Position numbers and translations under genes: made by a program. From assembly GCA_016182905.1 (NCBI GenBank), contig JACPFR010000001.1:1-63591 (forward strand): a stretch of DNA of 63,591 nt, read 5' to 3'. This stretch comes from Elusimicrobiota bacterium. GTDB taxonomy: Bacteria > Elusimicrobiota > Elusimicrobia > UBA1565 > UBA9628. This document shows, piece after piece, positions 1 to 63,591 of this stretch. The notes under the pieces were generated by a model. That model searched no databases, was not told the DNA's origin, and worked only from the letters and a program-made list of their open reading frames with translations. The first letter of the stretch is position 1. Every line of letters starts with the position of its first letter.

Positions 1-506
1 CGAAGCCGCCGGAGCCCGCGAAGCCCGCCGCTCCGCCGGCCGCCGCTCCGCCGCCCGCCGCTCCGCCGCCCGCCGCCGAGCCGCCGCCCGCCGCCGAGCC
101 GCCCAAGGCCGCGGAGCTCCCGCCGGAGGCGCCCAAGGAGCAGATCCGCCGCGTGGCCTATATCTATACGTCGTCCTGCTCGGAGATGAAGACGACCTTC
201 GCCGCGTTCCTGAGCCAGGCCGCGCGCACGATCTCGAAGAAGCCGCTGTTCCTGCGCGAGGTCCTGGCGCTCGAGGTCGCCGCGTCGACCGATCCGAACG
301 CCGTGGTGGCGAAAGCCCAGCAGACGAAGGCGGTCGCCATATTGGCCGTCGTCGAGGACTGGCCTTCGGCGAAGACGGACGACCTGTCCGAGGCGTGCTC
401 GCGCGCGAACCTCCTGTTCCGGGCGGTGGCGCCCGCGGACGCGCAGAAGAAATCCACGGCCGTCGACGTCATCGTGGACATGATGCTCCTCCCGGGGGAA
501 GGCTGA
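1..506 (+). CDS. C-terminal part of an unrecognised Pro/Ala-rich protein (cut by window edge)
   Basis: The frame is open from the left edge (first complete codon at position 3) to the TGA at 504-506, so the start lies outside the window. The first ~50 visible residues are almost only Pro and Ala with some Glu and Lys (PPPAAEPP type), which looks like a flexible linker. From about nt 153 a compact ~117-residue segment follows, starting AYIYTSSCSEMKTTF, with strand-like stretches such as AVAILAVVEDW; a GTG at 153 would be an alternative start but the linker upstream argues for one long protein. I do not recognise the domain. The stop shares one base with the ATG of the next gene (TGATG), so the two are probably co-translated. 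The next protein also carries a long Pro/Ala linker, which suggests both belong to one assembly. Confidence 0.6.
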   Translation, partial: KPPEPAKPAAPPAAAPPPAAPPPAAEPPPAAEPPKAAELPPEAPKEQIRRVAYIYTSSCSEMKTTFAAFLSQAARTISKKPLFLREVLALEVAASTDPNAVVAKAQQTKAVAILAVVEDWPSAKTDDLSEACSRANLLFRAVAPADAQKKSTAVDVIVDMMLLPGEG

Positions 507-2395
507 TGGATCGCTGGGAGATCCGGCCTTCGCCCAACGCCGAGGACCCGCAGCGGCACCTCCTGCTGCTGCGAGGGGGCGTCGCGGACGTCGCGGCCGT
601 GCTCAAAAAGTTCGGGGCCTTGTGCGGCCGGCCCACCCCTCTCGACGGCGAGGAATACAACCTCAGCTTCGTGCTGCACAAGGTGACGCCGGAGGTCAGC
701 GAGAAGCTCAACGACTGGCTCGGCAAGATGTCGCCGAAGCCGGCGCCGGCTCCCGCCGCGGCTCCGCCTCCGCCGCCCGCGACCCCGCCGCCGAATCAAC
801 TGCCGCCTATGCCCGAGATCCCGCCGATGCCGACGCTCGCGCCGGCCGCGAACGCCGTCCCGCCGCCGCCTTCGCTGATACCGCCGCCTCCGCCTTTGAG
901 CGGCATCCCTTCGGCGTCGATCTTGCCGCCCCCGGGCGACATACTTCCGCCGATCCCGCTGCCGCCGGGTATGACGCCGCCCCCGCCGGCCGCCCTGCCG
1001 CCGGCGAAGGAGCCCTTGATCTCCCTCGGACCCGAGGCCGCGTTCACGCCTCCCGCCCCGATGTCGCCGCCGCCCGCGCCCGTTCCGACGCCCGCGCCGG
1101 CGCCGGCGCCGGCGACGGCTCCGCCCACCGAGGTGCGCATGGCCACGCCGGGTCCGGCTGCGACCCCCGCTCCGGCCGAGGCGGCGCCGATCGCCGTGAA
1201 CCCCGCCTCGACGGCGCTGACCGACGAGCTGCGTCCCGATTGGACCTTCGAGACCTTGCTCGTCGGCGCGTACAACCGCTTCGCGCACGCGGCGGCGATG
1301 TCGGTGGTGACCTCTCCGGGCTCGATGTACAACCCTCTTTTCCTTTACGGCGTGCCGGGGACCGGCAAGTCCCATCTTCTGTACGCGATCGCGAACTCCA
1401 TGTCGAAGGGGCTCGGCACGTCGTCCTTGCTGGTGACCTCGGGGGCGCGCCTCTCGCGCGTGGTGAGCGCCGCCGCCGCGAGCGGGAACATGGCCGCGAT
1501 CGACAAGAAGGTCGCGGACTCCAAGGCGATCTTCGTCGACGACATCCACCTGCTCGCGATCACCGACCAGAACAAGGACCTCCTCGCCAAGATCTTCAAG
1601 TCGTTCTTCGACCGCAGCCAGCAGGTCGTCATCACCTCGATGTACCCGCCGAAGGCGCTCGGCACGCTCGAGGAGGCCCTGAAGTTCACGTTCTCCAAGG
1701 GCTGGTCGGTGGACCTGAAGATCCCGAGCCCGAACATCCAGCGCGACCTCGTCGCGGCCGTGGCCGACCGGGTCGGCGCCCAGCTCAGCGGCGACGAGAT
1801 CGGCCAGCTCTCGGACAAGCTGATCCTGTGGGGCTATCCCGACATGTCACTGTGGACGCGGCGGATCGCGGCCCTGCGCAGGATCCGCGCGGCCGCCGGC
1901 CAGCCCTCGCCGCTGATGGACCTGCTGCGGATCATCTACGAGCCGATCACGATCGGGTCCGAGGCGCCGCCCGTGTCGACGGCGGCCGCGACCTTCTCTC
2001 CGCCCGGCGCGCCCGCCGGCTCGGAGCCGCTGGCGATCGTCGTCCCGAAGGGCCAGCAGGGCCTGGGCGAGTACGCCGCGTCCCTGTTCCTGGACACCGG
2101 CGTCAAGAACGGCTTCACCCGCCCCTACCGGTACGCGATGATGGGGACCTACGACGCGATGCAGCAGGTCGGCGTGCCGTTCCAGATCGCGGACATGTGC
2201 CATCGCGCGGGCGTGTCGCGGGCGCTCGTCGTCGGGCCCGGCGCGGATTCCCCGCTGGCCGCGCGCGCCAACGAGTTCGGCCACGCGGTGCGCCGCATCC
2301 TGGACAGCTCCGGGGTGGCGACCGGCTGGGTCCCGCACGCGCAGGTGCACATCGCGGCCCACTACGTGAACGCGCACCTCGACTTCGAGCGATGA
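506..2395 (+). CDS. DnaA-like AAA+ ATPase with Pro-rich linker, no DnaA DNA-binding domain
   Basis: 629 aa. Residues 1-75 form a small N-terminal domain (MDRWEIRPSPNAEDPQ onward) that I do not recognise. Residues ~76-232 are a Pro/Ala linker. Residues ~245-515 resemble the DnaA/Hda AAA+ core: the lead-in LRPDWTFETLLVGAYNRFAH matches the DnaA 'TFdnFvvG.sNrfA.aa' entry, Walker A is GVPGTGKSH (282-290) and Walker B is AIFVDDIHLL (from 341). The last ~110 residues (from QGLGEYAASLFL) are a separate domain of unknown role, in the place where DnaA has its helix-turn-helix origin-binding domain, which is absent. The ATG at 506 overlaps the upstream stop; a longer reading from 395 would overlap the upstream gene without support. 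It is unlikely to be the replication initiator. A scaffold or regulatory ATPase is more likely, perhaps for a cell-envelope or motility assembly, but this is inference. Confidence 0.75.
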   Translation: MDRWEIRPSPNAEDPQRHLLLLRGGVADVAAVLKKFGALCGRPTPLDGEEYNLSFVLHKVTPEVSEKLNDWLGKMSPKPAPAPAAAPPPPPATPPPNQLPPMPEIPPMPTLAPAANAVPPPPSLIPPPPPLSGIPSASILPPPGDILPPIPLPPGMTPPPPAALPPAKEPLISLGPEAAFTPPAPMSPPPAPVPTPAPAPAPATAPPTEVRMATPGPAATPAPAEAAPIAVNPASTALTDELRPDWTFETLLVGAYNRFAHAAAMSVVTSPGSMYNPLFLYGVPGTGKSHLLYAIANSMSKGLGTSSLLVTSGARLSRVVSAAAASGNMAAIDKKVADSKAIFVDDIHLLAITDQNKDLLAKIFKSFFDRSQQVVITSMYPPKALGTLEEALKFTFSKGWSVDLKIPSPNIQRDLVAAVADRVGAQLSGDEIGQLSDKLILWGYPDMSLWTRRIAALRRIRAAAGQPSPLMDLLRIIYEPITIGSEAPPVSTAAATFSPPGAPAGSEPLAIVVPKGQQGLGEYAASLFLDTGVKNGFTRPYRYAMMGTYDAMQQVGVPFQIADMCHRAGVSRALVVGPGADSPLAARANEFGHAVRRILDSSGVATGWVPHAQVHIAAHYVNAHLDFER

Positions 2396-2444
2396 CCAAG
2401 CCTAAGCGCGGAAATGGTCGCGTCGATCGCTTTCGGAGGCGACC

Positions 2445-4400
2445 ATGACCGGCGCCGCGGCCGTCGTCGGCGTGCTGTCCTCGGGGGTCGCGGCCGCCGC
2501 GCTCTGGTGGTGGTTCTCGTTCCGCAAGGTCCTGCCCCTCGAGCGCGAGGCGCGCGCGCTGCGCGCCGAGCTCGAGGACCTGCGCCGGTTCGCCGTCGAG
2601 GCGCTCGACCTCGACGCCGCCGTGCGCCGGCCGGGGCACGCCCTCGAGGAGGCGGCCAGCCGCGTGCTCGGCGCCCTGCACCGGCGTCAGCCCGAGCTCA
2701 GCCTCGCCGCCTTCGCGCGGCGCCCGGACGGCAGCGCGGCGCTCCTCGCGCACCGCGGCGGTCCGTGGGCGCGGCTCGAGCTTTCCTCGTTCCGCTTCGA
2801 CGCCGGGCTGCTCTCCCGCGCGGCCGCGTCCGGGAGCTCCTCGTGGAGCCTCGGCGACGCCGGGGGCGAGGCGGACGCCCTGACCCGGGGTCTCGCCCAG
2901 CAAGGATACAGCTCGGCGGCCGCCGGCGGCTGGACCGACGAGCGCGGCGCGGGCGTGGTACTCGCGGTCCGCTCCGGCCCGGGGGACGACGGCGAGACCC
3001 TGACGTCCCGGCTCGAGCTCGCGGCCGCGGCCCTGCGCTCGGCCGCGGCGCTCGCCGCGGGCCTGTCGGACCTCTCCAGCTCCCGGGAGAAGCTCGAGGG
3101 AGGGCTGTCGGCCGCGATGGAGGAGCTCACCGCGGCCCAGGACCGCCTGATCAAAAAATCAAAGGAAATCAAGACTTTGCACGACGTGGCCGGGGCGCTC
3201 AGCTCGCGCGCGGCGCAGGCGCCCTCGACCTTGGCGGCGATCGTCTCCATCGTGGCGCGCTCCCTCGAGGCGGACCTCGTCGCGTTCCTGATCCTCGACG
3301 AGGCCACCGGCGAGCTCGTGACGCAGTCCGGCGCCTACGGCTTGGAAGGGGAGGAGATGCTGTACCGCCTGGCGCTGACCGACGAGCGCTCTTCTTCCGT
3401 GCGGGTCTTCAAGACGCGTCGGCCGTTCATGACCGGGGACGCCCAGAACGACCCCCAGGTCAACGCCCATTACACCAAGATGTGGAGCATCCACTCGCTG
3501 ATGGTCGTGCCCCTCGTTTTGGAAGACCGGTGCATCGGAGTCATGCGCGTCGGGAGCAAGCGCCGCGACGCGTTCTCCGACGAGCAGATCGCCCTGGTGT
3601 CGGTCATCGCGGAGGAGGCGGCGATCATCGTGGAGACCGCCATTTTGAACCGGAGATTGGCCAAGACGGCGGAACAATTGGCCACCCTCAATCGTATGAA
3701 GGATGAGTTCGTCTCGACCGTCAGCCACGAGTTCAAGACTCCCTTGACCACGATCTCGGGATTCCTGACCGTGATGCTCGAGGGCGACACGGGACCGCTC
3801 AACGCACAACAGATGAAATTCCTCTCCATCGCGAAGGCCGCGTCGAAAAGGCTGTCGGGGCTCGTCTCCGACCTGCTCGACCTGTCGCGCCTGGAGGGCG
3901 GGGCGAAGATGGAGCTGGGGCCCTTCGACCTCGGGCGGCTGGTGCTCGAGTCGGTCGAGAACCACCAGCCCTCGGCCGCCGAGGCGAGCAAGACGCTCTC
4001 CGCCGAGGCCCCGGGCGTGCTGCCCAAGGCCCTCGGCGACGAGCGCTGGATGCAGCTCGTGCTCGACAACCTCGTCTCCAACGCGATCAAGTTCACCATG
4101 CCCGGCGGCCGGGTGCGCGTGCGCATCCAGGACAAGGGGGAGTTCGTGATGGTGTCCGTCTCCGACGACGGCATCGGTATTCCTCCGGAAGACCGCGAGA
4201 AGGTATTCGAGCGCTTCTACCGCGCCGGCAACCGCTCCCAGGTCAACGCGCCCGGCACGGGGCTGGGCCTCGCCATCGCCCGCGAGGTCGTCGACAAGCA
4301 CGGCGGCAAGATCTGGCTCGAGTCGGAGCTCGGCAAGGGCACCACCTTCCACTTCGTCGTCCCCGCGGCCGGCCGCGAGCGGCAGGAAGCGCAGAATTGA
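2445..4400 (+). CDS. Membrane-anchored GAF-domain sensor histidine kinase
   Basis: 651 aa. A single hydrophobic segment at residues ~5-27 anchors it in the inner membrane. A poorly conserved region (30-200) is followed by a coiled coil (~205-243), a GAF-type sensor domain (~244-405), then HisKA with the phospho-acceptor His428 in SHEFKTP, and a HATPase domain with N box (LVLDNLVSNAIKF), G1 (SDDGIGIPPED), F box (FERFYRAG) and G2 (GTGLGLAIA). All catalytic boxes are intact. The ATG at 2445 has a GGAGG Shine-Dalgarno sequence at 2435-2439. No response-regulator gene is visible nearby, so it is an orphan kinase in this window. It probably phosphorylates a remote receiver in response to a cytoplasmic ligand of the GAF domain; the ligand cannot be read from sequence. 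Confidence 0.93.
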   Translation: MTGAAAVVGVLSSGVAAAALWWWFSFRKVLPLEREARALRAELEDLRRFAVEALDLDAAVRRPGHALEEAASRVLGALHRRQPELSLAAFARRPDGSAALLAHRGGPWARLELSSFRFDAGLLSRAAASGSSSWSLGDAGGEADALTRGLAQQGYSSAAAGGWTDERGAGVVLAVRSGPGDDGETLTSRLELAAAALRSAAALAAGLSDLSSSREKLEGGLSAAMEELTAAQDRLIKKSKEIKTLHDVAGALSSRAAQAPSTLAAIVSIVARSLEADLVAFLILDEATGELVTQSGAYGLEGEEMLYRLALTDERSSSVRVFKTRRPFMTGDAQNDPQVNAHYTKMWSIHSLMVVPLVLEDRCIGVMRVGSKRRDAFSDEQIALVSVIAEEAAIIVETAILNRRLAKTAEQLATLNRMKDEFVSTVSHEFKTPLTTISGFLTVMLEGDTGPLNAQQMKFLSIAKAASKRLSGLVSDLLDLSRLEGGAKMELGPFDLGRLVLESVENHQPSAAEASKTLSAEAPGVLPKALGDERWMQLVLDNLVSNAIKFTMPGGRVRVRIQDKGEFVMVSVSDDGIGIPPEDREKVFERFYRAGNRSQVNAPGTGLGLAIAREVVDKHGGKIWLESELGKGTTFHFVVPAAGRERQEAQN

Positions 4401-5554
4401 ACGGCAACGAACGAATGAACCACAAAGACACCAAGACACGAAGAACGGAAGGGAGGGTCAACGTCGACGTTGACCTTCGTTCCGTTCGTTCTTGGTGTCT
4501 TGGTGTCTTTGTGGTCATTCCGTTCGTTTCCGGGTGCTCCTTCGGGCGGCTGAAGCCGGGGCTCACGAAGGAGGGCGCGGCCGTCGCCGTGTCCGCGCCG
4601 ACCGAGTCGGACGCGCGGCGGCTCGCGGTGGACGGCGCTCTCGAGCTGTTCCTGGCGCCCGGCTCCTCGGCCTCGGCGAGGATCGCGGAGGATTTCGGCG
4701 GCCGCGCGGCCGATTTCACCGGGCGCGCGCGCTTCAAGAAGGGGAAGGGCGTCGTCGAGCTCCGCTTCGCCAAGATGCTCCTCGCCCTGGACAAGGAAGG
4801 CCTTCTGCGCCCGGCGGGCTTCCCGTCGCAGGAGCCGCGCGTGCTGCTGCTCGTGTCCGAGCCGCAGGGGATACTCGACCTCGGCGTCGGGCCGGCGGCC
4901 GACGCCCTGCGCCGCGGCCTGTCGGCCTACGGCATGACGGCCATCGACGGCCGCGACCAGCTGAACAAATTCCCGGCCAAGGGCAAGGATCCCGCGGCGC
5001 TCGCCGCCGGCGCGTCGCGTCTCGGCGCGGAATGGATGGTCGTCGCCGCGGCCTCGGCGAGCGCGGAGCTCGATCCCGCCACCCTCACCTGGCGCGGCCG
5101 CGCGACCCTCGTCGCCGACCAATACGAGGTCAAGGACGCCGCGCCCGTCGGCCAGACGCAGTCCGACGCGTCGGTACTCGACACCTCGTCGGCCGCCGCC
5201 CGCGGCAAGGCCCTGGATCAGGCCGGGGAGGACGCGGCCTCCAAGGTCGCGGCCGAGATCACGCGCCGCCGGAGCGGCCGCTCGGAGGGCGCCGTCTTCG
5301 TCGTCGGCGGCTCCGGCCTCGACAGCCTGAAGCCCCTGCTCGCCGCTGTGCGCGGCGTGGAGGGCGTGGAGGGCGCGTATCTGGGCGTCTGGCGCGGCGA
5401 GGAGCAGAGCGTCGTCCTGCGCGTGTTCATGGCCGGGCTCAAGATCGACGGCCTGGCGGCGCGGCTCCTGCGGCGCTACCCGTCGCTCACCTTGATGTCG
5501 GTGGAGCCCGAGGCCGGCAGGCTCGCCGTCGAGCTGCCCGGGAGGGACGAATGA
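4397..5554 (+). CDS. Putative lipoprotein of unknown function
   Basis: 385 aa from a TTG at 4397 that overlaps the kinase stop (TTGA) and has AGGAAG seven bases upstream; an ATG at 4415 is the alternative (379 aa). A hydrophobic stretch WCLGVFVVIPFVSGC ends in a lipobox (VSGC, Cys47 from the TTG), so export and lipidation are likely. The N-terminal region and most of the hydrophobic core are encoded by the imperfect palindrome at 4404-4530, a repeat of intergenic type. The mature part has mixed alpha/beta character, with RVLLLVSEPQGIL, an Ala-rich helical region and a C-terminal piece AVFVVGGSGLDSLKPLL. The pattern recalls the fold of CsgG/LpoB/FlgT-middle-like envelope lipoproteins, but I cannot assign a family. 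It lies between a sensor kinase and comM, ending in an ATGA overlap with comM. Confidence 0.75.
   Translation: MNGNERMNHKDTKTRRTEGRVNVDVDLRSVRSWCLGVFVVIPFVSGCSFGRLKPGLTKEGAAVAVSAPTESDARRLAVDGALELFLAPGSSASARIAEDFGGRAADFTGRARFKKGKGVVELRFAKMLLALDKEGLLRPAGFPSQEPRVLLLVSEPQGILDLGVGPAADALRRGLSAYGMTAIDGRDQLNKFPAKGKDPAALAAGASRLGAEWMVVAAASASAELDPATLTWRGRATLVADQYEVKDAAPVGQTQSDASVLDTSSAAARGKALDQAGEDAASKVAAEITRRRSGRSEGAVFVVGGSGLDSLKPLLAAVRGVEGVEGAYLGVWRGEEQSVVLRVFMAGLKIDGLAARLLRRYPSLTLMSVEPEAGRLAVELPGRDE
4404..4530. repeat. Imperfect long palindrome of the CACAAAGACACCAAGACACG type
   Basis: Two arms read toward each other around a centre near 4465 (ACGTCGACGT). The left arm carries CACAAAGACACCAAGA (4421-4436) and the right arm its exact reverse complement TCTTGGTGTCTTTGTG (about 4498-4513), with imperfect pairing on both sides. 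Short repeats of this 'cacaaagacac.aagacacgaag' kind are familiar from intergenic regions of many environmental bacterial genomes. Here the copy is unusual because it lies across the start of a coding region and supplies the signal-peptide codons of the lipoprotein gene. Confidence 0.8.
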
Positions 5555-7086
5555 GCCTCGCGCGCGTGCACGCCATGGGCCTGAGGGGCGTCCAGGGCTA
5601 TCCCGTCCTCGTCGAGCTCGACCTGGCCAACGGCCTGCCCAACTTCACCACCGTCGGCCTGCCGGACGACGCGGTGCGCGAGGCGCGCGAGCGCGTGGCC
5701 GCGGCCCTGCGCAACTCCGGCTTCGCGATGCCCAACCGCCGCGTCACCGTCAACCTCTCGCCCGCGCGCCCGCGCAAGCAGGGCAGCCACTACGAGCTGC
5801 CGATCGCGCTGGCGCTGCTGACCGCCTCCGGGCAGGTCTCCGGCGGCGAGTGGACGCGGCGCTGGTGCGTGGTCGGAGAGCTCTCCCTCGACGGACGCGT
5901 CCAGCCCGTCAGCGGGGTCCTCGCGATGGCGGCCCGCGCCAAGGCCGCGGGATTCGCGGCGATCATGGTGCCGGAGGCCAACGCCGAGGAGGCGCGCGCG
6001 GCCGGCATCGAGGCGCTGCCGGTGGCGGACCTGCGCGAGGCCGCCGAGATCGTCGGGGGCGTCGCGCCCCGGCTCCGCGCGTCCGCTCCTGCGTCGGTCT
6101 CCGACGCCCCGGTCCTCGACCTCGCCGACGTGCGCGGCCAGTCCTCGGCCAAGCGGGCTCTCGAGATCGCCGCGGCCGGTGGCCACAACCTCCTGTTCGT
6201 CGGCGCGCCCGGCACCGGCAAATCCATGCTCGCGCGCCGCCTCCCGGGGCTGCTGCCTCCTTTGACGGGCGAAGAGGCCCTGGAGGTCACGCTCGTCCAA
6301 TCCGCCATGGGCCGCGCGACGCCCGGCCTCGTGCGCGAGCGCCCCTTCCGCGCGCCCCATCACGGCGCCTCCGCGGCCGCCCTGATCGGGGGCGGGCCCT
6401 CCTCGCGCGCCGGAGAGGCGTGCCTCGCCCACGGCGGCGTGCTGTTCCTGGACGAGCTCGCCGAGTTCTCCCGGCCGGCCCTCGAGGCCCTGCGCCAGCC
6501 CCTGGAGGACCGCTGCGTGAGCGTCGCCCGGGCGCGGGAGACCGTCGAGTACCCCTCGCGTTTCACGCTCGTCGCGGCGGCCAACCCCTGCCCCTGCGGC
6601 TGGCGCGGCCACCCCCGCAAGACCTGCGTGTGCGCCCCGAACGAGGTGGGCCGCTACCTGTCCCGTCTGTCGGGGCCGTTGATCGACCGCATCGATCTGC
6701 AGGTCGAGACGCCGTCCGTCGCCTTCGGCGACTGGGCGGCCGAGAAGACGACGGGGGAGACCTCCGCGGCGGTGCGGGCGCGCGTGACCGCCGCGCGCGA
6801 GCTCCAGCGGAAGCGGTGGGCCGGTGCCCCCGCCCCGCTCAACGCCTTCGTCGACGCGGCCGCGTTCCGCCGCTCCGCCCGCGTGCTCCCGGAGGCCCTC
6901 GACACCTTGGCCGCCGCCGAACGCAAGGCCGCCCTGTCCGCCCGCGCCCTCGACCGCGTCCTGCGCGTGGCCCGGACGATCGCCGATCTGTCGCACGACG
7001 ACGCAGTGGGAGCCTCCGCCGTCCTGGAGGCCGCCTCGCTGCGCGGCCTGGACCGTCTCCGGTCCAACCTGGAGGTCGCAGCTTGA
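5551..7086 (+). CDS. comM: ComM/YifB family Mg-chelatase-like AAA+ ATPase
   Basis: 511 aa, normal length for the family. It opens with the ChlI-type domain (MSLARVHAMGLRGVQGYPV) and the GLPDDAVREARERV segment typical of YifB. Walker A is GAPGTGKS at residues 218-225, Walker B is GVLFLDELAEF, and there is a Cys cluster (CPCGWRGHPRKTCVC) and a Mg_chelatase_C-type tail. The family is a hexameric helicase that promotes branch migration during integration of donor DNA in natural transformation (shown for Vibrio and Acinetobacter ComM). The ATG overlaps the upstream stop (ATGA) and has GGGAGGG just before it. dprA, another transformation gene, is three genes downstream. Confidence 0.95.
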   Translation: MSLARVHAMGLRGVQGYPVLVELDLANGLPNFTTVGLPDDAVREARERVAAALRNSGFAMPNRRVTVNLSPARPRKQGSHYELPIALALLTASGQVSGGEWTRRWCVVGELSLDGRVQPVSGVLAMAARAKAAGFAAIMVPEANAEEARAAGIEALPVADLREAAEIVGGVAPRLRASAPASVSDAPVLDLADVRGQSSAKRALEIAAAGGHNLLFVGAPGTGKSMLARRLPGLLPPLTGEEALEVTLVQSAMGRATPGLVRERPFRAPHHGASAAALIGGGPSSRAGEACLAHGGVLFLDELAEFSRPALEALRQPLEDRCVSVARARETVEYPSRFTLVAAANPCPCGWRGHPRKTCVCAPNEVGRYLSRLSGPLIDRIDLQVETPSVAFGDWAAEKTTGETSAAVRARVTAARELQRKRWAGAPAPLNAFVDAAAFRRSARVLPEALDTLAAAERKAALSARALDRVLRVARTIADLSHDDAVGASAVLEAASLRGLDRLRSNLEVAA

Positions 7087-7466
7087 AGAAGTGGATAGTC
7101 GTCATCGCCGTGCTCTACGGCACGTACTGGTACGCGAGCCGCCATTACAACTTCGCGGATACCTTGGTGTACGCCAAGAAGAATCCCCAGGCCTCGTGGG
7201 CCCCGGCCGCGGACTATTACGTGGGCCTCGTCTACTATCAGCGGGCCGAATACCAGAAGGCTCAGGAAGCCTTCACCCAGCTCCTCACCGATTACTCGAC
7301 CGGACCCTACACCGCGAAAGGCCTCCTTCGCCTGGCCTCGGCCGCCGAGGAGAACCGCGACTACGAGACCGCCCGCCAGTCGCTCCAGCGCTTCATCGAG
7401 GAGTTCCCCGATCACAAGGACAAGCGCCTCGCCGAGCAGAAGCTGGAGTACGTCAAGTTCAAATGA
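7083..7466 (+). CDS. Small TPR-repeat protein with N-terminal membrane segment
   Basis: 127 aa from a TTG that overlaps the comM stop (TTGA), with GGAGG about eight bases upstream. Residues 1-17 (MKKWIVVIAVLYGTYWY) are hydrophobic after two lysines, so it is membrane-anchored or exported. The rest forms about two TPR-like helical pairs (ADYYVGLVYYQRAEYQKAQE and RLASAAEENRDYETARQSL) with the aromatic and Ala pattern of BamD/YbgF-type repeats. It has no catalytic motif. Its place between comM and a regulator plus dprA may mean a role in the DNA-uptake apparatus, but this is only context. Confidence 0.8.
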   Translation: MKKWIVVIAVLYGTYWYASRHYNFADTLVYAKKNPQASWAPAADYYVGLVYYQRAEYQKAQEAFTQLLTDYSTGPYTAKGLLRLASAAEENRDYETARQSLQRFIEEFPDHKDKRLAEQKLEYVKFK

Positions 7467-7861
7467 GCGAGCTTCTCCCGTTCTCCCGCCTCGTCACGGA
7501 CGCGATGTCGCGCCGCGGCCTGGGCCTGCGGGAACTGTGCCGCCGGGCGAGGCTCGACCCGTCCTTCCTGTCGAAGGTGCTGACGGGAAAACGAAACCCG
7601 CCCGCCGAGGAGGATGTCCTGCGCCGGATGGCCGCGGTGCTGGAGACGGACGCCGTCGAATTGTTCGTCGCTGCCGGACGCATACCCTCGGAATGGGGAT
7701 CATTGACGAGCAACCCCGAGCTTCTTCGCCGCGTCGACGCCATGATGCATTCCGGTCATCCTCGAAAACCCATTCCGTTGCCGTCCAAATCAGTTCCTCC
7801 TTCGAGATCCTCGACGGTGCCGTTCTATTCCTCCAAACCCCTCGACGAGGAGCTGCTCTAA
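7463..7861 (+). CDS. XRE-family helix-turn-helix regulator
   Basis: 132 aa. The ATG overlaps the stop of the TPR gene (ATGA). Residues ~8-65 fit the Cro/C1 HTH fold: GLGLRELCRRARLDPSFLSK is the two-helix motif and is followed by VLTGKRNPPAEEDVLRRMA, the usual continuation. The remaining ~65 residues are polar and Pro/Ser-rich with no recognised domain. It probably binds DNA as a dimer. Lying inside a comM-dprA operon, it may regulate competence genes, but no operator is evident. Confidence 0.85.
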   Translation: MSELLPFSRLVTDAMSRRGLGLRELCRRARLDPSFLSKVLTGKRNPPAEEDVLRRMAAVLETDAVELFVAAGRIPSEWGSLTSNPELLRRVDAMMHSGHPRKPIPLPSKSVPPSRSSTVPFYSSKPLDEELL

Positions 7862-7864
7862 CCC

Positions 7865-8974
7865 GTGTCCGCCCCCTGGACCGACCGTCAGCGCTGGGCC
7901 GCGCGTTTGAACGTCCTGACCCCTCCGCGCCGCGCCTGGGATCTGCTCGAGACGTTGGGCCCGGAAGGTCTCTCCAAGACTTCGGATATGGATTGGGCCC
8001 GCGTCAGCGCGGCGGACCTCGGGGACGTCGTTCGCTGGCGCCGCGCCGCCCTGGCCTTCGACGTCGCGACCGAGGAGCTTCGGGCTCGTGCCGTCGGGGC
8101 CCGTCTTGTCCTGAGAGGCGATCCCGACTACCCCGACCTCCTCGCCTCGATCCACGATCCGCCGCTGGTCCTCTACGTCCAGGGCGCCCTCTCCTCGGTC
8201 ACCGCCGTCGCCGTCGTCGGCACCCGCTACCCGACCCCCTACGGCCGCCGCATGGCCCGCCGGCTCGCCGGCGACGCCTCCCGGGCCGGCTTGGTCGTCG
8301 TCAGCGGCCTGGCCCGCGGCATCGACGCCGAGGCCCACCTGGCGGCTCTCGACGCCAAGGGCCCGACCTGGGCCGTCCTGGGGACCGGCCTGGGGCATCC
8401 CTACCCCGCGGAGAACGCTCCTTTGGCCCGCCGCATCGTCGCGGCGGGGGGAGCCGTGATCTCCGAGCGCCCGATCGACACGAAGCCCCTCCCGGAACTG
8501 TTCCCGCGCCGCAACCGCATCGTCTCGGGCCTGTCCTGGTCCACGGTGATCGTGGAGGGCCGGTATAAGTCCGGCGCCATGATCACCGCCCGTCACGCCC
8601 TGGACCAGGGCCGTGAAGTCCTGGCCGTCCCCGGCCCCGCCGACTCCGTCATGTCCGAGGCGCCGCATAAGCTGCTGGCCGACGGCTCGCCGATGGCCTC
8701 CGGGGTCGCCGACATCCTCGCCCGCCTGCCGGACGGTCATTTATTGGCCGTCAGGACCGCCCCCGATCCGGTCCCCGCGCCGATGTCGCCCCCGACGGAG
8801 GAAGAGGCTTCGGTCATGGCCCTATTGGGCTCGGACGCCCTCTCCTTAGATGAACTGGTTCAGCTGTCGGGGCTTGACACCACACGCATTTCCTCTATAA
8901 TGTTCGGGCTGGAATTAAAGGAAAGAGTATCCTCGGTCCCTGGAAATCGCTATGCCCAAAAAGAAGCCCGCTGA
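7865..8974 (+). CDS. dprA: DNA-processing protein DprA
   Basis: 369 aa from a GTG at 7865, three bases after the previous stop. It has an N-terminal helical region, the Rossmann-like DprA core with VAVVGTRYPTPYGRRMA, VVVSGLARGIDAEAHLAAL and the FPRRNRIVSGLS motif typical of the family, and a C-terminal winged-helix-like domain (LSLDELVQLSGLDTTRIS...). DprA loads RecA on incoming single-stranded DNA during natural transformation. It overlaps topA by 23 bases; the dprA 3' end contains a topA promoter. Confidence 0.95.
   Translation: MSAPWTDRQRWAARLNVLTPPRRAWDLLETLGPEGLSKTSDMDWARVSAADLGDVVRWRRAALAFDVATEELRARAVGARLVLRGDPDYPDLLASIHDPPLVLYVQGALSSVTAVAVVGTRYPTPYGRRMARRLAGDASRAGLVVVSGLARGIDAEAHLAALDAKGPTWAVLGTGLGHPYPAENAPLARRIVAAGGAVISERPIDTKPLPELFPRRNRIVSGLSWSTVIVEGRYKSGAMITARHALDQGREVLAVPGPADSVMSEAPHKLLADGSPMASGVADILARLPDGHLLAVRTAPDPVPAPMSPPTEEEASVMALLGSDALSLDELVQLSGLDTTRISSIMFGLELKERVSSVPGNRYAQKEAR
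8874..8901 (+). promoter_or_regulatory. Consensus sigma70 promoter for topA inside dprA
   Basis: TTGACA at 8874-8879 and TATAAT at 8896-8901 are both perfect consensus hexamers, separated by 16 bases. The expected transcription start is near 8908, about 44 bases before the topA ATG. In a high-GC coding sequence two perfect hexamers at this spacing are unlikely by chance. It would let topA be transcribed separately from the transformation operon. Confidence 0.85.
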
Positions 8975-11426
8975 AAAGAAGCCCGCCAAAGCTCCCAAAG
9001 CCGTCAAAGCCGCTCCCAAGGCGAAGGCTCCCGCCGTAGAAAAGCCCCCCAAGACCTCTAAATCCTCCAAAGGCGCTCGCACCGGCCCCAGCCTCCTGGT
9101 CGTCGAGTCGCCCGCCAAGGAAAGAACGATCTCCCGCTTCCTTAAGAATGAATTCGTGGTCAAATCCTCGTTCGGCCACGTCCGCGACCTGCCCGTGCGC
9201 AAGATCGGCGTCAACGTCGACGACGATTTTTCGCCTCAGTACGTCGTCCTGCCCCGGGCCAAGAAGATCCTGGCCGAGTTCAAGTCGCTCGTCTCGAAGG
9301 CCGCGTTCGTCTACCTCGCGACCGACCATGACCGCGAGGGAGAGTCCATCGCCTGGCACCTCGTCGACATGCTCAAGCTGAAGTCCGACCAGGTCAAGCG
9401 CATCACCTTCCACGAGATCACGCCGACCGCCATCAAGGCCGCCATCGCCGAGCCGCGCGCGATCGACGAGAACCTCGTGCACGCCCAGCAGGCCCGCCGC
9501 GTCATCGACCGGCTCGTGGGCTACAAGCTCTCGCCGCTGCTGTGGGCCAAGATCCAGTCGGGCCTGTCCGCCGGCCGCGTGCAGTCCGTCGCCGTGCGCC
9601 TGCTCGCCGAGCGCGAGCACGAGATCAAGGACTTCGCCTCCGAGGGCTATTGGACCTTGACCGCCGCCCTCGAGAAGGACGGCGCGCCGCCCGTCTTCGA
9701 CGCCAAGCTCTCGATCTGGAAGAAGGAGAAGGTCGAGACGACCCGCACCTACGACCTGTTCAGCGAGCAGTACCGCGTCAAGGCGACGACCTTGCGCACC
9801 GCCGAGGACATGGACCTCGTGTCCAAGACCGTCCAGGGCGGGGTGTTCAAGGTGGTCAAGGTCGAGAAGAAGGAGGTGCGCCGCCGTCCGCCGCCCCCGT
9901 TCTCGACGTCGACCTTGCAGCAGGCCGCCTCGCAGAAGATGGGCTTCGCGGCCGAGCGCACGATGCGCATCGCCCAGTCCCTCTACGAAGGCGTGGACCT
10001 CGGGGGCACGGACCCGGCCGGTCTGATCACCTACATGCGCACGGACTCGTTCTCGATCGCCAAGACCGCGGCCGAGGAGTGCGCGGCGTTCGTCAAGGCG
10101 ACCTACGGCGCGCCCTACGCCCCGGCGGAGTTCCCGACCTATCAGACCAAGTCGCGCGGCGCCCAGGAAGCCCACGAGGCCATCCGGCCGACGTCCGTCC
10201 TGCGCACCCCCGACGACGTCCGCAAGTTCCTCAACCCCGACCAGATCCGCCTCTACGAGCTGATCTGGAAGCGTTTCGTCGCCTCGCAGATGATCGAGGC
10301 GACCTACGACACCGCCTCGGCCGACATCGAGAACGGCGACTCCCTGTTCCACTGCACGGGGCGCACGCTCAAGAGCGAAGGCTTCCTGCGCGTCTACCGC
10401 GACGCCCCCAAGGGCGACGAGGAAGCCGAGGAGGAGACCGAGGAGGAGGGCAGCCGCCTGCCTCCGCTGAAGGAAGGCGACACCCTCAAGCTCGTCGAGC
10501 TCAAGCCCGAGGAGCACCGCACCAGCCCGCCCCCGCACTACAACGAGGCGAGCCTCATCCGCGCGATGGAGAAGCACGGCATCGGCCGCCCGTCGACGTA
10601 CGCGCCGACGATCAAGACCATCGTCGACCGCGGCTACGTGCGCCGGAACATGAAGGACCGCAAGCTCATTCCCACGGAGCTCGGGATCCTAGTCACTGAA
10701 AAGCTCAAGGGCCATTTCCCCGACGTGGTCAGCCTCACTTACACCGCTAACGTGGAAGCCCAGCTCGACAAGATCGCCGAGGGCGCCCAGGGCTGGACCG
10801 AGGTGGTGAAGTCCTTCTACGCGCCCTTCTCCAAGGCGCTCGACGCGGCCGCCACCGAGATGGAGGCCTCGCGCATCGAGCCCAAGATGTCGGACGAGCT
10901 GTGCCCGATCTGCACGGCGCCGATGCTCATCCGCGAGAGCCGCTTCGGCAAGTATCTCTCCTGCTCGACCTTCCCCAAGTGCAAGGGCAAGATCCAGCTG
11001 ACGCCCGAGGGCCAGAAGGTCGTCCTCGAGCTCACCGGCGAGAACTGCGACCTGTGCGGCAAGCCCATGGTCATCCGCACCGGCCGCAAAGGCAAGTTCA
11101 TGGCCTGCTCCGGCTACCCGGAGTGCAAGAACACCTTCTCGCTCGACGCCGACGGCAAGAAGATCGAGGGCTCGCGCCCGCTCCAGACCACTCGCCCGTG
11201 CAACAAGTGCCAGAAGCACATGTGGCTGCGCGTGGGTAAGCGCGGCTTCTTCCTCACCTGCCCGGGCTACCCCAAGTGCCGCAACCTGAAGCCCGTCTCG
11301 AAGGAAGAGGGCGAGAAGCTCCGCGTCGAGGGCGAGGCCCTGCGCGCCGCCCAGATCGCCGCCCGCAAGGCCGCCGAAGCCGCGGCGTCCGCCTCGGCGG
11401 CGGCCTCTCCGACGGCGCCGAGCTGA
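8952..11426 (+). CDS. topA: DNA topoisomerase I (type IA) with three zinc ribbons
   Basis: 824 aa. A Lys/Ala/Pro-rich N-terminal extension (~1-45) precedes the Toprim domain (LLVVESPAKERTISRFL; metal motif TDHDREGES). The active-site Tyr361 is in YMRTDSF. The C-terminal part has three four-Cys zinc ribbons: CPICTAPM...CSTFPKC, CDLCGKPM...CSGYPEC and CNKCQKHM...CPGYPKC. The enzyme relaxes negative supercoils and acts on the nucleoid. The ATG is inside the end of dprA. xerC follows 10 bases downstream, an arrangement also known in other bacteria (topA near xerC/codV). The basic N-terminal tail is longer than usual. Confidence 0.97.
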   Translation: MPKKKPAEKKPAKAPKAVKAAPKAKAPAVEKPPKTSKSSKGARTGPSLLVVESPAKERTISRFLKNEFVVKSSFGHVRDLPVRKIGVNVDDDFSPQYVVLPRAKKILAEFKSLVSKAAFVYLATDHDREGESIAWHLVDMLKLKSDQVKRITFHEITPTAIKAAIAEPRAIDENLVHAQQARRVIDRLVGYKLSPLLWAKIQSGLSAGRVQSVAVRLLAEREHEIKDFASEGYWTLTAALEKDGAPPVFDAKLSIWKKEKVETTRTYDLFSEQYRVKATTLRTAEDMDLVSKTVQGGVFKVVKVEKKEVRRRPPPPFSTSTLQQAASQKMGFAAERTMRIAQSLYEGVDLGGTDPAGLITYMRTDSFSIAKTAAEECAAFVKATYGAPYAPAEFPTYQTKSRGAQEAHEAIRPTSVLRTPDDVRKFLNPDQIRLYELIWKRFVASQMIEATYDTASADIENGDSLFHCTGRTLKSEGFLRVYRDAPKGDEEAEEETEEEGSRLPPLKEGDTLKLVELKPEEHRTSPPPHYNEASLIRAMEKHGIGRPSTYAPTIKTIVDRGYVRRNMKDRKLIPTELGILVTEKLKGHFPDVVSLTYTANVEAQLDKIAEGAQGWTEVVKSFYAPFSKALDAAATEMEASRIEPKMSDELCPICTAPMLIRESRFGKYLSCSTFPKCKGKIQLTPEGQKVVLELTGENCDLCGKPMVIRTGRKGKFMACSGYPECKNTFSLDADGKKIEGSRPLQTTRPCNKCQKHMWLRVGKRGFFLTCPGYPKCRNLKPVSKEEGEKLRVEGEALRAAQIAARKAAEAAASASAAASPTAPS

Positions 11427-11436
11427 CCGGGGGGCC

Positions 11437-12339
11437 ATGGCGACCGAAGCGCCTCAGGGGCCGCTGCGCCTCCAGGCCGAGCGCTTTCTGACCCATCTGC
11501 GGGCCACGCGCAACTACAGCCCGCACACCTTGCGGGCCTACGGCAAGGACCTCGAGGCGTTCGTCGTCAAATACCCGGGGCTCGAGCCGTCCGGCATCGA
11601 ACGCGTGCACGTGCGCGCCTTCCTCGCCGACCTCCAGAAGGAGGGGGGGCTGGCGCGGGCGACCATCCTGCGGCGCATGGCCGCCCTGCGCTCCTTCGTC
11701 AAATACCTCCGCTCGACGGGCCTGCTGAAGGGCAACCCGATCTTCGGCGTCCCCCTGCCCAAGAGGGGGCGCCCGCTCCCCAAATTCCTGACCGAGAGCG
11801 AGATGGCGGAGCTGATGTCGATGCCCGCCTCGTCCAACGCGAAGCACCGGCTGCGCGACCGGGCGGTCATCGAGCTGATCTACTCCTCCGGCCTGCGCCG
11901 CGCCGAGGTCGTCTCCCTCAACTGCGGGGACATCGACTACATGTCCGGGACCGTGCGCGTCTTCGGCAAGGGATCCAAAGAACGGATAGTCCCGGTCGGA
12001 GACGGCGCTCTCAAGTGCCTGCGCGCCTACCTGGAGGGGCGCAAGAGGGACGACGCCGAGCCCGTCTTCGTCGGCCCTTCGGGCAAGCGCCTGTCCGACG
12101 CGGGGCTGGTCTTCCTCCTCTCGCGCTGGGTCAAGGCGAGCGCCCTCAAGAAGAAGATCACCCCTCACGTCCTGCGTCACAGCTTCGCCACCCACCTGAT
12201 GAACCACGGCTGCGACATCCGCATGGTCCAGGAGATGCTCGGCCACGTCAGCCTCACCACCACCCAGATCTACACTTACGTCTCCCTCGACCGGATGAAA
12301 GAGGTCTACAAGGACGCACATCCGCGCAGCGCGAAATGA
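11437..12339 (+). CDS. xerC: XerC/XerD-type tyrosine recombinase
   Basis: 300 aa, normal for Xer proteins. It has an N-terminal SAM-like core-binding domain (YSPHTLRAYGKDLEAF) and a catalytic domain with Arg154 (SSGLRRAE), the Lys region GKGSKERIVPV, HVLRHSFATHL (HxxRH), LGH and the nucleophile Tyr279 in QIYTYV. The family resolves chromosome dimers at dif. It is directly downstream of topA. Whether it is functionally XerC or XerD cannot be told from this window, so the symbol is by synteny. It ends in an ATGA overlap with the next gene. Confidence 0.92.
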   Translation: MATEAPQGPLRLQAERFLTHLRATRNYSPHTLRAYGKDLEAFVVKYPGLEPSGIERVHVRAFLADLQKEGGLARATILRRMAALRSFVKYLRSTGLLKGNPIFGVPLPKRGRPLPKFLTESEMAELMSMPASSNAKHRLRDRAVIELIYSSGLRRAEVVSLNCGDIDYMSGTVRVFGKGSKERIVPVGDGALKCLRAYLEGRKRDDAEPVFVGPSGKRLSDAGLVFLLSRWVKASALKKKITPHVLRHSFATHLMNHGCDIRMVQEMLGHVSLTTTQIYTYVSLDRMKEVYKDAHPRSAK

Positions 12340-13282
12340 AGGACAAGATCGAGCTGCTGATGGACGAGACCGGCTGCGACCGCGGCGAGGCGGAGCTCGC
12401 GCTCGAGATGTGCGGCTACGAGGTCGAGGAGGCGGTCCGGCAGATCCCGCGCCTGCTCAACGACATCTGCGCCCTGAAAGGGAAGTTCGTCCGGCCCGCC
12501 CAGAACCAGCACGGCCTGTTCCTCGTCGTGCTGAACCTCAAGAACCGCAAAGTCCTGCGCTCCCGCGCCGTGATGTCCTACGATCCCGCGGTCTGCGCGG
12601 TCGGGCTCGACGAGGACTGGTTCGCGTTTGAAAAACACCTCTACGGCTGCCGTTTATGGGACGGGAGCCTGCCCGCCGAGAGCCTCGAGGTCGAGCAGGC
12701 CCTGGCCGCGCACTTCCGCGCCGCCGAGGCCGCGGTGTTCGACCGGCTGCGAGCCGCCGCCTCGGGCGACGCGGCGGAGGAGCTGGGCGCGCTCCTGCGC
12801 GCGCATTTCCGCGATCAAAGTTTGAGCGTGCGCGCCAAAAAGGATATCCTCGACCTCGGCCAGTTCCAGTCCCTGCGCAAGGTGCCGGCGCCGGCCGCTC
12901 GACGCGGGAAGCCTGAAGCGGGCCTTCCGCCCGAGGAGGACCTGCTCGTCCTGAAGATCGCCCTCGAGGAGGACCCGGGGGGCTTGCCCGCCGCCGAGCT
13001 GCGCGCGGGAGACATGGTGTTCGCCCGGATCGTCGACGGGCGGGACATCGCGCAGTACCTGGCCCGTCTGTTCGGCGGGCTGACGTCGTCGGGGCCGGTG
13101 CCCATCGAGGTGCCGGTCGAGGCGATCGAGTCGAGCCCGGCGGGAACCTTGGCGAGGGTGCGCTTCGCCGTCGGAGTCGCCGGGGACGCGGTCGTGACCG
13201 GAGACAAGCTGTTGAAGGCCGCGCGCGGCGCCGCGCACGGCCGGGGCGACGGTTCGTGGTGGCGCCGATTTTTTAAAGGGTA

Positions 13283-13283
<1 letters not shown>
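12336..13283 (+). CDS. Protein with N-terminal UBA/TS-N-like domain, otherwise unknown
   Basis: 315 aa. The ATG overlaps the xerC stop. Residues ~1-40 (LLMDETGCDRGEAELALEMC..) look like the three-helix UBA/TS-N fold found in EF-Ts and NAC: alternating Ala/Leu with 'cd..ea..ALe..gydve.Av..i' spacing. The remainder has a strand-rich central part (HGLFLVVLNLKNRKVL), an acidic/Ala-rich helical part and a C-terminal basic end WWRRFFKG. No catalytic motif or signal peptide is seen, so it is probably cytoplasmic. I do not recognise the family. Confidence 0.75.
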
Positions 13284-14639
<1,356 letters not shown>

Positions 14640-14646
14640 CAGAATC

Positions 14647-15159
14647 ATGCCCATATTCGAGCCCGTATTTTCAGCTCTCAATGAATCGGGCGCGCGCTAC
14701 GTCGTCGTCGGAGGGCTCGCGGTCGTCCTTCACGGGCACCCTCGGCTTACCGCCGACGTTGACCTCGTTCTGGATTTGGAACCTGACGCCGCGAGAAAGG
14801 CCATGGAGGCGCTGAAGTCGATCGGCTTGGCGGCGCGAGCTCCCGTGGACCCGGCGGCTTTCGCCGACGCCGTCCAGCGGGAGGCGCGGATCGCGGACAA
14901 GGGCATGACGGTTTTCAGCATGTATTCCGCGGCCAATCCCCTCCTCATTCTTGATTTGTTCGTCCGCGCCCCGATTCCATTCGAGGAGCTGTGGTCGAGG
15001 TCGCGGGCGGTCGACCTGGGGAGTTTGAAGGTGCAGGTGGCCTCGATCGACGATCTGATCGCGATGAAGCGGGCCGTCGCGCGGCCTCAGGATATATCGG
15101 ATATCGAGGCGCTCGAAGCTATCAAAGAGCGCGCTTCCAAGAGGGATTCCGGTGCCTGA
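14647..15159 (+). CDS. Nucleotidyltransferase-fold protein (AbiEii/MNT-like)
   Basis: 170 aa. VVVGGLAVVLHGHPRLTADV gives the NTase signature of a GG pair followed about 15 residues later by DxD (DVDLVLD). A C-terminal region with DLIAMKRAVARPQDISDIEA fits the AbiEii-like toxin/nucleotidyltransferase group, where 'lK..agR.qDl.Di..l' is common. It overlaps the next small gene by 8 bases. Base composition is less GC-rich than its neighbours (for example the start, ATATTCGAGCCCGTATTTTC), suggesting recent acquisition. It could be the toxin half of a toxin-antitoxin pair or an uncharacterised housekeeping NTase. Confidence 0.8.
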   Translation: MPIFEPVFSALNESGARYVVVGGLAVVLHGHPRLTADVDLVLDLEPDAARKAMEALKSIGLAARAPVDPAAFADAVQREARIADKGMTVFSMYSAANPLLILDLFVRAPIPFEELWSRSRAVDLGSLKVQVASIDDLIAMKRAVARPQDISDIEALEAIKERASKRDSGA

Positions 15160-15364
15160 CGATAGCGATTGGGAATGCGGTTGGGAGGACGCGCGCAAGC
15201 GGCAATTGACCGCGGGGTTCGACGCCACTCCCGCGCAGCGGCTGGCGTGGCTGGAGGAGATGATAATCTTCGCCCATCAAGTCCGCGCCTTGCCGCGACC
15301 TTCGAGCGCGCCTATGCTTCTGCGCGACGCTCCGGATTCAAAATTGAAAAAGGGAAACTCGTGA
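15152..15364 (+). CDS. Small partner protein of the nucleotidyltransferase
   Basis: 70 aa from a GTG at 15152 inside the end of the NTase gene. The core is ATPAQRLAWLEEMIIFAHQV, one amphipathic helix of a type often encoded next to AbiEii-like NTases; the N-terminus is acidic and the C-terminus basic. It may be an antitoxin or a cofactor of the NTase. Coupling by overlap supports a real gene; the short length keeps confidence moderate. Confidence 0.65.
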   Translation: MPDDSDWECGWEDARKRQLTAGFDATPAQRLAWLEEMIIFAHQVRALPRPSSAPMLLRDAPDSKLKKGNS

Positions 15365-15406
15365 CGATTTCCTCGTCGAGGAATGCGATTGTCGGGGCCG
15401 TGGGTC

Positions 15407-15434
15407 TTGACAATAAAACGGCGCCTGTTATACT
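15407..15434 (+). promoter_or_regulatory. Sigma70-type promoter upstream of the riboswitch
   Basis: TTGACA (15407-15412, perfect) and TATACT (15429-15434, one mismatch) with a 16-base spacer. The expected start is near 15441, directly before the riboswitch aptamer. It has the same 16-base spacing as the topA promoter. Confidence 0.88.
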
Positions 15435-15451
15435 CCGAAGGTCGTCAGTTG

Positions 15452-15534
15452 GAGCGATAAACCGGCAAACCGTTCGTGAGGGCGGGGCGCAAAGCGAAGG
15501 GCCTCGAAGAGTCCCGAGGTCGCCTGGCTACCGA
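15452..15534 (+). ncRNA. GEMM-I (cyclic di-GMP-I class) riboswitch
   Basis: The transcript just after the promoter contains the conserved GEMM-I elements in order: GGCAAACC (15464-15471), a short stem closed by a GTGA tetraloop (GNRA), GGGGCGCAAAGC (15484-15495; usual form GGGACGCAAAGC), GGGCCT (15499-15504) as tetraloop-receptor side, and GTCGCCTGGCTACCG (15519-15533; usual form GTAGC..GGTTACCG). The P1 stem between ~15448 and ~15540 is imperfect. The class binds c-di-GMP, or cGAMP in the Ib subclass; the base that tells them apart should be checked in an alignment. It precedes an exported protein, an exported HEAT protein and the giant gene. No T-rich intrinsic terminator is visible after it, so translational control or a diffuse platform is possible. 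Confidence 0.85.
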
Positions 15535-15542
15535 AACCAAAC

Positions 15543-16103
15543 ATGCTGATAAACGGCGTGCGCGCACGATTTCGCTCGGCCCTTGCTTATCATGGACGGG
15601 ACAGAGGGGTTCCATGGTTGGTGGGGCCGGGCCTGTTTTTGGCCCTGGCGCTTCTCGCGCCGGCCGGCCGCGCGGAAACCGCGGCCGGTCTTGACGCGCA
15701 AGGGGTCGATCCCCGGGCCGCGGTCGAGAACAAGTGGGGCCTCGACGTCCGCGACGAGGCGGGCCGCCCCGTCACCCGGGAGCGGGTCCTCGCCGACCTG
15801 AAGGGCGCCGCGGTCAAGCGCGCGGCCGACAACTCGTTCACCAGCGCCTTGCCCAAGGCCCGGGCCGTCTTGTCCGCCCTGGAGCTCCTGGCCGAGGCCG
15901 GGGCGGCTTTCCGCATGGCCGCGACCGTATTCGCCCTGCCGGAGCTGCTGCCCGGCCTGCCCGGAGGGGGGCCCAAGATCTCGGTCCTGTGGCTGCTCGT
16001 CCTGGCCTCTGGAGTCATGACCGTCTCGCTCTGTCGACGTCCCGAAACCCGTCCCGCTCTCTCCAGCTCCCGCCAAAGCTCCATCGAAGTCCTCCGCTGT
16101 TAA
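15543..16103 (+). CDS. Small exported/membrane protein directly behind the riboswitch
   Basis: 186 aa from the ATG at 15543, which lies only nine bases after the aptamer and has no Shine-Dalgarno sequence. A TTG at 15618 or GTG at 15621, preceded by AGAGGGG, would give ~161 or ~160 aa beginning with a clean signal peptide (GPGLFLALALLAPAGRAE) and leave room for an expression platform. The mature part is polar, followed by a C-terminal hydrophobic helix ISVLWLLVLASGVM and a short Arg-containing tail, like a protein held in the membrane at its C-terminus. No family recognised. It is the first gene of the riboswitch transcript. Confidence 0.65.
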   Translation: MLINGVRARFRSALAYHGRDRGVPWLVGPGLFLALALLAPAGRAETAAGLDAQGVDPRAAVENKWGLDVRDEAGRPVTRERVLADLKGAAVKRAADNSFTSALPKARAVLSALELLAEAGAAFRMAATVFALPELLPGLPGGGPKISVLWLLVLASGVMTVSLCRRPETRPALSSSRQSSIEVLRC

Positions 16104-16232
16104 CCGGGTCTCCAACCCCCTTCTCCGCTCCCGCGGAGAATAGTTACAGCAATAACAGAACCGTACGGACCCCGTGCCGGAAACAATTCCGACACCCGGC
16201 CTGAGCTGAACGACCGCACTATAGAGGGTCAA
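16104..16232. other. Intergenic gap with a perfect 8-bp hairpin
   Basis: TTCTCCGC (16121-16128), loop TCCC, GCGGAGAA (16133-16140) is a perfect stem without a following T-run, so a weak or factor-dependent terminator or an RNA-processing site at most. A second small stem, CGGAA-ACAA-TTCCG, lies near 16174. The end of the gap holds GAGGG ahead of the ATG at 16233. No promoter of consensus quality is visible, which favours readthrough from the riboswitch promoter. Confidence 0.6.
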
Positions 16233-17051
16233 ATGACCATCCGTGGGTGGATCGCGTCTTCCTTCTCCTCCTATTACGCGCGCACGCGAAATAGCGCCTG
16301 GACCGCCGCGTCCATGCTCTTTTTGGCGTGCGCCCTTTCTTATACGCGCGCGCAGGCGGGCGTGACCGTGGGCGCGGACGCGGAGTATCCCGTGCGCGAC
16401 GCGCGCGAGGTGATCATCGCCCTGCGCACCGCGACCCCCGCCGCGCAGAAGGCCGCCAAGGCCGTCCTGGAGCGCGCCGACCCGGCCATGATCGAAGAGC
16501 TGCTGCGCTACGGCCGTACCCCCGGCCAGCGCGAGATGGGCCAGAAGGTCGTAGTGCTGATGGGCTCCAAGGCCGTGCCGGCCCTGCTCGATTTGCTCAA
16601 GTCGCCGGAGCTGCGCAACCGGGCCGGCGCCGCCCTGTTCCAGGCCGCGGGGCCACGGTCGGCGGATCAGACGCCGGCCCTCCTGGCCTGCCTGCACGAT
16701 CCCGCGGTGAACAACTACTGCGGGACGACTCTGGTCAAGGTCATGGGCCCCAAGTCCTCGGACCGCGTTCCCAGCCTGGCGGAAGCGCTGAAGGACGCCG
16801 ACAAGACGGTCCGGCTGTACGCGGCGGCGGCCCTGGGGCAGATCGGCCCCAAGGCCAAGAGCGCCGTGGGAGGGCTCATCGCCTTGCTCAAAGACCCGGA
16901 GCCTGAAGTCCGGTTCAACGCGGTCGTGGCTCTGGGAAAGATCGGAGCCGGAGCCAAAGAGGCGGCGCCGGCGCTGAAGACCATGGCGCCGGGTCAGTCC
17001 GACGCGATCAAGATCGCGATCAAAGAGGCTTTGAAGAAGATCCATGGCTAA
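16233..17051 (+). CDS. Exported HEAT-repeat protein
   Basis: 272 aa. The signal peptide has a hydrophobic core at ~24-40 and an AQA-type cleavage site. The mature part consists of PBS-lyase/HEAT-like repeats, for example DKTVRLYAAAALGQIGP and EPEVRFNAVVALGKIG, each with the 'vR..Aa.aLG.ig' pattern; about five repeats are visible. HEAT repeats bind proteins; no catalytic residues are seen. The ATG has GAGGG six bases upstream. Its end overlaps the start of the giant gene by 8 bases, so both are translated together and probably act together. A related exported HEAT protein lies just after the giant gene. Confidence 0.88.
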   Translation: MTIRGWIASSFSSYYARTRNSAWTAASMLFLACALSYTRAQAGVTVGADAEYPVRDAREVIIALRTATPAAQKAAKAVLERADPAMIEELLRYGRTPGQREMGQKVVVLMGSKAVPALLDLLKSPELRNRAGAALFQAAGPRSADQTPALLACLHDPAVNNYCGTTLVKVMGPKSSDRVPSLAEALKDADKTVRLYAAAALGQIGPKAKSAVGGLIALLKDPEPEVRFNAVVALGKIGAGAKEAAPALKTMAPGQSDAIKIAIKEALKKIHG

Positions 17052-20000
17052 CCGCTCCCGGAGCCGTCTCCTCGGGACTTTGGCCCTCGCGGCCGCGGCG
17101 GCGCTTTCGGCCGTGGGAGGCCGTGCGGCGGAAAGGATCATCGGCGACAACGGCGCCAGCGCCGCCTACGTGGGCCAGCGCAACACCATCTACATACCCG
17201 GCAAGGGGTATTGGAGCTTCTTCAAGGCGACCAACCCCGACAGCGCGGTCTGGCGCTTCTCCCCGGACGGCCATGACTGGAAGGCCACCAACGAGGCCGG
17301 TTCTTGGACGGACAAGGCCGACATCCTGCCGTTCACCTCACTCGCTCCCGACGCCGCCTGGGGCAACCCGAGCGTCTGGTTCGCCCCGGGGCTCGTCAAC
17401 GCCTCGGGTGTGCCGACCAACCGCGTGTACGCCGTGGCCAGCGACGCCGCGGCCGACGTCGTGGGCGGCGGCGGCACCGCCGACGGCAACATGAACGACA
17501 CCACCGGCAACAAGGTCTTCCTGCGCTGGGGTACGATGAACAACGACGGCTCGATCACCTGGAACCCCGTCGGGATACGGCGCCAGAAGATGAGCGTGCG
17601 CTTCACCAGCGATTGCCAGAACTACGTCGGTCAGCGCAGCAACTTCCAGGATCCTCTCCCCCAGCGCTCGGCCGTGGTCGTCTTCTCCAGCGCCGGGGCC
17701 GGCGGCTACGTGTCCATCCACACGGAAACGCGCGGCTCGGACTCCAACCTGGCCCGCCGCTCCGTCGGCAGCGTCAGCCTCATGAATCTCACCCGGGACG
17801 CGACCGGCTACATCCATACGGACAATGACACGTTGGACACGGACGGCGCCACCGACAACCCCCACGTCTACTCCTTCTGCGGCGAGGACAATGATGGAGT
17901 CAACTACGACAGCTCCATCGAGAATCTATCCGCGCCTTCCGCGGTCCCGGTGCTCGACGCCGGCGCTCCCCGGGTCATCCTGGTCTCGCGCAACGACAAC
18001 CTCACCACGGGCAACGACCTGAACTACGACGCCGCGATCCTCAACCTCAACTACCTGAGCAACTGGGCCGACGCCAACAACAACGGGGCGGGCGACCAGA
18101 CGACCCAGGGCTTCGACGCGAGCCTGGGCACGAACATCTACGTGCCGTCCACTCTCGACGAGCCCGAGGCGTGGGGCTCGTCGATGATCAACGAGGTGGG
18201 CCTGAGCTCGGCCCACATCGCGCTGATCAACAACGGCGGCGACCTGGCGTACTACCGCCGCAACTCGGCCGGCAGCGTCACGGGGCCCATCGTCCTGGAC
18301 GCCAGCGGCGTCATCGGGGCCGGCGTCGGCGACGACACGCCGCTGTATGAGCCCTCGGTCTCTATCGTCCAGAAGAACGTCGGCCCCCAAAAGCAGGTCT
18401 ACATCGTCTATGTGAGCACGGGCCGCGACCAGCTCAACTACTTCACCTGCGCCTCGACGGCGACCGTGGCCGGCAACTGCCAGGGGCCTTTCGTGTACCG
18501 GACGGGCTCCAACCTGGCCAACCCCAAGCTGGGCTTCTGGGGCGATATGAACGAGCCGCTGCCGATCCTCTGGAACGATTCCAGTAACGTCTACTTCGAC
18601 AAGATCATCACCTCGACCTTCGCCATCCCGAGCGGCGTCGCCGTCAGCACGGCCGCGTCCTTCGACGCCTTCCTGACCAAGCCGAACTACGACGTGGTGA
18701 TCACCGGCAGCAACTTCGAGTACATCCCCAACGTCTCGACGCCGACTCCTCAGTTCATGATCCTGACCAGCTCCGAGACCCAAAGCGACGTCACGGTCAC
18801 GTCCGTTACCTATATAAGCAAGTCGCAGATGCGCGCCTCGATCGTCCTGTCCACGCACGTCAACGCCGGCTTCGACTACGACATGCGCATCATCCAGGGC
18901 GACGGCCAGGAGGTCCCGACGCGCTGGGACCGCAACAAAGGCAGCGGCTCGAACGTGTCCCTGCCGTTCCGCCTCAACCCGCCCGCGATCACCGGCGTCG
19001 CCGACCTGGACGCCGGCGTCAATCCCTTCGTCTCCGGCGGCGTCCTGTACGCGGACGGGGGGACCGCGGCCCTGAGCCGTCCGCTCGTCGTCGCGGGCTC
19101 GTCGTTCCAGAACTGGACCGGCCTGACGGGCAACATGGTCCCGAACGCGAACACGGTCAAGGTCCAGTTCCAGAACCAGGCGACCGGCGCCATCGAGCCC
19201 GGGATCGCGGTCGCCTCGCTGACCTACACCGGCAGCGCCAAGGTCCTCAATTACCTCAAGATCTCCACCACGGTCGCCGGCGGCCAGTACACCGTCCTGC
19301 TGACCAACCCCTCCTCCGGCACCGCGCTGTCCTTGAGCGGCACCTTCTACATCACCGTTCCCACCGCGACGATCACCTCGCCCGCCCCGGGCAACAACCT
19401 GGGCTTCGCGGTCGTGACCGGCACCGTGGGCTTCAACGACTCGGGACAGACCGCGATCAGCACGGCGGCCGTGCGCATCACCCACTTGGCCACGGGCAAG
19501 CGCTGGAGCGGCACGGTCATGGCGACCGGCCTCGACGACGCCACGGTCTGGCGCACGGCGCCGTTCCTCTCGCCGGGCGCGACCGCGTATTCCTTCCCGT
19601 TCGACACCTCGGTCACGGCCAACATCCCGGACGACGGCCCGTACGAGATCGCGGTGCGCGCCCAGACGCGCGACGGCGGCGTCGGCGATCCTTATAATCC
19701 CGCGCAGATCAGCACGGTGTCGATCAACCTGGACCGCTTCGCGCCGACGGCGACTTTGCAGCTGCCGGTCTCGGGCGCCACCAACAGCGTGACCGCCATC
19801 GCCTACCAGTTCTCCGACTTCGGCACGGGCGTGCTGGTCAGCAGCATCATGGTCCAGGACATCGGCATCCCCACGGGCTCGACCGAGACCTGGGTCGCCT
19901 TCACCACGGCGGGCGTGCTCAGCGGCGAGCCCGGCGTGCCGGTGTGGCTGTCCACCGGGGCGCCTTACTCGCCGCAGTCGATCTTCGCCGCCGGCCAGAT

Positions 20001-23000
20001 CGGCGCCACCAGCGTCCAGATCGACGGGACCACCTCGATCCAGCTGCCGCAGTGGCAGAACGGCCGCAAGTACGCGATCTCCGGCTTCGCCAAGGACGCG
20101 GCCGGCCGCAAGATCGACCAGTCGACCTCGGGCACGAGCGCCTACACGACCTTCATCTACGACACGCAAATACCCACGGTGACGATCACGGCGCCCGCCG
20201 GCCTGGCGCTGAGCTCGGGCGCGGCGACATGGGTGACCGGCTTTGCGGGCGTCTCGGGGCTGATCCGGGACAACGTCGCCGACAACCTCGACCAGCAGCA
20301 CGTCTACGTGCGCGTGGCCGAGCTGGCGCCGGGCGCGGCCGAGAGCGTCTCCCGCTGGCTCGATCCCGGAACCTTGGTCTTCGCCGCGATCGCGCCGGGC
20401 GACGCTTATAAGGAGTTCACCCAGACCTTGAGCGCGGCGGACGCCTCCGATCCCTGGTCCTGGGACCTCACGGCCGCCGCCGCCCAGTTCTCCGACGGCA
20501 AGACCTACCGCATCGAGGCCTACGCGCGGGACTCGGCGGGCAACTCCACGGGGACGGCGGTCTCCCCGGTGCTGCGCTACTACCTGCGCCTGGACAACAC
20601 CCCGCCGACGATCGCGAAGGTCCTGATCAGCACGGACGCGCTGAGCAACAGCTCCGTCGTCATCGGAACCAACTCCTCGGTCGGCTTGTACCAGTCCTCG
20701 AACCCGCTGACCTCGATCCGCCTGCACCTCAACGACGGCACGGGCTCGGGCATCGCGACCGTGCGCTACAACCTGCGCTACAACGGCCAGTTCGGCCTCA
20801 CCCAGTACGACCAGAACGCCTTCGCCGTCGCGGGCGACTCCTGGCCGTTCCAGAATCCCGAGGTGACCTACTACTGGAACGACGCGACCTCGACGACGAC
20901 GATCCCTTTCCAGGTCGCGCTCGCGACGAGCATCCCGTGGCGCACCTCGCAGGACTACTTCCTGCATTTCGAGATCACCGACGTCGCCGGCAACATCCGC
21001 GGCTTCGATTGGAGCTTCATCTACGACACCTCGCCTCCCACGATCTCGGGCATCAGCATCGCCTCGGGCACGACCTTCGGCGACTCCGCCGACCTGCCCA
21101 ACGCGATCGCGGGCCAGGCGGTCGACGAGCTGAACCAGATCGGCAAGAACCCGGCGGGCATGTTCCAGGTGGGCGTCGGCGTCCGGCGCGCCAGCGACGG
21201 CAAATGGTTCAACGCGTCGGGGCCGAGCTGGCTCGCGGCGCGCGCCGACCCGGTCATCACCTCGTTCTCGGGCAACAACTGGAGCTTCTCGCCGCTCGGC
21301 GACCTGAACGCCTCGTTCTGGGACTCGCGCTCGACGGAGACCTACCAGCTGTACGTCTGGGGCCAGGACAACGTCGTCTCGACCTACACGAACGTCAGCT
21401 CGACGATCTCGCTCAAGGCGGTGTTCCATTGGGAGGTCCAGGCCCCGAGCTCGACCCTCGTGGCGCCCTCGACGAGCTTCAACAACGTCTGGTACTCGTC
21501 GCACACCGGGTTCGACCTGCCGTTCGTCATCACGAACTCCTTCGACCGGCCGACCTCCGGTCCCGGCGCGGGCGCGGACACGAACTGCTCGATGACGGGC
21601 GGGCCCGGCGTTTGGCCCGGCTCTTCGGCGAACATCTGCGCGGTGGAGACCGAGGTCCAGGACACGGGCAGCGGCCAGTGCTGGAACGGCTCCTCCTTCG
21701 GCACGACCTGCGGCACCCCGGCCGCGTTCCGCGCGATGACCGTGATCGCCTCGAGCTATACCTATAACACCCAGATCGGCGTACCCGGCGGCCTGTGGGA
21801 GTCGATGTCCAACGGCGGCATTTACCGCGTCCGCGTGCGCGGCAAGGACTCCGCGGTGACCTCGGGCAATGTCTGGAAGCCGAACACCGAGGTCCCGGGC
21901 ACCCCCGTGGATTGCAACAGCGTCCTGCTCAGCACGACCAACGTCCGCTGCATCCGCGTCGATAAGGCGCCGCCGGCGACGGTGATCGTCGACCCCGTGC
22001 ACAACAGCGACATCAACTCGCCGGTGGCGTCCATCAGCGGCACGGCCGCGGACTCCGGTTCGGGACTGGGCAAGACCTTCATCGCGGTGTGCCGCGACAA
22101 CGCGGGCGCGCCGGACTTCAACTTCTGTCTCGACGGGCTGACGGCGGGCGCGGGCTTCTCCGCCGGGCCGACCTGGTTCGAGCAGACGGGCGCGGCTTGG
22201 AGCGTCAACACCAACGCGGTCACGGCCTGGACGGTCGGGAGCTTCTACCACGTGCTCGCGCGCTCGACCGACGCGGTCAACAACATGGAGCAGGTCAACT
22301 CCGCGGCCGGCACCAATACCAATCATGTCCGTATCCGCATCGTGGCGCCGGGTTCCGCGGGCGTGCTCCTCAAGCCGTCGATCGCCGACGCGACGTTCCC
22401 GTTCTATCAGCCCGCGAATCTGGCCACGATCTCCGGCACCGCGATCGGCAACACGCACGCTCAGGTCCGCATCCATGAGACCGACACCGACCTTTATTTC
22501 AATACCATCAGCGGCTGGGTCGCCGGCAGCGGCTGGGTGACGAGCCCGGCCGGCTTCCTGATCAACGTGGGCGACAGCTCGTGGCTGTACTCCTTCCCGG
22601 GGCCGTGGCGCAACAACTTCAATTATACGGTCGACCTGCGCGTCTGCAACGCCACGGAGGGCGGCTGCTCGGGCGCGCTCGACACTCAGACCTTCGTCAT
22701 CGACTCCTCGGCGCCCGTCAACGCGGTGACGAACCCGTCGATGGCCGCGCACAAGACCGGCCAGCTCGCGGCTCTCTCCGGCACGGTGAACGACCCGTCC
22801 GCTCCCTCCCAGCCCAACAGCCTCAATTCCGCGAGCGTGCGCTTCCGCGTCGTGCGCATGAAGGACGCCAAGGAGTGGGCGATCAACGCCTCGACGTTCA
22901 CGACCGCGCCCGGCGACGACCTCGTCGGCTCCGACCAGGGCGGCGGCCTCTTCACCTACACCACGACATACCTGACCGGCGAGGCGATGTTCGAGGACGG

Positions 23001-26000
23001 CTACCAGTACCGGGCCAACCTGTACGCGACGGACAAGGCGGGCAACGCCGGCGTCGGCACGGGCAACGTCTTCCGCTACGACATCTCCCTGCCGACCGCG
23101 GCGATCACCGTGCCCCTGCCGACGGCCGTCATCAATGCCTTGGCGACGATCTCGGGCACGGCGCGCGACCCCAACCCCAAGCTCGGCGACTCCAACAGCT
23201 CGCCCTCGGGCATCGCGACCGTCGAGGTGAAGATCCAGCGCCTGGCCAACGGCGCCTGCTTCGGCGGCGTCAACTTCGGGACCGTCTGCTCTCTGCCCGC
23301 CGCGTGGCTGCCCGCGACCGGCTTCTACCAGTCCGCGCCGGGCGTGGCGACCTTCACCTACACGAACGCGAACCTCGACGTCGCCCTGGTCAGCGGCCAG
23401 TACGTGATCGCGGCGCGCGCCGTGGACGTCGCCGGCAACGTGCAGGCCGAGTTCACGGCGGCGGGCTCCTCGTTCACGATGACGGTGGACAAGGACGCGC
23501 CCACGGTCGCCATCACCCAGCCGAGCCTCGCCGCCTACACGCCGGCCAACGCCGAGATCGTCGGCGTCCAGGGCGTGGCGAGCGACCCGCTCGTCAACGG
23601 GACTTCCGCGGGCCTGCTGGTGCCCGGCCTGGACGTGAACCTCTGGTACCTCGTCGGCGGCACGAGCTGGTACTGGAACGGCGCGGCGTTCGCGGCCGCG
23701 CCGGACACGGTGACCGCCAACGGCACGGCCTGGACCATCTTCAACGTGCCGACCGCCGCCCAGTTCGCGGCCCCGGGCGACAAGGTCTTCTACGCCCGGG
23801 CGCGCGCGCACGACGCCTCGACCTTGGCCGACGGCGGCGTGTCCCAGTCGTCGGGCAACGTGAGCGCGTTCTCCGCGATCACCTCCTTCATCGTCGACGG
23901 CACGCCGCCGGTCTCGACGATGACCGGCATCGTCGACGGCTCGTACGTGAACGCGCTGACCGCGCTCGCCGGCACGCACGACGGTTCCTTGTCGGGCACG
24001 CAGAAGGTCGAGATCCGCATCACCACGAACCCGGTCACCGGCCCGGACTGGACCGGCTCCTCCTACACGTTCACGACGCCCTACTGGACGACCGCGACCT
24101 TGGCGGGCCTGAACTGGACCTACAACGACCTGACCGGCGCCTTTGCCGACAACCAGCTGTACTTCCTGTACTCCCGCGCGACCGACCTGGTCGGCAACGT
24201 GCAGTCGCCGGTCACCGTCTACGGCGTCCACTACGACCTCACGCCGCCGTCGATCTCGATCTCGTTCCCGGCCAGCCCGCCGGCGAACCCGCCCTACTCG
24301 AACAACGCCGAGTCCACGCGCGTCAGCACCTATACGTGGGGCGCGATCTCGGACGTCGGCGCCGGCGCCTCGGGCGTCACCCAGGTCTGGGTCGGGATCT
24401 CCTCGGGCGCCGCGCAGGACGTGTGGTGGAACGAGGCCGCCCGCGACTTCACGACCAGCCAGTCCTCGGTGGCCTGGTCGACCCAGGTCTATAAGGGAGG
24501 GACGAGCTGGCAGTACGTGGCCCCCGAGTACGCCGGCAAGCTCGCCGACGGCGTGAACTACACCGTCTTCGTGTACGCGCGCGACCTCGCGGGCAACACG
24601 ATCAACTTCTCCAACGGCATGCTGCCCGGCGCCTCGGCGGGCGCGCAGACCCAGCCGTTCACCTACGACGTCGCCCGCCCGACCTCGACCGTGGCGACCC
24701 CGGTCAATGGCTCCGCCGCTAATACCTTGAATGAGTTCTCGGGCGTGGCGACCGACCCGGGCGCCAACCCCTCGGGCGTGTCCAAGACCTACATGGCCAT
24801 CCGCCACACCGCGGGCGGCGGCGCCGCCGTCGGCTGGTGGAACTGGAACACGAGCGCCTTCGACGGCGCGATCGCCGACCCGCCGCCGGCTCCGCCGAGC
24901 GCCGCGTGGACGCAGGTGGCGAGCACGACGATCCAGGGCCTGGCTTCCTTGGCCTGGTCCACCGCCGTGCCCGCCGGCATGCTCGAGTCGAGCGCCACCT
25001 ACCGCGTCGTCGTGGACGCGCTCGACACCGCGACCAACCTCCAGCAGGGTCCGACTCCCGCGGGCTCCGGCTCCGCGTTCCGTTACGACACCTCGGTCCC
25101 GACCGCGACGATCACGGGCCCGGCTTACGGCTCGTACCTGAACGCGGCGAGCCTGGGTCAGATCCTGGGAACGGCCAACGACGAAACGACCGGCGCGTCG
25201 GGCCTCCAGTCGGTCCAGATCGTCCTGAAGCTGGCGAACGCCGAGGCTTACTGGAACGGCGTGACGAACGGCAACTTCGGCGACGATTACGACACGACGC
25301 CGGGCACCAAGTACAACCAGTGGCGGACGGTCACGGGCACCCTCAACTGGAGCCAGGTCTTCCCGCCGATGGCTCCGGCCGAGTCCCGGGCCATGCGCCT
25401 GTGGGTGCGCGCGACCGACCGCGCCGGCAACGTCAGCGCGGTGCCCTCGATCGGCCAGTTCGACAACGATCAGAACGCGGACGGCACGCCCGCCTATCCG
25501 TTCATCTACGACAACACTCCGCCGACGACCCTCGTGACCGCGCCCGCGACCTTCGTCAACTTCGCGCCGGCGACCATCACCGGCACCGCCGTCGACGCGT
25601 TCCCGGCCTTCAACCCGAGCGGCGTGGTCGACGTGAAGCTGCGCATGACGCGCAGCACCGGCGAGTTCTGGAACATGTTCTCGAGCACGTGGACGACCAG
25701 CCCCAGCTTCTCGAACACCAGCCTCACGGGCCTCAACCCCTGGACCTTCTCCAACTTCAACGGCGCCTTCGACGACGGCTACCGCTTCGACGTGAACGCT
25801 CAGGGCATCGACGCGGCGACGAACCTGGAGACGGCCTATTCGACTTACAGCTTCATCGTCGACCGCAGCACGCCGCTGAGCTCGGTGCTGTGGCCGAACA
25901 CCGGCGCCTTCGTCAGCTCCGCGGCGGTGACCATCCGCGGCACGGCCGAGGACCGGTTCCTCGTGCACCAGCCGGCGCTGTACAATCCGTCGCGCCAGTA

Positions 26001-29000
26001 CGAGTCCGGCCTGACGGGCGCGGGCGTCACCGTCGCCGTGGCCGAGGTCGTGGTCTCGACGAACTGGTGGAACGGCTCGACCTTCGGCTCGGCGAGCCCG
26101 GTCTGGCTGCCCGCCTCCTTCTCCGGTTCCTCGAGCGGCACGTGGACCTTCGCCCTGCCCGGCGGCGCGCTGACGTCGACCAAGGTCTACCGGGCGGTCG
26201 TGCGCGCCCAGGACCGGGCCGGCAACCTCGACCTCGTCACCTCGACGAACACCTTCATCTACGATACCACCGCCCCGGTGTCGTTGGCGACGGCGCCGAC
26301 CGGCTTCAACACCGGGCTGCCGGCGATTTACGGCACCGCGAGCGACGCCTCTCCCGGCGCGCTGTCGGGCGTGCGCCTGAGCATCCACCAGACCCAGCCG
26401 TTCAGCCAGTACTGGAACGGCAGCGCCTGGCAGGGCACGGCGATCGAGATCTCATCGGGCGTCATCGGCGCCTACATCAGCGGCACGACCTACGGCTGGT
26501 CCTACGACGCGACGAACACCGCCTTTCTCAACGCCTCGACGGTCACCGTCACCGCGCGCGCGGTGGACCAGGTCGGCAACGTCGAGACCGTTCACGGCTC
26601 GTACGACATCGAGTTCTACCTCGAGGCCCCGAACCCGTCCCTGGTCTTGACCCAGCCGCCGGCCCCCGACCTCAGGCATTACGGGCCGAACTCGGCGGGG
26701 GCGGTCAACGTCGTCATCGGCACGGGCGAGAACCTGCGCGCGGCGGCGGGCGTGCGGCTGGCGCTGCGGCGGCTGACCGAGCCGACGAGCTACTGGTACG
26801 ACCCGACCGCGTCCTGGATCAATGATCCCTCGACCTTCACGCCGCTCGCCGTGGCGCCCGGCAGTCCCCAGACCTGGAGCCTCGCGCTCAACTCTCCCTA
26901 CACGGTGGACAACGCGTCGTACAGCCTGACCGTCACGCCCGTCAACAACGCGGGCCTGCTCGGCACGGCGATCTCGCGCACCTTCGTCTTCGACAAGACC
27001 GTTCCGGTCGCCAGCTTCACGAACCCGGCCGTCGCCGCGTGCGCGGGCGCGGACGCCTGCCTGAACGCCATGCCGGCGATCGCGGGCACCGCGGCCGACG
27101 CGACCAACACGAACCCGCCGTCCATCCTGTTCTCGGGGATGAGAGTCCGCTTGAAGAACAGCGTGACGGGCGACTACTGGAACGGGACGGCCTTCGCGCC
27201 CGGCCTGTCCGAGATCTCGATCGAGGCCCCGAACTTCACCGGGACCGGCCCCTTCATCTGGAGCACGACGACCTTGGCGGGCGCGGCGCTTCTCGACGGC
27301 GAGGATTACACGCTCTTCGCGCACGCGGCCGACAAGGCGGCCAACGATCAGAGCATCGAGGCCGCGATGACGGCGTTCACCTTCGTCTACGACACCTCGC
27401 CGCCCGTGGGCATCCTCAGCCAGCCGTCCTCCGGGCAGGTGTACTTGAACCTGGCCACGATCTCGGGCACCTCGTTCGATCCGGGCGGCGCCAACGCCAA
27501 CAACAAGTTCTCCGACGTCCAGCGCGTCGAGCTCCAGATACGCGAGCCGCACAACGACATCTGCTGGAACAACGCCGCCGGGGCGTTCGACGTCTCGTGC
27601 CCGAACTTCTTCACCGTGACGGGCGTCAATCCGTGGAGCTACTCGAACGGCGCGCTGACCAGCCTGCTCGCCTCGGGCAAGCCGTACACCATCACCGCGC
27701 GCGCGGTGGACAACGCGGGCAACACCCAGACCCTCTTCACGGCGCCGCTGTCGAGCCGCACCTTCAACATCGACAAGGCCGCCCCGTCCTCCGCTTTCAC
27801 CAAGCCCCTGCAGGGCGTCTCCTACCGCTCCAGCCAGCTCAACGGCGGCTCGGCGCTGACCGGCACCTCGGCGGACGCCGAGGCCGCGCTGTACCCGGGC
27901 AACGACGCCGTCCAGTCCGTCGAGAACCTGATCTGGTACGTCGTCGGCCCGACGAGCTACTACTACACCGGCGCCGTCAACTTCAACGGCACCAAGTTCT
28001 CCTCGACGACCGTGGAGCTCAACGCCTGCGCGATCCCCGGCTGCTGGAAGCCCGTCACCACCGGCACCGCGACCTGGTCCTCCCTGTTCGCCGGCGCGGA
28101 CTGGGTGCCCGTCGGCGACCAGCTGTTCCACGCGCAGACGCGCGCCCGCGACCGCGCCCGGGATTCCTCCGGCGCTATCACCGGAAACCAGGCCTCGACC
28201 TTCGTCCAGAACGTGAGCCTCGTGGACTTCAAGGTGGACGACACGCCGCCCGTGTCCGTCGTCAACGACCCGCCCGGCACCGGCTTCATCCAGAACCTGA
28301 ACGTGATCGCCGGCACCTCGAACTCGGACCTGTCCCTGGCCAACACCTACTACCTGCGCGTCTGGTACGTGGTCGGCGCCAGCAGCGTCTACTGGAACGG
28401 CAACGCCTGGAACACCGGCACGCCCGACGTCCCCACGCAGCTGCCGGTCCAGGTGGCGGGCTCGACGGGCGTGGTGGCCTGGACTTTCCCCGGCACGATG
28501 TTCGGCTATTCGTTCCCGACCATCACGCAGGCCGACGGCACGGCCTACGGCATCGCCATCCACGCGCGCGACAACGCGGGCAACCTCGAGGTCCCGACGA
28601 CCTCGCAGTTCATCCTCGACCGCGTGGGGCCGACCGTCGTCGTCTCGACGCCGATGGCCGCCTACCCGGACTACGGGACCGCGCGGCCGCTCGCGACCCT
28701 GCGCGGCACCTCGAACGACTCGCCCGCCGGCGTCTTCCGCGTCGACCTCGAGATCAAGGACGTCTCCGACTCGCCGAACCTGTACTGGGACGGCGGGGCG
28801 TGGGTGGCGGTCTCGAGCTTCGTGCCGGCGACCTCGACGAACCCGTGGACCTACGCGGCGCCTCCGTTCATCGACAACAAGTCGTATCAACTCCGCGCCA
28901 AGGCCGTGGACGTGGCCGGCAACGACTCCGGCTTCGGCCTGCCGGTCAGCTTCAAGTACGACGTCAATAAGCCCTCGACGACGATCCTCGTCCCGGGCCA

Positions 29001-32000
29001 GGCCTTCTACCCTCTGTCCTGGTCGGGCACGCCGCTGTCCGGCACGGCGCTCGACTGGGTCAACTTCCCCGCGATCGAGGCGAAGAGCGGCCTGACGAAG
29101 GTCGAGATCGCGATCCGCAACGGCGTCGGCGACTACTGGCAGGGCGGCTCCTTCAACCCGGCCCCGGCCTACCGCGCGGTGTCGACGACGACCGCCGACC
29201 CGGCGTCCTGGACCTACCCGCCGTCGAACCCGGCGGGGGACACCTTGCCCGGTTGGGCCGACGCCGTGCAGTACACCGTGGACCTGCGCGCGACGGACAA
29301 GACCGGCAACGTCGAGAACCTGGTCACCAAGGTCTTCACGTTCGACGCCTTCGCGCCGACGACGACCATCGTCAGGCCGATCGACCAGTCCTACGCGACC
29401 GGCTTCGTCCTGTCCTCGGGCACCTACTCCGAGACGGTGTCGCCGCCCGGCCTTCAGATCATGGTCGCGGTGCGCGACCCGCTGGGCGCGTTCTGGAACG
29501 GAGCGGCCTTCGTCTCCTATAACCCGGCCACCTGCTGGCGCCCCGCGGCGATCCACGTCTCCTCCTGGACCTTCGTCGACTCGGCCCTGGCCGCCGCGAT
29601 GACCTTGAACGCCGTGCCGCGCACCTACGAGATCTTCGCTCGCGGCATCGACGGCGCCGGCAACGACAACCGCGGCGGAAACGAGCCGGCGGTGGGAACG
29701 GGCAAGGCCCTGCGCGTGGACTACTTCGCCCCGGTCTCCGGCTTCACCTACCCGGGCAACAACACTGCGCTCACCGGCGGCGTCACGCCGATCCTGGGCA
29801 CCGCCGACGACCAATCGCTGGCCGCGACGAAGGGCGTGGGCCTTCTGGAAGTGAAGCTCAAGACGGTTCGGATCGACTCCGGCAACGCGCGCAACTACTG
29901 GGACGGCGTGGGCTGGAACCTCGCCGACCAGGGCTTCAACCTTCCGACGACGCTCGGCGGCGCGCCCCAGACGATCCAGACCTTCCAAAGCCAGGAGGCG
30001 GCCATCAGCGACGGCAACTTCGCGGACGGCTACCGCTACGAGGTGATCGCGCGCGCCGTGGATCTCCAGGGCTATACGGACGCGGTGTACTCCACGACGA
30101 CCTTCGTCGTGGACCGCTCCACGCCGTCGGCGGCGTTCGACACCCCGCTCCACGCGAGCTACATCAGCACGACGACCTTGACCTTGTCCTCGGGCGCCTT
30201 CTCCGAGCCTCTGACCGGCGGCCTCGTCGCGTCGGGGATCAACATCGTGCGGGTGCAGATCGAGGACGTGTCCGACCAGGCCTCTCCGGCGCACGCGATC
30301 CCCGGCGGCCTGCGCTACTGGGACGGCCTGGGCTGGCAGGCGGGCTCGGTCAGCACCACCGCGGTCGTCAACACCAGCTCGTGGACCTTGACCGCGCTGC
30401 CCACGGACTGGGTGCGCGGCGACGCGACGCCCAACGGCCGCCAGTACGCGGTGCGCGTGTTCGCCGCCGACCTGGCGGGCAACGCCGGCGTCTTCCCGAA
30501 CTACCTCGTGGCGCGCGCGACGATCACCTTCGACGGTACGCCGCCGAGCTCGAATATCGACATCCCCACGGATGGGCTCGACACGACGACCTTGGCCACG
30601 ATCACCGGCCAGGCCATCGACCCGATCGTCAACTCCTCCTCTTCGGACGTGCGCGCGGTGTTCGTCAGCATCTTCGCCGAAAACACCGGCAACGGCGACC
30701 CGTTCGCCGGCCAGTACTACAACGCGCAGTTCAATAACTGGTCGCCGAGCGTGGTCTGGAACCCGACCACCTACGTCCCGGCCAGCGACGAGTGGCAGTT
30801 CAACTCCGCCACGATCAACGCGAACCTGTTCGTCGGCTCGTACTACGTCCTCAACTCGAGCGCGACCGACCGCGCGGGCAACGCCTCCCTCCTCCCGACG
30901 GCCGGCCAGCCGGCCTACAGCCGCGTGCGCTTCCTGCCCCCGCCGGCGGCCACGGCGATCACGTCTCCGGTCAGCCTTACGTTCTACAATCAGCTCAACT
31001 CGGTGGCCGGCACGGCCAACGGCGTGACGTCCTCGATCGAGCTGCAGCTCAAGCGCGCCGACACCGGCGAGTGCTGGGGCGGCACCACCGGCTTCGGCTG
31101 GGTGTCCTGCCTCGTCGACAACGGCACGAACACGCGCGTGGCCTATCCGAGCGGCGGCAACTGGAGCTACCCGCCCGTGGGCGAGTCGATGCCGGACTGG
31201 TCGAGCGTCAACAACACGACGTTCACGCTGAGGGCGACGGGCATCAACTACGCGGCGGTGCGCGAGACGCCCTCTCAGCTCCACCAGTTCAACATCGACC
31301 GCTCCTCGCCGATCTCGTCGGTGTCTTTCCCGACGCCCGGCGCGTTCCTGGCGGTCCCGCCGACCTTGACCGGCTCGACCTTGGACCAGTTCGGCGCCCT
31401 CGGCGTAGGCATCAAGACCGTCAAGATCGAGCTCAAGCGCACCGACAACAACTTCTACTGGAACCACCTTCTCAGCACCTGGACGGTGGCGGTGGCCCAG
31501 AGCACGGCGGCCTACTCCCCGGGAACCAACTCCTGGAGCTACGTCTCGCTCGTCTCGACCTTGACCTGGCAGGACGGCCTGAGCTACACGCTCGCCGTCT
31601 TCGCCGAGGATAAGGCCGTGGGCGCGGCCACGGGCAATACCGAGGTCCCGGCCGCTCCCGTCACCTTCGCCTACGACTCGACCAAGCCGCTCGTGTCGGT
31701 CGTGACCCCGGCCGGCGCGCCCCAGCGCCAGAAGCCGACCGTCCCGGCGACGATCGCGGGCACGGCGTCGGCGACCGCGCCCAACACCGTGCGCAAGGTC
31801 CAACTGCGGATCCTCAACGACAGCAACGTCTACGCGAACCCGGCAGGCGCCCTGCCCTTCAACCAGGTCGACGGCGACCTGGCCTGGTTCGACGCGACCT
31901 ACGCCGTGGACTGGACGAGCTGGTCGGTGTCGAGCGCGGTCCCCTTCCTTAATGGCAGCACCTACACCATCGTCGCCCGCTCGGAGAACCAGGCCGGTAC

Positions 32001-35000
32001 CTGGTCCGTGCCCTACTCGAGCCGCTCCATCGTTTACGACATCCTGGCGCCCGAGTCCGGCGTCAGCGTCCCGGCCAACGGCTCCGTAGTCAAGACCTTG
32101 CCCGCGATCACCGGCACGGCCGCCGACTTCCCGACGGGCAACCCCGGGACCTTGTCGCAGATGACCGCCCGCCTCAAGCGCCTCAGTGACGGCAAGTACT
32201 GGGACGGCTTCTCGGTCGGCAACTGGAGCGCGGGCATCGTCGACCTCGGCGTCGGCCAGGGCGTGGTCGTGCACGTGTCCTCCTGGAACTTCGTCTCGGG
32301 CAACATCCCGCCCGCGGGCCCGGCCGACCTGATCTCGGGCGTTTCCTATTATCTGACCGTCGCCGGCAAGGACAACGCGGGCGGAGGGGGGAACACCGAG
32401 GCCTGGGACTCGCCGCGCGGCTCGACCTTCACCTTCGACGACTCGCCGCCGCTGGCGGGCATCGTCGGACCGAAGGACGGCTCGTTCAGCAACTCGATGC
32501 CCTCGTTCTCGGGCACCTCGTTGGACAACGTCGCGGTTTCCACGGTCCAGCTCTCCGTGCTCGACGTGACCGGGACCAACTGCTACAACCCCGCGGCCAA
32601 CGCGTTCAACCTTCCCTGCCCGGCCTGGTTCGGCGCGCAAGGCTCGGTCGGGGCGTGGTCCTTCGCCTTCCCGGCGCAGCCGTGGGTGCACGCCCAGGAG
32701 TACGTCCTGCGCTCCTCGGCGACCGACGTCGCGACGAACATCCAGACCGCGATCTCCTCGGCGGCGTTCCGATTCGACACCGACGCGGCCACGGCCGCGG
32801 TGACGGTCCCGGCGGCGGGCGCGATCGGGCCGCAGATCGGCAGCATCGCCGGCACCGCGACCGACGCGCCGGCGGGCATCTCGTACCTCAAGCTGGCGAT
32901 CTCCTCGGGCGCCGGGCTCGGCAACTGGTACAACGGCGCGACCTTCACCGGCGGCGCGCCGACCTTCTTCACGACCAGCACCTACGTCCTCGGCGCCTCC
33001 GACAACTGGACCTGGATCTACCCGACCCTCGAGGACGGTCAGCTGTACGCCCTGCGCGCGCGCACGCTCGACAAGGCCGGCAACCAGCGCGACCAGAACT
33101 TCAACTTCCGCTTCGACTCCTCGAGCCCGACGGCGACGATCGCCATTCCCGTCGACGGCGGCTACCGGACCGGCAGTTTCGCGATCACGGGCGCCTCGAG
33201 CGACCCCGACCCCGACGCCGGCGGCCCGAAGGCCGCGACGAACGTCTCCACCGTCGCGGTGTCCATCGAGCGCCTCGGCGCGGACCTGTGCTACGTGTAC
33301 GGCGGCGGCTTCACGGTGCCCTGCCCGAACTTCATCCCGGCCTCCGGCCTGCCGGGCGCCTGGACTTATACGCCGACGCCGAACCCCTATACCACCGGCG
33401 AGAGCTACAACGTGATCGCCAGGGCGCGGGACAACGCGGGCAACACCCAGGAGGTCTTCGTCAACGGGACGAGCTCCAACACCTTCACTTATAACACCGC
33501 GACTCCGACGGTCGGGGTCACCGTGCCGTCCACCGCGCGCCGCAGCGACCTGTCCACCCTCGCGGGCACGGCGAACGACGCGATCCCGACCTCTTTGGCC
33601 AAGGTCCAGGTGCGAGTGACCCGCACGACCGGCATCAACCGCCACTCCAACCCGGGCGGCGCCCACGCGTTCGACCTCGACCCCGCGACGCAGGGCGACG
33701 TGGCCTGGTTCGACGCGGCCTCCGTCTCCAACCCGCTGTGGACGAACTGGACCTTGTCGAGCGGCCTGCCGTGGGTGAGCGGCGAGTCGTACCGCGTCGA
33801 GGCGCGCGCCCTCAACCAGGCGGGCACCTACTCGACGACCTACTCCACGCAGACCACGATCTACGACACCGAGGCGCCGTACACCGACGTGCGCCTGCCG
33901 GTGGCCTTCTCCACGATCTCGGCCCTTCCCCAGGTCACGGGCACGGCCTACGACCTGCCTCTCGGCAACGGCGGCTCGGTCTTCAATATCCGCCTGCGCC
34001 TGACGCGCCTGACCGACGGGCAATACTGGAACGGCGCGGGCTGGACCGGCCTGCCGACCGAGCTGACGACGTCCGAGGGCCTGAAGATCCACGTCAGCAG
34101 CTGGACCATGGCGTTGAACCTGCCTCCGTCCACCGACAATCCCGCGGACGGCCTGCAGAACGGCGTGTCCTACTACATGAACGTCTCGGGCGTGGACGAC
34201 GCGCTCGCGACGGGCAACGCCGAGCTCTATTACGACCCGGTGAAGGCCTCGACCTTCACCGTCGACCTGGCCGGGGCGGTCGCGGGCTTCACGGCGCCGA
34301 GCCCCTATTCCGTGGTTTCTTCGCTCGGCTCGCCGCCGAAGATCCGCGGCACGGCGACCGACGCGCTGGCCGGGGTCTCCACCGCGGGCCAGATCGAGAT
34401 CGCGATCGCCGAGAACGGCCCGAACAACGGCTGCTGGAACGGCACGATCGCGGGCGGCACCTTCACGCTCGCCGGCTGCCCGATCTACTACCCGATCACC
34501 GGCGGCGACCGCGGCGGCCTGTTCTCCCAGCCCTCGACGTTCTGGGAGGTCAACGCGCCGCCGCTGACCAGCCAGTTCGGCTACAAGGTGTGGGTGCGCG
34601 CGCGCGACAACGCGACCCCGTCGGGCAACTACACCGCGCCCGCGGCGATCTCCTCGATCACCTTCACTTATAACACGAACCTGCCGAGCGCGGCCATCCT
34701 CGTGCCTCCGTCCCTGCCGGCGGCCGGCGGCAACCTCTCGGCCGCCTTCTCGATCTCGGGCACGGCGTCCGACGCGTTCGGCGTGACCGGGGCCTCCATC
34801 GCCTACCAGGAAGCCGACACCGGCATGTACTACGACGGCGGTTCTTCGACCTTCTCCTCCGTGACGCCGAAGTGGTTCGACGCGCCCCTCTCCGGCTCGG
34901 CGCCGAGCTACACCTTCACCGCGACGCCGCCGACGCCCGCCGCCTCGTCGGGCCGCAACTACAACCTCTTCGTCAAGGCGGTCAACAACGCCGGCCTCGA

Positions 35001-38000
35001 GCAGACCGCTCCCGCCAACACCGTCAAGTGGGACACGACCAAGCCCGTGGCGACCGCGGTGCTGCCGGCCAACAACTCCTACGGCAAGACCTTGCCGACC
35101 GTCACCGGCGTCGCCAGCGACCCGGGCGCCTCGGCCTCGGGCGTCGGCGGCAGCCAGGTCCAGATCAAGCGCACCGTCGCGGGCGACTGCTGGAGCGGCG
35201 CGGCGTGGGGCACCAACTGCGCCACCGAGGCCTCCTGGCTGACCTCGGTCGCCGGCTCCCCGTGGACGAAGAACACCCAGCTTCCTCCGGCGAGCAACCT
35301 GCCCGGCGGCCTCGAGGACGGCAAGGCGTACGAGATCTCGGCGCGGGCCTTCGACCTCGCCGCGAACACGCAGACGGCGACGACGGCGAACGTCTTCCGC
35401 TTCGACGTGTCCTCGCCGGCGGTGGCCAACATCCTGCCGCTGAACGGCTCGCGCTACAAGACCTTGCCGACGATCAGCGGCACGGCCGAGGACCAGGCGC
35501 CGGGAGCGTTCAACGTGACCTTCCCCCGCGTGCGCATCTACGATATCCCGCTCAACCAGTACTGGGTGAACGGCACCGGCTGGGTGACCTCGGCCTTCCC
35601 CGGCTTCCCGGACCTGTGGAACACGGCCATCGACTCGACCCCGGCGTCGGGGATCTTCACCTGGCGCTACGACTCCTCGGCCGTGACCTGGCCCGACCGC
35701 GACAGCGGCCTGCGCGTCGAGACCCAGGCGCTCGACGCCGCCGGCAACTACACCACGGCCTCCTCGACCTTCAGCTTCGACGCGACGCGGCCCGGCTCCT
35801 ACGTCCTGTACCCGCCCAACGACGGCGTGACCTACTCGACGATGGCGGTCATCGGCGGCACCTCGACGGACAATACCTCGCCGATCACCGACGTCGGCAT
35901 CAAGATGTGGTACGTCACGGGACCCACGACCTATTACTGGAGCCCGGCGGTGCCGCACTGGGCGCCGGGCGACCCCGGCTTCGCCTCCATCGGCGGCTCG
36001 GCCGGCCCCGCGGCCACCATCAACCCGTGGGCGTACAACTCCACGCAGAACCCGGACTTCAACAACCCCGGAACCCTGAACTACGCCTGGAAGGAGGGCA
36101 CGCACGACGGCGGCAACGGCAAGCTCTTCAACATCATCACCGCGGCCCTCGACGCGGCGGGCAACAACCAGGTCGTCTACTCGACCCGGACCTTCCGCTT
36201 CGACAACGTGCCGCCCGTCTCGGCGCCCGTCGCTCCGATCAACAACTCGGCCTACCGCTCGCTGGTCACCTTGTCCGGCAGCTCGACCGACGACGTGGGC
36301 ACGGTCGCCTCCGTCGCGCTCTCGATCCTCGACCAAGACACGACGCGGTACTTCAACGGCACGACCTTCACCTCGGTCCCCGAGGTGTGGCTGCCGATCC
36401 TGCCGGCCAACCTGTTCGCTTCGTCCTGGACCTTCACGAACGGCTCGCTGTCCTTCACGACGCAGCACCACTATATCGTGAAGTCGTCGGCCACCGACAA
36501 CGTCGGCAACGTCCAGTCCACGATCGGCTCCTCGCGCTTCCTGTTCGACCTCGACGCCCCGGACTCGAACGTCACCAACCCCGCGAACCTGACGACGTAC
36601 GAGGACACGAAGATCCTCATCGGCGGCGCCAGCGACCCGAACTTCACCTCCGGCATCTCCGGCGGCGGCGCGGGCGTGGTGCCCTCCCTCGGCTGGCACC
36701 AGGGCGCCGTGGACATCGTCGTGTTCCGCGACACGGCGCCGCTGATCGGCGGCGGGCCCGTGGCCTTCGGCGGCTATGACGGCACCGGCTTCTTCTGGAA
36801 CGGCTCGACCTGGGTGGCGAGCGCGGGCGGCCCGCTCTACGTCCCGGCGACCTTCACCGACGCGTTCGGCAACTGGCAGTACGACGGCCTCACCTGCCCG
36901 CGGCCGATGCCGACCGATCCCTGCTGGGTCCGCGGCGACCCCTACGTCGCCTGGATACGCGCGAAGGACAACGCCGGCAACGTGCAGAGCGTGGTCCAGA
37001 GCGGCCCCCGGTTCTTCATCTCGGGCGTCGCCCAGAGCTTCTCGGTCGTCGTCTCCTCGAACCCGAGCACGGTGGGCAACGACGTCACGGTCACCTTGAC
37101 CGCGCGCGACGGTCCCAACGGCACGGGCGGCGTCGCGTCGAGCTACAGCGGCACGGTCAAGTTCCTGCTCGACGGCGCGGCCGGGCCGGAGACGCCGGAC
37201 ACGGCCGACCCGCAGGACGACCTGCACGGCCTGCCGGCGAACTACACCTTCACGACCGGCACCGGCGGCGACAACGGCACGCACAGCTTCACCATCCGCA
37301 TGCGCAAGGCCGGCCCGCGCCTGTTCCGCGCCGAGCAGACCGACAACTCGGCTTTGTTCGGCGTCGCGAACCTGACCGCCCTGCGCAAGGTCGGCACGCG
37401 CGTCCAGCTGATCGCGGACTGCGACCCGCTGGGCCAGCAGCCGGCGCCCGGCGTGGTCACCGCCGGCTCCGAGGGCCGCTCCGGCGCGCCGCGCACGCGC
37501 ACGGCCGGCCAGACCGTGACCTACTGCGCCCAGATCACGGACGACTTCTACAACCTGGACTCCGACTCGACGACCATCGTCTACGTGACGGACGGCGACG
37601 TGAACAACGCCGCGGTGAGCGCCGACCAGTACCTCGTCGTGCCCGGCTCGGTCAGCTTCAGCCGCGTGTTCGTGACGGCGGACGTCGTCGGCCACGTGGT
37701 CACGTCCACGGGCTCGGGCGTGACCCCCAACGCGGCCAACCCGGCGACGCCGGTCGTGGTCGTGGGCGGGGCGGCGGACCGCCTGCTGGCGCTGCTGCCC
37801 AACGAGACCCGGGTGCAGGGCAAGTTCTCCGAGGCGCCGTTCGGCAAGTCCTACGGCGCGGCGGACGAGGTCCAGGCCGGCTCGACCATCGCCCTGCGCG
37901 TGTACGCGGTGGACCCCTTCTACAACGGCGACGCGACGATCGCCATTCCGGTGACGGCGCGCCTCTGGACCGACTCGTTCACGGGCTCGCTCAGCCAGGC

Positions 38001-41000
38001 CTTGCAGTCCGGCGCCACCACCTTCGTCTTCACCCCGGTCGTCGCCGGGACGCAGAGCTTCACCGTCCAGTCCGCCTCCCTGCCGGGCGCGACCTCCGTG
38101 TACTACACGCCCTCGCCCCTCAAGGTCTGGTGGGCGCCGCCGACGAAGCTGCAGATGCTCGTCGAGGGCCAATCCGCCGGTCCCGGCAAGCCTCCCTACA
38201 CCGCGAACCCGACGACGGGCGGGCGCCTGACCTCCTCGCCGGCCCTCCTGACGGCGGGCGTGACGACGACGATCACGATCAACCTCGTCGACAACTACTA
38301 CAACGTGGTGCGGGCCACCACGCCGTTCATGACGCAGACCGCGAGCGTCACGATGCCCCTGTCCCAGCTCGACTTCCTGAATGATCCGAACATCCAGGGG
38401 CGCGGCCTGTCGCCGAACCCGTACCAGCGCACGCTGAACGCGGGCACCACGACCTTCTCCTTCATCCCGGTCACGCGCAGCGCGGGGTTCCAGCTGCGCG
38501 TCATCGACACGAACCTCACGGGCACCTACTACAGCACCGACACGGTCACGGGCATCACCGTGGACGCGAACGTCCCGCAGTCGCTGCTCGTCCAGATGCC
38601 GGGCGAGACCTACGCCGAAGGCACGGTGACCGGCAAGACCGGCGGCGCCTCGGGCCTCATCGCGGGCAATTCGTATAACGTGACCTTGCGCGCGGTCGAC
38701 CTCTACAACAACCGCGCCAATGACGGGCGCTCGGTCCGCCTCTCCTCCAACGATCCGTACGCGGTGGTCCCCGCGCCGCAGTCGCTGGCCCTCGGCCAGA
38801 CCATCTTCGCCGGCTTCCTGCCCAGCGCGGCGACCGGCAACCTCGTCGTCTCCGGCGTGGACAACGACGTGCTCCCTCCGCTGACCGGCCAGAGCGTGTC
38901 CACGATCACGGTCGTCCCCGGCACGCCCGACCGCATGATCGTCGCTCTCAACGGGCAGACCTTGGTCCCGGGCAAGACCGTCGCGCCCTTCGGCGTGACG
39001 GGCGTGCCGACGCAGTCCACGGCCGGCGTGTTCTTCCCGGCGACCGTGTACGCGACGGACTCCCGCTACAACGTCGTCAGCACGGTCACCAAGCCGACCA
39101 TCGTGGTCACCGCCGACGACCCGTTCGCCTCGGCGGTCGGCAGCTTCGCGATGAACTCGGGCGCGGCGAGCGTGCCGAGCATCCTGCTGCGCACGGCCGG
39201 CACGCGCGTGCTCACCGCGACGGACGGCGGCGGCGGCACCGACCCCCTGCCCGTCAACGGCGTCTCCGGCGGCTTCGACCTGCTCGCCAACAACCCGACG
39301 CGCCTGCGCGTGCTGACGCCCGCCGAGTCGCGCGTGCCCGGCTCCACGACGAACGGCCGCTCGGGCCCGATCCACACGGCGCAGGCGGGCTTCGCCTTCA
39401 ACGCGACGGTCGACCTGGCCGACGCCTTCTGGAACCTGACGCCCGGCGTCACCCAGCAGATCCGCCTCGTCGCCGACGACCCGTTCGCGGTGATCGTCCC
39501 GACGACCCAGGTGGTCACGACCTCGGGCACCTACTCGGTCACGCTCAAGCGCGCGGGCTCGACCATCCTGCGCGCCGAGATGGTCGACGACCTGTCCTTG
39601 CCCACCGTGTCCAAGGACAGCTCGACGGCGATCACGGTCCTCGCCGGCACGCCGTCGCGACTGGTGGCGGTCCTGCCCGGCGAGACGTTCAGCCAGGGCT
39701 CTCCGACGGGCAAGGGGGGGACGCCGGTCGCGCAGACGGCGGGCACGGGCTTCGACGTCCAGGTCGGCGTGGTGGACAGCTTCTTCAACCTCGTCCCCGG
39801 CCGCCCGGCGGACGTGCTGATCTCGGCCCCCACCGACCCGTACGCGCCCTCGGTATCGACCGCGGCCATCAACGTCGGCGCGGGCTACACGGCGCCGATG
39901 ACGGTGAGTCTGCGTCGCGCGGCGACGGGCCATTACCTCTCCGCCTCGGACTTCGGCGCCTCGGGCCTGTCGAGCGATCCTCAGTCCTCGACCTTCACCG
40001 TGCTCCCGGCCGCGCCCATGGGCCTTCAACTGCTCCTCGCCGGCCAGACCGCGGTCCCCGGCTCGGGCGACTATCCCAACGGCGGCGCCGCGGGCGTGAT
40101 CTCGACGCCGACGGCGGGGACGCCGCTGGCCGGCACGGTCAACCTCGTCGACCGCTACATGAACCTCTCGCCCGCCGGCGCGCGGCCGCTCGTCTACCTT
40201 AATACCAACGACCAGTACGACATCGACCCGTCCACCTCGGCTTTGATCGGCGGCACCTTGCCGGTCGCCCTGAATTTCGTGACCAAGACCGCGGGCGCGA
40301 CGGTCCTGGTCGCGCCGCAGGACACCGCGCCGGACCGCGTCTGCACCGCCAACGGCCCCTCCAACGTCTGTCTCGCGCAGTCGCCCGCGGCGGCGTCCAT
40401 CCCCTTCCGAGTCTTCGCGTCGACGGCGGTCGGCCTGCAGGTGACCTTGCCCGGCGAGACGCAGAAGCCCGGCAAGTGCGACACTCAACCCGGCGTCGTC
40501 TGCCGCACGTTGCTCCCGGCCGAGGGCGCGGCCGGCAAGGACGGCACGCCGAACCAGTACATCGTCGCCTCGCCGGCCATGACCGCCGACGTCTGGCTCG
40601 TCGACCAGTTCTACAACCCGGTCAGCGACATCGCCGTCGGCCCGTCCCAGGACACCAACCCGCCGGCCGTGATGCCGACGGTGCGCCTGTCCTACCCCTC
40701 GGACCCCGTCGCGGGCGTCCCGGCGGCGGCCGCGCTGATCCTGGGCAACCGCCAGTTCAACTTCTCGCCGCTGCGGGCGGCGACGGCCTATACCGTCATC
40801 GCGACGACGACGTCGGCCTCGGCCGTGACCTTCTCCACCGCCGCCTCGGCGGCCTTCGCGGTCCAGCCCGGTCCGATCAACCATCTCGTCTGGTCTGGCC
40901 TGCCGGCGAACGCCGTCGCGGGCGTGACCTTCAGCGGCGTGCTGACCGCCCACGACCAGTACGACAACGTCCTGTCGACCGGCCCGAACGCCTACCGCTC

Positions 41001-44000
41001 CAACGTCACCTTCAAGGCCGAGTTGTTCGGCGGCAACCAGGACCCGACCTTCGCTCCGTCGAGCGTGCTGTTCTCCTCGACGACCGATCAGGGCTCGAAG
41101 TCCCTCCCCGGCTTCCTCTCTCTGAAGAAGGCCGGCGTGCGCTGGGTCGAGGCCCATGAGACGCTGAACGCGGCGCTGACCAGCGAGATGGGCGGGGACT
41201 CGGTGCGGCCCCTGATCACCGTCGCGCCGGCGGCTCCCGACTCGATCAAGGTCACGCCCACGGCCGACGTGGAGCAGGACGCCGGGACCTTGGTGCCGAG
41301 CGCGCCGGGCTCGCTGGCGATCACCGGCCAGCTCACGGACGCCTTCGACAACCCGATCACCTCGACCCAGACCGTGTACGTCGAGGTCGTCTCGACCGTC
41401 GGCGCGTCGGGCCGCCTCTCCATCGGCGGAGTGGACGTCGGCTACTCGACGACGGTCATCAGCGACGCCCTCGGCCAGGTCGGCATCAGCACGTCGATCC
41501 GCTACTTCGTCTCCTCGAACGCGGGCGACTCGGCGCGCATCTGGATCGGCACCATGACCGCGCCCTCCAACCTGGCCGGTTTCATCGCCGCCCAGAAGGA
41601 CATCTCGGGCGCGATCGTGACCGTGGGCGGACCCGCCAGCCAGATCGTCTTCGTCACCACGCCGACCGCGGTGACGGTCGGCATCAACGAGGTCGCGGGC
41701 GCCGGCGGCATCTACGTGATCCAGCGCCTCGACGACTTCGGCAACGTCACGCGCTTCGGCACGACCCCGATCTCTCTGGCGGTCGCCGAGACCGCGGTGC
41801 ACACCGCGCGCGGCTACAACCTGGGGCTGTTCGGCAACATCGGCGACTACGGCTTCCGCGACGCGGGGAACACGCAGTTCATCACCGGCTTCTCGATCGA
41901 CCCCGGCTTCACCGGCGCCGAGACGACGTTCCGCTATCACGACCGCATGAGCTCGTACTCGGGCGTGGCTCCGTCGTCGAACACGGCGGAGGGCGGCCGC
42001 CCCGGCCGGTGGTCGATCCAGATGAAGGTCGGCACCGCCGTGAAGGCGACCCACTCGCTGCGGGCGGACCCCGACGTGATCAAGACGGTCGCCTTCGGCA
42101 ACCCCGTGCAGACCTTGGTCGCCGGCAAGGTCGTCGACTTCTCGAACAACCCGGGCGTATTCCGCCCGCAGCTGCAGGACCTTTTCGCCAACCCGGCGGT
42201 CACCACCGCGCCCCTGGTCGTGACCCTGTCGACGACGTCGCGCCGGCCGTCCTACGTCAACGACTACATGGCCTTCTCCCGTTCGAGCGACTCGTTCGCG
42301 GGCTCGCGCGTCTCCGCGCCGTCCTTCGCCGCGTCGACGACCACCGTCGACATACCCATCGGGGCCTACCAGGCCACCTTCTATTACCTGGACACGACGG
42401 CGTCGAACGTCTACCCGTCGCCGGGCTCGCCGACCCTCGCGCTCGCCGTCCCCGGCCTGGTCGGCTCGGCCCAGGCGGTGTCCGTGTTGTCCGACGCCAT
42501 CGACGGCCTCGCCGTTTCGACCGGCGCCGGCCAGGCCCTGCAGGCGGGCGCGACCTCTCAGGTCTTCATCGTCGAGGCGCGCGACTACTACGGCAACCCC
42601 TCGGCGGTGCGCCCCGGACAGGACCTGGGCTTGGGCTACGTCCAGGTCCGCCTGGAGTCCGACTCCGCGGGCCAGATCGCCTTCTCGACCCCGACGCCCG
42701 GCAATTTCATCAGCACCTCGGCGGTGGCCTACATCCTCGTCAACCAGTCGGCCACGAGCTTCTACCTGATCGATACCTTGCTGACCACCGGCTCGACGCA
42801 CGAGATCACGGCCGCCGGCATCACCTACGACACCTGGAACATCGGCCGCGCCAGCTACACGGTCCTCCCCGGCCAGCCCGCGCAGATCGGCTGGTACAAC
42901 CCGCCGCGCCGCCTGATCGCCGGCACGACCGTCGAGTACCAACTCGGCGTGCCGACGAACACGGTCATCGCCGCCGAGCTTCGCGACATGTTCGGCAACG
43001 TCACGACCTCGACGGCGACCTTCACGATCCATTACACGAGCCCGGACCTCACGCCTTACGGCGGCGTGGACCCGACCGCGGTCATCGTCACGTCGGCGCC
43101 GGTCGGCTGGCGCAACCTCAACTCCCTCGCGCTGGACGTGTCGATCCCCGGCGGCGCGTCCCTCTCGCTGGCGCCGATGTACCTCTGGGACACGATCACC
43201 GGCGGCACGACCGTCCAGGCCCAGGCCAAGCTCGGCGGCAACGACGTGTTCGCGCCGATCAGCCAGGTCCACACGATCACGCCGGGACCGGCGTACTACA
43301 TGACTCTTCACCATCCGTACACCCCCGCGGCTCCCCTGCCGGTCACGAACTCCGGCACGATCGCCGTCAAGGTCCGCGACCAGTTCGGCAACATCGCGGC
43401 CGGCGACGCGCAGAACGGCAATTACTACACCGGTGTCATCACCTTCAGCAGCTCTGGCTCGACGGACACGGTCACCTTGCGCGACTCGATCGCGATCTCG
43501 ACCTACCACGTCTTCACCCCCGCCGAGGCGGGCGTCTTCTCCAACCTCACCGTCATCGACAACGTCCAAGAGGTGCTCAAGGTCCGCACGAGCGACTACT
43601 ACAACCCCGCGCTGTACGGCTTCACCGAGGACAGCGCGCGCTCGGGCCTGCCCACGAACGTCGCGCTGCGCTCCGACGGCGACGTCGAGCTCGTCGGCAT
43701 CGTCGTGACGCCCAAGGACATCGCTCCCGAGTCGAACCCGCCCCCCGCCGGCCCGATCCCGGCGGACAAGATCGCGGCGGGCGTGACCAAGAAGGTCCTG
43801 AACCAGGGAGACGGCAACGACCCGGTCGACTCCCCGGACCCGATCGCGATGCTGCGCCTGTCGATGCAGGTCGCCGCGACGCAGTCGTCCGGGCTGTCGT
43901 CGAGCCTCAGCGCGCTGCGGGTGCAGAAGCACCCGGCGGGGAACTTCGATCCCTTGAAGATCACCGAGCTCGGCCTGTGGTACGACGCCAACACCAACGG

Positions 44001-47000
44001 CCGCTTCGACGCCCCGCCCGCCGGAGACGTGCTGCTCGCGACCGCGGCCTACGACGCCCTGGTCACGGGCGAGTGGTTCTTCGGCAGCGCCGCTTTCGGC
44101 CAGACCGCCCTCGAGGTGGCCGACCCCGTCAATACGGTGATCAACAACACGAACCGGAACTTCTTCCTGACCGTGCGCATCGCGACGTCGGGCTACGCGT
44201 CCAACGAGCTGCCGAGGAGCTTCGGCCTCCGGCTCGAGGATCCGTCCAAGGTCACCTTGGCGACGGGCCTCCAGGTCCGCATCGCGGCCGACAATTTCGC
44301 CATCCAGACGGCGACCTCCTCGGTCGAGCGCCAGCCGGCGCGCATCAACGTCGCGGCCTCCGACATCAACGCCTGGTGGCAGGCGCCGGGCGACACTCAG
44401 GCCTCGAGCCACAGCTACGTCAACCAGGGAGAGCCCAACGTCGGCGTCATGCAGCTCGACATGTGGACCGACGCGTTCGCCGGCGTGCTCTCCAAGATCA
44501 CGCTGTCGCACCAGGGCGGAGGCCTCGACCAGCACATCAGCAAGGTCCGCCTGTACCTCGACACCCCGCCCAACCAGCTCTCGACGCCGGGCGACGGCGA
44601 GTTCAACTTCTCGATCGACAAGCAGGTGGCCGAGGCGACCTTCCCGTCCGGCGAGACCGGGCAGGTCTCCCTGGTCCTCAACGATCCCACCGGCTTGAAC
44701 GGGACGATCCTGACCTCGACGAGGACCTACTTCGTGGCGTTCGACATCTCTCCCTCGGCCGCCCCGGGACAGAGGCACGGCGCCAAGGTCACGAACTCCC
44801 AGATCGTCCCGCTGGCGGGCAACGGCGTGATCAACACGAGCTTCGCCCAGTTCACCTCGACGGACGTCCCCGTCGTCGCGACGCCGGACCAGGTCGTGCT
44901 GACCGACTGGAACCGCCAGGGCGTCGTCGGCAGCACCCAGACCGACGCCCTCCCCTCGACGGTCAGCCAGAACGACAAGAACCAGCCCGTCGCCAAGATG
45001 ACTTTGCGCGTCAACTCGGGCGCGGCGGAGTGGACGGGCCTCAAGCTCGACCGCTGGCTGCCCTCGGTGGTCAACAACGGCAACATCTCGACGAACAAGG
45101 CCGCGGACGTGGCCAACATCCGCGTCTGGCTCGACCGCGACGGCGACGGCCTGCTGTCGACCTCGACCGACACCCAGGTCAGCCCGCAGAACTCGACCCT
45201 TCACGTCTTCCCGACCGCGATCATCTCCACGGCGGTCGCGCCCGCCGACACGTCGATCTACGTGAGCAACATCGGCCTGATGTTCCCGGCGGACAACCCG
45301 TTCCCGAACGACCAGGTCAGCCGCCTCGTGCTCAACGACGCCCAGACCGACGAGCTGCTCAAGGAGGTCGTCCTCTGCCGCGGCCTGGACCAGACGAACG
45401 GCATCTACACGAACTGCCTGCGCGGCCAGGAAGGCACGACTCCCCAGGCGTACTCGACGGGCACCATCCTGTCGGGCCCGGCGCGCATCCCGATCCAGGC
45501 GCTGGTCGGCGGCGGCGGCCAGGTGATCGAGACCGTGAAGCTCGACTACTTCGTGACCTACGACCTGAACCCGCTGGCGACGGTGTCGACTCAGGCGAAC
45601 ATCGGCCTGGCGATCCCGAACACGACCTACATCCAGATCCGCGATCCGAAGACCATCTCGACGCTGAACGTGGCCCTGCCGAGCGCCGGCGGGCGCTCCG
45701 CGTCTTTCGTTCCCAGGATATCCGAGTATGCCGACTTCGTGCGAGTGACCTCGTCGAACGCGGTCGACGGGCTGATCGGCCCGTACGCGCAGCAGAAGAG
45801 CTCGGTCGCGGTCGCTTCGATCCTCGTGCAGACGGACGTCGCCGACGCCCCGTGGCGCTGGCTGCTCGTCTACGCGACCGGGACCGCGACGTCGGGCGGC
45901 GCGGTCGCCGGCGACGTCGATGAGACCCAGCTCTGGTACGACGCCAACAACGACGGCCTGTTCAACCCGCCCAGCGGCGACATCCTCGTCGGCTCCGGCA
46001 CCTTCGGCAACTACCAGGGCCTGCCGCTGATCTCCCAGATCAACCTCAATCCGGCGCGCAAGATCGTCACCGCCGCGCTGGCCTCCCAGCCGCAGCGCTA
46101 CTTCGTGGTCTACAAGATCTCGGAGACGGCGCTGCCCACGGACCCCCTGACCCAGAAGCCCCGCTCGCTGGGCGTCGGCATCCTTCCCAGCTCGCTGCCG
46201 ACCAACGACCCGGTCAACGACAACGTGTTCCAGAACGCCCTGGCGCTGCCCAACCGCTACGACCCGGCCTCTCCGCTGCCGTTCTACTCGATGACGCGCG
46301 ACATCGTCGCGGCGCCGCAGACGATGTACGTCAAGGCGACGCCGTACTTCAGCACCTCGAGCGGCACCTTCCCGGCGCCGCTGCTGACGAGCCCCGTCCT
46401 GGCACTGCCCGCCGGCACGGTCGAGTCGTCGTGGATCCTGACCTCGACCATGGGCCTGCCGTCGCCGCTGCCGGGCGCCACGGCGTACGCGCTGGTCGAC
46501 GGCGAGATCGTCGGCTACACCGCCTTCAACGCGGCCGTTCCCGCGATCCTGAACGTCGAGCGCGGCGCACTGAACAGCCCGCCGGCGGCGCACTCGACCG
46601 GGGCGGTCGTGTCCCCGACGGTCAACCAGGGCGACAACAACGTCGCGGCCATGCGCCTGGACGTGTGGACCGGGGCCTTCCAGGTCCAGATGTCGGAGAT
46701 CCGCTTCAACCGTACTTTGCCGACCAGCCTCAACGGCGACGACCCCGACCTGAACGCCATCCGCGTCTACAAGTCCATCGACGGGATCTACAAGCGTAAT
46801 CCCGCCACCGGCATCAACGCCGGCGACATCCCGCTCGGCGAGGCGCGCTTCGGCACGCCGCCCGACACCTCCGGGCGCGCGACGGTGCCGATCAGCGACC
46901 CGAACATCGGCAACCCGGGCTACATGATCGTCACGTCCACGCCGACGACGCTCTACGTCGCGTTCGACGTCTCGCCCGCGGCGAAGTTCTCGCACCCGAC

Positions 47001-50000
47001 CTTGACGCCTCCCAACGAGGTCGTGGGCGTCTCGGTGACGGATCCGGCGCGCTTCAAGCTGACCCCCGTGCTTGCCAACCACTCCACGGTGTTCGTCGGC
47101 ACGGCCCCGATCGCCAGCCCGACCTTCGTCATCGGCCCGACCGTCAACCAGGTCACCGTGACCTTCGACCAGATCTCGGGCAACACGGCGAAGCAGAACG
47201 ACAAGAACGTCGCGATGCTGCGCCTGAACATGAAGACCGACCGGAACACCGCGCTCGTCCAGAAGCTCCGCTTCACGCGGACCGGAACGGCCGGCTCGCT
47301 CGACAGCGACGTCACCATCCTCAAGATCTGGTCCGACGCGAACGCCAACACCGTCTTCGATCCCGCCGACTCGACCGTGACCGCCCTCGGCGACCGCCCG
47401 TACCTCCTCTCGTTCGGCAACGAGACGTTCAGCTCGGGCACGGTCAACATCACCTTGAAGCAGCCGATCGTCGTCAGCACGACGCCGGCCGACTACTTCC
47501 TGACCTACGACATCTCGCAGTTCGCCGCCGAGGGCAACGGCCTCGGCGTCGCGATGCTCGACCCGACCTTCGTCACGGTCCAGGTGCCCAACACGGTGCT
47601 CCTCCCGCAGACGAGCTTCACCTCGAACCCGCTGCTCCAGGTCACCAAGGTCGTCTCACGGGTCGTCATGGGCGTCAGCGACATCGCGGCGGGCATCCGC
47701 GGCGTCACCCAGGCCCAGACCAACGTGTCGCTGCTGCGCTTCAGCATGACGACCGACATCGCGCTGGCGCCCTGGCGCGCCCTGCGCCTCGAGCGCGGCG
47801 GCGGCTCCCAGGATCCGGCCAAGCCCCTCGGCCGCAACACCGACGTCAAGTTCGTCCGCATCTTCAAGGACATCAACCAGGACGACACGCTGGACCTCAA
47901 CGACGTCAACATCTCCGAGGCCAACACGACCTTGGCGGTCGCGGTGTCGAGCACGACCAGCCCGCCGTTCGACCTGGTCGTGGCCTCGACGAAGGGCTTC
48001 CCGCTGGACAACTCCAACGTGATGACCGGCGGCCGGCTCTGGGTCAACAGCGCCGAGCTGATGACGTACTCCGGCCCCGGCTGCCAGGGCGCGTTCACTC
48101 CCGGCATCGACAACGTCACGGGCAAGCCCTGCGTGAACGTGACCTCGCGCGGCGACAACCTCGGCCTGGGTCCGACGCCCCGGCTGACCTTGTCGGTCGG
48201 GACGGCGGTGAAGAAGGTCGACGTCTTCGACCAGAACGCCGACGCGAACGTGCAGACCCTCGTCACCTTCAACGCTGACCAACTCGTCGGCCCGACCGCG
48301 CAGGCCTTCTTCGTGGCGTACGACATCGGCGACTCGGCCATCCAGAACGACCTGGTCAACGTGACGATCCGCGACCCCTCGTGGATCGGCCTGCCCCGCG
48401 GCGACAACGCGGACGTGCTCATGCTCACCGGGATCACGCGCACGAATCCGCTCGGCACGGGCTCGACCTCGTATCCGTACGTCGGCGGCAACGTTCCGAT
48501 CAGCCCGATCACCTTGGCCGTCGACGGCTTCTCGCTCGCGCCCGCCGGCGCCGGCCAGGGCGACGCCAACGTGCCGATCATGCAGGTCAACCTGCAGACG
48601 AGCTCGGACTTCGTCAACATCGCCGCGGTCCGCATCAAGCAGACCGGGACGATCCTGACCTCGACGACGGCGCTGACCGGCGACGGCACCGTGTCCCGCA
48701 TCAAGATCTGGCTCGACAACGGCGACAAGGTCTTCACCCCGGCGACCGACGCCCTGATGGGGGACCTCGCGGTGTCGACCGCCGGCGCGTTCTCCAACGG
48801 CGTCGCCCTCGTCCCGCTGACCGTCAACTCGATCCCGTACCTGCGCGTGACGACGAAGACCGCGGTCATGTTCTTCAGCGCCGACGTGGGCTTCACCGAC
48901 CGCACCGGCGGCACGACCCTGAACCAGACCGCCGGCTTCCAGCTCGCGGACTTCACGGACCTGATCGACCCGGGCGGGGCGCCGCTGACGGCGGCCCCCG
49001 ACCCGGTCCGCCGCCCGCCGCTCTCGTCGAAGGAGTTCCTGGTCGCCATGCTGACGGTCCCGGGCGTCTCGGTCAGCTCCGCCGTGCCCCCGATCATCAT
49101 GACGCGCGCCGGCACGGGCGTCCCGGGCCAGGCCGTCGGCTACCCCGCCTACGCGCTCGTCGACCCGGCGAACTGCAACAACGGCAAGGACCCGGTCAAC
49201 CCGCGCAACAACATCTGCTACGACAGCAACGCCAACCCCCTGCCCAACCAGACGAAATGGATCTGCCAGAACGGCCTCCCGTGGCCGGCGAACTGCGCCG
49301 GCTCCCCGCCGCTCATCGACGTCAACGGCGACGGCTCGCCCGACAACTTCAAGGTCGGCGAGAGCTCCCGCCCGACCCAGGTCTCCCTGCTCGGCGACGG
49401 CAACCCCACGACCGACCTCACCGGCACGGGCATCCTGGACGTCGACATCAACAAGGACGGCATCGTCGACCTCGTGATCTTCTCGGCCGGCTCGAACAAG
49501 CCGTCTTTCCGCATCGGCCTCGACGTCGCCGACCAGGGCAACCTGGCGAAGACGGCGCCCGACCCCGGCCAGGGCCTGTCGCCCTCGGCGTGGGCCAAGA
49601 GCGCCGGCTCGCTCTCCTTCAACCTGCCCGTCACGGGCACGTCGGGCTATTACCAGGTCGCCGTCGGGTCCTACTACGACGACCCGATCGGCATCACCCA
49701 CAAGTGGTCCTCGGTGACGGCCGTCAACGTCGCCGGGCTCTCCGTCGCCTCGTACGGGGTGATGGCGGGCAGCGAGCCGATCACCGGCGCCACGCTGACG
49801 AACCTCGTGCTGGAGATCCCGAACGTGACGCGCCTGACCCAGACCTTGACCCAGGAGACGACTTTCTTCACCGTCGTCAGCAACACCGGCCTCCTGGGCA
49901 AGACCGACGGCTCGGGCCTGGTGTACATCGGCTCGGAGATCATGCGCGTCAAGCGCGGGCCGACCTCCAACACCTTCGAGGTCCTCTATCAGGACGGCGA

Positions 50001-50832
50001 CCCGGCGCCGTTCAACGGCCGCGGCCTGCGCGGCTCGGCGCCGATCGTCCACACCAGCGGAGAGCTCGTGTCGGACGCGGGCGCCATCCTCTTCGCCCAG
50101 TTCGTCTCCGCGACGGGCTCGGTGTCGCCGCCTCAGCCGATGTGGATGTACCGCGTGGACCCCTCGGCCCCGACCACGCCCGGCTCGGCCGTCCCGCTCG
50201 AGCAGGGCAAGCCGACCTACGCGGTCAAGTGGACCGCCTCTCAGCAGTTCGTGTCGGGCGTCGCGGCCTACGAGGTCCAGGAGCGCGGCGGCGACCCGAA
50301 GAGCCTGTCCGAGACGGTGATCTGGCGCACGGTCAACGTCATCCCGTCGCGCCTGACCACCTACAACGTGGGCGACCCGAGCTTCGCGGGCGAAGGCCCG
50401 CGCAAGCCCGGCCAGTTCTTCAGCTATCGCGTGCGCGCCATCAGCGGCGCCGGCGTCGCCTCGACCTGGTCGCCGCTGGCGGCGAGCGCCGGCACGGGCA
50501 TCACCTCCGAGATCGTCACCGGCGTGAGCAACTTCCCGAACCCGTTCGACTCGCGCAAGGGCGGCGACCTGGGCCTGACGAAGATCACCTACATCCTCAA
50601 CGGCGACTCGGACGTGACGATCTCCATCTACGACGCCCTGGGCTACCTGGTCAAGACCATCAGCTGCCCTCCGGGCGCCGAGGGCGGCAAGCTCGGCCAG
50701 AACTTCGTCCCGTGGAACGGCCGCAACGACGCCGGCGTGGCCGTCTCGAAGGGCGGCTACGTCGCCCGCATCAAGGTCAAGGCCCCCGGCGGGTCGGCCA
50801 CGGTCATCCGCAAGATCGGCGTCATCCACTGA
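17044..50832 (+). CDS. Giant exported multidomain protein, 11,262 aa
   Basis: One open frame of 33.8 kb, predicted mass above 1.1 MDa. Order: signal peptide (MANRSRSRLLGTLALAAAAA, cut near GRAAE, ~30); a strand-rich head (~40-530) that looks like a sialidase-type propeller; TIG/IPT-like domains (~540-770); about 45 tandem Ig-like modules (772-6659); about 17 Big_1-like modules (6660-8879); eight QGDxNV modules with Asp-rich loops and short insertions (8880-~10650); DVNGDGSPD and DVDINKDGIVD calcium-type loops (~10758-10800); an FN3-like domain (~11035-11155); and a FlgD-like domain (11160-11262, FPNPFDSRKGG ... WNGRNDAGVAVSKGGYVARI). No transmembrane segment follows the signal peptide. Most likely an extracellular adhesin or surface fibre. 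The start overlaps the HEAT gene. No enzyme motif was recognised. Function is inferred from architecture only. Confidence 0.93.
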   Translation: MANRSRSRLLGTLALAAAAALSAVGGRAAERIIGDNGASAAYVGQRNTIYIPGKGYWSFFKATNPDSAVWRFSPDGHDWKATNEAGSWTDKADILPFTSLAPDAAWGNPSVWFAPGLVNASGVPTNRVYAVASDAAADVVGGGGTADGNMNDTTGNKVFLRWGTMNNDGSITWNPVGIRRQKMSVRFTSDCQNYVGQRSNFQDPLPQRSAVVVFSSAGAGGYVSIHTETRGSDSNLARRSVGSVSLMNLTRDATGYIHTDNDTLDTDGATDNPHVYSFCGEDNDGVNYDSSIENLSAPSAVPVLDAGAPRVILVSRNDNLTTGNDLNYDAAILNLNYLSNWADANNNGAGDQTTQGFDASLGTNIYVPSTLDEPEAWGSSMINEVGLSSAHIALINNGGDLAYYRRNSAGSVTGPIVLDASGVIGAGVGDDTPLYEPSVSIVQKNVGPQKQVYIVYVSTGRDQLNYFTCASTATVAGNCQGPFVYRTGSNLANPKLGFWGDMNEPLPILWNDSSNVYFDKIITSTFAIPSGVAVSTAASFDAFLTKPNYDVVITGSNFEYIPNVSTPTPQFMILTSSETQSDVTVTSVTYISKSQMRASIVLSTHVNAGFDYDMRIIQGDGQEVPTRWDRNKGSGSNVSLPFRLNPPAITGVADLDAGVNPFVSGGVLYADGGTAALSRPLVVAGSSFQNWTGLTGNMVPNANTVKVQFQNQATGAIEPGIAVASLTYTGSAKVLNYLKISTTVAGGQYTVLLTNPSSGTALSLSGTFYITVPTATITSPAPGNNLGFAVVTGTVGFNDSGQTAISTAAVRITHLATGKRWSGTVMATGLDDATVWRTAPFLSPGATAYSFPFDTSVTANIPDDGPYEIAVRAQTRDGGVGDPYNPAQISTVSINLDRFAPTATLQLPVSGATNSVTAIAYQFSDFGTGVLVSSIMVQDIGIPTGSTETWVAFTTAGVLSGEPGVPVWLSTGAPYSPQSIFAAGQIGATSVQIDGTTSIQLPQWQNGRKYAISGFAKDAAGRKIDQSTSGTSAYTTFIYDTQIPTVTITAPAGLALSSGAATWVTGFAGVSGLIRDNVADNLDQQHVYVRVAELAPGAAESVSRWLDPGTLVFAAIAPGDAYKEFTQTLSAADASDPWSWDLTAAAAQFSDGKTYRIEAYARDSAGNSTGTAVSPVLRYYLRLDNTPPTIAKVLISTDALSNSSVVIGTNSSVGLYQSSNPLTSIRLHLNDGTGSGIATVRYNLRYNGQFGLTQYDQNAFAVAGDSWPFQNPEVTYYWNDATSTTTIPFQVALATSIPWRTSQDYFLHFEITDVAGNIRGFDWSFIYDTSPPTISGISIASGTTFGDSADLPNAIAGQAVDELNQIGKNPAGMFQVGVGVRRASDGKWFNASGPSWLAARADPVITSFSGNNWSFSPLGDLNASFWDSRSTETYQLYVWGQDNVVSTYTNVSSTISLKAVFHWEVQAPSSTLVAPSTSFNNVWYSSHTGFDLPFVITNSFDRPTSGPGAGADTNCSMTGGPGVWPGSSANICAVETEVQDTGSGQCWNGSSFGTTCGTPAAFRAMTVIASSYTYNTQIGVPGGLWESMSNGGIYRVRVRGKDSAVTSGNVWKPNTEVPGTPVDCNSVLLSTTNVRCIRVDKAPPATVIVDPVHNSDINSPVASISGTAADSGSGLGKTFIAVCRDNAGAPDFNFCLDGLTAGAGFSAGPTWFEQTGAAWSVNTNAVTAWTVGSFYHVLARSTDAVNNMEQVNSAAGTNTNHVRIRIVAPGSAGVLLKPSIADATFPFYQPANLATISGTAIGNTHAQVRIHETDTDLYFNTISGWVAGSGWVTSPAGFLINVGDSSWLYSFPGPWRNNFNYTVDLRVCNATEGGCSGALDTQTFVIDSSAPVNAVTNPSMAAHKTGQLAALSGTVNDPSAPSQPNSLNSASVRFRVVRMKDAKEWAINASTFTTAPGDDLVGSDQGGGLFTYTTTYLTGEAMFEDGYQYRANLYATDKAGNAGVGTGNVFRYDISLPTAAITVPLPTAVINALATISGTARDPNPKLGDSNSSPSGIATVEVKIQRLANGACFGGVNFGTVCSLPAAWLPATGFYQSAPGVATFTYTNANLDVALVSGQYVIAARAVDVAGNVQAEFTAAGSSFTMTVDKDAPTVAITQPSLAAYTPANAEIVGVQGVASDPLVNGTSAGLLVPGLDVNLWYLVGGTSWYWNGAAFAAAPDTVTANGTAWTIFNVPTAAQFAAPGDKVFYARARAHDASTLADGGVSQSSGNVSAFSAITSFIVDGTPPVSTMTGIVDGSYVNALTALAGTHDGSLSGTQKVEIRITTNPVTGPDWTGSSYTFTTPYWTTATLAGLNWTYNDLTGAFADNQLYFLYSRATDLVGNVQSPVTVYGVHYDLTPPSISISFPASPPANPPYSNNAESTRVSTYTWGAISDVGAGASGVTQVWVGISSGAAQDVWWNEAARDFTTSQSSVAWSTQVYKGGTSWQYVAPEYAGKLADGVNYTVFVYARDLAGNTINFSNGMLPGASAGAQTQPFTYDVARPTSTVATPVNGSAANTLNEFSGVATDPGANPSGVSKTYMAIRHTAGGGAAVGWWNWNTSAFDGAIADPPPAPPSAAWTQVASTTIQGLASLAWSTAVPAGMLESSATYRVVVDALDTATNLQQGPTPAGSGSAFRYDTSVPTATITGPAYGSYLNAASLGQILGTANDETTGASGLQSVQIVLKLANAEAYWNGVTNGNFGDDYDTTPGTKYNQWRTVTGTLNWSQVFPPMAPAESRAMRLWVRATDRAGNVSAVPSIGQFDNDQNADGTPAYPFIYDNTPPTTLVTAPATFVNFAPATITGTAVDAFPAFNPSGVVDVKLRMTRSTGEFWNMFSSTWTTSPSFSNTSLTGLNPWTFSNFNGAFDDGYRFDVNAQGIDAATNLETAYSTYSFIVDRSTPLSSVLWPNTGAFVSSAAVTIRGTAEDRFLVHQPALYNPSRQYESGLTGAGVTVAVAEVVVSTNWWNGSTFGSASPVWLPASFSGSSSGTWTFALPGGALTSTKVYRAVVRAQDRAGNLDLVTSTNTFIYDTTAPVSLATAPTGFNTGLPAIYGTASDASPGALSGVRLSIHQTQPFSQYWNGSAWQGTAIEISSGVIGAYISGTTYGWSYDATNTAFLNASTVTVTARAVDQVGNVETVHGSYDIEFYLEAPNPSLVLTQPPAPDLRHYGPNSAGAVNVVIGTGENLRAAAGVRLALRRLTEPTSYWYDPTASWINDPSTFTPLAVAPGSPQTWSLALNSPYTVDNASYSLTVTPVNNAGLLGTAISRTFVFDKTVPVASFTNPAVAACAGADACLNAMPAIAGTAADATNTNPPSILFSGMRVRLKNSVTGDYWNGTAFAPGLSEISIEAPNFTGTGPFIWSTTTLAGAALLDGEDYTLFAHAADKAANDQSIEAAMTAFTFVYDTSPPVGILSQPSSGQVYLNLATISGTSFDPGGANANNKFSDVQRVELQIREPHNDICWNNAAGAFDVSCPNFFTVTGVNPWSYSNGALTSLLASGKPYTITARAVDNAGNTQTLFTAPLSSRTFNIDKAAPSSAFTKPLQGVSYRSSQLNGGSALTGTSADAEAALYPGNDAVQSVENLIWYVVGPTSYYYTGAVNFNGTKFSSTTVELNACAIPGCWKPVTTGTATWSSLFAGADWVPVGDQLFHAQTRARDRARDSSGAITGNQASTFVQNVSLVDFKVDDTPPVSVVNDPPGTGFIQNLNVIAGTSNSDLSLANTYYLRVWYVVGASSVYWNGNAWNTGTPDVPTQLPVQVAGSTGVVAWTFPGTMFGYSFPTITQADGTAYGIAIHARDNAGNLEVPTTSQFILDRVGPTVVVSTPMAAYPDYGTARPLATLRGTSNDSPAGVFRVDLEIKDVSDSPNLYWDGGAWVAVSSFVPATSTNPWTYAAPPFIDNKSYQLRAKAVDVAGNDSGFGLPVSFKYDVNKPSTTILVPGQAFYPLSWSGTPLSGTALDWVNFPAIEAKSGLTKVEIAIRNGVGDYWQGGSFNPAPAYRAVSTTTADPASWTYPPSNPAGDTLPGWADAVQYTVDLRATDKTGNVENLVTKVFTFDAFAPTTTIVRPIDQSYATGFVLSSGTYSETVSPPGLQIMVAVRDPLGAFWNGAAFVSYNPATCWRPAAIHVSSWTFVDSALAAAMTLNAVPRTYEIFARGIDGAGNDNRGGNEPAVGTGKALRVDYFAPVSGFTYPGNNTALTGGVTPILGTADDQSLAATKGVGLLEVKLKTVRIDSGNARNYWDGVGWNLADQGFNLPTTLGGAPQTIQTFQSQEAAISDGNFADGYRYEVIARAVDLQGYTDAVYSTTTFVVDRSTPSAAFDTPLHASYISTTTLTLSSGAFSEPLTGGLVASGINIVRVQIEDVSDQASPAHAIPGGLRYWDGLGWQAGSVSTTAVVNTSSWTLTALPTDWVRGDATPNGRQYAVRVFAADLAGNAGVFPNYLVARATITFDGTPPSSNIDIPTDGLDTTTLATITGQAIDPIVNSSSSDVRAVFVSIFAENTGNGDPFAGQYYNAQFNNWSPSVVWNPTTYVPASDEWQFNSATINANLFVGSYYVLNSSATDRAGNASLLPTAGQPAYSRVRFLPPPAATAITSPVSLTFYNQLNSVAGTANGVTSSIELQLKRADTGECWGGTTGFGWVSCLVDNGTNTRVAYPSGGNWSYPPVGESMPDWSSVNNTTFTLRATGINYAAVRETPSQLHQFNIDRSSPISSVSFPTPGAFLAVPPTLTGSTLDQFGALGVGIKTVKIELKRTDNNFYWNHLLSTWTVAVAQSTAAYSPGTNSWSYVSLVSTLTWQDGLSYTLAVFAEDKAVGAATGNTEVPAAPVTFAYDSTKPLVSVVTPAGAPQRQKPTVPATIAGTASATAPNTVRKVQLRILNDSNVYANPAGALPFNQVDGDLAWFDATYAVDWTSWSVSSAVPFLNGSTYTIVARSENQAGTWSVPYSSRSIVYDILAPESGVSVPANGSVVKTLPAITGTAADFPTGNPGTLSQMTARLKRLSDGKYWDGFSVGNWSAGIVDLGVGQGVVVHVSSWNFVSGNIPPAGPADLISGVSYYLTVAGKDNAGGGGNTEAWDSPRGSTFTFDDSPPLAGIVGPKDGSFSNSMPSFSGTSLDNVAVSTVQLSVLDVTGTNCYNPAANAFNLPCPAWFGAQGSVGAWSFAFPAQPWVHAQEYVLRSSATDVATNIQTAISSAAFRFDTDAATAAVTVPAAGAIGPQIGSIAGTATDAPAGISYLKLAISSGAGLGNWYNGATFTGGAPTFFTTSTYVLGASDNWTWIYPTLEDGQLYALRARTLDKAGNQRDQNFNFRFDSSSPTATIAIPVDGGYRTGSFAITGASSDPDPDAGGPKAATNVSTVAVSIERLGADLCYVYGGGFTVPCPNFIPASGLPGAWTYTPTPNPYTTGESYNVIARARDNAGNTQEVFVNGTSSNTFTYNTATPTVGVTVPSTARRSDLSTLAGTANDAIPTSLAKVQVRVTRTTGINRHSNPGGAHAFDLDPATQGDVAWFDAASVSNPLWTNWTLSSGLPWVSGESYRVEARALNQAGTYSTTYSTQTTIYDTEAPYTDVRLPVAFSTISALPQVTGTAYDLPLGNGGSVFNIRLRLTRLTDGQYWNGAGWTGLPTELTTSEGLKIHVSSWTMALNLPPSTDNPADGLQNGVSYYMNVSGVDDALATGNAELYYDPVKASTFTVDLAGAVAGFTAPSPYSVVSSLGSPPKIRGTATDALAGVSTAGQIEIAIAENGPNNGCWNGTIAGGTFTLAGCPIYYPITGGDRGGLFSQPSTFWEVNAPPLTSQFGYKVWVRARDNATPSGNYTAPAAISSITFTYNTNLPSAAILVPPSLPAAGGNLSAAFSISGTASDAFGVTGASIAYQEADTGMYYDGGSSTFSSVTPKWFDAPLSGSAPSYTFTATPPTPAASSGRNYNLFVKAVNNAGLEQTAPANTVKWDTTKPVATAVLPANNSYGKTLPTVTGVASDPGASASGVGGSQVQIKRTVAGDCWSGAAWGTNCATEASWLTSVAGSPWTKNTQLPPASNLPGGLEDGKAYEISARAFDLAANTQTATTANVFRFDVSSPAVANILPLNGSRYKTLPTISGTAEDQAPGAFNVTFPRVRIYDIPLNQYWVNGTGWVTSAFPGFPDLWNTAIDSTPASGIFTWRYDSSAVTWPDRDSGLRVETQALDAAGNYTTASSTFSFDATRPGSYVLYPPNDGVTYSTMAVIGGTSTDNTSPITDVGIKMWYVTGPTTYYWSPAVPHWAPGDPGFASIGGSAGPAATINPWAYNSTQNPDFNNPGTLNYAWKEGTHDGGNGKLFNIITAALDAAGNNQVVYSTRTFRFDNVPPVSAPVAPINNSAYRSLVTLSGSSTDDVGTVASVALSILDQDTTRYFNGTTFTSVPEVWLPILPANLFASSWTFTNGSLSFTTQHHYIVKSSATDNVGNVQSTIGSSRFLFDLDAPDSNVTNPANLTTYEDTKILIGGASDPNFTSGISGGGAGVVPSLGWHQGAVDIVVFRDTAPLIGGGPVAFGGYDGTGFFWNGSTWVASAGGPLYVPATFTDAFGNWQYDGLTCPRPMPTDPCWVRGDPYVAWIRAKDNAGNVQSVVQSGPRFFISGVAQSFSVVVSSNPSTVGNDVTVTLTARDGPNGTGGVASSYSGTVKFLLDGAAGPETPDTADPQDDLHGLPANYTFTTGTGGDNGTHSFTIRMRKAGPRLFRAEQTDNSALFGVANLTALRKVGTRVQLIADCDPLGQQPAPGVVTAGSEGRSGAPRTRTAGQTVTYCAQITDDFYNLDSDSTTIVYVTDGDVNNAAVSADQYLVVPGSVSFSRVFVTADVVGHVVTSTGSGVTPNAANPATPVVVVGGAADRLLALLPNETRVQGKFSEAPFGKSYGAADEVQAGSTIALRVYAVDPFYNGDATIAIPVTARLWTDSFTGSLSQALQSGATTFVFTPVVAGTQSFTVQSASLPGATSVYYTPSPLKVWWAPPTKLQMLVEGQSAGPGKPPYTANPTTGGRLTSSPALLTAGVTTTITINLVDNYYNVVRATTPFMTQTASVTMPLSQLDFLNDPNIQGRGLSPNPYQRTLNAGTTTFSFIPVTRSAGFQLRVIDTNLTGTYYSTDTVTGITVDANVPQSLLVQMPGETYAEGTVTGKTGGASGLIAGNSYNVTLRAVDLYNNRANDGRSVRLSSNDPYAVVPAPQSLALGQTIFAGFLPSAATGNLVVSGVDNDVLPPLTGQSVSTITVVPGTPDRMIVALNGQTLVPGKTVAPFGVTGVPTQSTAGVFFPATVYATDSRYNVVSTVTKPTIVVTADDPFASAVGSFAMNSGAASVPSILLRTAGTRVLTATDGGGGTDPLPVNGVSGGFDLLANNPTRLRVLTPAESRVPGSTTNGRSGPIHTAQAGFAFNATVDLADAFWNLTPGVTQQIRLVADDPFAVIVPTTQVVTTSGTYSVTLKRAGSTILRAEMVDDLSLPTVSKDSSTAITVLAGTPSRLVAVLPGETFSQGSPTGKGGTPVAQTAGTGFDVQVGVVDSFFNLVPGRPADVLISAPTDPYAPSVSTAAINVGAGYTAPMTVSLRRAATGHYLSASDFGASGLSSDPQSSTFTVLPAAPMGLQLLLAGQTAVPGSGDYPNGGAAGVISTPTAGTPLAGTVNLVDRYMNLSPAGARPLVYLNTNDQYDIDPSTSALIGGTLPVALNFVTKTAGATVLVAPQDTAPDRVCTANGPSNVCLAQSPAAASIPFRVFASTAVGLQVTLPGETQKPGKCDTQPGVVCRTLLPAEGAAGKDGTPNQYIVASPAMTADVWLVDQFYNPVSDIAVGPSQDTNPPAVMPTVRLSYPSDPVAGVPAAAALILGNRQFNFSPLRAATAYTVIATTTSASAVTFSTAASAAFAVQPGPINHLVWSGLPANAVAGVTFSGVLTAHDQYDNVLSTGPNAYRSNVTFKAELFGGNQDPTFAPSSVLFSSTTDQGSKSLPGFLSLKKAGVRWVEAHETLNAALTSEMGGDSVRPLITVAPAAPDSIKVTPTADVEQDAGTLVPSAPGSLAITGQLTDAFDNPITSTQTVYVEVVSTVGASGRLSIGGVDVGYSTTVISDALGQVGISTSIRYFVSSNAGDSARIWIGTMTAPSNLAGFIAAQKDISGAIVTVGGPASQIVFVTTPTAVTVGINEVAGAGGIYVIQRLDDFGNVTRFGTTPISLAVAETAVHTARGYNLGLFGNIGDYGFRDAGNTQFITGFSIDPGFTGAETTFRYHDRMSSYSGVAPSSNTAEGGRPGRWSIQMKVGTAVKATHSLRADPDVIKTVAFGNPVQTLVAGKVVDFSNNPGVFRPQLQDLFANPAVTTAPLVVTLSTTSRRPSYVNDYMAFSRSSDSFAGSRVSAPSFAASTTTVDIPIGAYQATFYYLDTTASNVYPSPGSPTLALAVPGLVGSAQAVSVLSDAIDGLAVSTGAGQALQAGATSQVFIVEARDYYGNPSAVRPGQDLGLGYVQVRLESDSAGQIAFSTPTPGNFISTSAVAYILVNQSATSFYLIDTLLTTGSTHEITAAGITYDTWNIGRASYTVLPGQPAQIGWYNPPRRLIAGTTVEYQLGVPTNTVIAAELRDMFGNVTTSTATFTIHYTSPDLTPYGGVDPTAVIVTSAPVGWRNLNSLALDVSIPGGASLSLAPMYLWDTITGGTTVQAQAKLGGNDVFAPISQVHTITPGPAYYMTLHHPYTPAAPLPVTNSGTIAVKVRDQFGNIAAGDAQNGNYYTGVITFSSSGSTDTVTLRDSIAISTYHVFTPAEAGVFSNLTVIDNVQEVLKVRTSDYYNPALYGFTEDSARSGLPTNVALRSDGDVELVGIVVTPKDIAPESNPPPAGPIPADKIAAGVTKKVLNQGDGNDPVDSPDPIAMLRLSMQVAATQSSGLSSSLSALRVQKHPAGNFDPLKITELGLWYDANTNGRFDAPPAGDVLLATAAYDALVTGEWFFGSAAFGQTALEVADPVNTVINNTNRNFFLTVRIATSGYASNELPRSFGLRLEDPSKVTLATGLQVRIAADNFAIQTATSSVERQPARINVAASDINAWWQAPGDTQASSHSYVNQGEPNVGVMQLDMWTDAFAGVLSKITLSHQGGGLDQHISKVRLYLDTPPNQLSTPGDGEFNFSIDKQVAEATFPSGETGQVSLVLNDPTGLNGTILTSTRTYFVAFDISPSAAPGQRHGAKVTNSQIVPLAGNGVINTSFAQFTSTDVPVVATPDQVVLTDWNRQGVVGSTQTDALPSTVSQNDKNQPVAKMTLRVNSGAAEWTGLKLDRWLPSVVNNGNISTNKAADVANIRVWLDRDGDGLLSTSTDTQVSPQNSTLHVFPTAIISTAVAPADTSIYVSNIGLMFPADNPFPNDQVSRLVLNDAQTDELLKEVVLCRGLDQTNGIYTNCLRGQEGTTPQAYSTGTILSGPARIPIQALVGGGGQVIETVKLDYFVTYDLNPLATVSTQANIGLAIPNTTYIQIRDPKTISTLNVALPSAGGRSASFVPRISEYADFVRVTSSNAVDGLIGPYAQQKSSVAVASILVQTDVADAPWRWLLVYATGTATSGGAVAGDVDETQLWYDANNDGLFNPPSGDILVGSGTFGNYQGLPLISQINLNPARKIVTAALASQPQRYFVVYKISETALPTDPLTQKPRSLGVGILPSSLPTNDPVNDNVFQNALALPNRYDPASPLPFYSMTRDIVAAPQTMYVKATPYFSTSSGTFPAPLLTSPVLALPAGTVESSWILTSTMGLPSPLPGATAYALVDGEIVGYTAFNAAVPAILNVERGALNSPPAAHSTGAVVSPTVNQGDNNVAAMRLDVWTGAFQVQMSEIRFNRTLPTSLNGDDPDLNAIRVYKSIDGIYKRNPATGINAGDIPLGEARFGTPPDTSGRATVPISDPNIGNPGYMIVTSTPTTLYVAFDVSPAAKFSHPTLTPPNEVVGVSVTDPARFKLTPVLANHSTVFVGTAPIASPTFVIGPTVNQVTVTFDQISGNTAKQNDKNVAMLRLNMKTDRNTALVQKLRFTRTGTAGSLDSDVTILKIWSDANANTVFDPADSTVTALGDRPYLLSFGNETFSSGTVNITLKQPIVVSTTPADYFLTYDISQFAAEGNGLGVAMLDPTFVTVQVPNTVLLPQTSFTSNPLLQVTKVVSRVVMGVSDIAAGIRGVTQAQTNVSLLRFSMTTDIALAPWRALRLERGGGSQDPAKPLGRNTDVKFVRIFKDINQDDTLDLNDVNISEANTTLAVAVSSTTSPPFDLVVASTKGFPLDNSNVMTGGRLWVNSAELMTYSGPGCQGAFTPGIDNVTGKPCVNVTSRGDNLGLGPTPRLTLSVGTAVKKVDVFDQNADANVQTLVTFNADQLVGPTAQAFFVAYDIGDSAIQNDLVNVTIRDPSWIGLPRGDNADVLMLTGITRTNPLGTGSTSYPYVGGNVPISPITLAVDGFSLAPAGAGQGDANVPIMQVNLQTSSDFVNIAAVRIKQTGTILTSTTALTGDGTVSRIKIWLDNGDKVFTPATDALMGDLAVSTAGAFSNGVALVPLTVNSIPYLRVTTKTAVMFFSADVGFTDRTGGTTLNQTAGFQLADFTDLIDPGGAPLTAAPDPVRRPPLSSKEFLVAMLTVPGVSVSSAVPPIIMTRAGTGVPGQAVGYPAYALVDPANCNNGKDPVNPRNNICYDSNANPLPNQTKWICQNGLPWPANCAGSPPLIDVNGDGSPDNFKVGESSRPTQVSLLGDGNPTTDLTGTGILDVDINKDGIVDLVIFSAGSNKPSFRIGLDVADQGNLAKTAPDPGQGLSPSAWAKSAGSLSFNLPVTGTSGYYQVAVGSYYDDPIGITHKWSSVTAVNVAGLSVASYGVMAGSEPITGATLTNLVLEIPNVTRLTQTLTQETTFFTVVSNTGLLGKTDGSGLVYIGSEIMRVKRGPTSNTFEVLYQDGDPAPFNGRGLRGSAPIVHTSGELVSDAGAILFAQFVSATGSVSPPQPMWMYRVDPSAPTTPGSAVPLEQGKPTYAVKWTASQQFVSGVAAYEVQERGGDPKSLSETVIWRTVNVIPSRLTTYNVGDPSFAGEGPRKPGQFFSYRVRAISGAGVASTWSPLAASAGTGITSEIVTGVSNFPNPFDSRKGGDLGLTKITYILNGDSDVTISIYDALGYLVKTISCPPGAEGGKLGQNFVPWNGRNDAGVAVSKGGYVARIKVKAPGGSATVIRKIGVIH
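19357..37020 (+). repeat. Tandem array of about 45 Ig-like modules in the giant protein
   Basis: Modules average ~130 residues. Each opens like PTATITGPAYGSYLN...ILGTANDE (an x-P-T-x-x-I-x-x-P entry, then x-I-x-G-T-A-x-D), continues with a VxVRI strand, usually a [YC]W[ND]G motif, a second Trp, then LxDGxxYxxxARAxDxAGN, and ends FxYDTxxP, leading into the next entry. I counted 45 entry motifs between residues 772 and 6659. The pattern matches bacterial Ig-like/cadherin-like repeats that build long stalks. Copies are divergent in DNA sequence, so the array is old rather than a recent tandem expansion. Confidence 0.88.
37021..43680 (+). repeat. Array of about 17 Big_1-like modules with D-x-[FYW]-x-N signature
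   Basis: From residue 6660 the module type changes. Typical opening: GTPSRLVAVLPGETFSQGS, then an 'aG..f.v.v...D.fyN' strand, for example VDSFFN, VDPFYN, VDNYYN, VDQFYN, ADAFWN, RDQFGN. The last copies approach the classical invasin/intimin Big_1 form (D..GN). Modules are ~110-140 residues. Many begin with a [LM]PGE[TS]..PG loop. They probably form another rigid stalk segment between the Ig-like array and the C-terminal modules. Confidence 0.82.
43681..49020 (+). repeat. Eight QGDxNVxxMxL modules with Asp-rich loops
   Basis: Eight copies, each ~150-270 residues, opening with forms such as VNQGEPNVGVMQLDMWT, VSQNDKNQPVAKMTLRV, VNQGDNNVAAMRLDVWT, AKQNDKNVAMLRLNMKT and AGQGDANVPIMQVNLQT. Each continues with an 'i..ir....' strand, a [KR][IV][WY].D.[ND].[DN]..[FL] loop (WLDRDGDGLLSTSTDTQ; WYDANNDGLFNPPSGD) and a strand pair containing YF[VL].YD[IL]S. 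The Asp-rich loops look able to bind calcium. I do not know a named family with this complete pattern. Confidence 0.75.
50521..50829 (+). other. FlgD-like C-terminal domain of the giant protein
   Basis: Residues 11160-11262. VSNFPNPFDSRKGG, then TKITYILNGDSDVTISIYDA, LGYLVKTI, VPWNGRNDAGVAVSKGGYVA and a final IRKIGVIH match the FlgD Ig-like fold and the 'NPFN...V.I.IYD..G..V......W.G.N..G..V..G.Y' type of C-terminal domain that serves as a sorting signal for type 9-like secretion in Bacteroidetes and is common at the ends of giant proteins in several candidate phyla. Here its role (secretion or surface attachment) is inferred. Confidence 0.8.
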
Positions 50833-50845
50833 TCGTGGATTCCGC

Positions 50846-50875
50846 TTGAAGGCGGGGGGGGCGACTCGCTATTAT
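50846..50875 (+). promoter_or_regulatory. Possible promoter just after the giant gene
   Basis: TTGAAG (50846-50851) and TATTAT (50870-50875) with an 18-base spacer. A start six to eight bases after the -10 box would fall on the GTG at 50882, so the next gene could be translated from a leaderless message. The match is moderate. Confidence 0.45.
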
Positions 50876-50881
50876 CCCTGC

Positions 50882-51946
50882 GTGAGATTCCGCCCGCTTT
50901 TCGCGGCCGCCTTCCTCTTAGTAGCGCCTGTCTCGCGCGCCCAGGCCCCCGACCCCCTCAAGGCGGCGATCGAGGCGTCCAAGGCCTCCGACCCGATGGC
51001 CAGGCGGCAGGCGGCGGAGACCCTCGGCCTCTCGCGCAATCCCGCGGCCGTGCCCGCCCTCGAGGCCCTTCTCGGCGACGCGCATCCCTTCGTGCGCGCG
51101 GCCGCCTGCGACGCCCTCGGCCTCCAGCGCTCGCGCGCCTCGGTCCCCCGGCTCTCGACGGTGCTGTCCGGCGACTCCGATCCCCGCGTGCGCCAGGCCG
51201 CGGCTACCGCGTTCGTCTACATCGGCGACGGCGCGGCCGCCGGCGTCCTGATCGGGGCCTTGAAGGACGCCGCCGCGCCGGTGCGCCACGCGGCGATGCG
51301 CGCGCTCGGGAAGCTCCGCGCCGGGGGCGCGGTCGGCGCCCTGGCGAGCGTCCTGTCCGATCCCGACGCCGCCGCCCGCAAGGTCGCGGCCGCCGCCCTG
51401 GGCGAGATCGCCTCGAAGGAGAGCGTGCCGGCCCTGTCCAGCGCCCTGTCCGACGCCGACGCCGGGGTCCGCGCCGAGGCCGCCAAGTCTCTCGGCCTCA
51501 TCGCCGATCCGAGCGCCGGACCGGCCCTGACGGCGGCCCTCAAGGACCCCGACGCGGGGGTGCGCGTGCAGGCCGCGACCTCCCTGGCCCGCGCCGGGGA
51601 CCCGTCGGGCCTCCCCGTCGCCTACGCCGCCTTGAAGAGCCCGGACGCGACGACCCGCCAGCAGGCGGCCGCGACGGTCGGCCTCGTCGGCGACGCGAAA
51701 GGCCTCGCCGCGCTCGACTCCGCCCGTGCCTCCGAGAAGGACGTCAACACCTCGGGCATGATGGATTACGCGCGGGCGCAGCTCCGCGCCCGGCTCGGCC
51801 TGCCGGACAAGGAGCCGGCGAAGGCTCCTGCCAAAGCGCCGGCGAAGGCGCCCGCGGCGCCGGCCAAGAAGGCCCCGGTCAAGACGCCCCTCAAGGCTCC
51901 CGTGAAGACTCCCGCCAAAACCCCCGCGAAAAAGGTGAATCGATGA
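50882..51946 (+). CDS. Exported HEAT-repeat protein with Lys/Ala/Pro tail
   Basis: 354 aa from the GTG at 50882, chosen because it puts a clean signal peptide (MRFRPLFAAAFLLVAPVSRA) at the N-terminus; a TTG at 50846 would add 12 residues that spoil it. About eight HEAT/PBS-lyase repeats follow with the 'DPDAGVRVQAATSLARAGDP' pattern. The last ~45 residues are repeats of K-A-P and K-T-P, a flexible basic tail. No Shine-Dalgarno sequence precedes the GTG. It ends in an ATGA overlap with the cyclase gene. It is the same domain type as the protein before the giant gene, so the pair brackets the giant protein gene. Confidence 0.85.
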   Translation: MRFRPLFAAAFLLVAPVSRAQAPDPLKAAIEASKASDPMARRQAAETLGLSRNPAAVPALEALLGDAHPFVRAAACDALGLQRSRASVPRLSTVLSGDSDPRVRQAAATAFVYIGDGAAAGVLIGALKDAAAPVRHAAMRALGKLRAGGAVGALASVLSDPDAAARKVAAAALGEIASKESVPALSSALSDADAGVRAEAAKSLGLIADPSAGPALTAALKDPDAGVRVQAATSLARAGDPSGLPVAYAALKSPDATTRQQAAATVGLVGDAKGLAALDSARASEKDVNTSGMMDYARAQLRARLGLPDKEPAKAPAKAPAKAPAAPAKKAPVKTPLKAPVKTPAKTPAKKVNR

Positions 51947-54015
51947 ATCTGCTCGGAAAAACTTTCCCGAAACGCTTCAGCGCGGTGTTCTGCGTCCTCG
52001 CGGCGGTCGCCTACCTCCCCTATCTCGTCGGCATCCCCAGCAACGGCATGTTCGCCTCCATCGAGCGGGTGTGGCACGATCACGCCTTCACTTTGCGCGA
52101 GGGGAGCATCAAGGCCGGCGATCCCCGGCTCATCCTCCTGGCCGTCGACGACGACACGGTCCACGAGCTCGGCTTCCCCCTGCCGCGCAAGGTCTACGCG
52201 AAGGCCCTCGAGAAGTTGAAGGACTTCGGCGCGAAGACCGTCGTGTTCGACGTGCTGTTCCTCGAGAACCGCGAAGGCGACGCGGAGCTCGCGGCGGCGG
52301 CCAAGCGCCACGGCAAGGTCATCCAGCTCTTCGTCGTGGAAAAGCCCGAGGGAGCCGACAAGGCCCGCGTGCAGATGGCCGTCAAGCCGCTCAAGGCCAC
52401 CGCGCAGTACCTGGGCTCGCCCAGCATCGGCCAGCACCTCGAGGACGACGGCCACATCCGCACCTTCCTCCTGTTCAACCCCGAGTTCGAGGACCCGATC
52501 CTGACGGGCAAGCCGTCGACGTCGCTTCCCGCGGCGGCCGTGGCGAGCTTCACCGGCAAGAGCTTGGACCAGGTCCTCAAGGAGAACCCGGCGGAGCAGA
52601 TGCCGATCCCGGTCCTGAACTTCCGCAAGCCGCTCGAATGGCCGAAGCACCCGGACAGCCCGCCGAGCGACGTGAACTCCTCCCCTTTCCGCACGATCTC
52701 CCTGATGGACCTGGTCAAGGGCACGATGTCGAAGGAGCAGCAGGCGGCGCTGAAGGACTCGCTCGTCGTCGTCGGCTCGATCCCGACCGGCTACTTCGAC
52801 CATTACCCGGCGCCGTTCAACTCCCACATGCCCGGGCCCGAGTTCCACCTGACGGCCATCGACAACGTCCTCAACGGCGACGCGCTCGAGGCCACCAGCC
52901 GGCTGAACGTCCTGCTGCTCGTGCTCCTCTCCGCCTGGGTGCCGTATTTCATCCTGCGGGCCCTGTCGCCCGCCCTCGGGGCCGTCGCCGTCGCGGCGGT
53001 GCTCGCCGCGATGCTGGGGGGCTCCCTGCATCTGATGAGCCGGGGGACCGTGATCTACCCCGTCGCGCCGGGCCTGACGCTCGCCGTGAGCTTCCTCGTC
53101 CTGACCGTGCACCGCGTCCTCGCCGAGGGCGCCGAGAAGCAGCTGATCAAGGCGAAGTTCGGGCAGTTCGTCTCGCCCGAGATCGTCGAGGAGCTGGCCA
53201 ACGACCCGGAGAAGGCGAAGCTCGGCGCGCAGAAGCGCGAGATGACGGTGCTCTTCCTCGACATCGCGCACTTCACGACGATCTCGGAGAAGATGGGGCC
53301 CGAGGCGCTGATGGCCTTCCTCAACAAGTACCTGTCCAAGCTCAGCGAGGTCATGCTGGACCGCCGCGGCACGATCGACAAGTTCATCGGCGACTGCATC
53401 ATGGCGTTCTGGAACGCGCCGCTCGAGAACAAGGAGCACGCGAAGGACGCCGTGCTCTCCGCGCTGCACTGCCAGCAGGCGATCAACGAGCTCAACAAGA
53501 ACCTCGACCCCGGGCTGCCGGAGATACCCGCGATCCGCATCGGCATCAACACGGGCCAGATGAACGTCGGCTTCACCGGCACCGAGCGCAAGCTCGCCTA
53601 CACGGTGATCGGCGACGAGGTCAACCTCGCCTCCCGCCTCGAGGGCGCGAACAAGTTCTTCGGCTCGAGCATCATCATCAGCGAGCCGACCTTCCAGGGC
53701 TCCAAGGCCGCCGTCGAGGCCCGCTACCTGGGCCGCGCGCGCGTCGTCGGCAAGGCGACGCCGGTCCCCGTGTACGAGCCCCTCGCTGAAAAAGGGAAGT
53801 TGACGCCTATCTGGGCGAAGGCTCTCCCCGTATGGGACAAGGGCGTGAAGGCCTTCTACGACAAGAAGTACGAGGAATCCCTCGCCGTTTTCATGGAGTT
53901 CGCGAAGCTGATGCCCGGGGACGGCCCCGGCGAGCTTTATCTCAACATCTCCCGGGACTACGCGGCCCTGCCGCCCGACGACTGGGACCAGGTCTTCAAC
54001 CTCACGGCGAAATAG
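51943..54015 (+). CDS. CHASE2-domain class III adenylate/guanylate cyclase
   Basis: 690 aa. A first hydrophobic segment (~11-32) is followed by an extracytoplasmic CHASE2 domain (~40-320; LILLAVDDDTVHELGFPLPR and KTVVFDVLF are typical), about three further membrane segments (~323-395) and a cytoplasmic class III cyclase domain (~425-600). Metal-binding Asp440 (FLDIAHF) and Asp484 (FIGDCIMAFWN), base-selecting Lys480, GINTGQMNVGFTG and YTVIGDEVNLASRLEGAN are intact, so it should be active, probably making cAMP. A ~70-residue C-terminal part with a TPR-like helix pair ends it. AAGGTGA precedes the ATG, which overlaps the HEAT gene stop. It may couple an external signal to the same physiology as the giant surface protein. 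Confidence 0.93.
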   Translation: MNLLGKTFPKRFSAVFCVLAAVAYLPYLVGIPSNGMFASIERVWHDHAFTLREGSIKAGDPRLILLAVDDDTVHELGFPLPRKVYAKALEKLKDFGAKTVVFDVLFLENREGDAELAAAAKRHGKVIQLFVVEKPEGADKARVQMAVKPLKATAQYLGSPSIGQHLEDDGHIRTFLLFNPEFEDPILTGKPSTSLPAAAVASFTGKSLDQVLKENPAEQMPIPVLNFRKPLEWPKHPDSPPSDVNSSPFRTISLMDLVKGTMSKEQQAALKDSLVVVGSIPTGYFDHYPAPFNSHMPGPEFHLTAIDNVLNGDALEATSRLNVLLLVLLSAWVPYFILRALSPALGAVAVAAVLAAMLGGSLHLMSRGTVIYPVAPGLTLAVSFLVLTVHRVLAEGAEKQLIKAKFGQFVSPEIVEELANDPEKAKLGAQKREMTVLFLDIAHFTTISEKMGPEALMAFLNKYLSKLSEVMLDRRGTIDKFIGDCIMAFWNAPLENKEHAKDAVLSALHCQQAINELNKNLDPGLPEIPAIRIGINTGQMNVGFTGTERKLAYTVIGDEVNLASRLEGANKFFGSSIIISEPTFQGSKAAVEARYLGRARVVGKATPVPVYEPLAEKGKLTPIWAKALPVWDKGVKAFYDKKYEESLAVFMEFAKLMPGDGPGELYLNISRDYAALPPDDWDQVFNLTAK

Positions 54016-54016
54016 A

Positions 54017-54733
54017 ATGAACATTTTCTGGCGGCTGATGTTCGGCCACCTGCTCTGCGATTTCACGCTCCAGACGAACTTCATCAACCGCTGGAAGCGC
54101 ACGAGCATGTGGGGCCTCCTCGCGCATTGCGCGATGCATCCCGTCGCGTACCTGATCATCGCCTGGCCCTTCCTCGGCGACTTCTGGATCGAGAACGCCT
54201 TCTTCCGCCTGAACGGCTGGACCTGCATCGCGATCATCTTCATCACGCACTTCCTCGAGGACTGGTGGCGCGTGTACACCATCTTCAAGTACGGGATGCC
54301 GGACAACACCTTGTTCTTCGCCTGGGACCAGGTCATCCACTACGCGGTGATCTTCTCCGTGGCCCCGCTGGCCGTCACGACGACGCCCGTGGCGGGCTTC
54401 TTCCCCGAGAAGTGGCCGGTGCTCGGCTGCCTGTTCGTGCTCGTCACCCACGCCTGCACGGTGCTCATCTACTTCCTCGAGAAGGACCTCCACGGGGCCG
54501 ATTATCCCGCCGACGACGAGAAGCACCTCGCGATGGCCGAGCGCCTCGTGCTGGCGCTGTGCTTCCTGTTCCCGACGCCGCTCGGCGCCGGGCTGCTCGC
54601 GGCGGGCTGGCTCGGGGTGATGTTCTTCCTGCGCCGGCGCCGCCTCTTCGACCTGACCGCCTTCACCTTCTACATGGGCGCGGCCGTCTCCGTGATCTGC
54701 GGCGTCGCCGCCCGATTCGTCTACTACTCGTAA
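54017..54733 (+). CDS. DUF3307-type integral membrane protein
   Basis: 238 aa, starting one base after the cyclase stop. The first ~120 residues match the DUF3307 pattern: GHLLCDFTLQTNFINRWK, LLAHCAMHPVAYLII, FITHFLEDWWRVY, with conserved His and Asp in the membrane part. About six hydrophobic segments are visible in total. Function is unknown for the family. Confidence 0.82.
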   Translation: MNIFWRLMFGHLLCDFTLQTNFINRWKRTSMWGLLAHCAMHPVAYLIIAWPFLGDFWIENAFFRLNGWTCIAIIFITHFLEDWWRVYTIFKYGMPDNTLFFAWDQVIHYAVIFSVAPLAVTTTPVAGFFPEKWPVLGCLFVLVTHACTVLIYFLEKDLHGADYPADDEKHLAMAERLVLALCFLFPTPLGAGLLAAGWLGVMFFLRRRRLFDLTAFTFYMGAAVSVICGVAARFVYYS

Positions 54734-54743
54734 GGAGTCCGTC

Positions 54744-55889
54744 ATGAACGACATTCTCGTCCTCTCCGCCTCCCGCACCGCCATCGGCTCCATCAACGGC
54801 GTGTTCGCCAATCACGCCGCGCCGCAGCTGGCCGCCAAGGCCGCCGCCGACGCGATCGCCAAGTCGGGCGTGAAGCCCGAGGAGCTCGGCGAGGTCGTGC
54901 TCGGCTGCGTGATCCCCGCCGGCATCGGCCAGGCTCCCGCGCGCATGGCCGCGATCGGGGCCGGCATCCCGGTCTCCGTGGGCGCTACGACGGTCAACAA
55001 GGTCTGCGGCTCGGGCATGAAGGCCGTGATGCTGGCCTCCCAGGGCATCGCGCTGGGCGAGCACGACTACGCGCTGGCCGGCGGCATGGAGTCCATGTCC
55101 AAGGCGCCCTACCTCCTCGACAAGGCCCGCTCCGGCTACAAATACGGCGACGCGAAGCTCCTCGACGCGGTGCTCCGCGACGGCCTGATCAACCCCTACG
55201 ACGGCGCGCACATGGGCGACTGCGGCGAGTTGTGCGCCAAGGAGCACGGCTTCACGCGCGAGATGCAGGACGCCTGGGCGGTCCGCTCGTACGAGCGCGC
55301 GGCGGAAGCCGTCGCCAAGGGGTATTTCAAGAACGAGATCGTCTCCGTCGACGGCATCGAGCTCGACGAGGAGCCGGGCCGGGCCAAGCTGGATAAGGTC
55401 GGCAAATTGCGGCCCGCCTTCCAGAAGGACGGCACCATCACCGCCGCCAACGCCTCCAAGCTCAACGACGGCGCGGCGGCCCTCGTGCTGTCGTCGGCCA
55501 AGGGCGCGGCCGGCAAGAAGCCGCTCGCCCGGATCGTCGGCTGGGCCACGCACTCCCAGGAGCCGAAATGGTTCACCACCGCCCCGGCGGGCGCCGTGGA
55601 GAAGCTCCTGAAGAAGGTCGGCTGGACGGTCGATCAGGTCGACCTCTTCGAGGTCAACGAGGCGTTCGCGGTGGTCACCTTGGCCGTGGCCAAGCTCGGC
55701 AATCTGCCTCATGAGAAGATCAACGTGCACGGCGGCGCGGTCGCCCTCGGCCATCCGCTCGGCGCCTCCGGCGCGCGCATCCTCGTGACCTTGATCAACG
55801 CGCTCAAGGTCCGCGGCGGCAAGCGCGGCGTCGCCGGCATCTGCCTCGGCGGCGGGGAGGCCGTGGCCGTTGCCCTCGAACTCGTTTAA
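54744..55889 (+). CDS. Acetyl-CoA C-acetyltransferase (thiolase II type)
   Basis: 381 aa, about ten shorter than usual. The active-site nucleophile is Cys88 ([12 protein letters not shown]); His337 is in [16 protein letters not shown] and Cys367 in [16 protein letters not shown] is present too. It condenses two acetyl-CoA to acetoacetyl-CoA or runs in reverse. AAGGAG lies well placed before the ATG. Its stop lies inside the start of hutH. No other beta-oxidation or PHB genes are visible here, so the direction of use is open. Confidence 0.95.
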
Positions 55890-57366
55890 GCTCGGCTCGG
55901 CCCTCACCCTCGAGGGCCTCGCCTCGGTCGCCGTCGACGGCCGCAAGGCGGTCCTGCCGGCGTCGGCCCTGAGGCGCGTCGCGGCCTCCCGCCGCGTGCT
56001 CGAGTCCGCGATGGCGGCGGGCGGGACGATCTACGGCGTCAACACCGGCTTCGGCGAGCTCGCTTCGACGCGCATCTCCACCGAGCGCCTCGCCCAGGTC
56101 CAGCGCAACCTCGTCCTGTCCCACTCCTGCGGCGTCGGCGAGCCTCTCGACGCGATCGAATCCCGCTCGATCCTGTTTCTGCGGGTCAACGAGCTGTCCC
56201 GCGGCTTCTCCGGCGTGCGTCCGGCGCTGGTCCGCCACTTGGCCCGCATGCTGGAGGCGAACATCATCCCGTTGATCCCGAGCCGGGGTTCCGTCGGCGC
56301 CAGCGGCGACCTCGCCCCTCAGGCTCATATGGCCCTCGCCGTCATCGGCGAAGGCGACGTTTTCTTCCGCGGCCGCCGCATGGCGGCCGCGAAGGCGTTG
56401 AGGGCCGTCGGGTTGTCCCCTTTCGTCCTTTCCGCCAAAGAGGGGCTGGCTCTCTTGAACGGCACCCAGGCCATGCAGTCCGTCGGCGGCCTGGCGCTGT
56501 TGGCCGCGGAGCGCGTTTACCGCGCCGCCAACCTCGCCTGCGCCGCGTCGTTGGACGCGCTGACCGGCACCCCGTCGCCGTATGACGAGGCCATCCAGGC
56601 CTTGAAGCCGCACCCCGGTCAAATAGCAGCCGCGCGTTCTTTGCGTCGGCTTTTGGCCGGCTCCGAGATCAGGAGATCTCATGCCATAGACGACCCGCGC
56701 GTGCAGGACTCCTACTCCCTGCGCTGCGTCCCCCAGGTCCACGGAGCCGTCCTGGACCGGCTGACGGAAGCCCGCCGCGTCGTGGAGATCGAGCTCGGCT
56801 CGGTCACCGACAATCCCCTCGTTTCGGGAGGCCGCGTGATCTCCGGCGGCAACTTCCACGGACAGGCCCTGTCCTTCGCCTTCGACTCGGCGGCCGGAGC
56901 GCTCGCCGCGTTGGCGAACATCTCCGAGCGCCGCACCTTCCAGGTCACGACCGGGACGGCTCCGCGCCTGAAGCCTTTCCTGGCCCGCGACCCGGGGGTC
57001 GAGTCCGGACACATGATCGCCCAGTACGCCGCCGCGGCGCTTGCCTCCGAGAACAAGACCCTCGCCCACCCCGCCTCCGCCGACTCCGTGCCGACCTCCG
57101 CCAACAAGGAGGACTTCGTCTCGATGGGCATGTGGTCCGCCCTCAAGTTCAAGAAGACCGTCTGGAACGCCGCGCAGGTCGTCGCCATCGAGCTCGTCTG
57201 CGCCGCCCAGGCCGTCGAATTCCACCGCCCGCTGAAGTCGGGCCGCGGGGTGGAGGCGGGCCTGGCGGTCCTGCGCTCGAAGGTCAAAGCGTCCCGCGGG
57301 GACGAGGTCCTTTCGGGTAAATTGGAGACGGCAAGAGAGCTGGTTTTGTCCGGCGCGTTCGACTAG
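55870..57366 (+). CDS. hutH: Histidine ammonia-lyase
   Basis: 498 aa from a TTG at 55870 that overlaps the thiolase end by 20 bases. The MIO-forming triad is Ala144-Ser145-Gly146 in [16 protein letters not shown], and [12 protein letters not shown], the Q-rich [16 protein letters not shown] and VTDNPL motifs are all as in active HutH. It converts histidine to urocanate plus ammonia, first step of histidine breakdown, in the cytoplasm. hutU follows after a 41-base gap that holds one copy of a 31-bp inverted repeat. Confidence 0.96.
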
Positions 57367-57370
57367 GATT

Positions 57371-57401
57371 TTGGTGTCAGGCTCGCAAATTCGTTGAATT
57401 C
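57371..57401 (+). repeat. Left copy of a perfect 31-bp inverted repeat pair
   Basis: It runs from TTGGTGTCAGGCTCG at its left end to GTTGAATTC at its right end and has an exact reverse complement at 59600-59630. It fills most of the gap between hutH and hutU and ends six bases before the hutU ATG, so no normal Shine-Dalgarno sequence is present there. The GGTGTCAGGC end resembles that of the hairpin at 13283. Confidence 0.9.
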
Positions 57402-57407
57402 TTTTCC

Positions 57408-59057
57408 ATGAGAACCATTCGAGCGGCGCGCGGAAGCAAATTATCCTGCAAGGGCTGGCAGCAGGAGGCGGCCCTGCGCATGCTGATGAACAACCTCGAT
57501 CCCGAGGTCGCCGAGCGGCCGCAGGACCTCGTCGTCTACGGCGGCCGGGGCAAGGCGGCGCGGAACTGGGCCTGCTACGACGCGATCGTGAGGTCGCTCA
57601 AGGTCCTCGAGAACGACGAGACCTTGCTCGTCCAGTCGGGCAAGCCCGTCGCGGTGTTCAAGACCCACGACCAGGCGCCGCGCGTGCTCATCGCCAACTC
57701 CAACCTCGTCGGCAAGTGGGCGAACTGGGACCATTTCGACGAGCTCGACAAGAAAGGGCTCATGATGTACGGCCAGATGACGGCCGGCTCCTGGATCTAC
57801 ATCGGCACGCAGGGCATCCTGCAGGGCACGTACGAGACCTTCGCCGAGGCGGGCCGCCGGCGCTTCGGCGACAGCCTGACCGGCAAGACCGTCGTGACGG
57901 CGGGCCTGGGCGGCATGGGCGGGGCCCAGCCGCTCGCGGCCACGATGAACGGAGCGGCGTTCCTCGGCATCGAAGTCGATCCGACGCGGCTGCGCTTCCG
58001 GCTGAAGACGAAATATCTCGACGTCGTCGAGGAGAATCTCGACGCGGCCCTGGCGCGCGTGACGCGGGCCAAGGCGAACGGGGAGGCCTTGTCGGTCGGA
58101 TTATTGGGCAACGCCGCCGATATCATCCCCGAACTCGCTAAGCGGCGCTTCCCGGTCGACGTTCTGACGGACCAGACCTCGGCGCACGATCCCTTGTACG
58201 GATATATACCGCAGGGGTACGACGTGAGCACGGCCGCTCAGCTGAGGAGGAAGAACCCGAAGGAGTACGTCAAAAAATCCATCGCGTCGATGGGACGGCA
58301 TGTGGAAGGAATGCTCGCGCTCAAGAAGCAGGGCGCCGTGACCTTCGACTACGGCAACAATATCCGCGCCCGCGCCGAGGAGGCGGGCGTGAAGAACGCT
58401 TTTGATATTCCCGGATTCGTGCCCGAGTACATCCGCCCGCTGTTCTGCGAGGGCAAGGGGCCTTTCCGCTGGGCCGCGCTCTCGGGTGATCCCGAGGACA
58501 TACGGACCACCGACCGCGAGGTCCTGGCCGCCTTCCCGAAGAACGAGGCGCTCAAGCGCTGGATCGAATTGGCCGGACAAAAAGTCGCTTTCCAAGGCCT
58601 TCCCGCCCGCATCTGCTGGCTCGGCTACGGCGAGCGCGCCGAGATGGGCGCGCGCCTGAACTGGCTGGTCAAGAAGAAGAAGGTCGGCGCGCCCATCGTG
58701 ATCGGCCGCGACCACCTCGACTGCGGCTCGGTCGCCTCCCCCAACCGCGAGACCGAGGCCATGCGCGACGGCTCCGACGCCGTCGCCGACTGGCCGATCT
58801 TGAACGCCCTGCTCAACACGGCCTCCGGCGCCTCGTGGGTGAGCTTCCACCACGGCGGCGGCGTCGGTATGGGCTACTCGCTGCACGCCGGGCAGGTCAC
58901 AGTCGCCGACGGCACGAAGGCGATGGCGGCGCGGCTCGAGCGCGTCCTGGCCAACGATCCCGGACTCGGCGTGGTGCGCCACTTCGACGCCGGCTATCCG
59001 CAGGCGAAGGCGTTCGCGCGCAAGCACAGATCTCTCAAAATCCCGATGGCGAGGTAG
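57408..59057 (+). CDS. hutU: Urocanate hydratase
   Basis: 549 aa, normal length. NAD-binding region [15 protein letters not shown] (from residue 166); the catalytic Cys403 lies in [11 protein letters not shown], matching the essential Cys of Pseudomonas Hut[20 protein letters not shown] and [16 protein letters not shown] are the usual signatures. It converts urocanate to imidazolone propionate, second step of histidine breakdown. The later enzymes (hutI, hutG/hutF) are not in the window. The region before the ATG is occupied by the 31-bp repeat, which may affect expression. Confidence 0.97.
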
Positions 59058-59059
59058 AT

Positions 59060-59557
59060 ATGGCCAGCGACTATTCTTTCGACTGCGTGTCCGACGTGGA
59101 CCTGAACCTGGTGTCCGAGGTGATCGCCGTGGCGCTCAAGGAGATCCAGAACCGCTTCGACCTGAAGACCGCCAACGCCTCGATCGAGCTGATGGTGAAG
59201 GAAAAGAAGCTCATCGTCCGCGCGAGCGACGAGTTCAAGGCCGAGCAGGTCTACGACGTCCTGCTCACCCGCATGGCCAAGCGCGGCCTGCCGATCAAGA
59301 ACCTGACCAAGGCGAAGGCCGAGGCGGCGCTGGGCCAGACCGCGCGCATCGACGTGACCATCCAGTCGGGCATCCCGACCGACAAGGCCAAACTGATGCA
59401 GGCCGCGATCAAGGAGAACAAGCTCAAGGTCAACGCCCAGATCCAGGACGGCCAACTGCGCGTGACGAGCAAGTCGAAGGACGAGCTCCAGGCCACGATG
59501 AACGTGCTCAAGGCCGGCAAGTTCGACCTCGACCTCCAGTTCAAGAACTTCCGCTAG
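59060..59557 (+). CDS. yajQ: YajQ-family nucleotide-binding protein
   Basis: 165 aa. It opens with MASDYSFDCVSDVDLNLVSE, close to the family norm, and has the two-domain ferredoxin-like pattern with LIVRASDEFKAEQVYDVL and GIPTDKAKLMQAAIK ... LRVTSKSKDELQ ... LQFKNFR at the end. GAGGTAG precedes the ATG, two bases after hutU. YajQ proteins bind nucleotides and RNA; a Xanthomonas member is reported to bind c-di-GMP. With a GEMM riboswitch in the same window, a c-di-GMP link is worth noting, but synteny to hutU gives no functional hint. Confidence 0.95.
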   Translation: MASDYSFDCVSDVDLNLVSEVIAVALKEIQNRFDLKTANASIELMVKEKKLIVRASDEFKAEQVYDVLLTRMAKRGLPIKNLTKAKAEAALGQTARIDVTIQSGIPTDKAKLMQAAIKENKLKVNAQIQDGQLRVTSKSKDELQATMNVLKAGKFDLDLQFKNFR

Positions 59558-59560
59558 CGC

Positions 59561-59632
59561 GGAATTCGTCGAATTGTCAGGCCAGGCACCGGGGGCCCGG
59601 AATTCAACGAATTTGCGAGCCTGACACCAAGA
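59561..59632. repeat. Composite repeat between convergent genes, with right copy of the 31-bp inverted repeat
   Basis: Bases 59600-59630 are the exact reverse complement of 57371-57401. To the left lies a related partial unit (GAATTCGTCGAATTGTCAGG, then CCAGGCACCGGGGGCCCGG), so two degenerate units are placed head to tail. GTCAGGC at 59576-59582 can pair with GCCTGAC at 59619-59625. The element sits between the ends of yajQ (plus) and the minus-strand gene and might also stop transcription from both sides, although no T-run is clear. Confidence 0.85.
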
Positions 59633-61228
59633 TTATCGCCAGTGCTTGACGGGGCGGTTCGCGTCGGCGGCGACGTCGTCCTGGTACATCTTGGCCAGCT
59701 CCTCCCAGGCGATCTGGTCGGCGGGACGGGCGGGCGCGGGGCGCGGCGGGGCGGGAGGCGCGGCGTTGGCCGCCTTCTCCAGGGCCTTGCCGAGGCGCGC
59801 GGTGTCGGCGCTCAGGCGTCCGAAGAACGGGTGGGCCGAGGCCTCCTTCAGGTAGATCTCCGAGGCGTGGTCGGGCTCGGCCGCGATCCGCTCCATCAGG
59901 CCGGAGACCTCGCGCACGATGGACTCGGCGTTGACGACCTCGTTCTGGTAGTGGGCCTCGAGGTCGGACATCTCCTTGCGCAGCAGCTCGAAGCGCCGCG
60001 CGGGGATGCCGTGGTCGCGGGAGAAATGGTCCAGCACCGGCAGCCAGGTCTTCTGCGAGGCCAGGTTGCGGCGGGCGCGCTCGACCTCGAGCTCGGCGGC
60101 GGCCTTGCGCGCGCGCAAGGTCGCCAGCGGGTCGGCCATCTCCTGCTGGCCGAAGGTCACCGCGTAGTAGGGCAGGCGCATCTTCAGGTTCGACAGATAG
60201 TGGGCCGGGTCAGACAGGTAGTTCCAGGCGCCGGCTTCCTCGAAGCGCCCGTCGAGCTCGTGGTCGATCGCCCAGCCGACGAGGCGGGCCAAGGTCTCGT
60301 TGAGCTCGTGGTAGTGGAACGCGAGGTAGAGGTTCTCCTTCGCGGCGCGGCCGTACCAGAGGCCGTGGCCGAGGAGCTCGTGGCCGATGATCGAGGGCAG
60401 GGACTCGCGCATGAAGTCGGGGTCGCCGTCGACGTAGTGGCGGTTGAGGCGGATCTCGGCGTAGCCCTCCTGGCGCCAGTCGGTGTAGGCCTGGGCGGCG
60501 TAGAAGCGCTTGCGGCCGTCGACGAGGTAGAGCTGGGAGTCGGGGAAGTCCTCGAAATGCACGACCGCCGTCAGGCCCTCGGCGAGGAACTCCTCGGCGT
60601 AGCGGCGGCCGGTCGGGGTGTCGAGCAGGCGCTTGAAGGAGTCCTCGAGGGCCTTCTTCTCGTCGGGGCGGCCGCGGTCGTCGAGGCGCACGCGCTCGAG
60701 CATGCGCGTCAGCAGCGGCCGGGAGTCCGGCCCCGGGGTCAGCTTGGCGCCGTCGCCGGCGGGAGGCACGACGGGCTCGTCGCTGATGGCGGCGGCCGAC
60801 ATGAAATTCCGCTCGAGCGCGCCGACGCCGGCTTCGCCGTTCAGCTCCGCGAGCTTGGCGGACTGGGCGCCGTGCTCGCGCAGGCTGTCGATGACCTTCG
60901 CGCGGTTATGGACGAGCGGCTTGGCGGCGGCGAGAGCCTTGGGGGCGAGGGCGACGGGAAGGGCGGGGAGCGCGGCGGCGGCCTTGACCGGCGCCATCGT
61001 CGGAGAGGGGATCGGGACCGCGTTATGAGGGATCTGGGCCGCCGCCGACAGGCCCGGGCTCCAGGGGCTCAGGGCGAGGGGGAAGGTCTGCGCGAGAGGG
61101 GCGATCGTCGCCGCCGACGCGGTGAGGCCGGGGCGGGGGGAAAGCGGGACTTCGAGCGTGACGCGCTGAGCCGCCGCGTCGAGCGCGGCGGCCGCCAGGA
61201 GCAGGGCCGTCAGGAGACTGCGTTTCAT
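59633..61228 (-). CDS. Exported putative metallopeptidase with HELLGH motif (paralogue A)
   Basis: 531 aa. Signal peptide MKRSLLTALLLAAAALDAAA; a Pro/Ala-rich low-complexity stretch (~25-110); then a conserved part. IIGHELLGHGLW places HELLGH at residues 283-288: His-Glu-x-x-x-His spacing as in the M49 dipeptidyl-peptidase III zinc site, not the usual HExxH. A second acidic/His region, HYHELNETLARLVGWAIDHE, follows about 20 residues later and may give the third ligand. The last residues LAKMYQDDVAADANRPVKHW echo the C-terminus of the other paralogue. AGAGGA precedes the ATG. It probably acts in the periplasm or outside. Overall similarity to M49 is not apparent, so peptidase function is inferred from the motif. 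Confidence 0.8.
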   Translation of the reverse strand: MKRSLLTALLLAAAALDAAAQRVTLEVPLSPRPGLTASAATIAPLAQTFPLALSPWSPGLSAAAQIPHNAVPIPSPTMAPVKAAAALPALPVALAPKALAAAKPLVHNRAKVIDSLREHGAQSAKLAELNGEAGVGALERNFMSAAAISDEPVVPPAGDGAKLTPGPDSRPLLTRMLERVRLDDRGRPDEKKALEDSFKRLLDTPTGRRYAEEFLAEGLTAVVHFEDFPDSQLYLVDGRKRFYAAQAYTDWRQEGYAEIRLNRHYVDGDPDFMRESLPSIIGHELLGHGLWYGRAAKENLYLAFHYHELNETLARLVGWAIDHELDGRFEEAGAWNYLSDPAHYLSNLKMRLPYYAVTFGQQEMADPLATLRARKAAAELEVERARRNLASQKTWLPVLDHFSRDHGIPARRFELLRKEMSDLEAHYQNEVVNAESIVREVSGLMERIAAEPDHASEIYLKEASAHPFFGRLSADTARLGKALEKAANAAPPAPPRPAPARPADQIAWEELAKMYQDDVAADANRPVKHWR

Positions 61229-61288
61229 TCCTCTGATAGAGTGTACGGGTGCGCGTCCGCCCCGCCCAGGGCCCTCGGGTCCCCCGGG

Positions 61289-61840
61289 CTAGGTCTTCCG
61301 GCCGGGCGATTTCACGGTCTTTAGGAACGCCTCCCAGGCCTTCTCGCCGCGGCGTTCCCTATCGGGGGCCGGGGACTCCCGGGCGTACGACAGGACGGCG
61401 AATCGGCCTTTGGACGCGGGCAAAATGAGGAATATCTCCCGCCCCAGCACCTGCTGCCGGCCCGAGGGGATGTGGGGGTCGCCCAGGTTGACCGGAAAGC
61501 CGCGCTGATGGAGGTCCACCCGGCGGCGCGCGACGGTCCGCTCGCCGGCCTTCTCGGGCGGACGGCCCATGGTCGAGGCGGCGGCCCCGGAGAGGAAGGC
61601 GGCGGGGTCGGCGTAGGCGCTTCCCGGGGCGCCGAAGACGCGGACGACGATCCGGTCCTCGCCCGAGACGAAGGCCGAGACGGGGTCGGCGCCGTTGGCG
61701 TAGTGCTCCGGCCGCCAGCCCTTCGGAGCCGAGAAGCGGACGACGGCGGAGATCGCTTTCGCCGGGGACGGCGCCGTGCGCTCCGCGGCCCAGGAGGGCG
61801 CCGCGAGGGTGAGAAGGACGGCCAGAAAAGGTCGGGACAT
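61289..61840 (-). CDS. Small exported protein of unknown function
   Basis: 183 aa. Signal peptide MSRPFLAVLLTLAAPSWAAE. The mature protein has a VVRFSAPKGWRPEHYANG opening, an IVVRVFGAPGS strand and a central EIFLILPASKGRFAVLSYAR strand pair, and ends in a basic tail; the arrangement resembles small single-domain periplasmic proteins that follow 'f..P.gW...' in many genomes. No catalytic motif. It lies between the two HELLGH paralogues, in the same direction, 34 and 60 bases from them, and probably belongs to their operon. Confidence 0.75.
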   Translation of the reverse strand: MSRPFLAVLLTLAAPSWAAERTAPSPAKAISAVVRFSAPKGWRPEHYANGADPVSAFVSGEDRIVVRVFGAPGSAYADPAAFLSGAAASTMGRPPEKAGERTVARRRVDLHQRGFPVNLGDPHIPSGRQQVLGREIFLILPASKGRFAVLSYARESPAPDRERRGEKAWEAFLKTVKSPGRKT

Positions 61841-61874
61841 GGGGTCTCTCGGGCCCAGTATAGCCGGGCGTCCG

Positions 61875-63422
61875 TCAGCGCGCCAGGGGCCAGTGGTCCG
61901 GGTTCTCGACGAGGTCCTTGCGGTACATCTCGGCGATCTGCGCGGCGTCCAGGTCCTCCGCGTCGCGCGGGCGCGGCTTCGGGGCGCGGACGACCGCCGC
62001 CTTCAGGCGCTCGCCGAGGGCGCGGGTGCGCGCGCTTTCCTCGGCGAAGAACGGGTCGGCCAGCCGCTTCGCGGTCTCGGCGAAGCTCGCCTTCTCCTCC
62101 GGGGACTCGAGCGCCGCGGACGCGGCCAGCAGCTCGCGGCGGACGGCGAGCAGGCGCTCGCGCTCGACGGCCCTTTCCTCCGGGGACGCCGCGTTCTTGA
62201 GCTCGGAGCGGACCAAGGCGAGGCGGCGCGAATCCACGCCGTGCTCGAACTTGAAGTGGTCGATGATCTTGTCCCAGTCCCGGGCGGCGTCGGCGGCGCG
62301 GGCGTCGAAGAGCTCGAGGGCGGCCTCGACGCGGGCAAGGCGCTCTTGGAGGGCGCGGGCCGGCGCGGCCGCCTCCTCCGCGGAGAAGGTCTTCGCGTAA
62401 TAGCCGCCGGCGAGGTGCATCTCGCGGTGGTAGCGCTCGGGGTCCTCGAGCCAGCGCCACAGGTGGGCGTCGCGCGGGACCTCGCCGAGCTCGGCGGCGA
62501 CCAGCCAGCCGACGACGCCGGCGTTGAGCTCGTCCCCGCGCCAGCGGTTCCAGGCGGACTCGAGGCCCGCCGCCTCGGCCCGGGCCGCGCCGAGGGAGTG
62601 GCCGAGCAGCTCGTGGCCGAGCGTCGCGGGCAGGTCCAGGAGCTGATAGGCCGTGTCGACGCGCAGGTAATCGCGGTTGAGCTTGACCCAGGCCCCGGCC
62701 GGGCCGTGCGAGGCCGTGCCGCCGTAGCCGGACAGGGACCGGCGCCCGCCGCGCTCGACGAGGACGCTGTTCTCCATCGCCGCGAAGGAGACGCGGACCG
62801 TCAGGCCGCGGCGGACGAACTCGGCGGCGAGCTCGCGCGCGGTCGGGCTCTCGAGCAGGCGGCGGACGGCCATGTCGAGCGCCTCGCGCGCGAAAGGGTC
62901 GCCCCCGTCGTCGAGGACGAGGCGTGCGCGCAGGCTCGCGGCGAGCGGGTCGGCCGGGGCGGCGGGGCCGGGGACGGGCACGCCCTCGGGAGAAGGGGGC
63001 TTCGCGAACTCCTCGTCGCCGAGCTCGGGCGACAGCGAGCGCAGGAACCAGCGGTCCTCGAGCGACATCAGGGACGAGCGCAGGGCGGCCAGGGCCCTGG
63101 CCTCGGCCTTGTCGGCGCCGGTGGCGCGGCCCTCGCGCGCGGCGGCGCGCAGGGCGTCGAGGCGCGCGGCCACCCGGGACCGGACGAGCCGCGTGCCCTC
63201 CTCGAGCGGCACCGCCTCGTCGGGGCCGTCGTCGCCCAGGGGGCGGATCTTGACGAGACGGTCGCCCACGATCACGAAAGGGCCCCCGGGGGCGCTCAGG
63301 AGGTCGCCCGCCTCGGCCTCGGACAGCCCGGCGCCGCCGACCGAGAACGGGACGGTCGAGACGAGGGGCACGGCCGCGGCGGCGGGGGCCGCCAGGGCGA
63401 GCAGGAGCGACAGGACGCGCAT
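61875..63422 (-). CDS. Exported putative metallopeptidase with HELLGH motif (paralogue B)
   Basis: 515 aa. Signal peptide MRVLSLLLALAAPAAAAVP. The conserved part has LPATLGHELLGHSLGAARAE with HELLGH at residues 270-275, then GDELNAGVVGWLVAAELGE, matching the HELNETLARLVGWAIDHELD segment of paralogue A. Both share a [LM]xxxARxxA-rich helical region, WxxxxDHFxxxHGxxxRR (DWDKIIDHFKFEHGVDSRRL here; LPVLDHFSRDHGIPARRFEL in A) and an end [LI]A[KE]MY. It lacks the long Pro/Ala stretch of A, and has instead an N-terminal region with VIVGDRLVKIRPLGDDGP. It is first in a three-gene minus-strand group. Peptidase activity is inferred. Confidence 0.8.
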   Translation of the reverse strand: MRVLSLLLALAAPAAAAVPLVSTVPFSVGGAGLSEAEAGDLLSAPGGPFVIVGDRLVKIRPLGDDGPDEAVPLEEGTRLVRSRVAARLDALRAAAREGRATGADKAEARALAALRSSLMSLEDRWFLRSLSPELGDEEFAKPPSPEGVPVPGPAAPADPLAASLRARLVLDDGGDPFAREALDMAVRRLLESPTARELAAEFVRRGLTVRVSFAAMENSVLVERGGRRSLSGYGGTASHGPAGAWVKLNRDYLRVDTAYQLLDLPATLGHELLGHSLGAARAEAAGLESAWNRWRGDELNAGVVGWLVAAELGEVPRDAHLWRWLEDPERYHREMHLAGGYYAKTFSAEEAAAPARALQERLARVEAALELFDARAADAARDWDKIIDHFKFEHGVDSRRLALVRSELKNAASPEERAVERERLLAVRRELLAASAALESPEEKASFAETAKRLADPFFAEESARTRALGERLKAAVVRAPKPRPRDAEDLDAAQIAEMYRKDLVENPDHWPLAR

Positions 63423-63591
63423 GAAGCGATGCTAGCCTAAGCGGGCCGCCCCGGATAGGGCCCTAGGAGCCTGAGCAATTAGTCGGGCCGCCACACTGCA
63501 GCGGCATTTGCCCCCCAACGGAATGGCCGCCCCCGCGGGGGGCGGCCAGGATCGTCGCCTTCGGCGCCGATCTGAGAAAGGGCTGCTCACC
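63423..63591. other. Non-coding right edge with a strong GC hairpin
   Basis: GGCCGCCCCC (63525-63534), loop GCG, GGGGGCGGCC (63538-63547) is a perfect 10-bp stem. No T-run follows on either strand. The 5' region of the minus-strand gene starting at 63422 lies here, so the hairpin could be an untranslated-leader structure or the end of a gene beyond the window. I see no tRNA, known riboswitch or open reading frame in the rest. Confidence 0.6.

What the first reader, a model, noticed from the sequence alone, without database searches (positions are those of the whole stretch)
4397..4545. Lipoprotein signal peptide encoded by an intergenic-type palindrome
The hydrophobic core before the lipobox Cys is translated from the right arm of a repeat whose left arm encodes the polar N-terminus. 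The repeat seems to have landed across the gene start and been taken up as a signal peptide, a rare case of a palindromic repeat becoming a functional protein segment.
Basis: partly seen in the sequence, partly recalled or inferred. Interest (0 to 1): 0.55.

Follow-up and report, generated by a model that had tools for sequence, protein, structure and literature searches.

The report
Mobile palindromes reused as signal peptides
In one bacterial genome, copies of a mobile DNA palindrome appear to have repeatedly replaced the export signal of secreted proteins, because one half of the palindrome tends to encode a charged stretch and the other half a greasy stretch, which is what a signal peptide looks like.

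Summary
A 131-nt imperfect palindrome (4402-4532; two 51-nt arms, 84% complementary) lies in frame between the TTG start of a predicted lipoprotein (4397-5554) and its lipobox Cys (4535-4537). The A-rich arm encodes the polar n-region, the T-rich arm the hydrophobic core. All 13 same-genus orthologous loci whose start I could read lack the palindrome and have ordinary, unrelated lipoprotein signals. The palindrome therefore replaced the native core.

It is not isolated. At least 36 places in this genome carry the repeat. Four more copies (C6, C18, C53, C5), and more weakly a single-arm remnant (C49), form the signal peptide of other exported proteins whose relatives have native signals. Four further cases (three in a congener, one in an unrelated contig) lack an orthologue comparison. 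All three frames of the T arm are used, and dN/dS of the mature proteins is low.

The likely reason is the genetic code: an inverted repeat with an A-rich first arm tends to read polar, then hydrophobic, on both strands. Mobile-element signal peptides are already in print (Delihas 2007, Yersinia RU-2), so this is a multi-case variant of a known kind. Export is untested. A GxxExxY nuclease gene lies between the arms in 3 of 3 near-full-length cases in the genus.

The parts
2445..4400 (+). upstream sensor histidine kinase-like ORF; its TGA overlaps the TTG start of the lipoprotein (TTGA)
   Evidence: ORF list; kinase motifs (HEFKTPL, GTGLGLAI) recognised by eye from memory, not searched
4397..4399 (+). 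TTG start codon, same place as in G007 (AATTGAAC); AGGAAG 7 nt upstream
4402..4532 (.). KDTK-type palindromic repeat, one of at least 36 places in the genome
4402..4452 (+). A-rich arm; encodes the polar, positively charged n-region (NERMNHKDTKTRRTEG)
4453..4478 (.). inner 13-nt hairpin (GAGGGTCAACGTC/GACGTTGACCTTC)
   Evidence: in G003 the site of another copy (L078) carries an inner hairpin without the KDTK arms
4482..4532 (+). T-rich arm; encodes the hydrophobic core (WCLGVFVVIPFV)
4526..4537 (+). lipobox V-S-G-C; the Cys codon 4535-4537 lies just past the repeat and is native sequence
4397..5554 (+). predicted lipoprotein of 385 aa, no Pfam (E<=0.01) or NCBIfam (E<=0.1) match; orthologues in 14 other genomes of the genus

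Best explanation
A dispersed, mobile palindromic repeat of the 'CCAC-AAAG-ACAC-AAG' type landed at the tightly overlapped stop/start of the kinase and lipoprotein genes, and about 12 codons of native hydrophobic core were lost. The protein now uses the repeat as its signal peptide: native TTG start, A-rich arm as n-region, T-rich arm as h-region, native lipobox. It works because complementing an A-rich codon string (NAN codons: K, N, D, H and their neighbours T, R) gives NTN-rich codons (F, V, L) and C. A palindrome with the A-rich arm first therefore tends to read polar, then hydrophobic, on both strands and in most frames without a stop. The repeat core ATGAACCAC/TTGAACCAC also carries an overlapping stop and start codon, so it can couple translation to an upstream gene. 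Shown: sequence, frame, replacement relative to orthologues, recurrence, conserved mature protein. Inferred: that the peptide directs export and lipidation in vivo, and that insertion came before loss of the native core.
For: (1) 13 of 13 readable same-genus orthologous loci lack the arms and have native lipoprotein signals. (2) The same outcome elsewhere in the genome. C6 TPR protein: none of 14 orthologous loci has arms, native signal visible in 13. C18: arms in G000 and G009, none in the other 14 loci checked. C53 TPR: of 18 loci, arms in G000 and, T arm only, in G006. C5 DsbH-like thioredoxin: none in G007 and G008. C49 OmpH-like: T arm alone, shared with G003. (3) Further cases without orthologue comparison: G015 S41 protease, G015 TPR protein and G015 lipoprotein ...FVSLCLCGLPFLSAC, pro-kumamolisin protease in viral-contig locus L318. 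(4) Maximal 11-residue hydrophobicity 2.33-2.91 in the 11 repeat-derived signals, 2.40-3.13 in 10 native ones (in C5 and the G015 TPR protein the best stretch is partly outside the T arm). (5) T-arm frames at or above 1.5: 41 of 99, against 1.05% of 18160 window segments; A-arm frames at or below -2: 64 of 99, against 10.2%. (6) dN/dS of the mature part, G000 against closest orthologue: 0.126 (C1), 0.137 (C53), 0.148 (C18), 0.182 (C6), 0.216 (C49), 0.239 (C5). On the G000 branch of C1 7 N to 23 S, on the G003 branch 8.7 N to 27.3 S.
Against: The n-region is 33 residues long (3 in the native signals of this gene), unusual for a lipoprotein signal. The stem of about -108 kcal/mol begins 2 nt after the start codon and should slow translation. 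No signal-peptide predictor, expression or secretome data were available. The dN/dS covers the whole branch and the C1 insertion cannot be dated: it is known from one genome. In C6 (outgroup G016) the G000 branch has 11 N to 17 S against 7.5 to 24.5 for G003, and in C5 10 to 16 against 12.5 to 25.5 for G007, so slight relaxation there is not excluded. 18 of 99 T-arm frames and 24 of 99 A-arm frames hold a stop, and single T-arm frames fall to -0.79, so the repeat is not a signal in every frame. In C49 the relatives' own signals (G001 VVVSLCLCASS, G007 ILCLCAVL) already resemble the T arm. At one site (L085/L193) the element inserted cleanly with TA ends, so the loss of native core in C1 and C6 is not explained by the insertion alone.
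Confidence: 0.84

Rival explanations
1. The insertion destroyed the signal peptide; the gene is a fresh pseudogene or makes a mislocalised protein, and the hydrophobic reading of the T arm is a by-product of its composition.
For: T arms of the genome average 1.25-1.75 on the hydropathy scale in the three frames whether or not they lie in a gene; the C1 insertion is seen in one genome only; very stable hairpin over the start.
Against: The frame is open through 131 nt and meets the native lipobox in register. The same in-register outcome is found in at least five genes of one genome, each time ending at a cleavage site like that of the relatives. C18 is occupied in both G000 and G009, dS 0.28 and dN/dS 0.148 between them. 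No clear excess of nonsynonymous change on the G000 branch of C1.
Confidence: 0.1
2. The repeat is only an untranslated regulatory hairpin and translation starts after it.
For: By a rough ORF scan most of the 36 places are intergenic, some directly before apparent native starts with their own signal peptides (L084, L104).
Against: In C1 the only in-frame ATG/GTG/TTG before the Cys are TTG 4397, ATG 4415 and GTG 4511, the last leaving 8 residues. A start past the repeat would remove the lipobox Cys that all 13 readable orthologues keep.
Confidence: 0.04
3. Assembly artefact: a short repeat joined two unrelated contig pieces of a fragmented assembly.
For: The genome is a 63-contig assembly with many copies of the repeat.
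Against: Both flanks of each case are neighbours in relatives: kinase-lipoprotein in G003, G007 and G009, TPR-TPR for C6, RdgB-TPR for C53 and the same upstream sequence for C18 and C5.
Confidence: 0.02
4. The signal peptide changed not by insertion and later deletion but by ectopic recombination or gene conversion with a repeat copy, swapping the hydrophobic core directly (a variant of the best explanation, not exclusive of it).
For: C49 (G000 and G003) has the T arm alone in a signal peptide of 25 residues, the same length as in G001; G006 carries a T-arm segment in the C53 family without an A arm; G000 and G009 share the C18 site with different arm subtypes.
Against: C1, C6, C18, C53 and C5 carry the complete two-armed element; clean insertion is seen at L085.
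Confidence: 0.3

Closest known systems
Yersinia RU-2/YPAL repeat forming part of the predicted signal peptide of YPO1552 (Delihas 2007, PMC2759123 and PMC2229807; passages read)
   Different: Here several conserved proteins of one genome are affected, orthologues in the same genus show the native signal that was replaced, one case is a lipoprotein signal, and the dyad itself accounts for n-region and h-region.
Rickettsia palindromic elements (RPE), as summarised in PMC10969869 and PMC2229807 (passages read)
   Same: Palindromic elements of roughly 100-150 bp inserted in frame in unrelated protein genes.
   Different: RPEs are described as insertions in protein genes without an export role in the passages I read; here the translated insertions that I found are N-terminal and read as export signals (C-terminal tails were not surveyed). 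No sequence comparison with RPEs was made.
Coding palindromes of nematomorph mitochondrial genes (PMC6649704; abstract and outline seen)
   Same: Inverted repeats inside translated genes.
   Different: There both arms encode conserved protein regions; here one arm encodes a charged, the other a hydrophobic segment of a pre-sequence.
GxxExxY family (TIGR04256, Pfam PF13366 PDDEXK_3)
   Same: Its gene lies between an A arm and a T arm of this same repeat in 3 of 3 near-full-length genes of the genus.
   Different: The two papers that name it in my search gave me no function (one listing, one passage); a role in moving the repeat is my inference.

Membership tests
bacterial lipoprotein (type II) signal peptide | hydrophobic core followed by lipobox [LVI][ASTVI][GAS]C (consensus recalled) | tested here: met
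   CLGVFVVIPF-VSGC; core 2.84
bacterial lipoprotein (type II) signal peptide | short basic n-region | tested here: not met
   n-region basic (+3) but 33 residues long against 3 in G003, G007 and G009; so an atypical signal, as in C6, C18, C53 and C5
bacterial lipoprotein (type II) signal peptide | orthologues are lipoproteins | tested here: met
   13 of 13 readable loci have a signal ending in a Cys at this place
bacterial lipoprotein (type II) signal peptide | export and lipidation | not testable with these tools
   needs a bench test
dispersed palindromic repeat / MITE-like element | many copies with terminal inverted repeats | tested here: met
   36 places in G000, both arms in 33
dispersed palindromic repeat / MITE-like element | filled and empty sites among relatives | tested here: met
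   C1, C6, C18, C5; L079, L081, L085, L086
dispersed palindromic repeat / MITE-like element | target-site duplication | tested here: inconclusive
   TA/TA ends at L085 compared with G003; the other sites compared are not clean
dispersed palindromic repeat / MITE-like element | autonomous partner with the same ends | tested here: inconclusive
   GxxExxY gene between arms in G000, G013 and G015; mobilisation not shown
Rickettsia palindromic elements | RPE sequence family | not tested
   no RPE sequence was compared
REP elements with RAYT transposase | TnpA-REP gene linked to the repeat | not tested
   not searched

The most novel reading that the evidence does not exclude
The KDTK palindrome is a portable export cassette. 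In one mobile unit of about 130 nt it carries a stop/start overlap (ATGA or TTGA), a basic n-region and a hydrophobic core that works in several frames and both orientations. By the symmetry of the code it turns an insertion at a gene start into a candidate signal peptide, and it spreads with a GxxExxY PD-(D/E)XK nuclease element. Organisms rich in such repeats would have exchanged signal peptides on a genome-wide scale.
Probability: 0.4. Interest if true: 0.8.

Novelty: new variant of a known kind. Interest (0 to 1): 0.62.

Why it matters
Signal peptides evolve fast, yet their origin is seldom visible. Here the native signal, the donor repeat and the replaced product can be read side by side, in several genes. 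It also gives a simple rule: an inverted repeat with an A-rich first arm is a likely ready-made signal peptide on either strand. That rule can be tested in any genome rich in such repeats, and it warns annotators not to clip such 'repeat-like' N-termini.

Tried and rejected
Target deletion as a fixed property of the element: rejected, because L085 compared with G003 is a clean insertion. Rfam: six matches below threshold (five to miRNA models, one to a gyrA cis-regulatory model) at about 0.2-0.4 of their gathering scores, taken as chance matches to a long hairpin. Terminator or sigma-70 promoter at the site: none found by consensus scan. Repeat in PLSDB plasmids by blastn: no match. Fusion candidates in those loci: 23 ORFs from 70 arm pairs, of which I accept one (L318); in the others I see no convincing cleavage site or they look like chance frames, a judgement by eye. 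Exact arm pattern in the phylum: 3 of 198 genomes drawn, so the repeat is sporadic there; G009, G013 and G015 were not in that draw. L084, L079, L077, L085, L096, L103 and L104 appear to have native starts after the repeat and were not counted; C-terminal tails read from the repeat were not surveyed. Paper searches for prior reports; no listing named this repeat or a GxxExxY link. Passages seen in PMC8934634 (GxxExxY named once beside a reverse transcriptase) and PMC5771137 did not bear on it. Subscription papers are not held, so absence is not proof.

Limits: the C5 native start in G007 and G008 has no canonical codon that I could see in frame, so its length is unsure. In C53 the relatives' frame runs on from RdgB, so 'native signal' there may be an internal segment. 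C49 is the weakest case. The 36 places are my grouping of the matches, which scored only 40 candidates each. The background has another base composition than the arms, so it shows what the arms encode, not selection. GxxExxY count: near-full-length in 3 of 19 genus genomes, all among the 4 genomes with 15 or more repeat matches (Fisher p 0.004); few and related genomes, and the cut at 15 was chosen after seeing the counts.
Full report
What is there. The window is from an Elusimicrobiota genome by its relatives (the one named record found, an Elusimicrobiota MAG, has a 90% identical protein). A kinase-like ORF ends at 4400 in a TTGA that overlaps the TTG start (4397) of a 385-aa ORF. Positions 4402-4532 form an imperfect palindrome, arms 4402-4452 and 4482-4532, 84% complementary, with an inner hairpin. 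The folding energy is far beyond chance (z -10.6). Read from the TTG, the left arm gives NERMNHKDTKTRRTEG and the right arm RSWCLGVFVVIPFVS; the Cys codon of the lipobox starts 3 nt after the arm's last base.

Orthologues. The mature part (4541-5551) was searched in 58 genomes, the own one included: 33 have a match. Fourteen other genomes of the genus have one. In 13 of these the 5' end could be read, 94% to 33% identical or partial; in G016 the contig ends inside the gene. All 13 have a short basic-hydrophobic signal ending in a lipobox Cys and no arm of the repeat. G007 even has the same TTG start (AATTGAAC). So the palindrome took the place of about 12 codons of native core, while start and lipobox stayed.

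The gene is alive by sequence. dN/dS of G000 against G003 is 0.126; the G000 branch shows 7 nonsynonymous to 23 synonymous changes, the G003 branch 8.7 to 27.3 (outgroup G009). This limits relaxation but does not date the insertion.

Copies. 71 and 72 matches in the genome group into 36 places, a lower bound since 40 candidates were scored in each call; I fetched all 36 with flanks (C1 is L020). 33 have both arms, the A-rich arm first and the T-rich arm second. By a rough ORF scan most are intergenic.

More signal peptides from the same repeat. A scan of frames through the copies and the orthologue searches give the following. C6, TPR protein: MGNWNDDGSNHKDTKTRRT...FVLCAFVSLWFILSVQPARA|GG; G003 MRTSLLALLLALAPVSAHA|GG; the native ATGCGAACT is kept. 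C18: (M)NHKDTKTRRT...SSCLCAFVVLSFPSPASA|G; G003 MRPGLASVLALLLAAPASA|G; G009 has a repeat of another arm subtype at the same site. C53, TPR protein...NHKDTKTRRT...VLCVFVSLWFILAVAVLPSSVRA|EK; G003 ...AILASALLLVCAAPAFA|EK. C5, Thioredox_DsbH (PF03190): (M)NHKVTKTRRT...LRVFVSLWFVLSVSLSRAAEA; G007 and G008 without arms. C49, OmpH-like (PF03938): MKSTRLFVSLCLCGSFVLSSVPARA, T arm only, shared by G000 and G003; weaker, because relatives' own signals there are similar. In C18 and C5 the repeat also brings the TTG start, in a TTGA overlap. In G015 three more proteins (S41 protease; a TPR protein and a lipoprotein), and in an unrelated viral-contig record a pro-kumamolisin protease, have such signals; for these four no orthologue comparison was made. 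That is ten gene families in all.

Why it works. T arms of the genome translated in three frames give 41 of 99 segments at or above 1.5 on the Kyte-Doolittle scale, against 1.05% of window segments; A arms give 64 of 99 at or below -2, against 10.2%. Stops interrupt 18 of 99 T frames and 24 of 99 A frames. The background has another base composition, so this shows what the arm does, not selection. Three frames of the T arm are in use: FVSLWF (C6, C53, C5), CLCAFVV/CLGVFVV (C18, C1), SLCLCG or SLCLRG (C49, G015). The cause is the code: the complement of NAN is NTN. Because an inverted repeat reads the same way on both strands, orientation does not matter. Core hydrophobicity is like that of native signals (2.33-2.91 against 2.40-3.13), but the pre-sequence is mostly longer, 25-57 residues to the site against 16-28.

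How it got there. Empty sites: one clean insertion with TA at both ends (L085 against G003), others with some change at the junction (6 of 18 prepared copies were queried, in three relatives). The native core loss was therefore either a second step after the repeat had made it redundant, or a direct swap by recombination; C49 and the G006 member of the C53 family, which hold a T arm alone, speak for the second route in those genes.

Possible mover. PF13366 (GxxExxY) was found in 5 of 58 genomes; near-full-length genes are in G000, G013 and G015 only, and each lies between an A arm and a T arm; the pieces in G018 and G043 have no arms (TIGR04256 E 4.9e-42 for the G013 gene). Among 19 genus genomes these three are among the four with 15 or more repeat matches (p 0.004); G009, with 15 matches and 70% completeness, shows none. 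A Gemmatirosa plasmid GxxExxY gene is flanked by palindromes of a different sequence; a Sphingomonas one is not; five other plasmid hits were not examined. I recalled an association of GxxExxY with such repeats before seeing it; the tests above are what the calls show.

Known or new. Delihas (2007) reported a Yersinia repeat that forms part of the predicted signal peptide of YPO1552, and noted unrelated signals in other genera (passages). RPEs are the classic in-frame palindromes (passages). So the kind is known. New here, as far as my searches go, are the number of cases in one genome, the native-versus-replaced comparison in close relatives, a lipoprotein case, and the dyad-and-code explanation.

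Noticed in passing
L240 (G013:C188) 1421-1926; L241 (G000:C10) 1438-1886; L239 (G015:C15) 1432-1942: GxxExxY (PF13366/TIGR04256) nuclease gene lies between the two arms of the same palindrome in all three near-full-length cases of the genus; a candidate autonomous element for the repeat.
   Followed up: partly
L267 about 600-675 and 1185-1260 (Gemmatirosa plasmid NZ_CP007129.1): A GxxExxY gene flanked on both sides by palindromes of a different family (CCGCAGAGGACGCAGAGG arms).
   Followed up: partly
L205 (G003:C135) against L078: At the orthologous site G003 has the inner hairpin of the repeat without the KDTK arms, as if palindromes were nested or had lost the outer arms symmetrically.
   Followed up: no
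L129 against L130: G000 and G009 share the C18 site but with different arm subtypes (NHKDTKTRR against NHRDTETRR), suggesting arm conversion or repeated use of one site.
   Followed up: no
L149-L166 (C53 family): In several relatives the RdgB/HAM1-like frame runs on without stop into the TPR protein; in G000 RdgB ends and the TPR protein has its own start and a repeat-derived signal. RdgB recognised by eye.
   Followed up: partly
L318 4422-6722: Pro-kumamolisin protease in a viral-contig record with a T-arm signal peptide (SVTLCLCVLVVNSAFA).
   Followed up: partly
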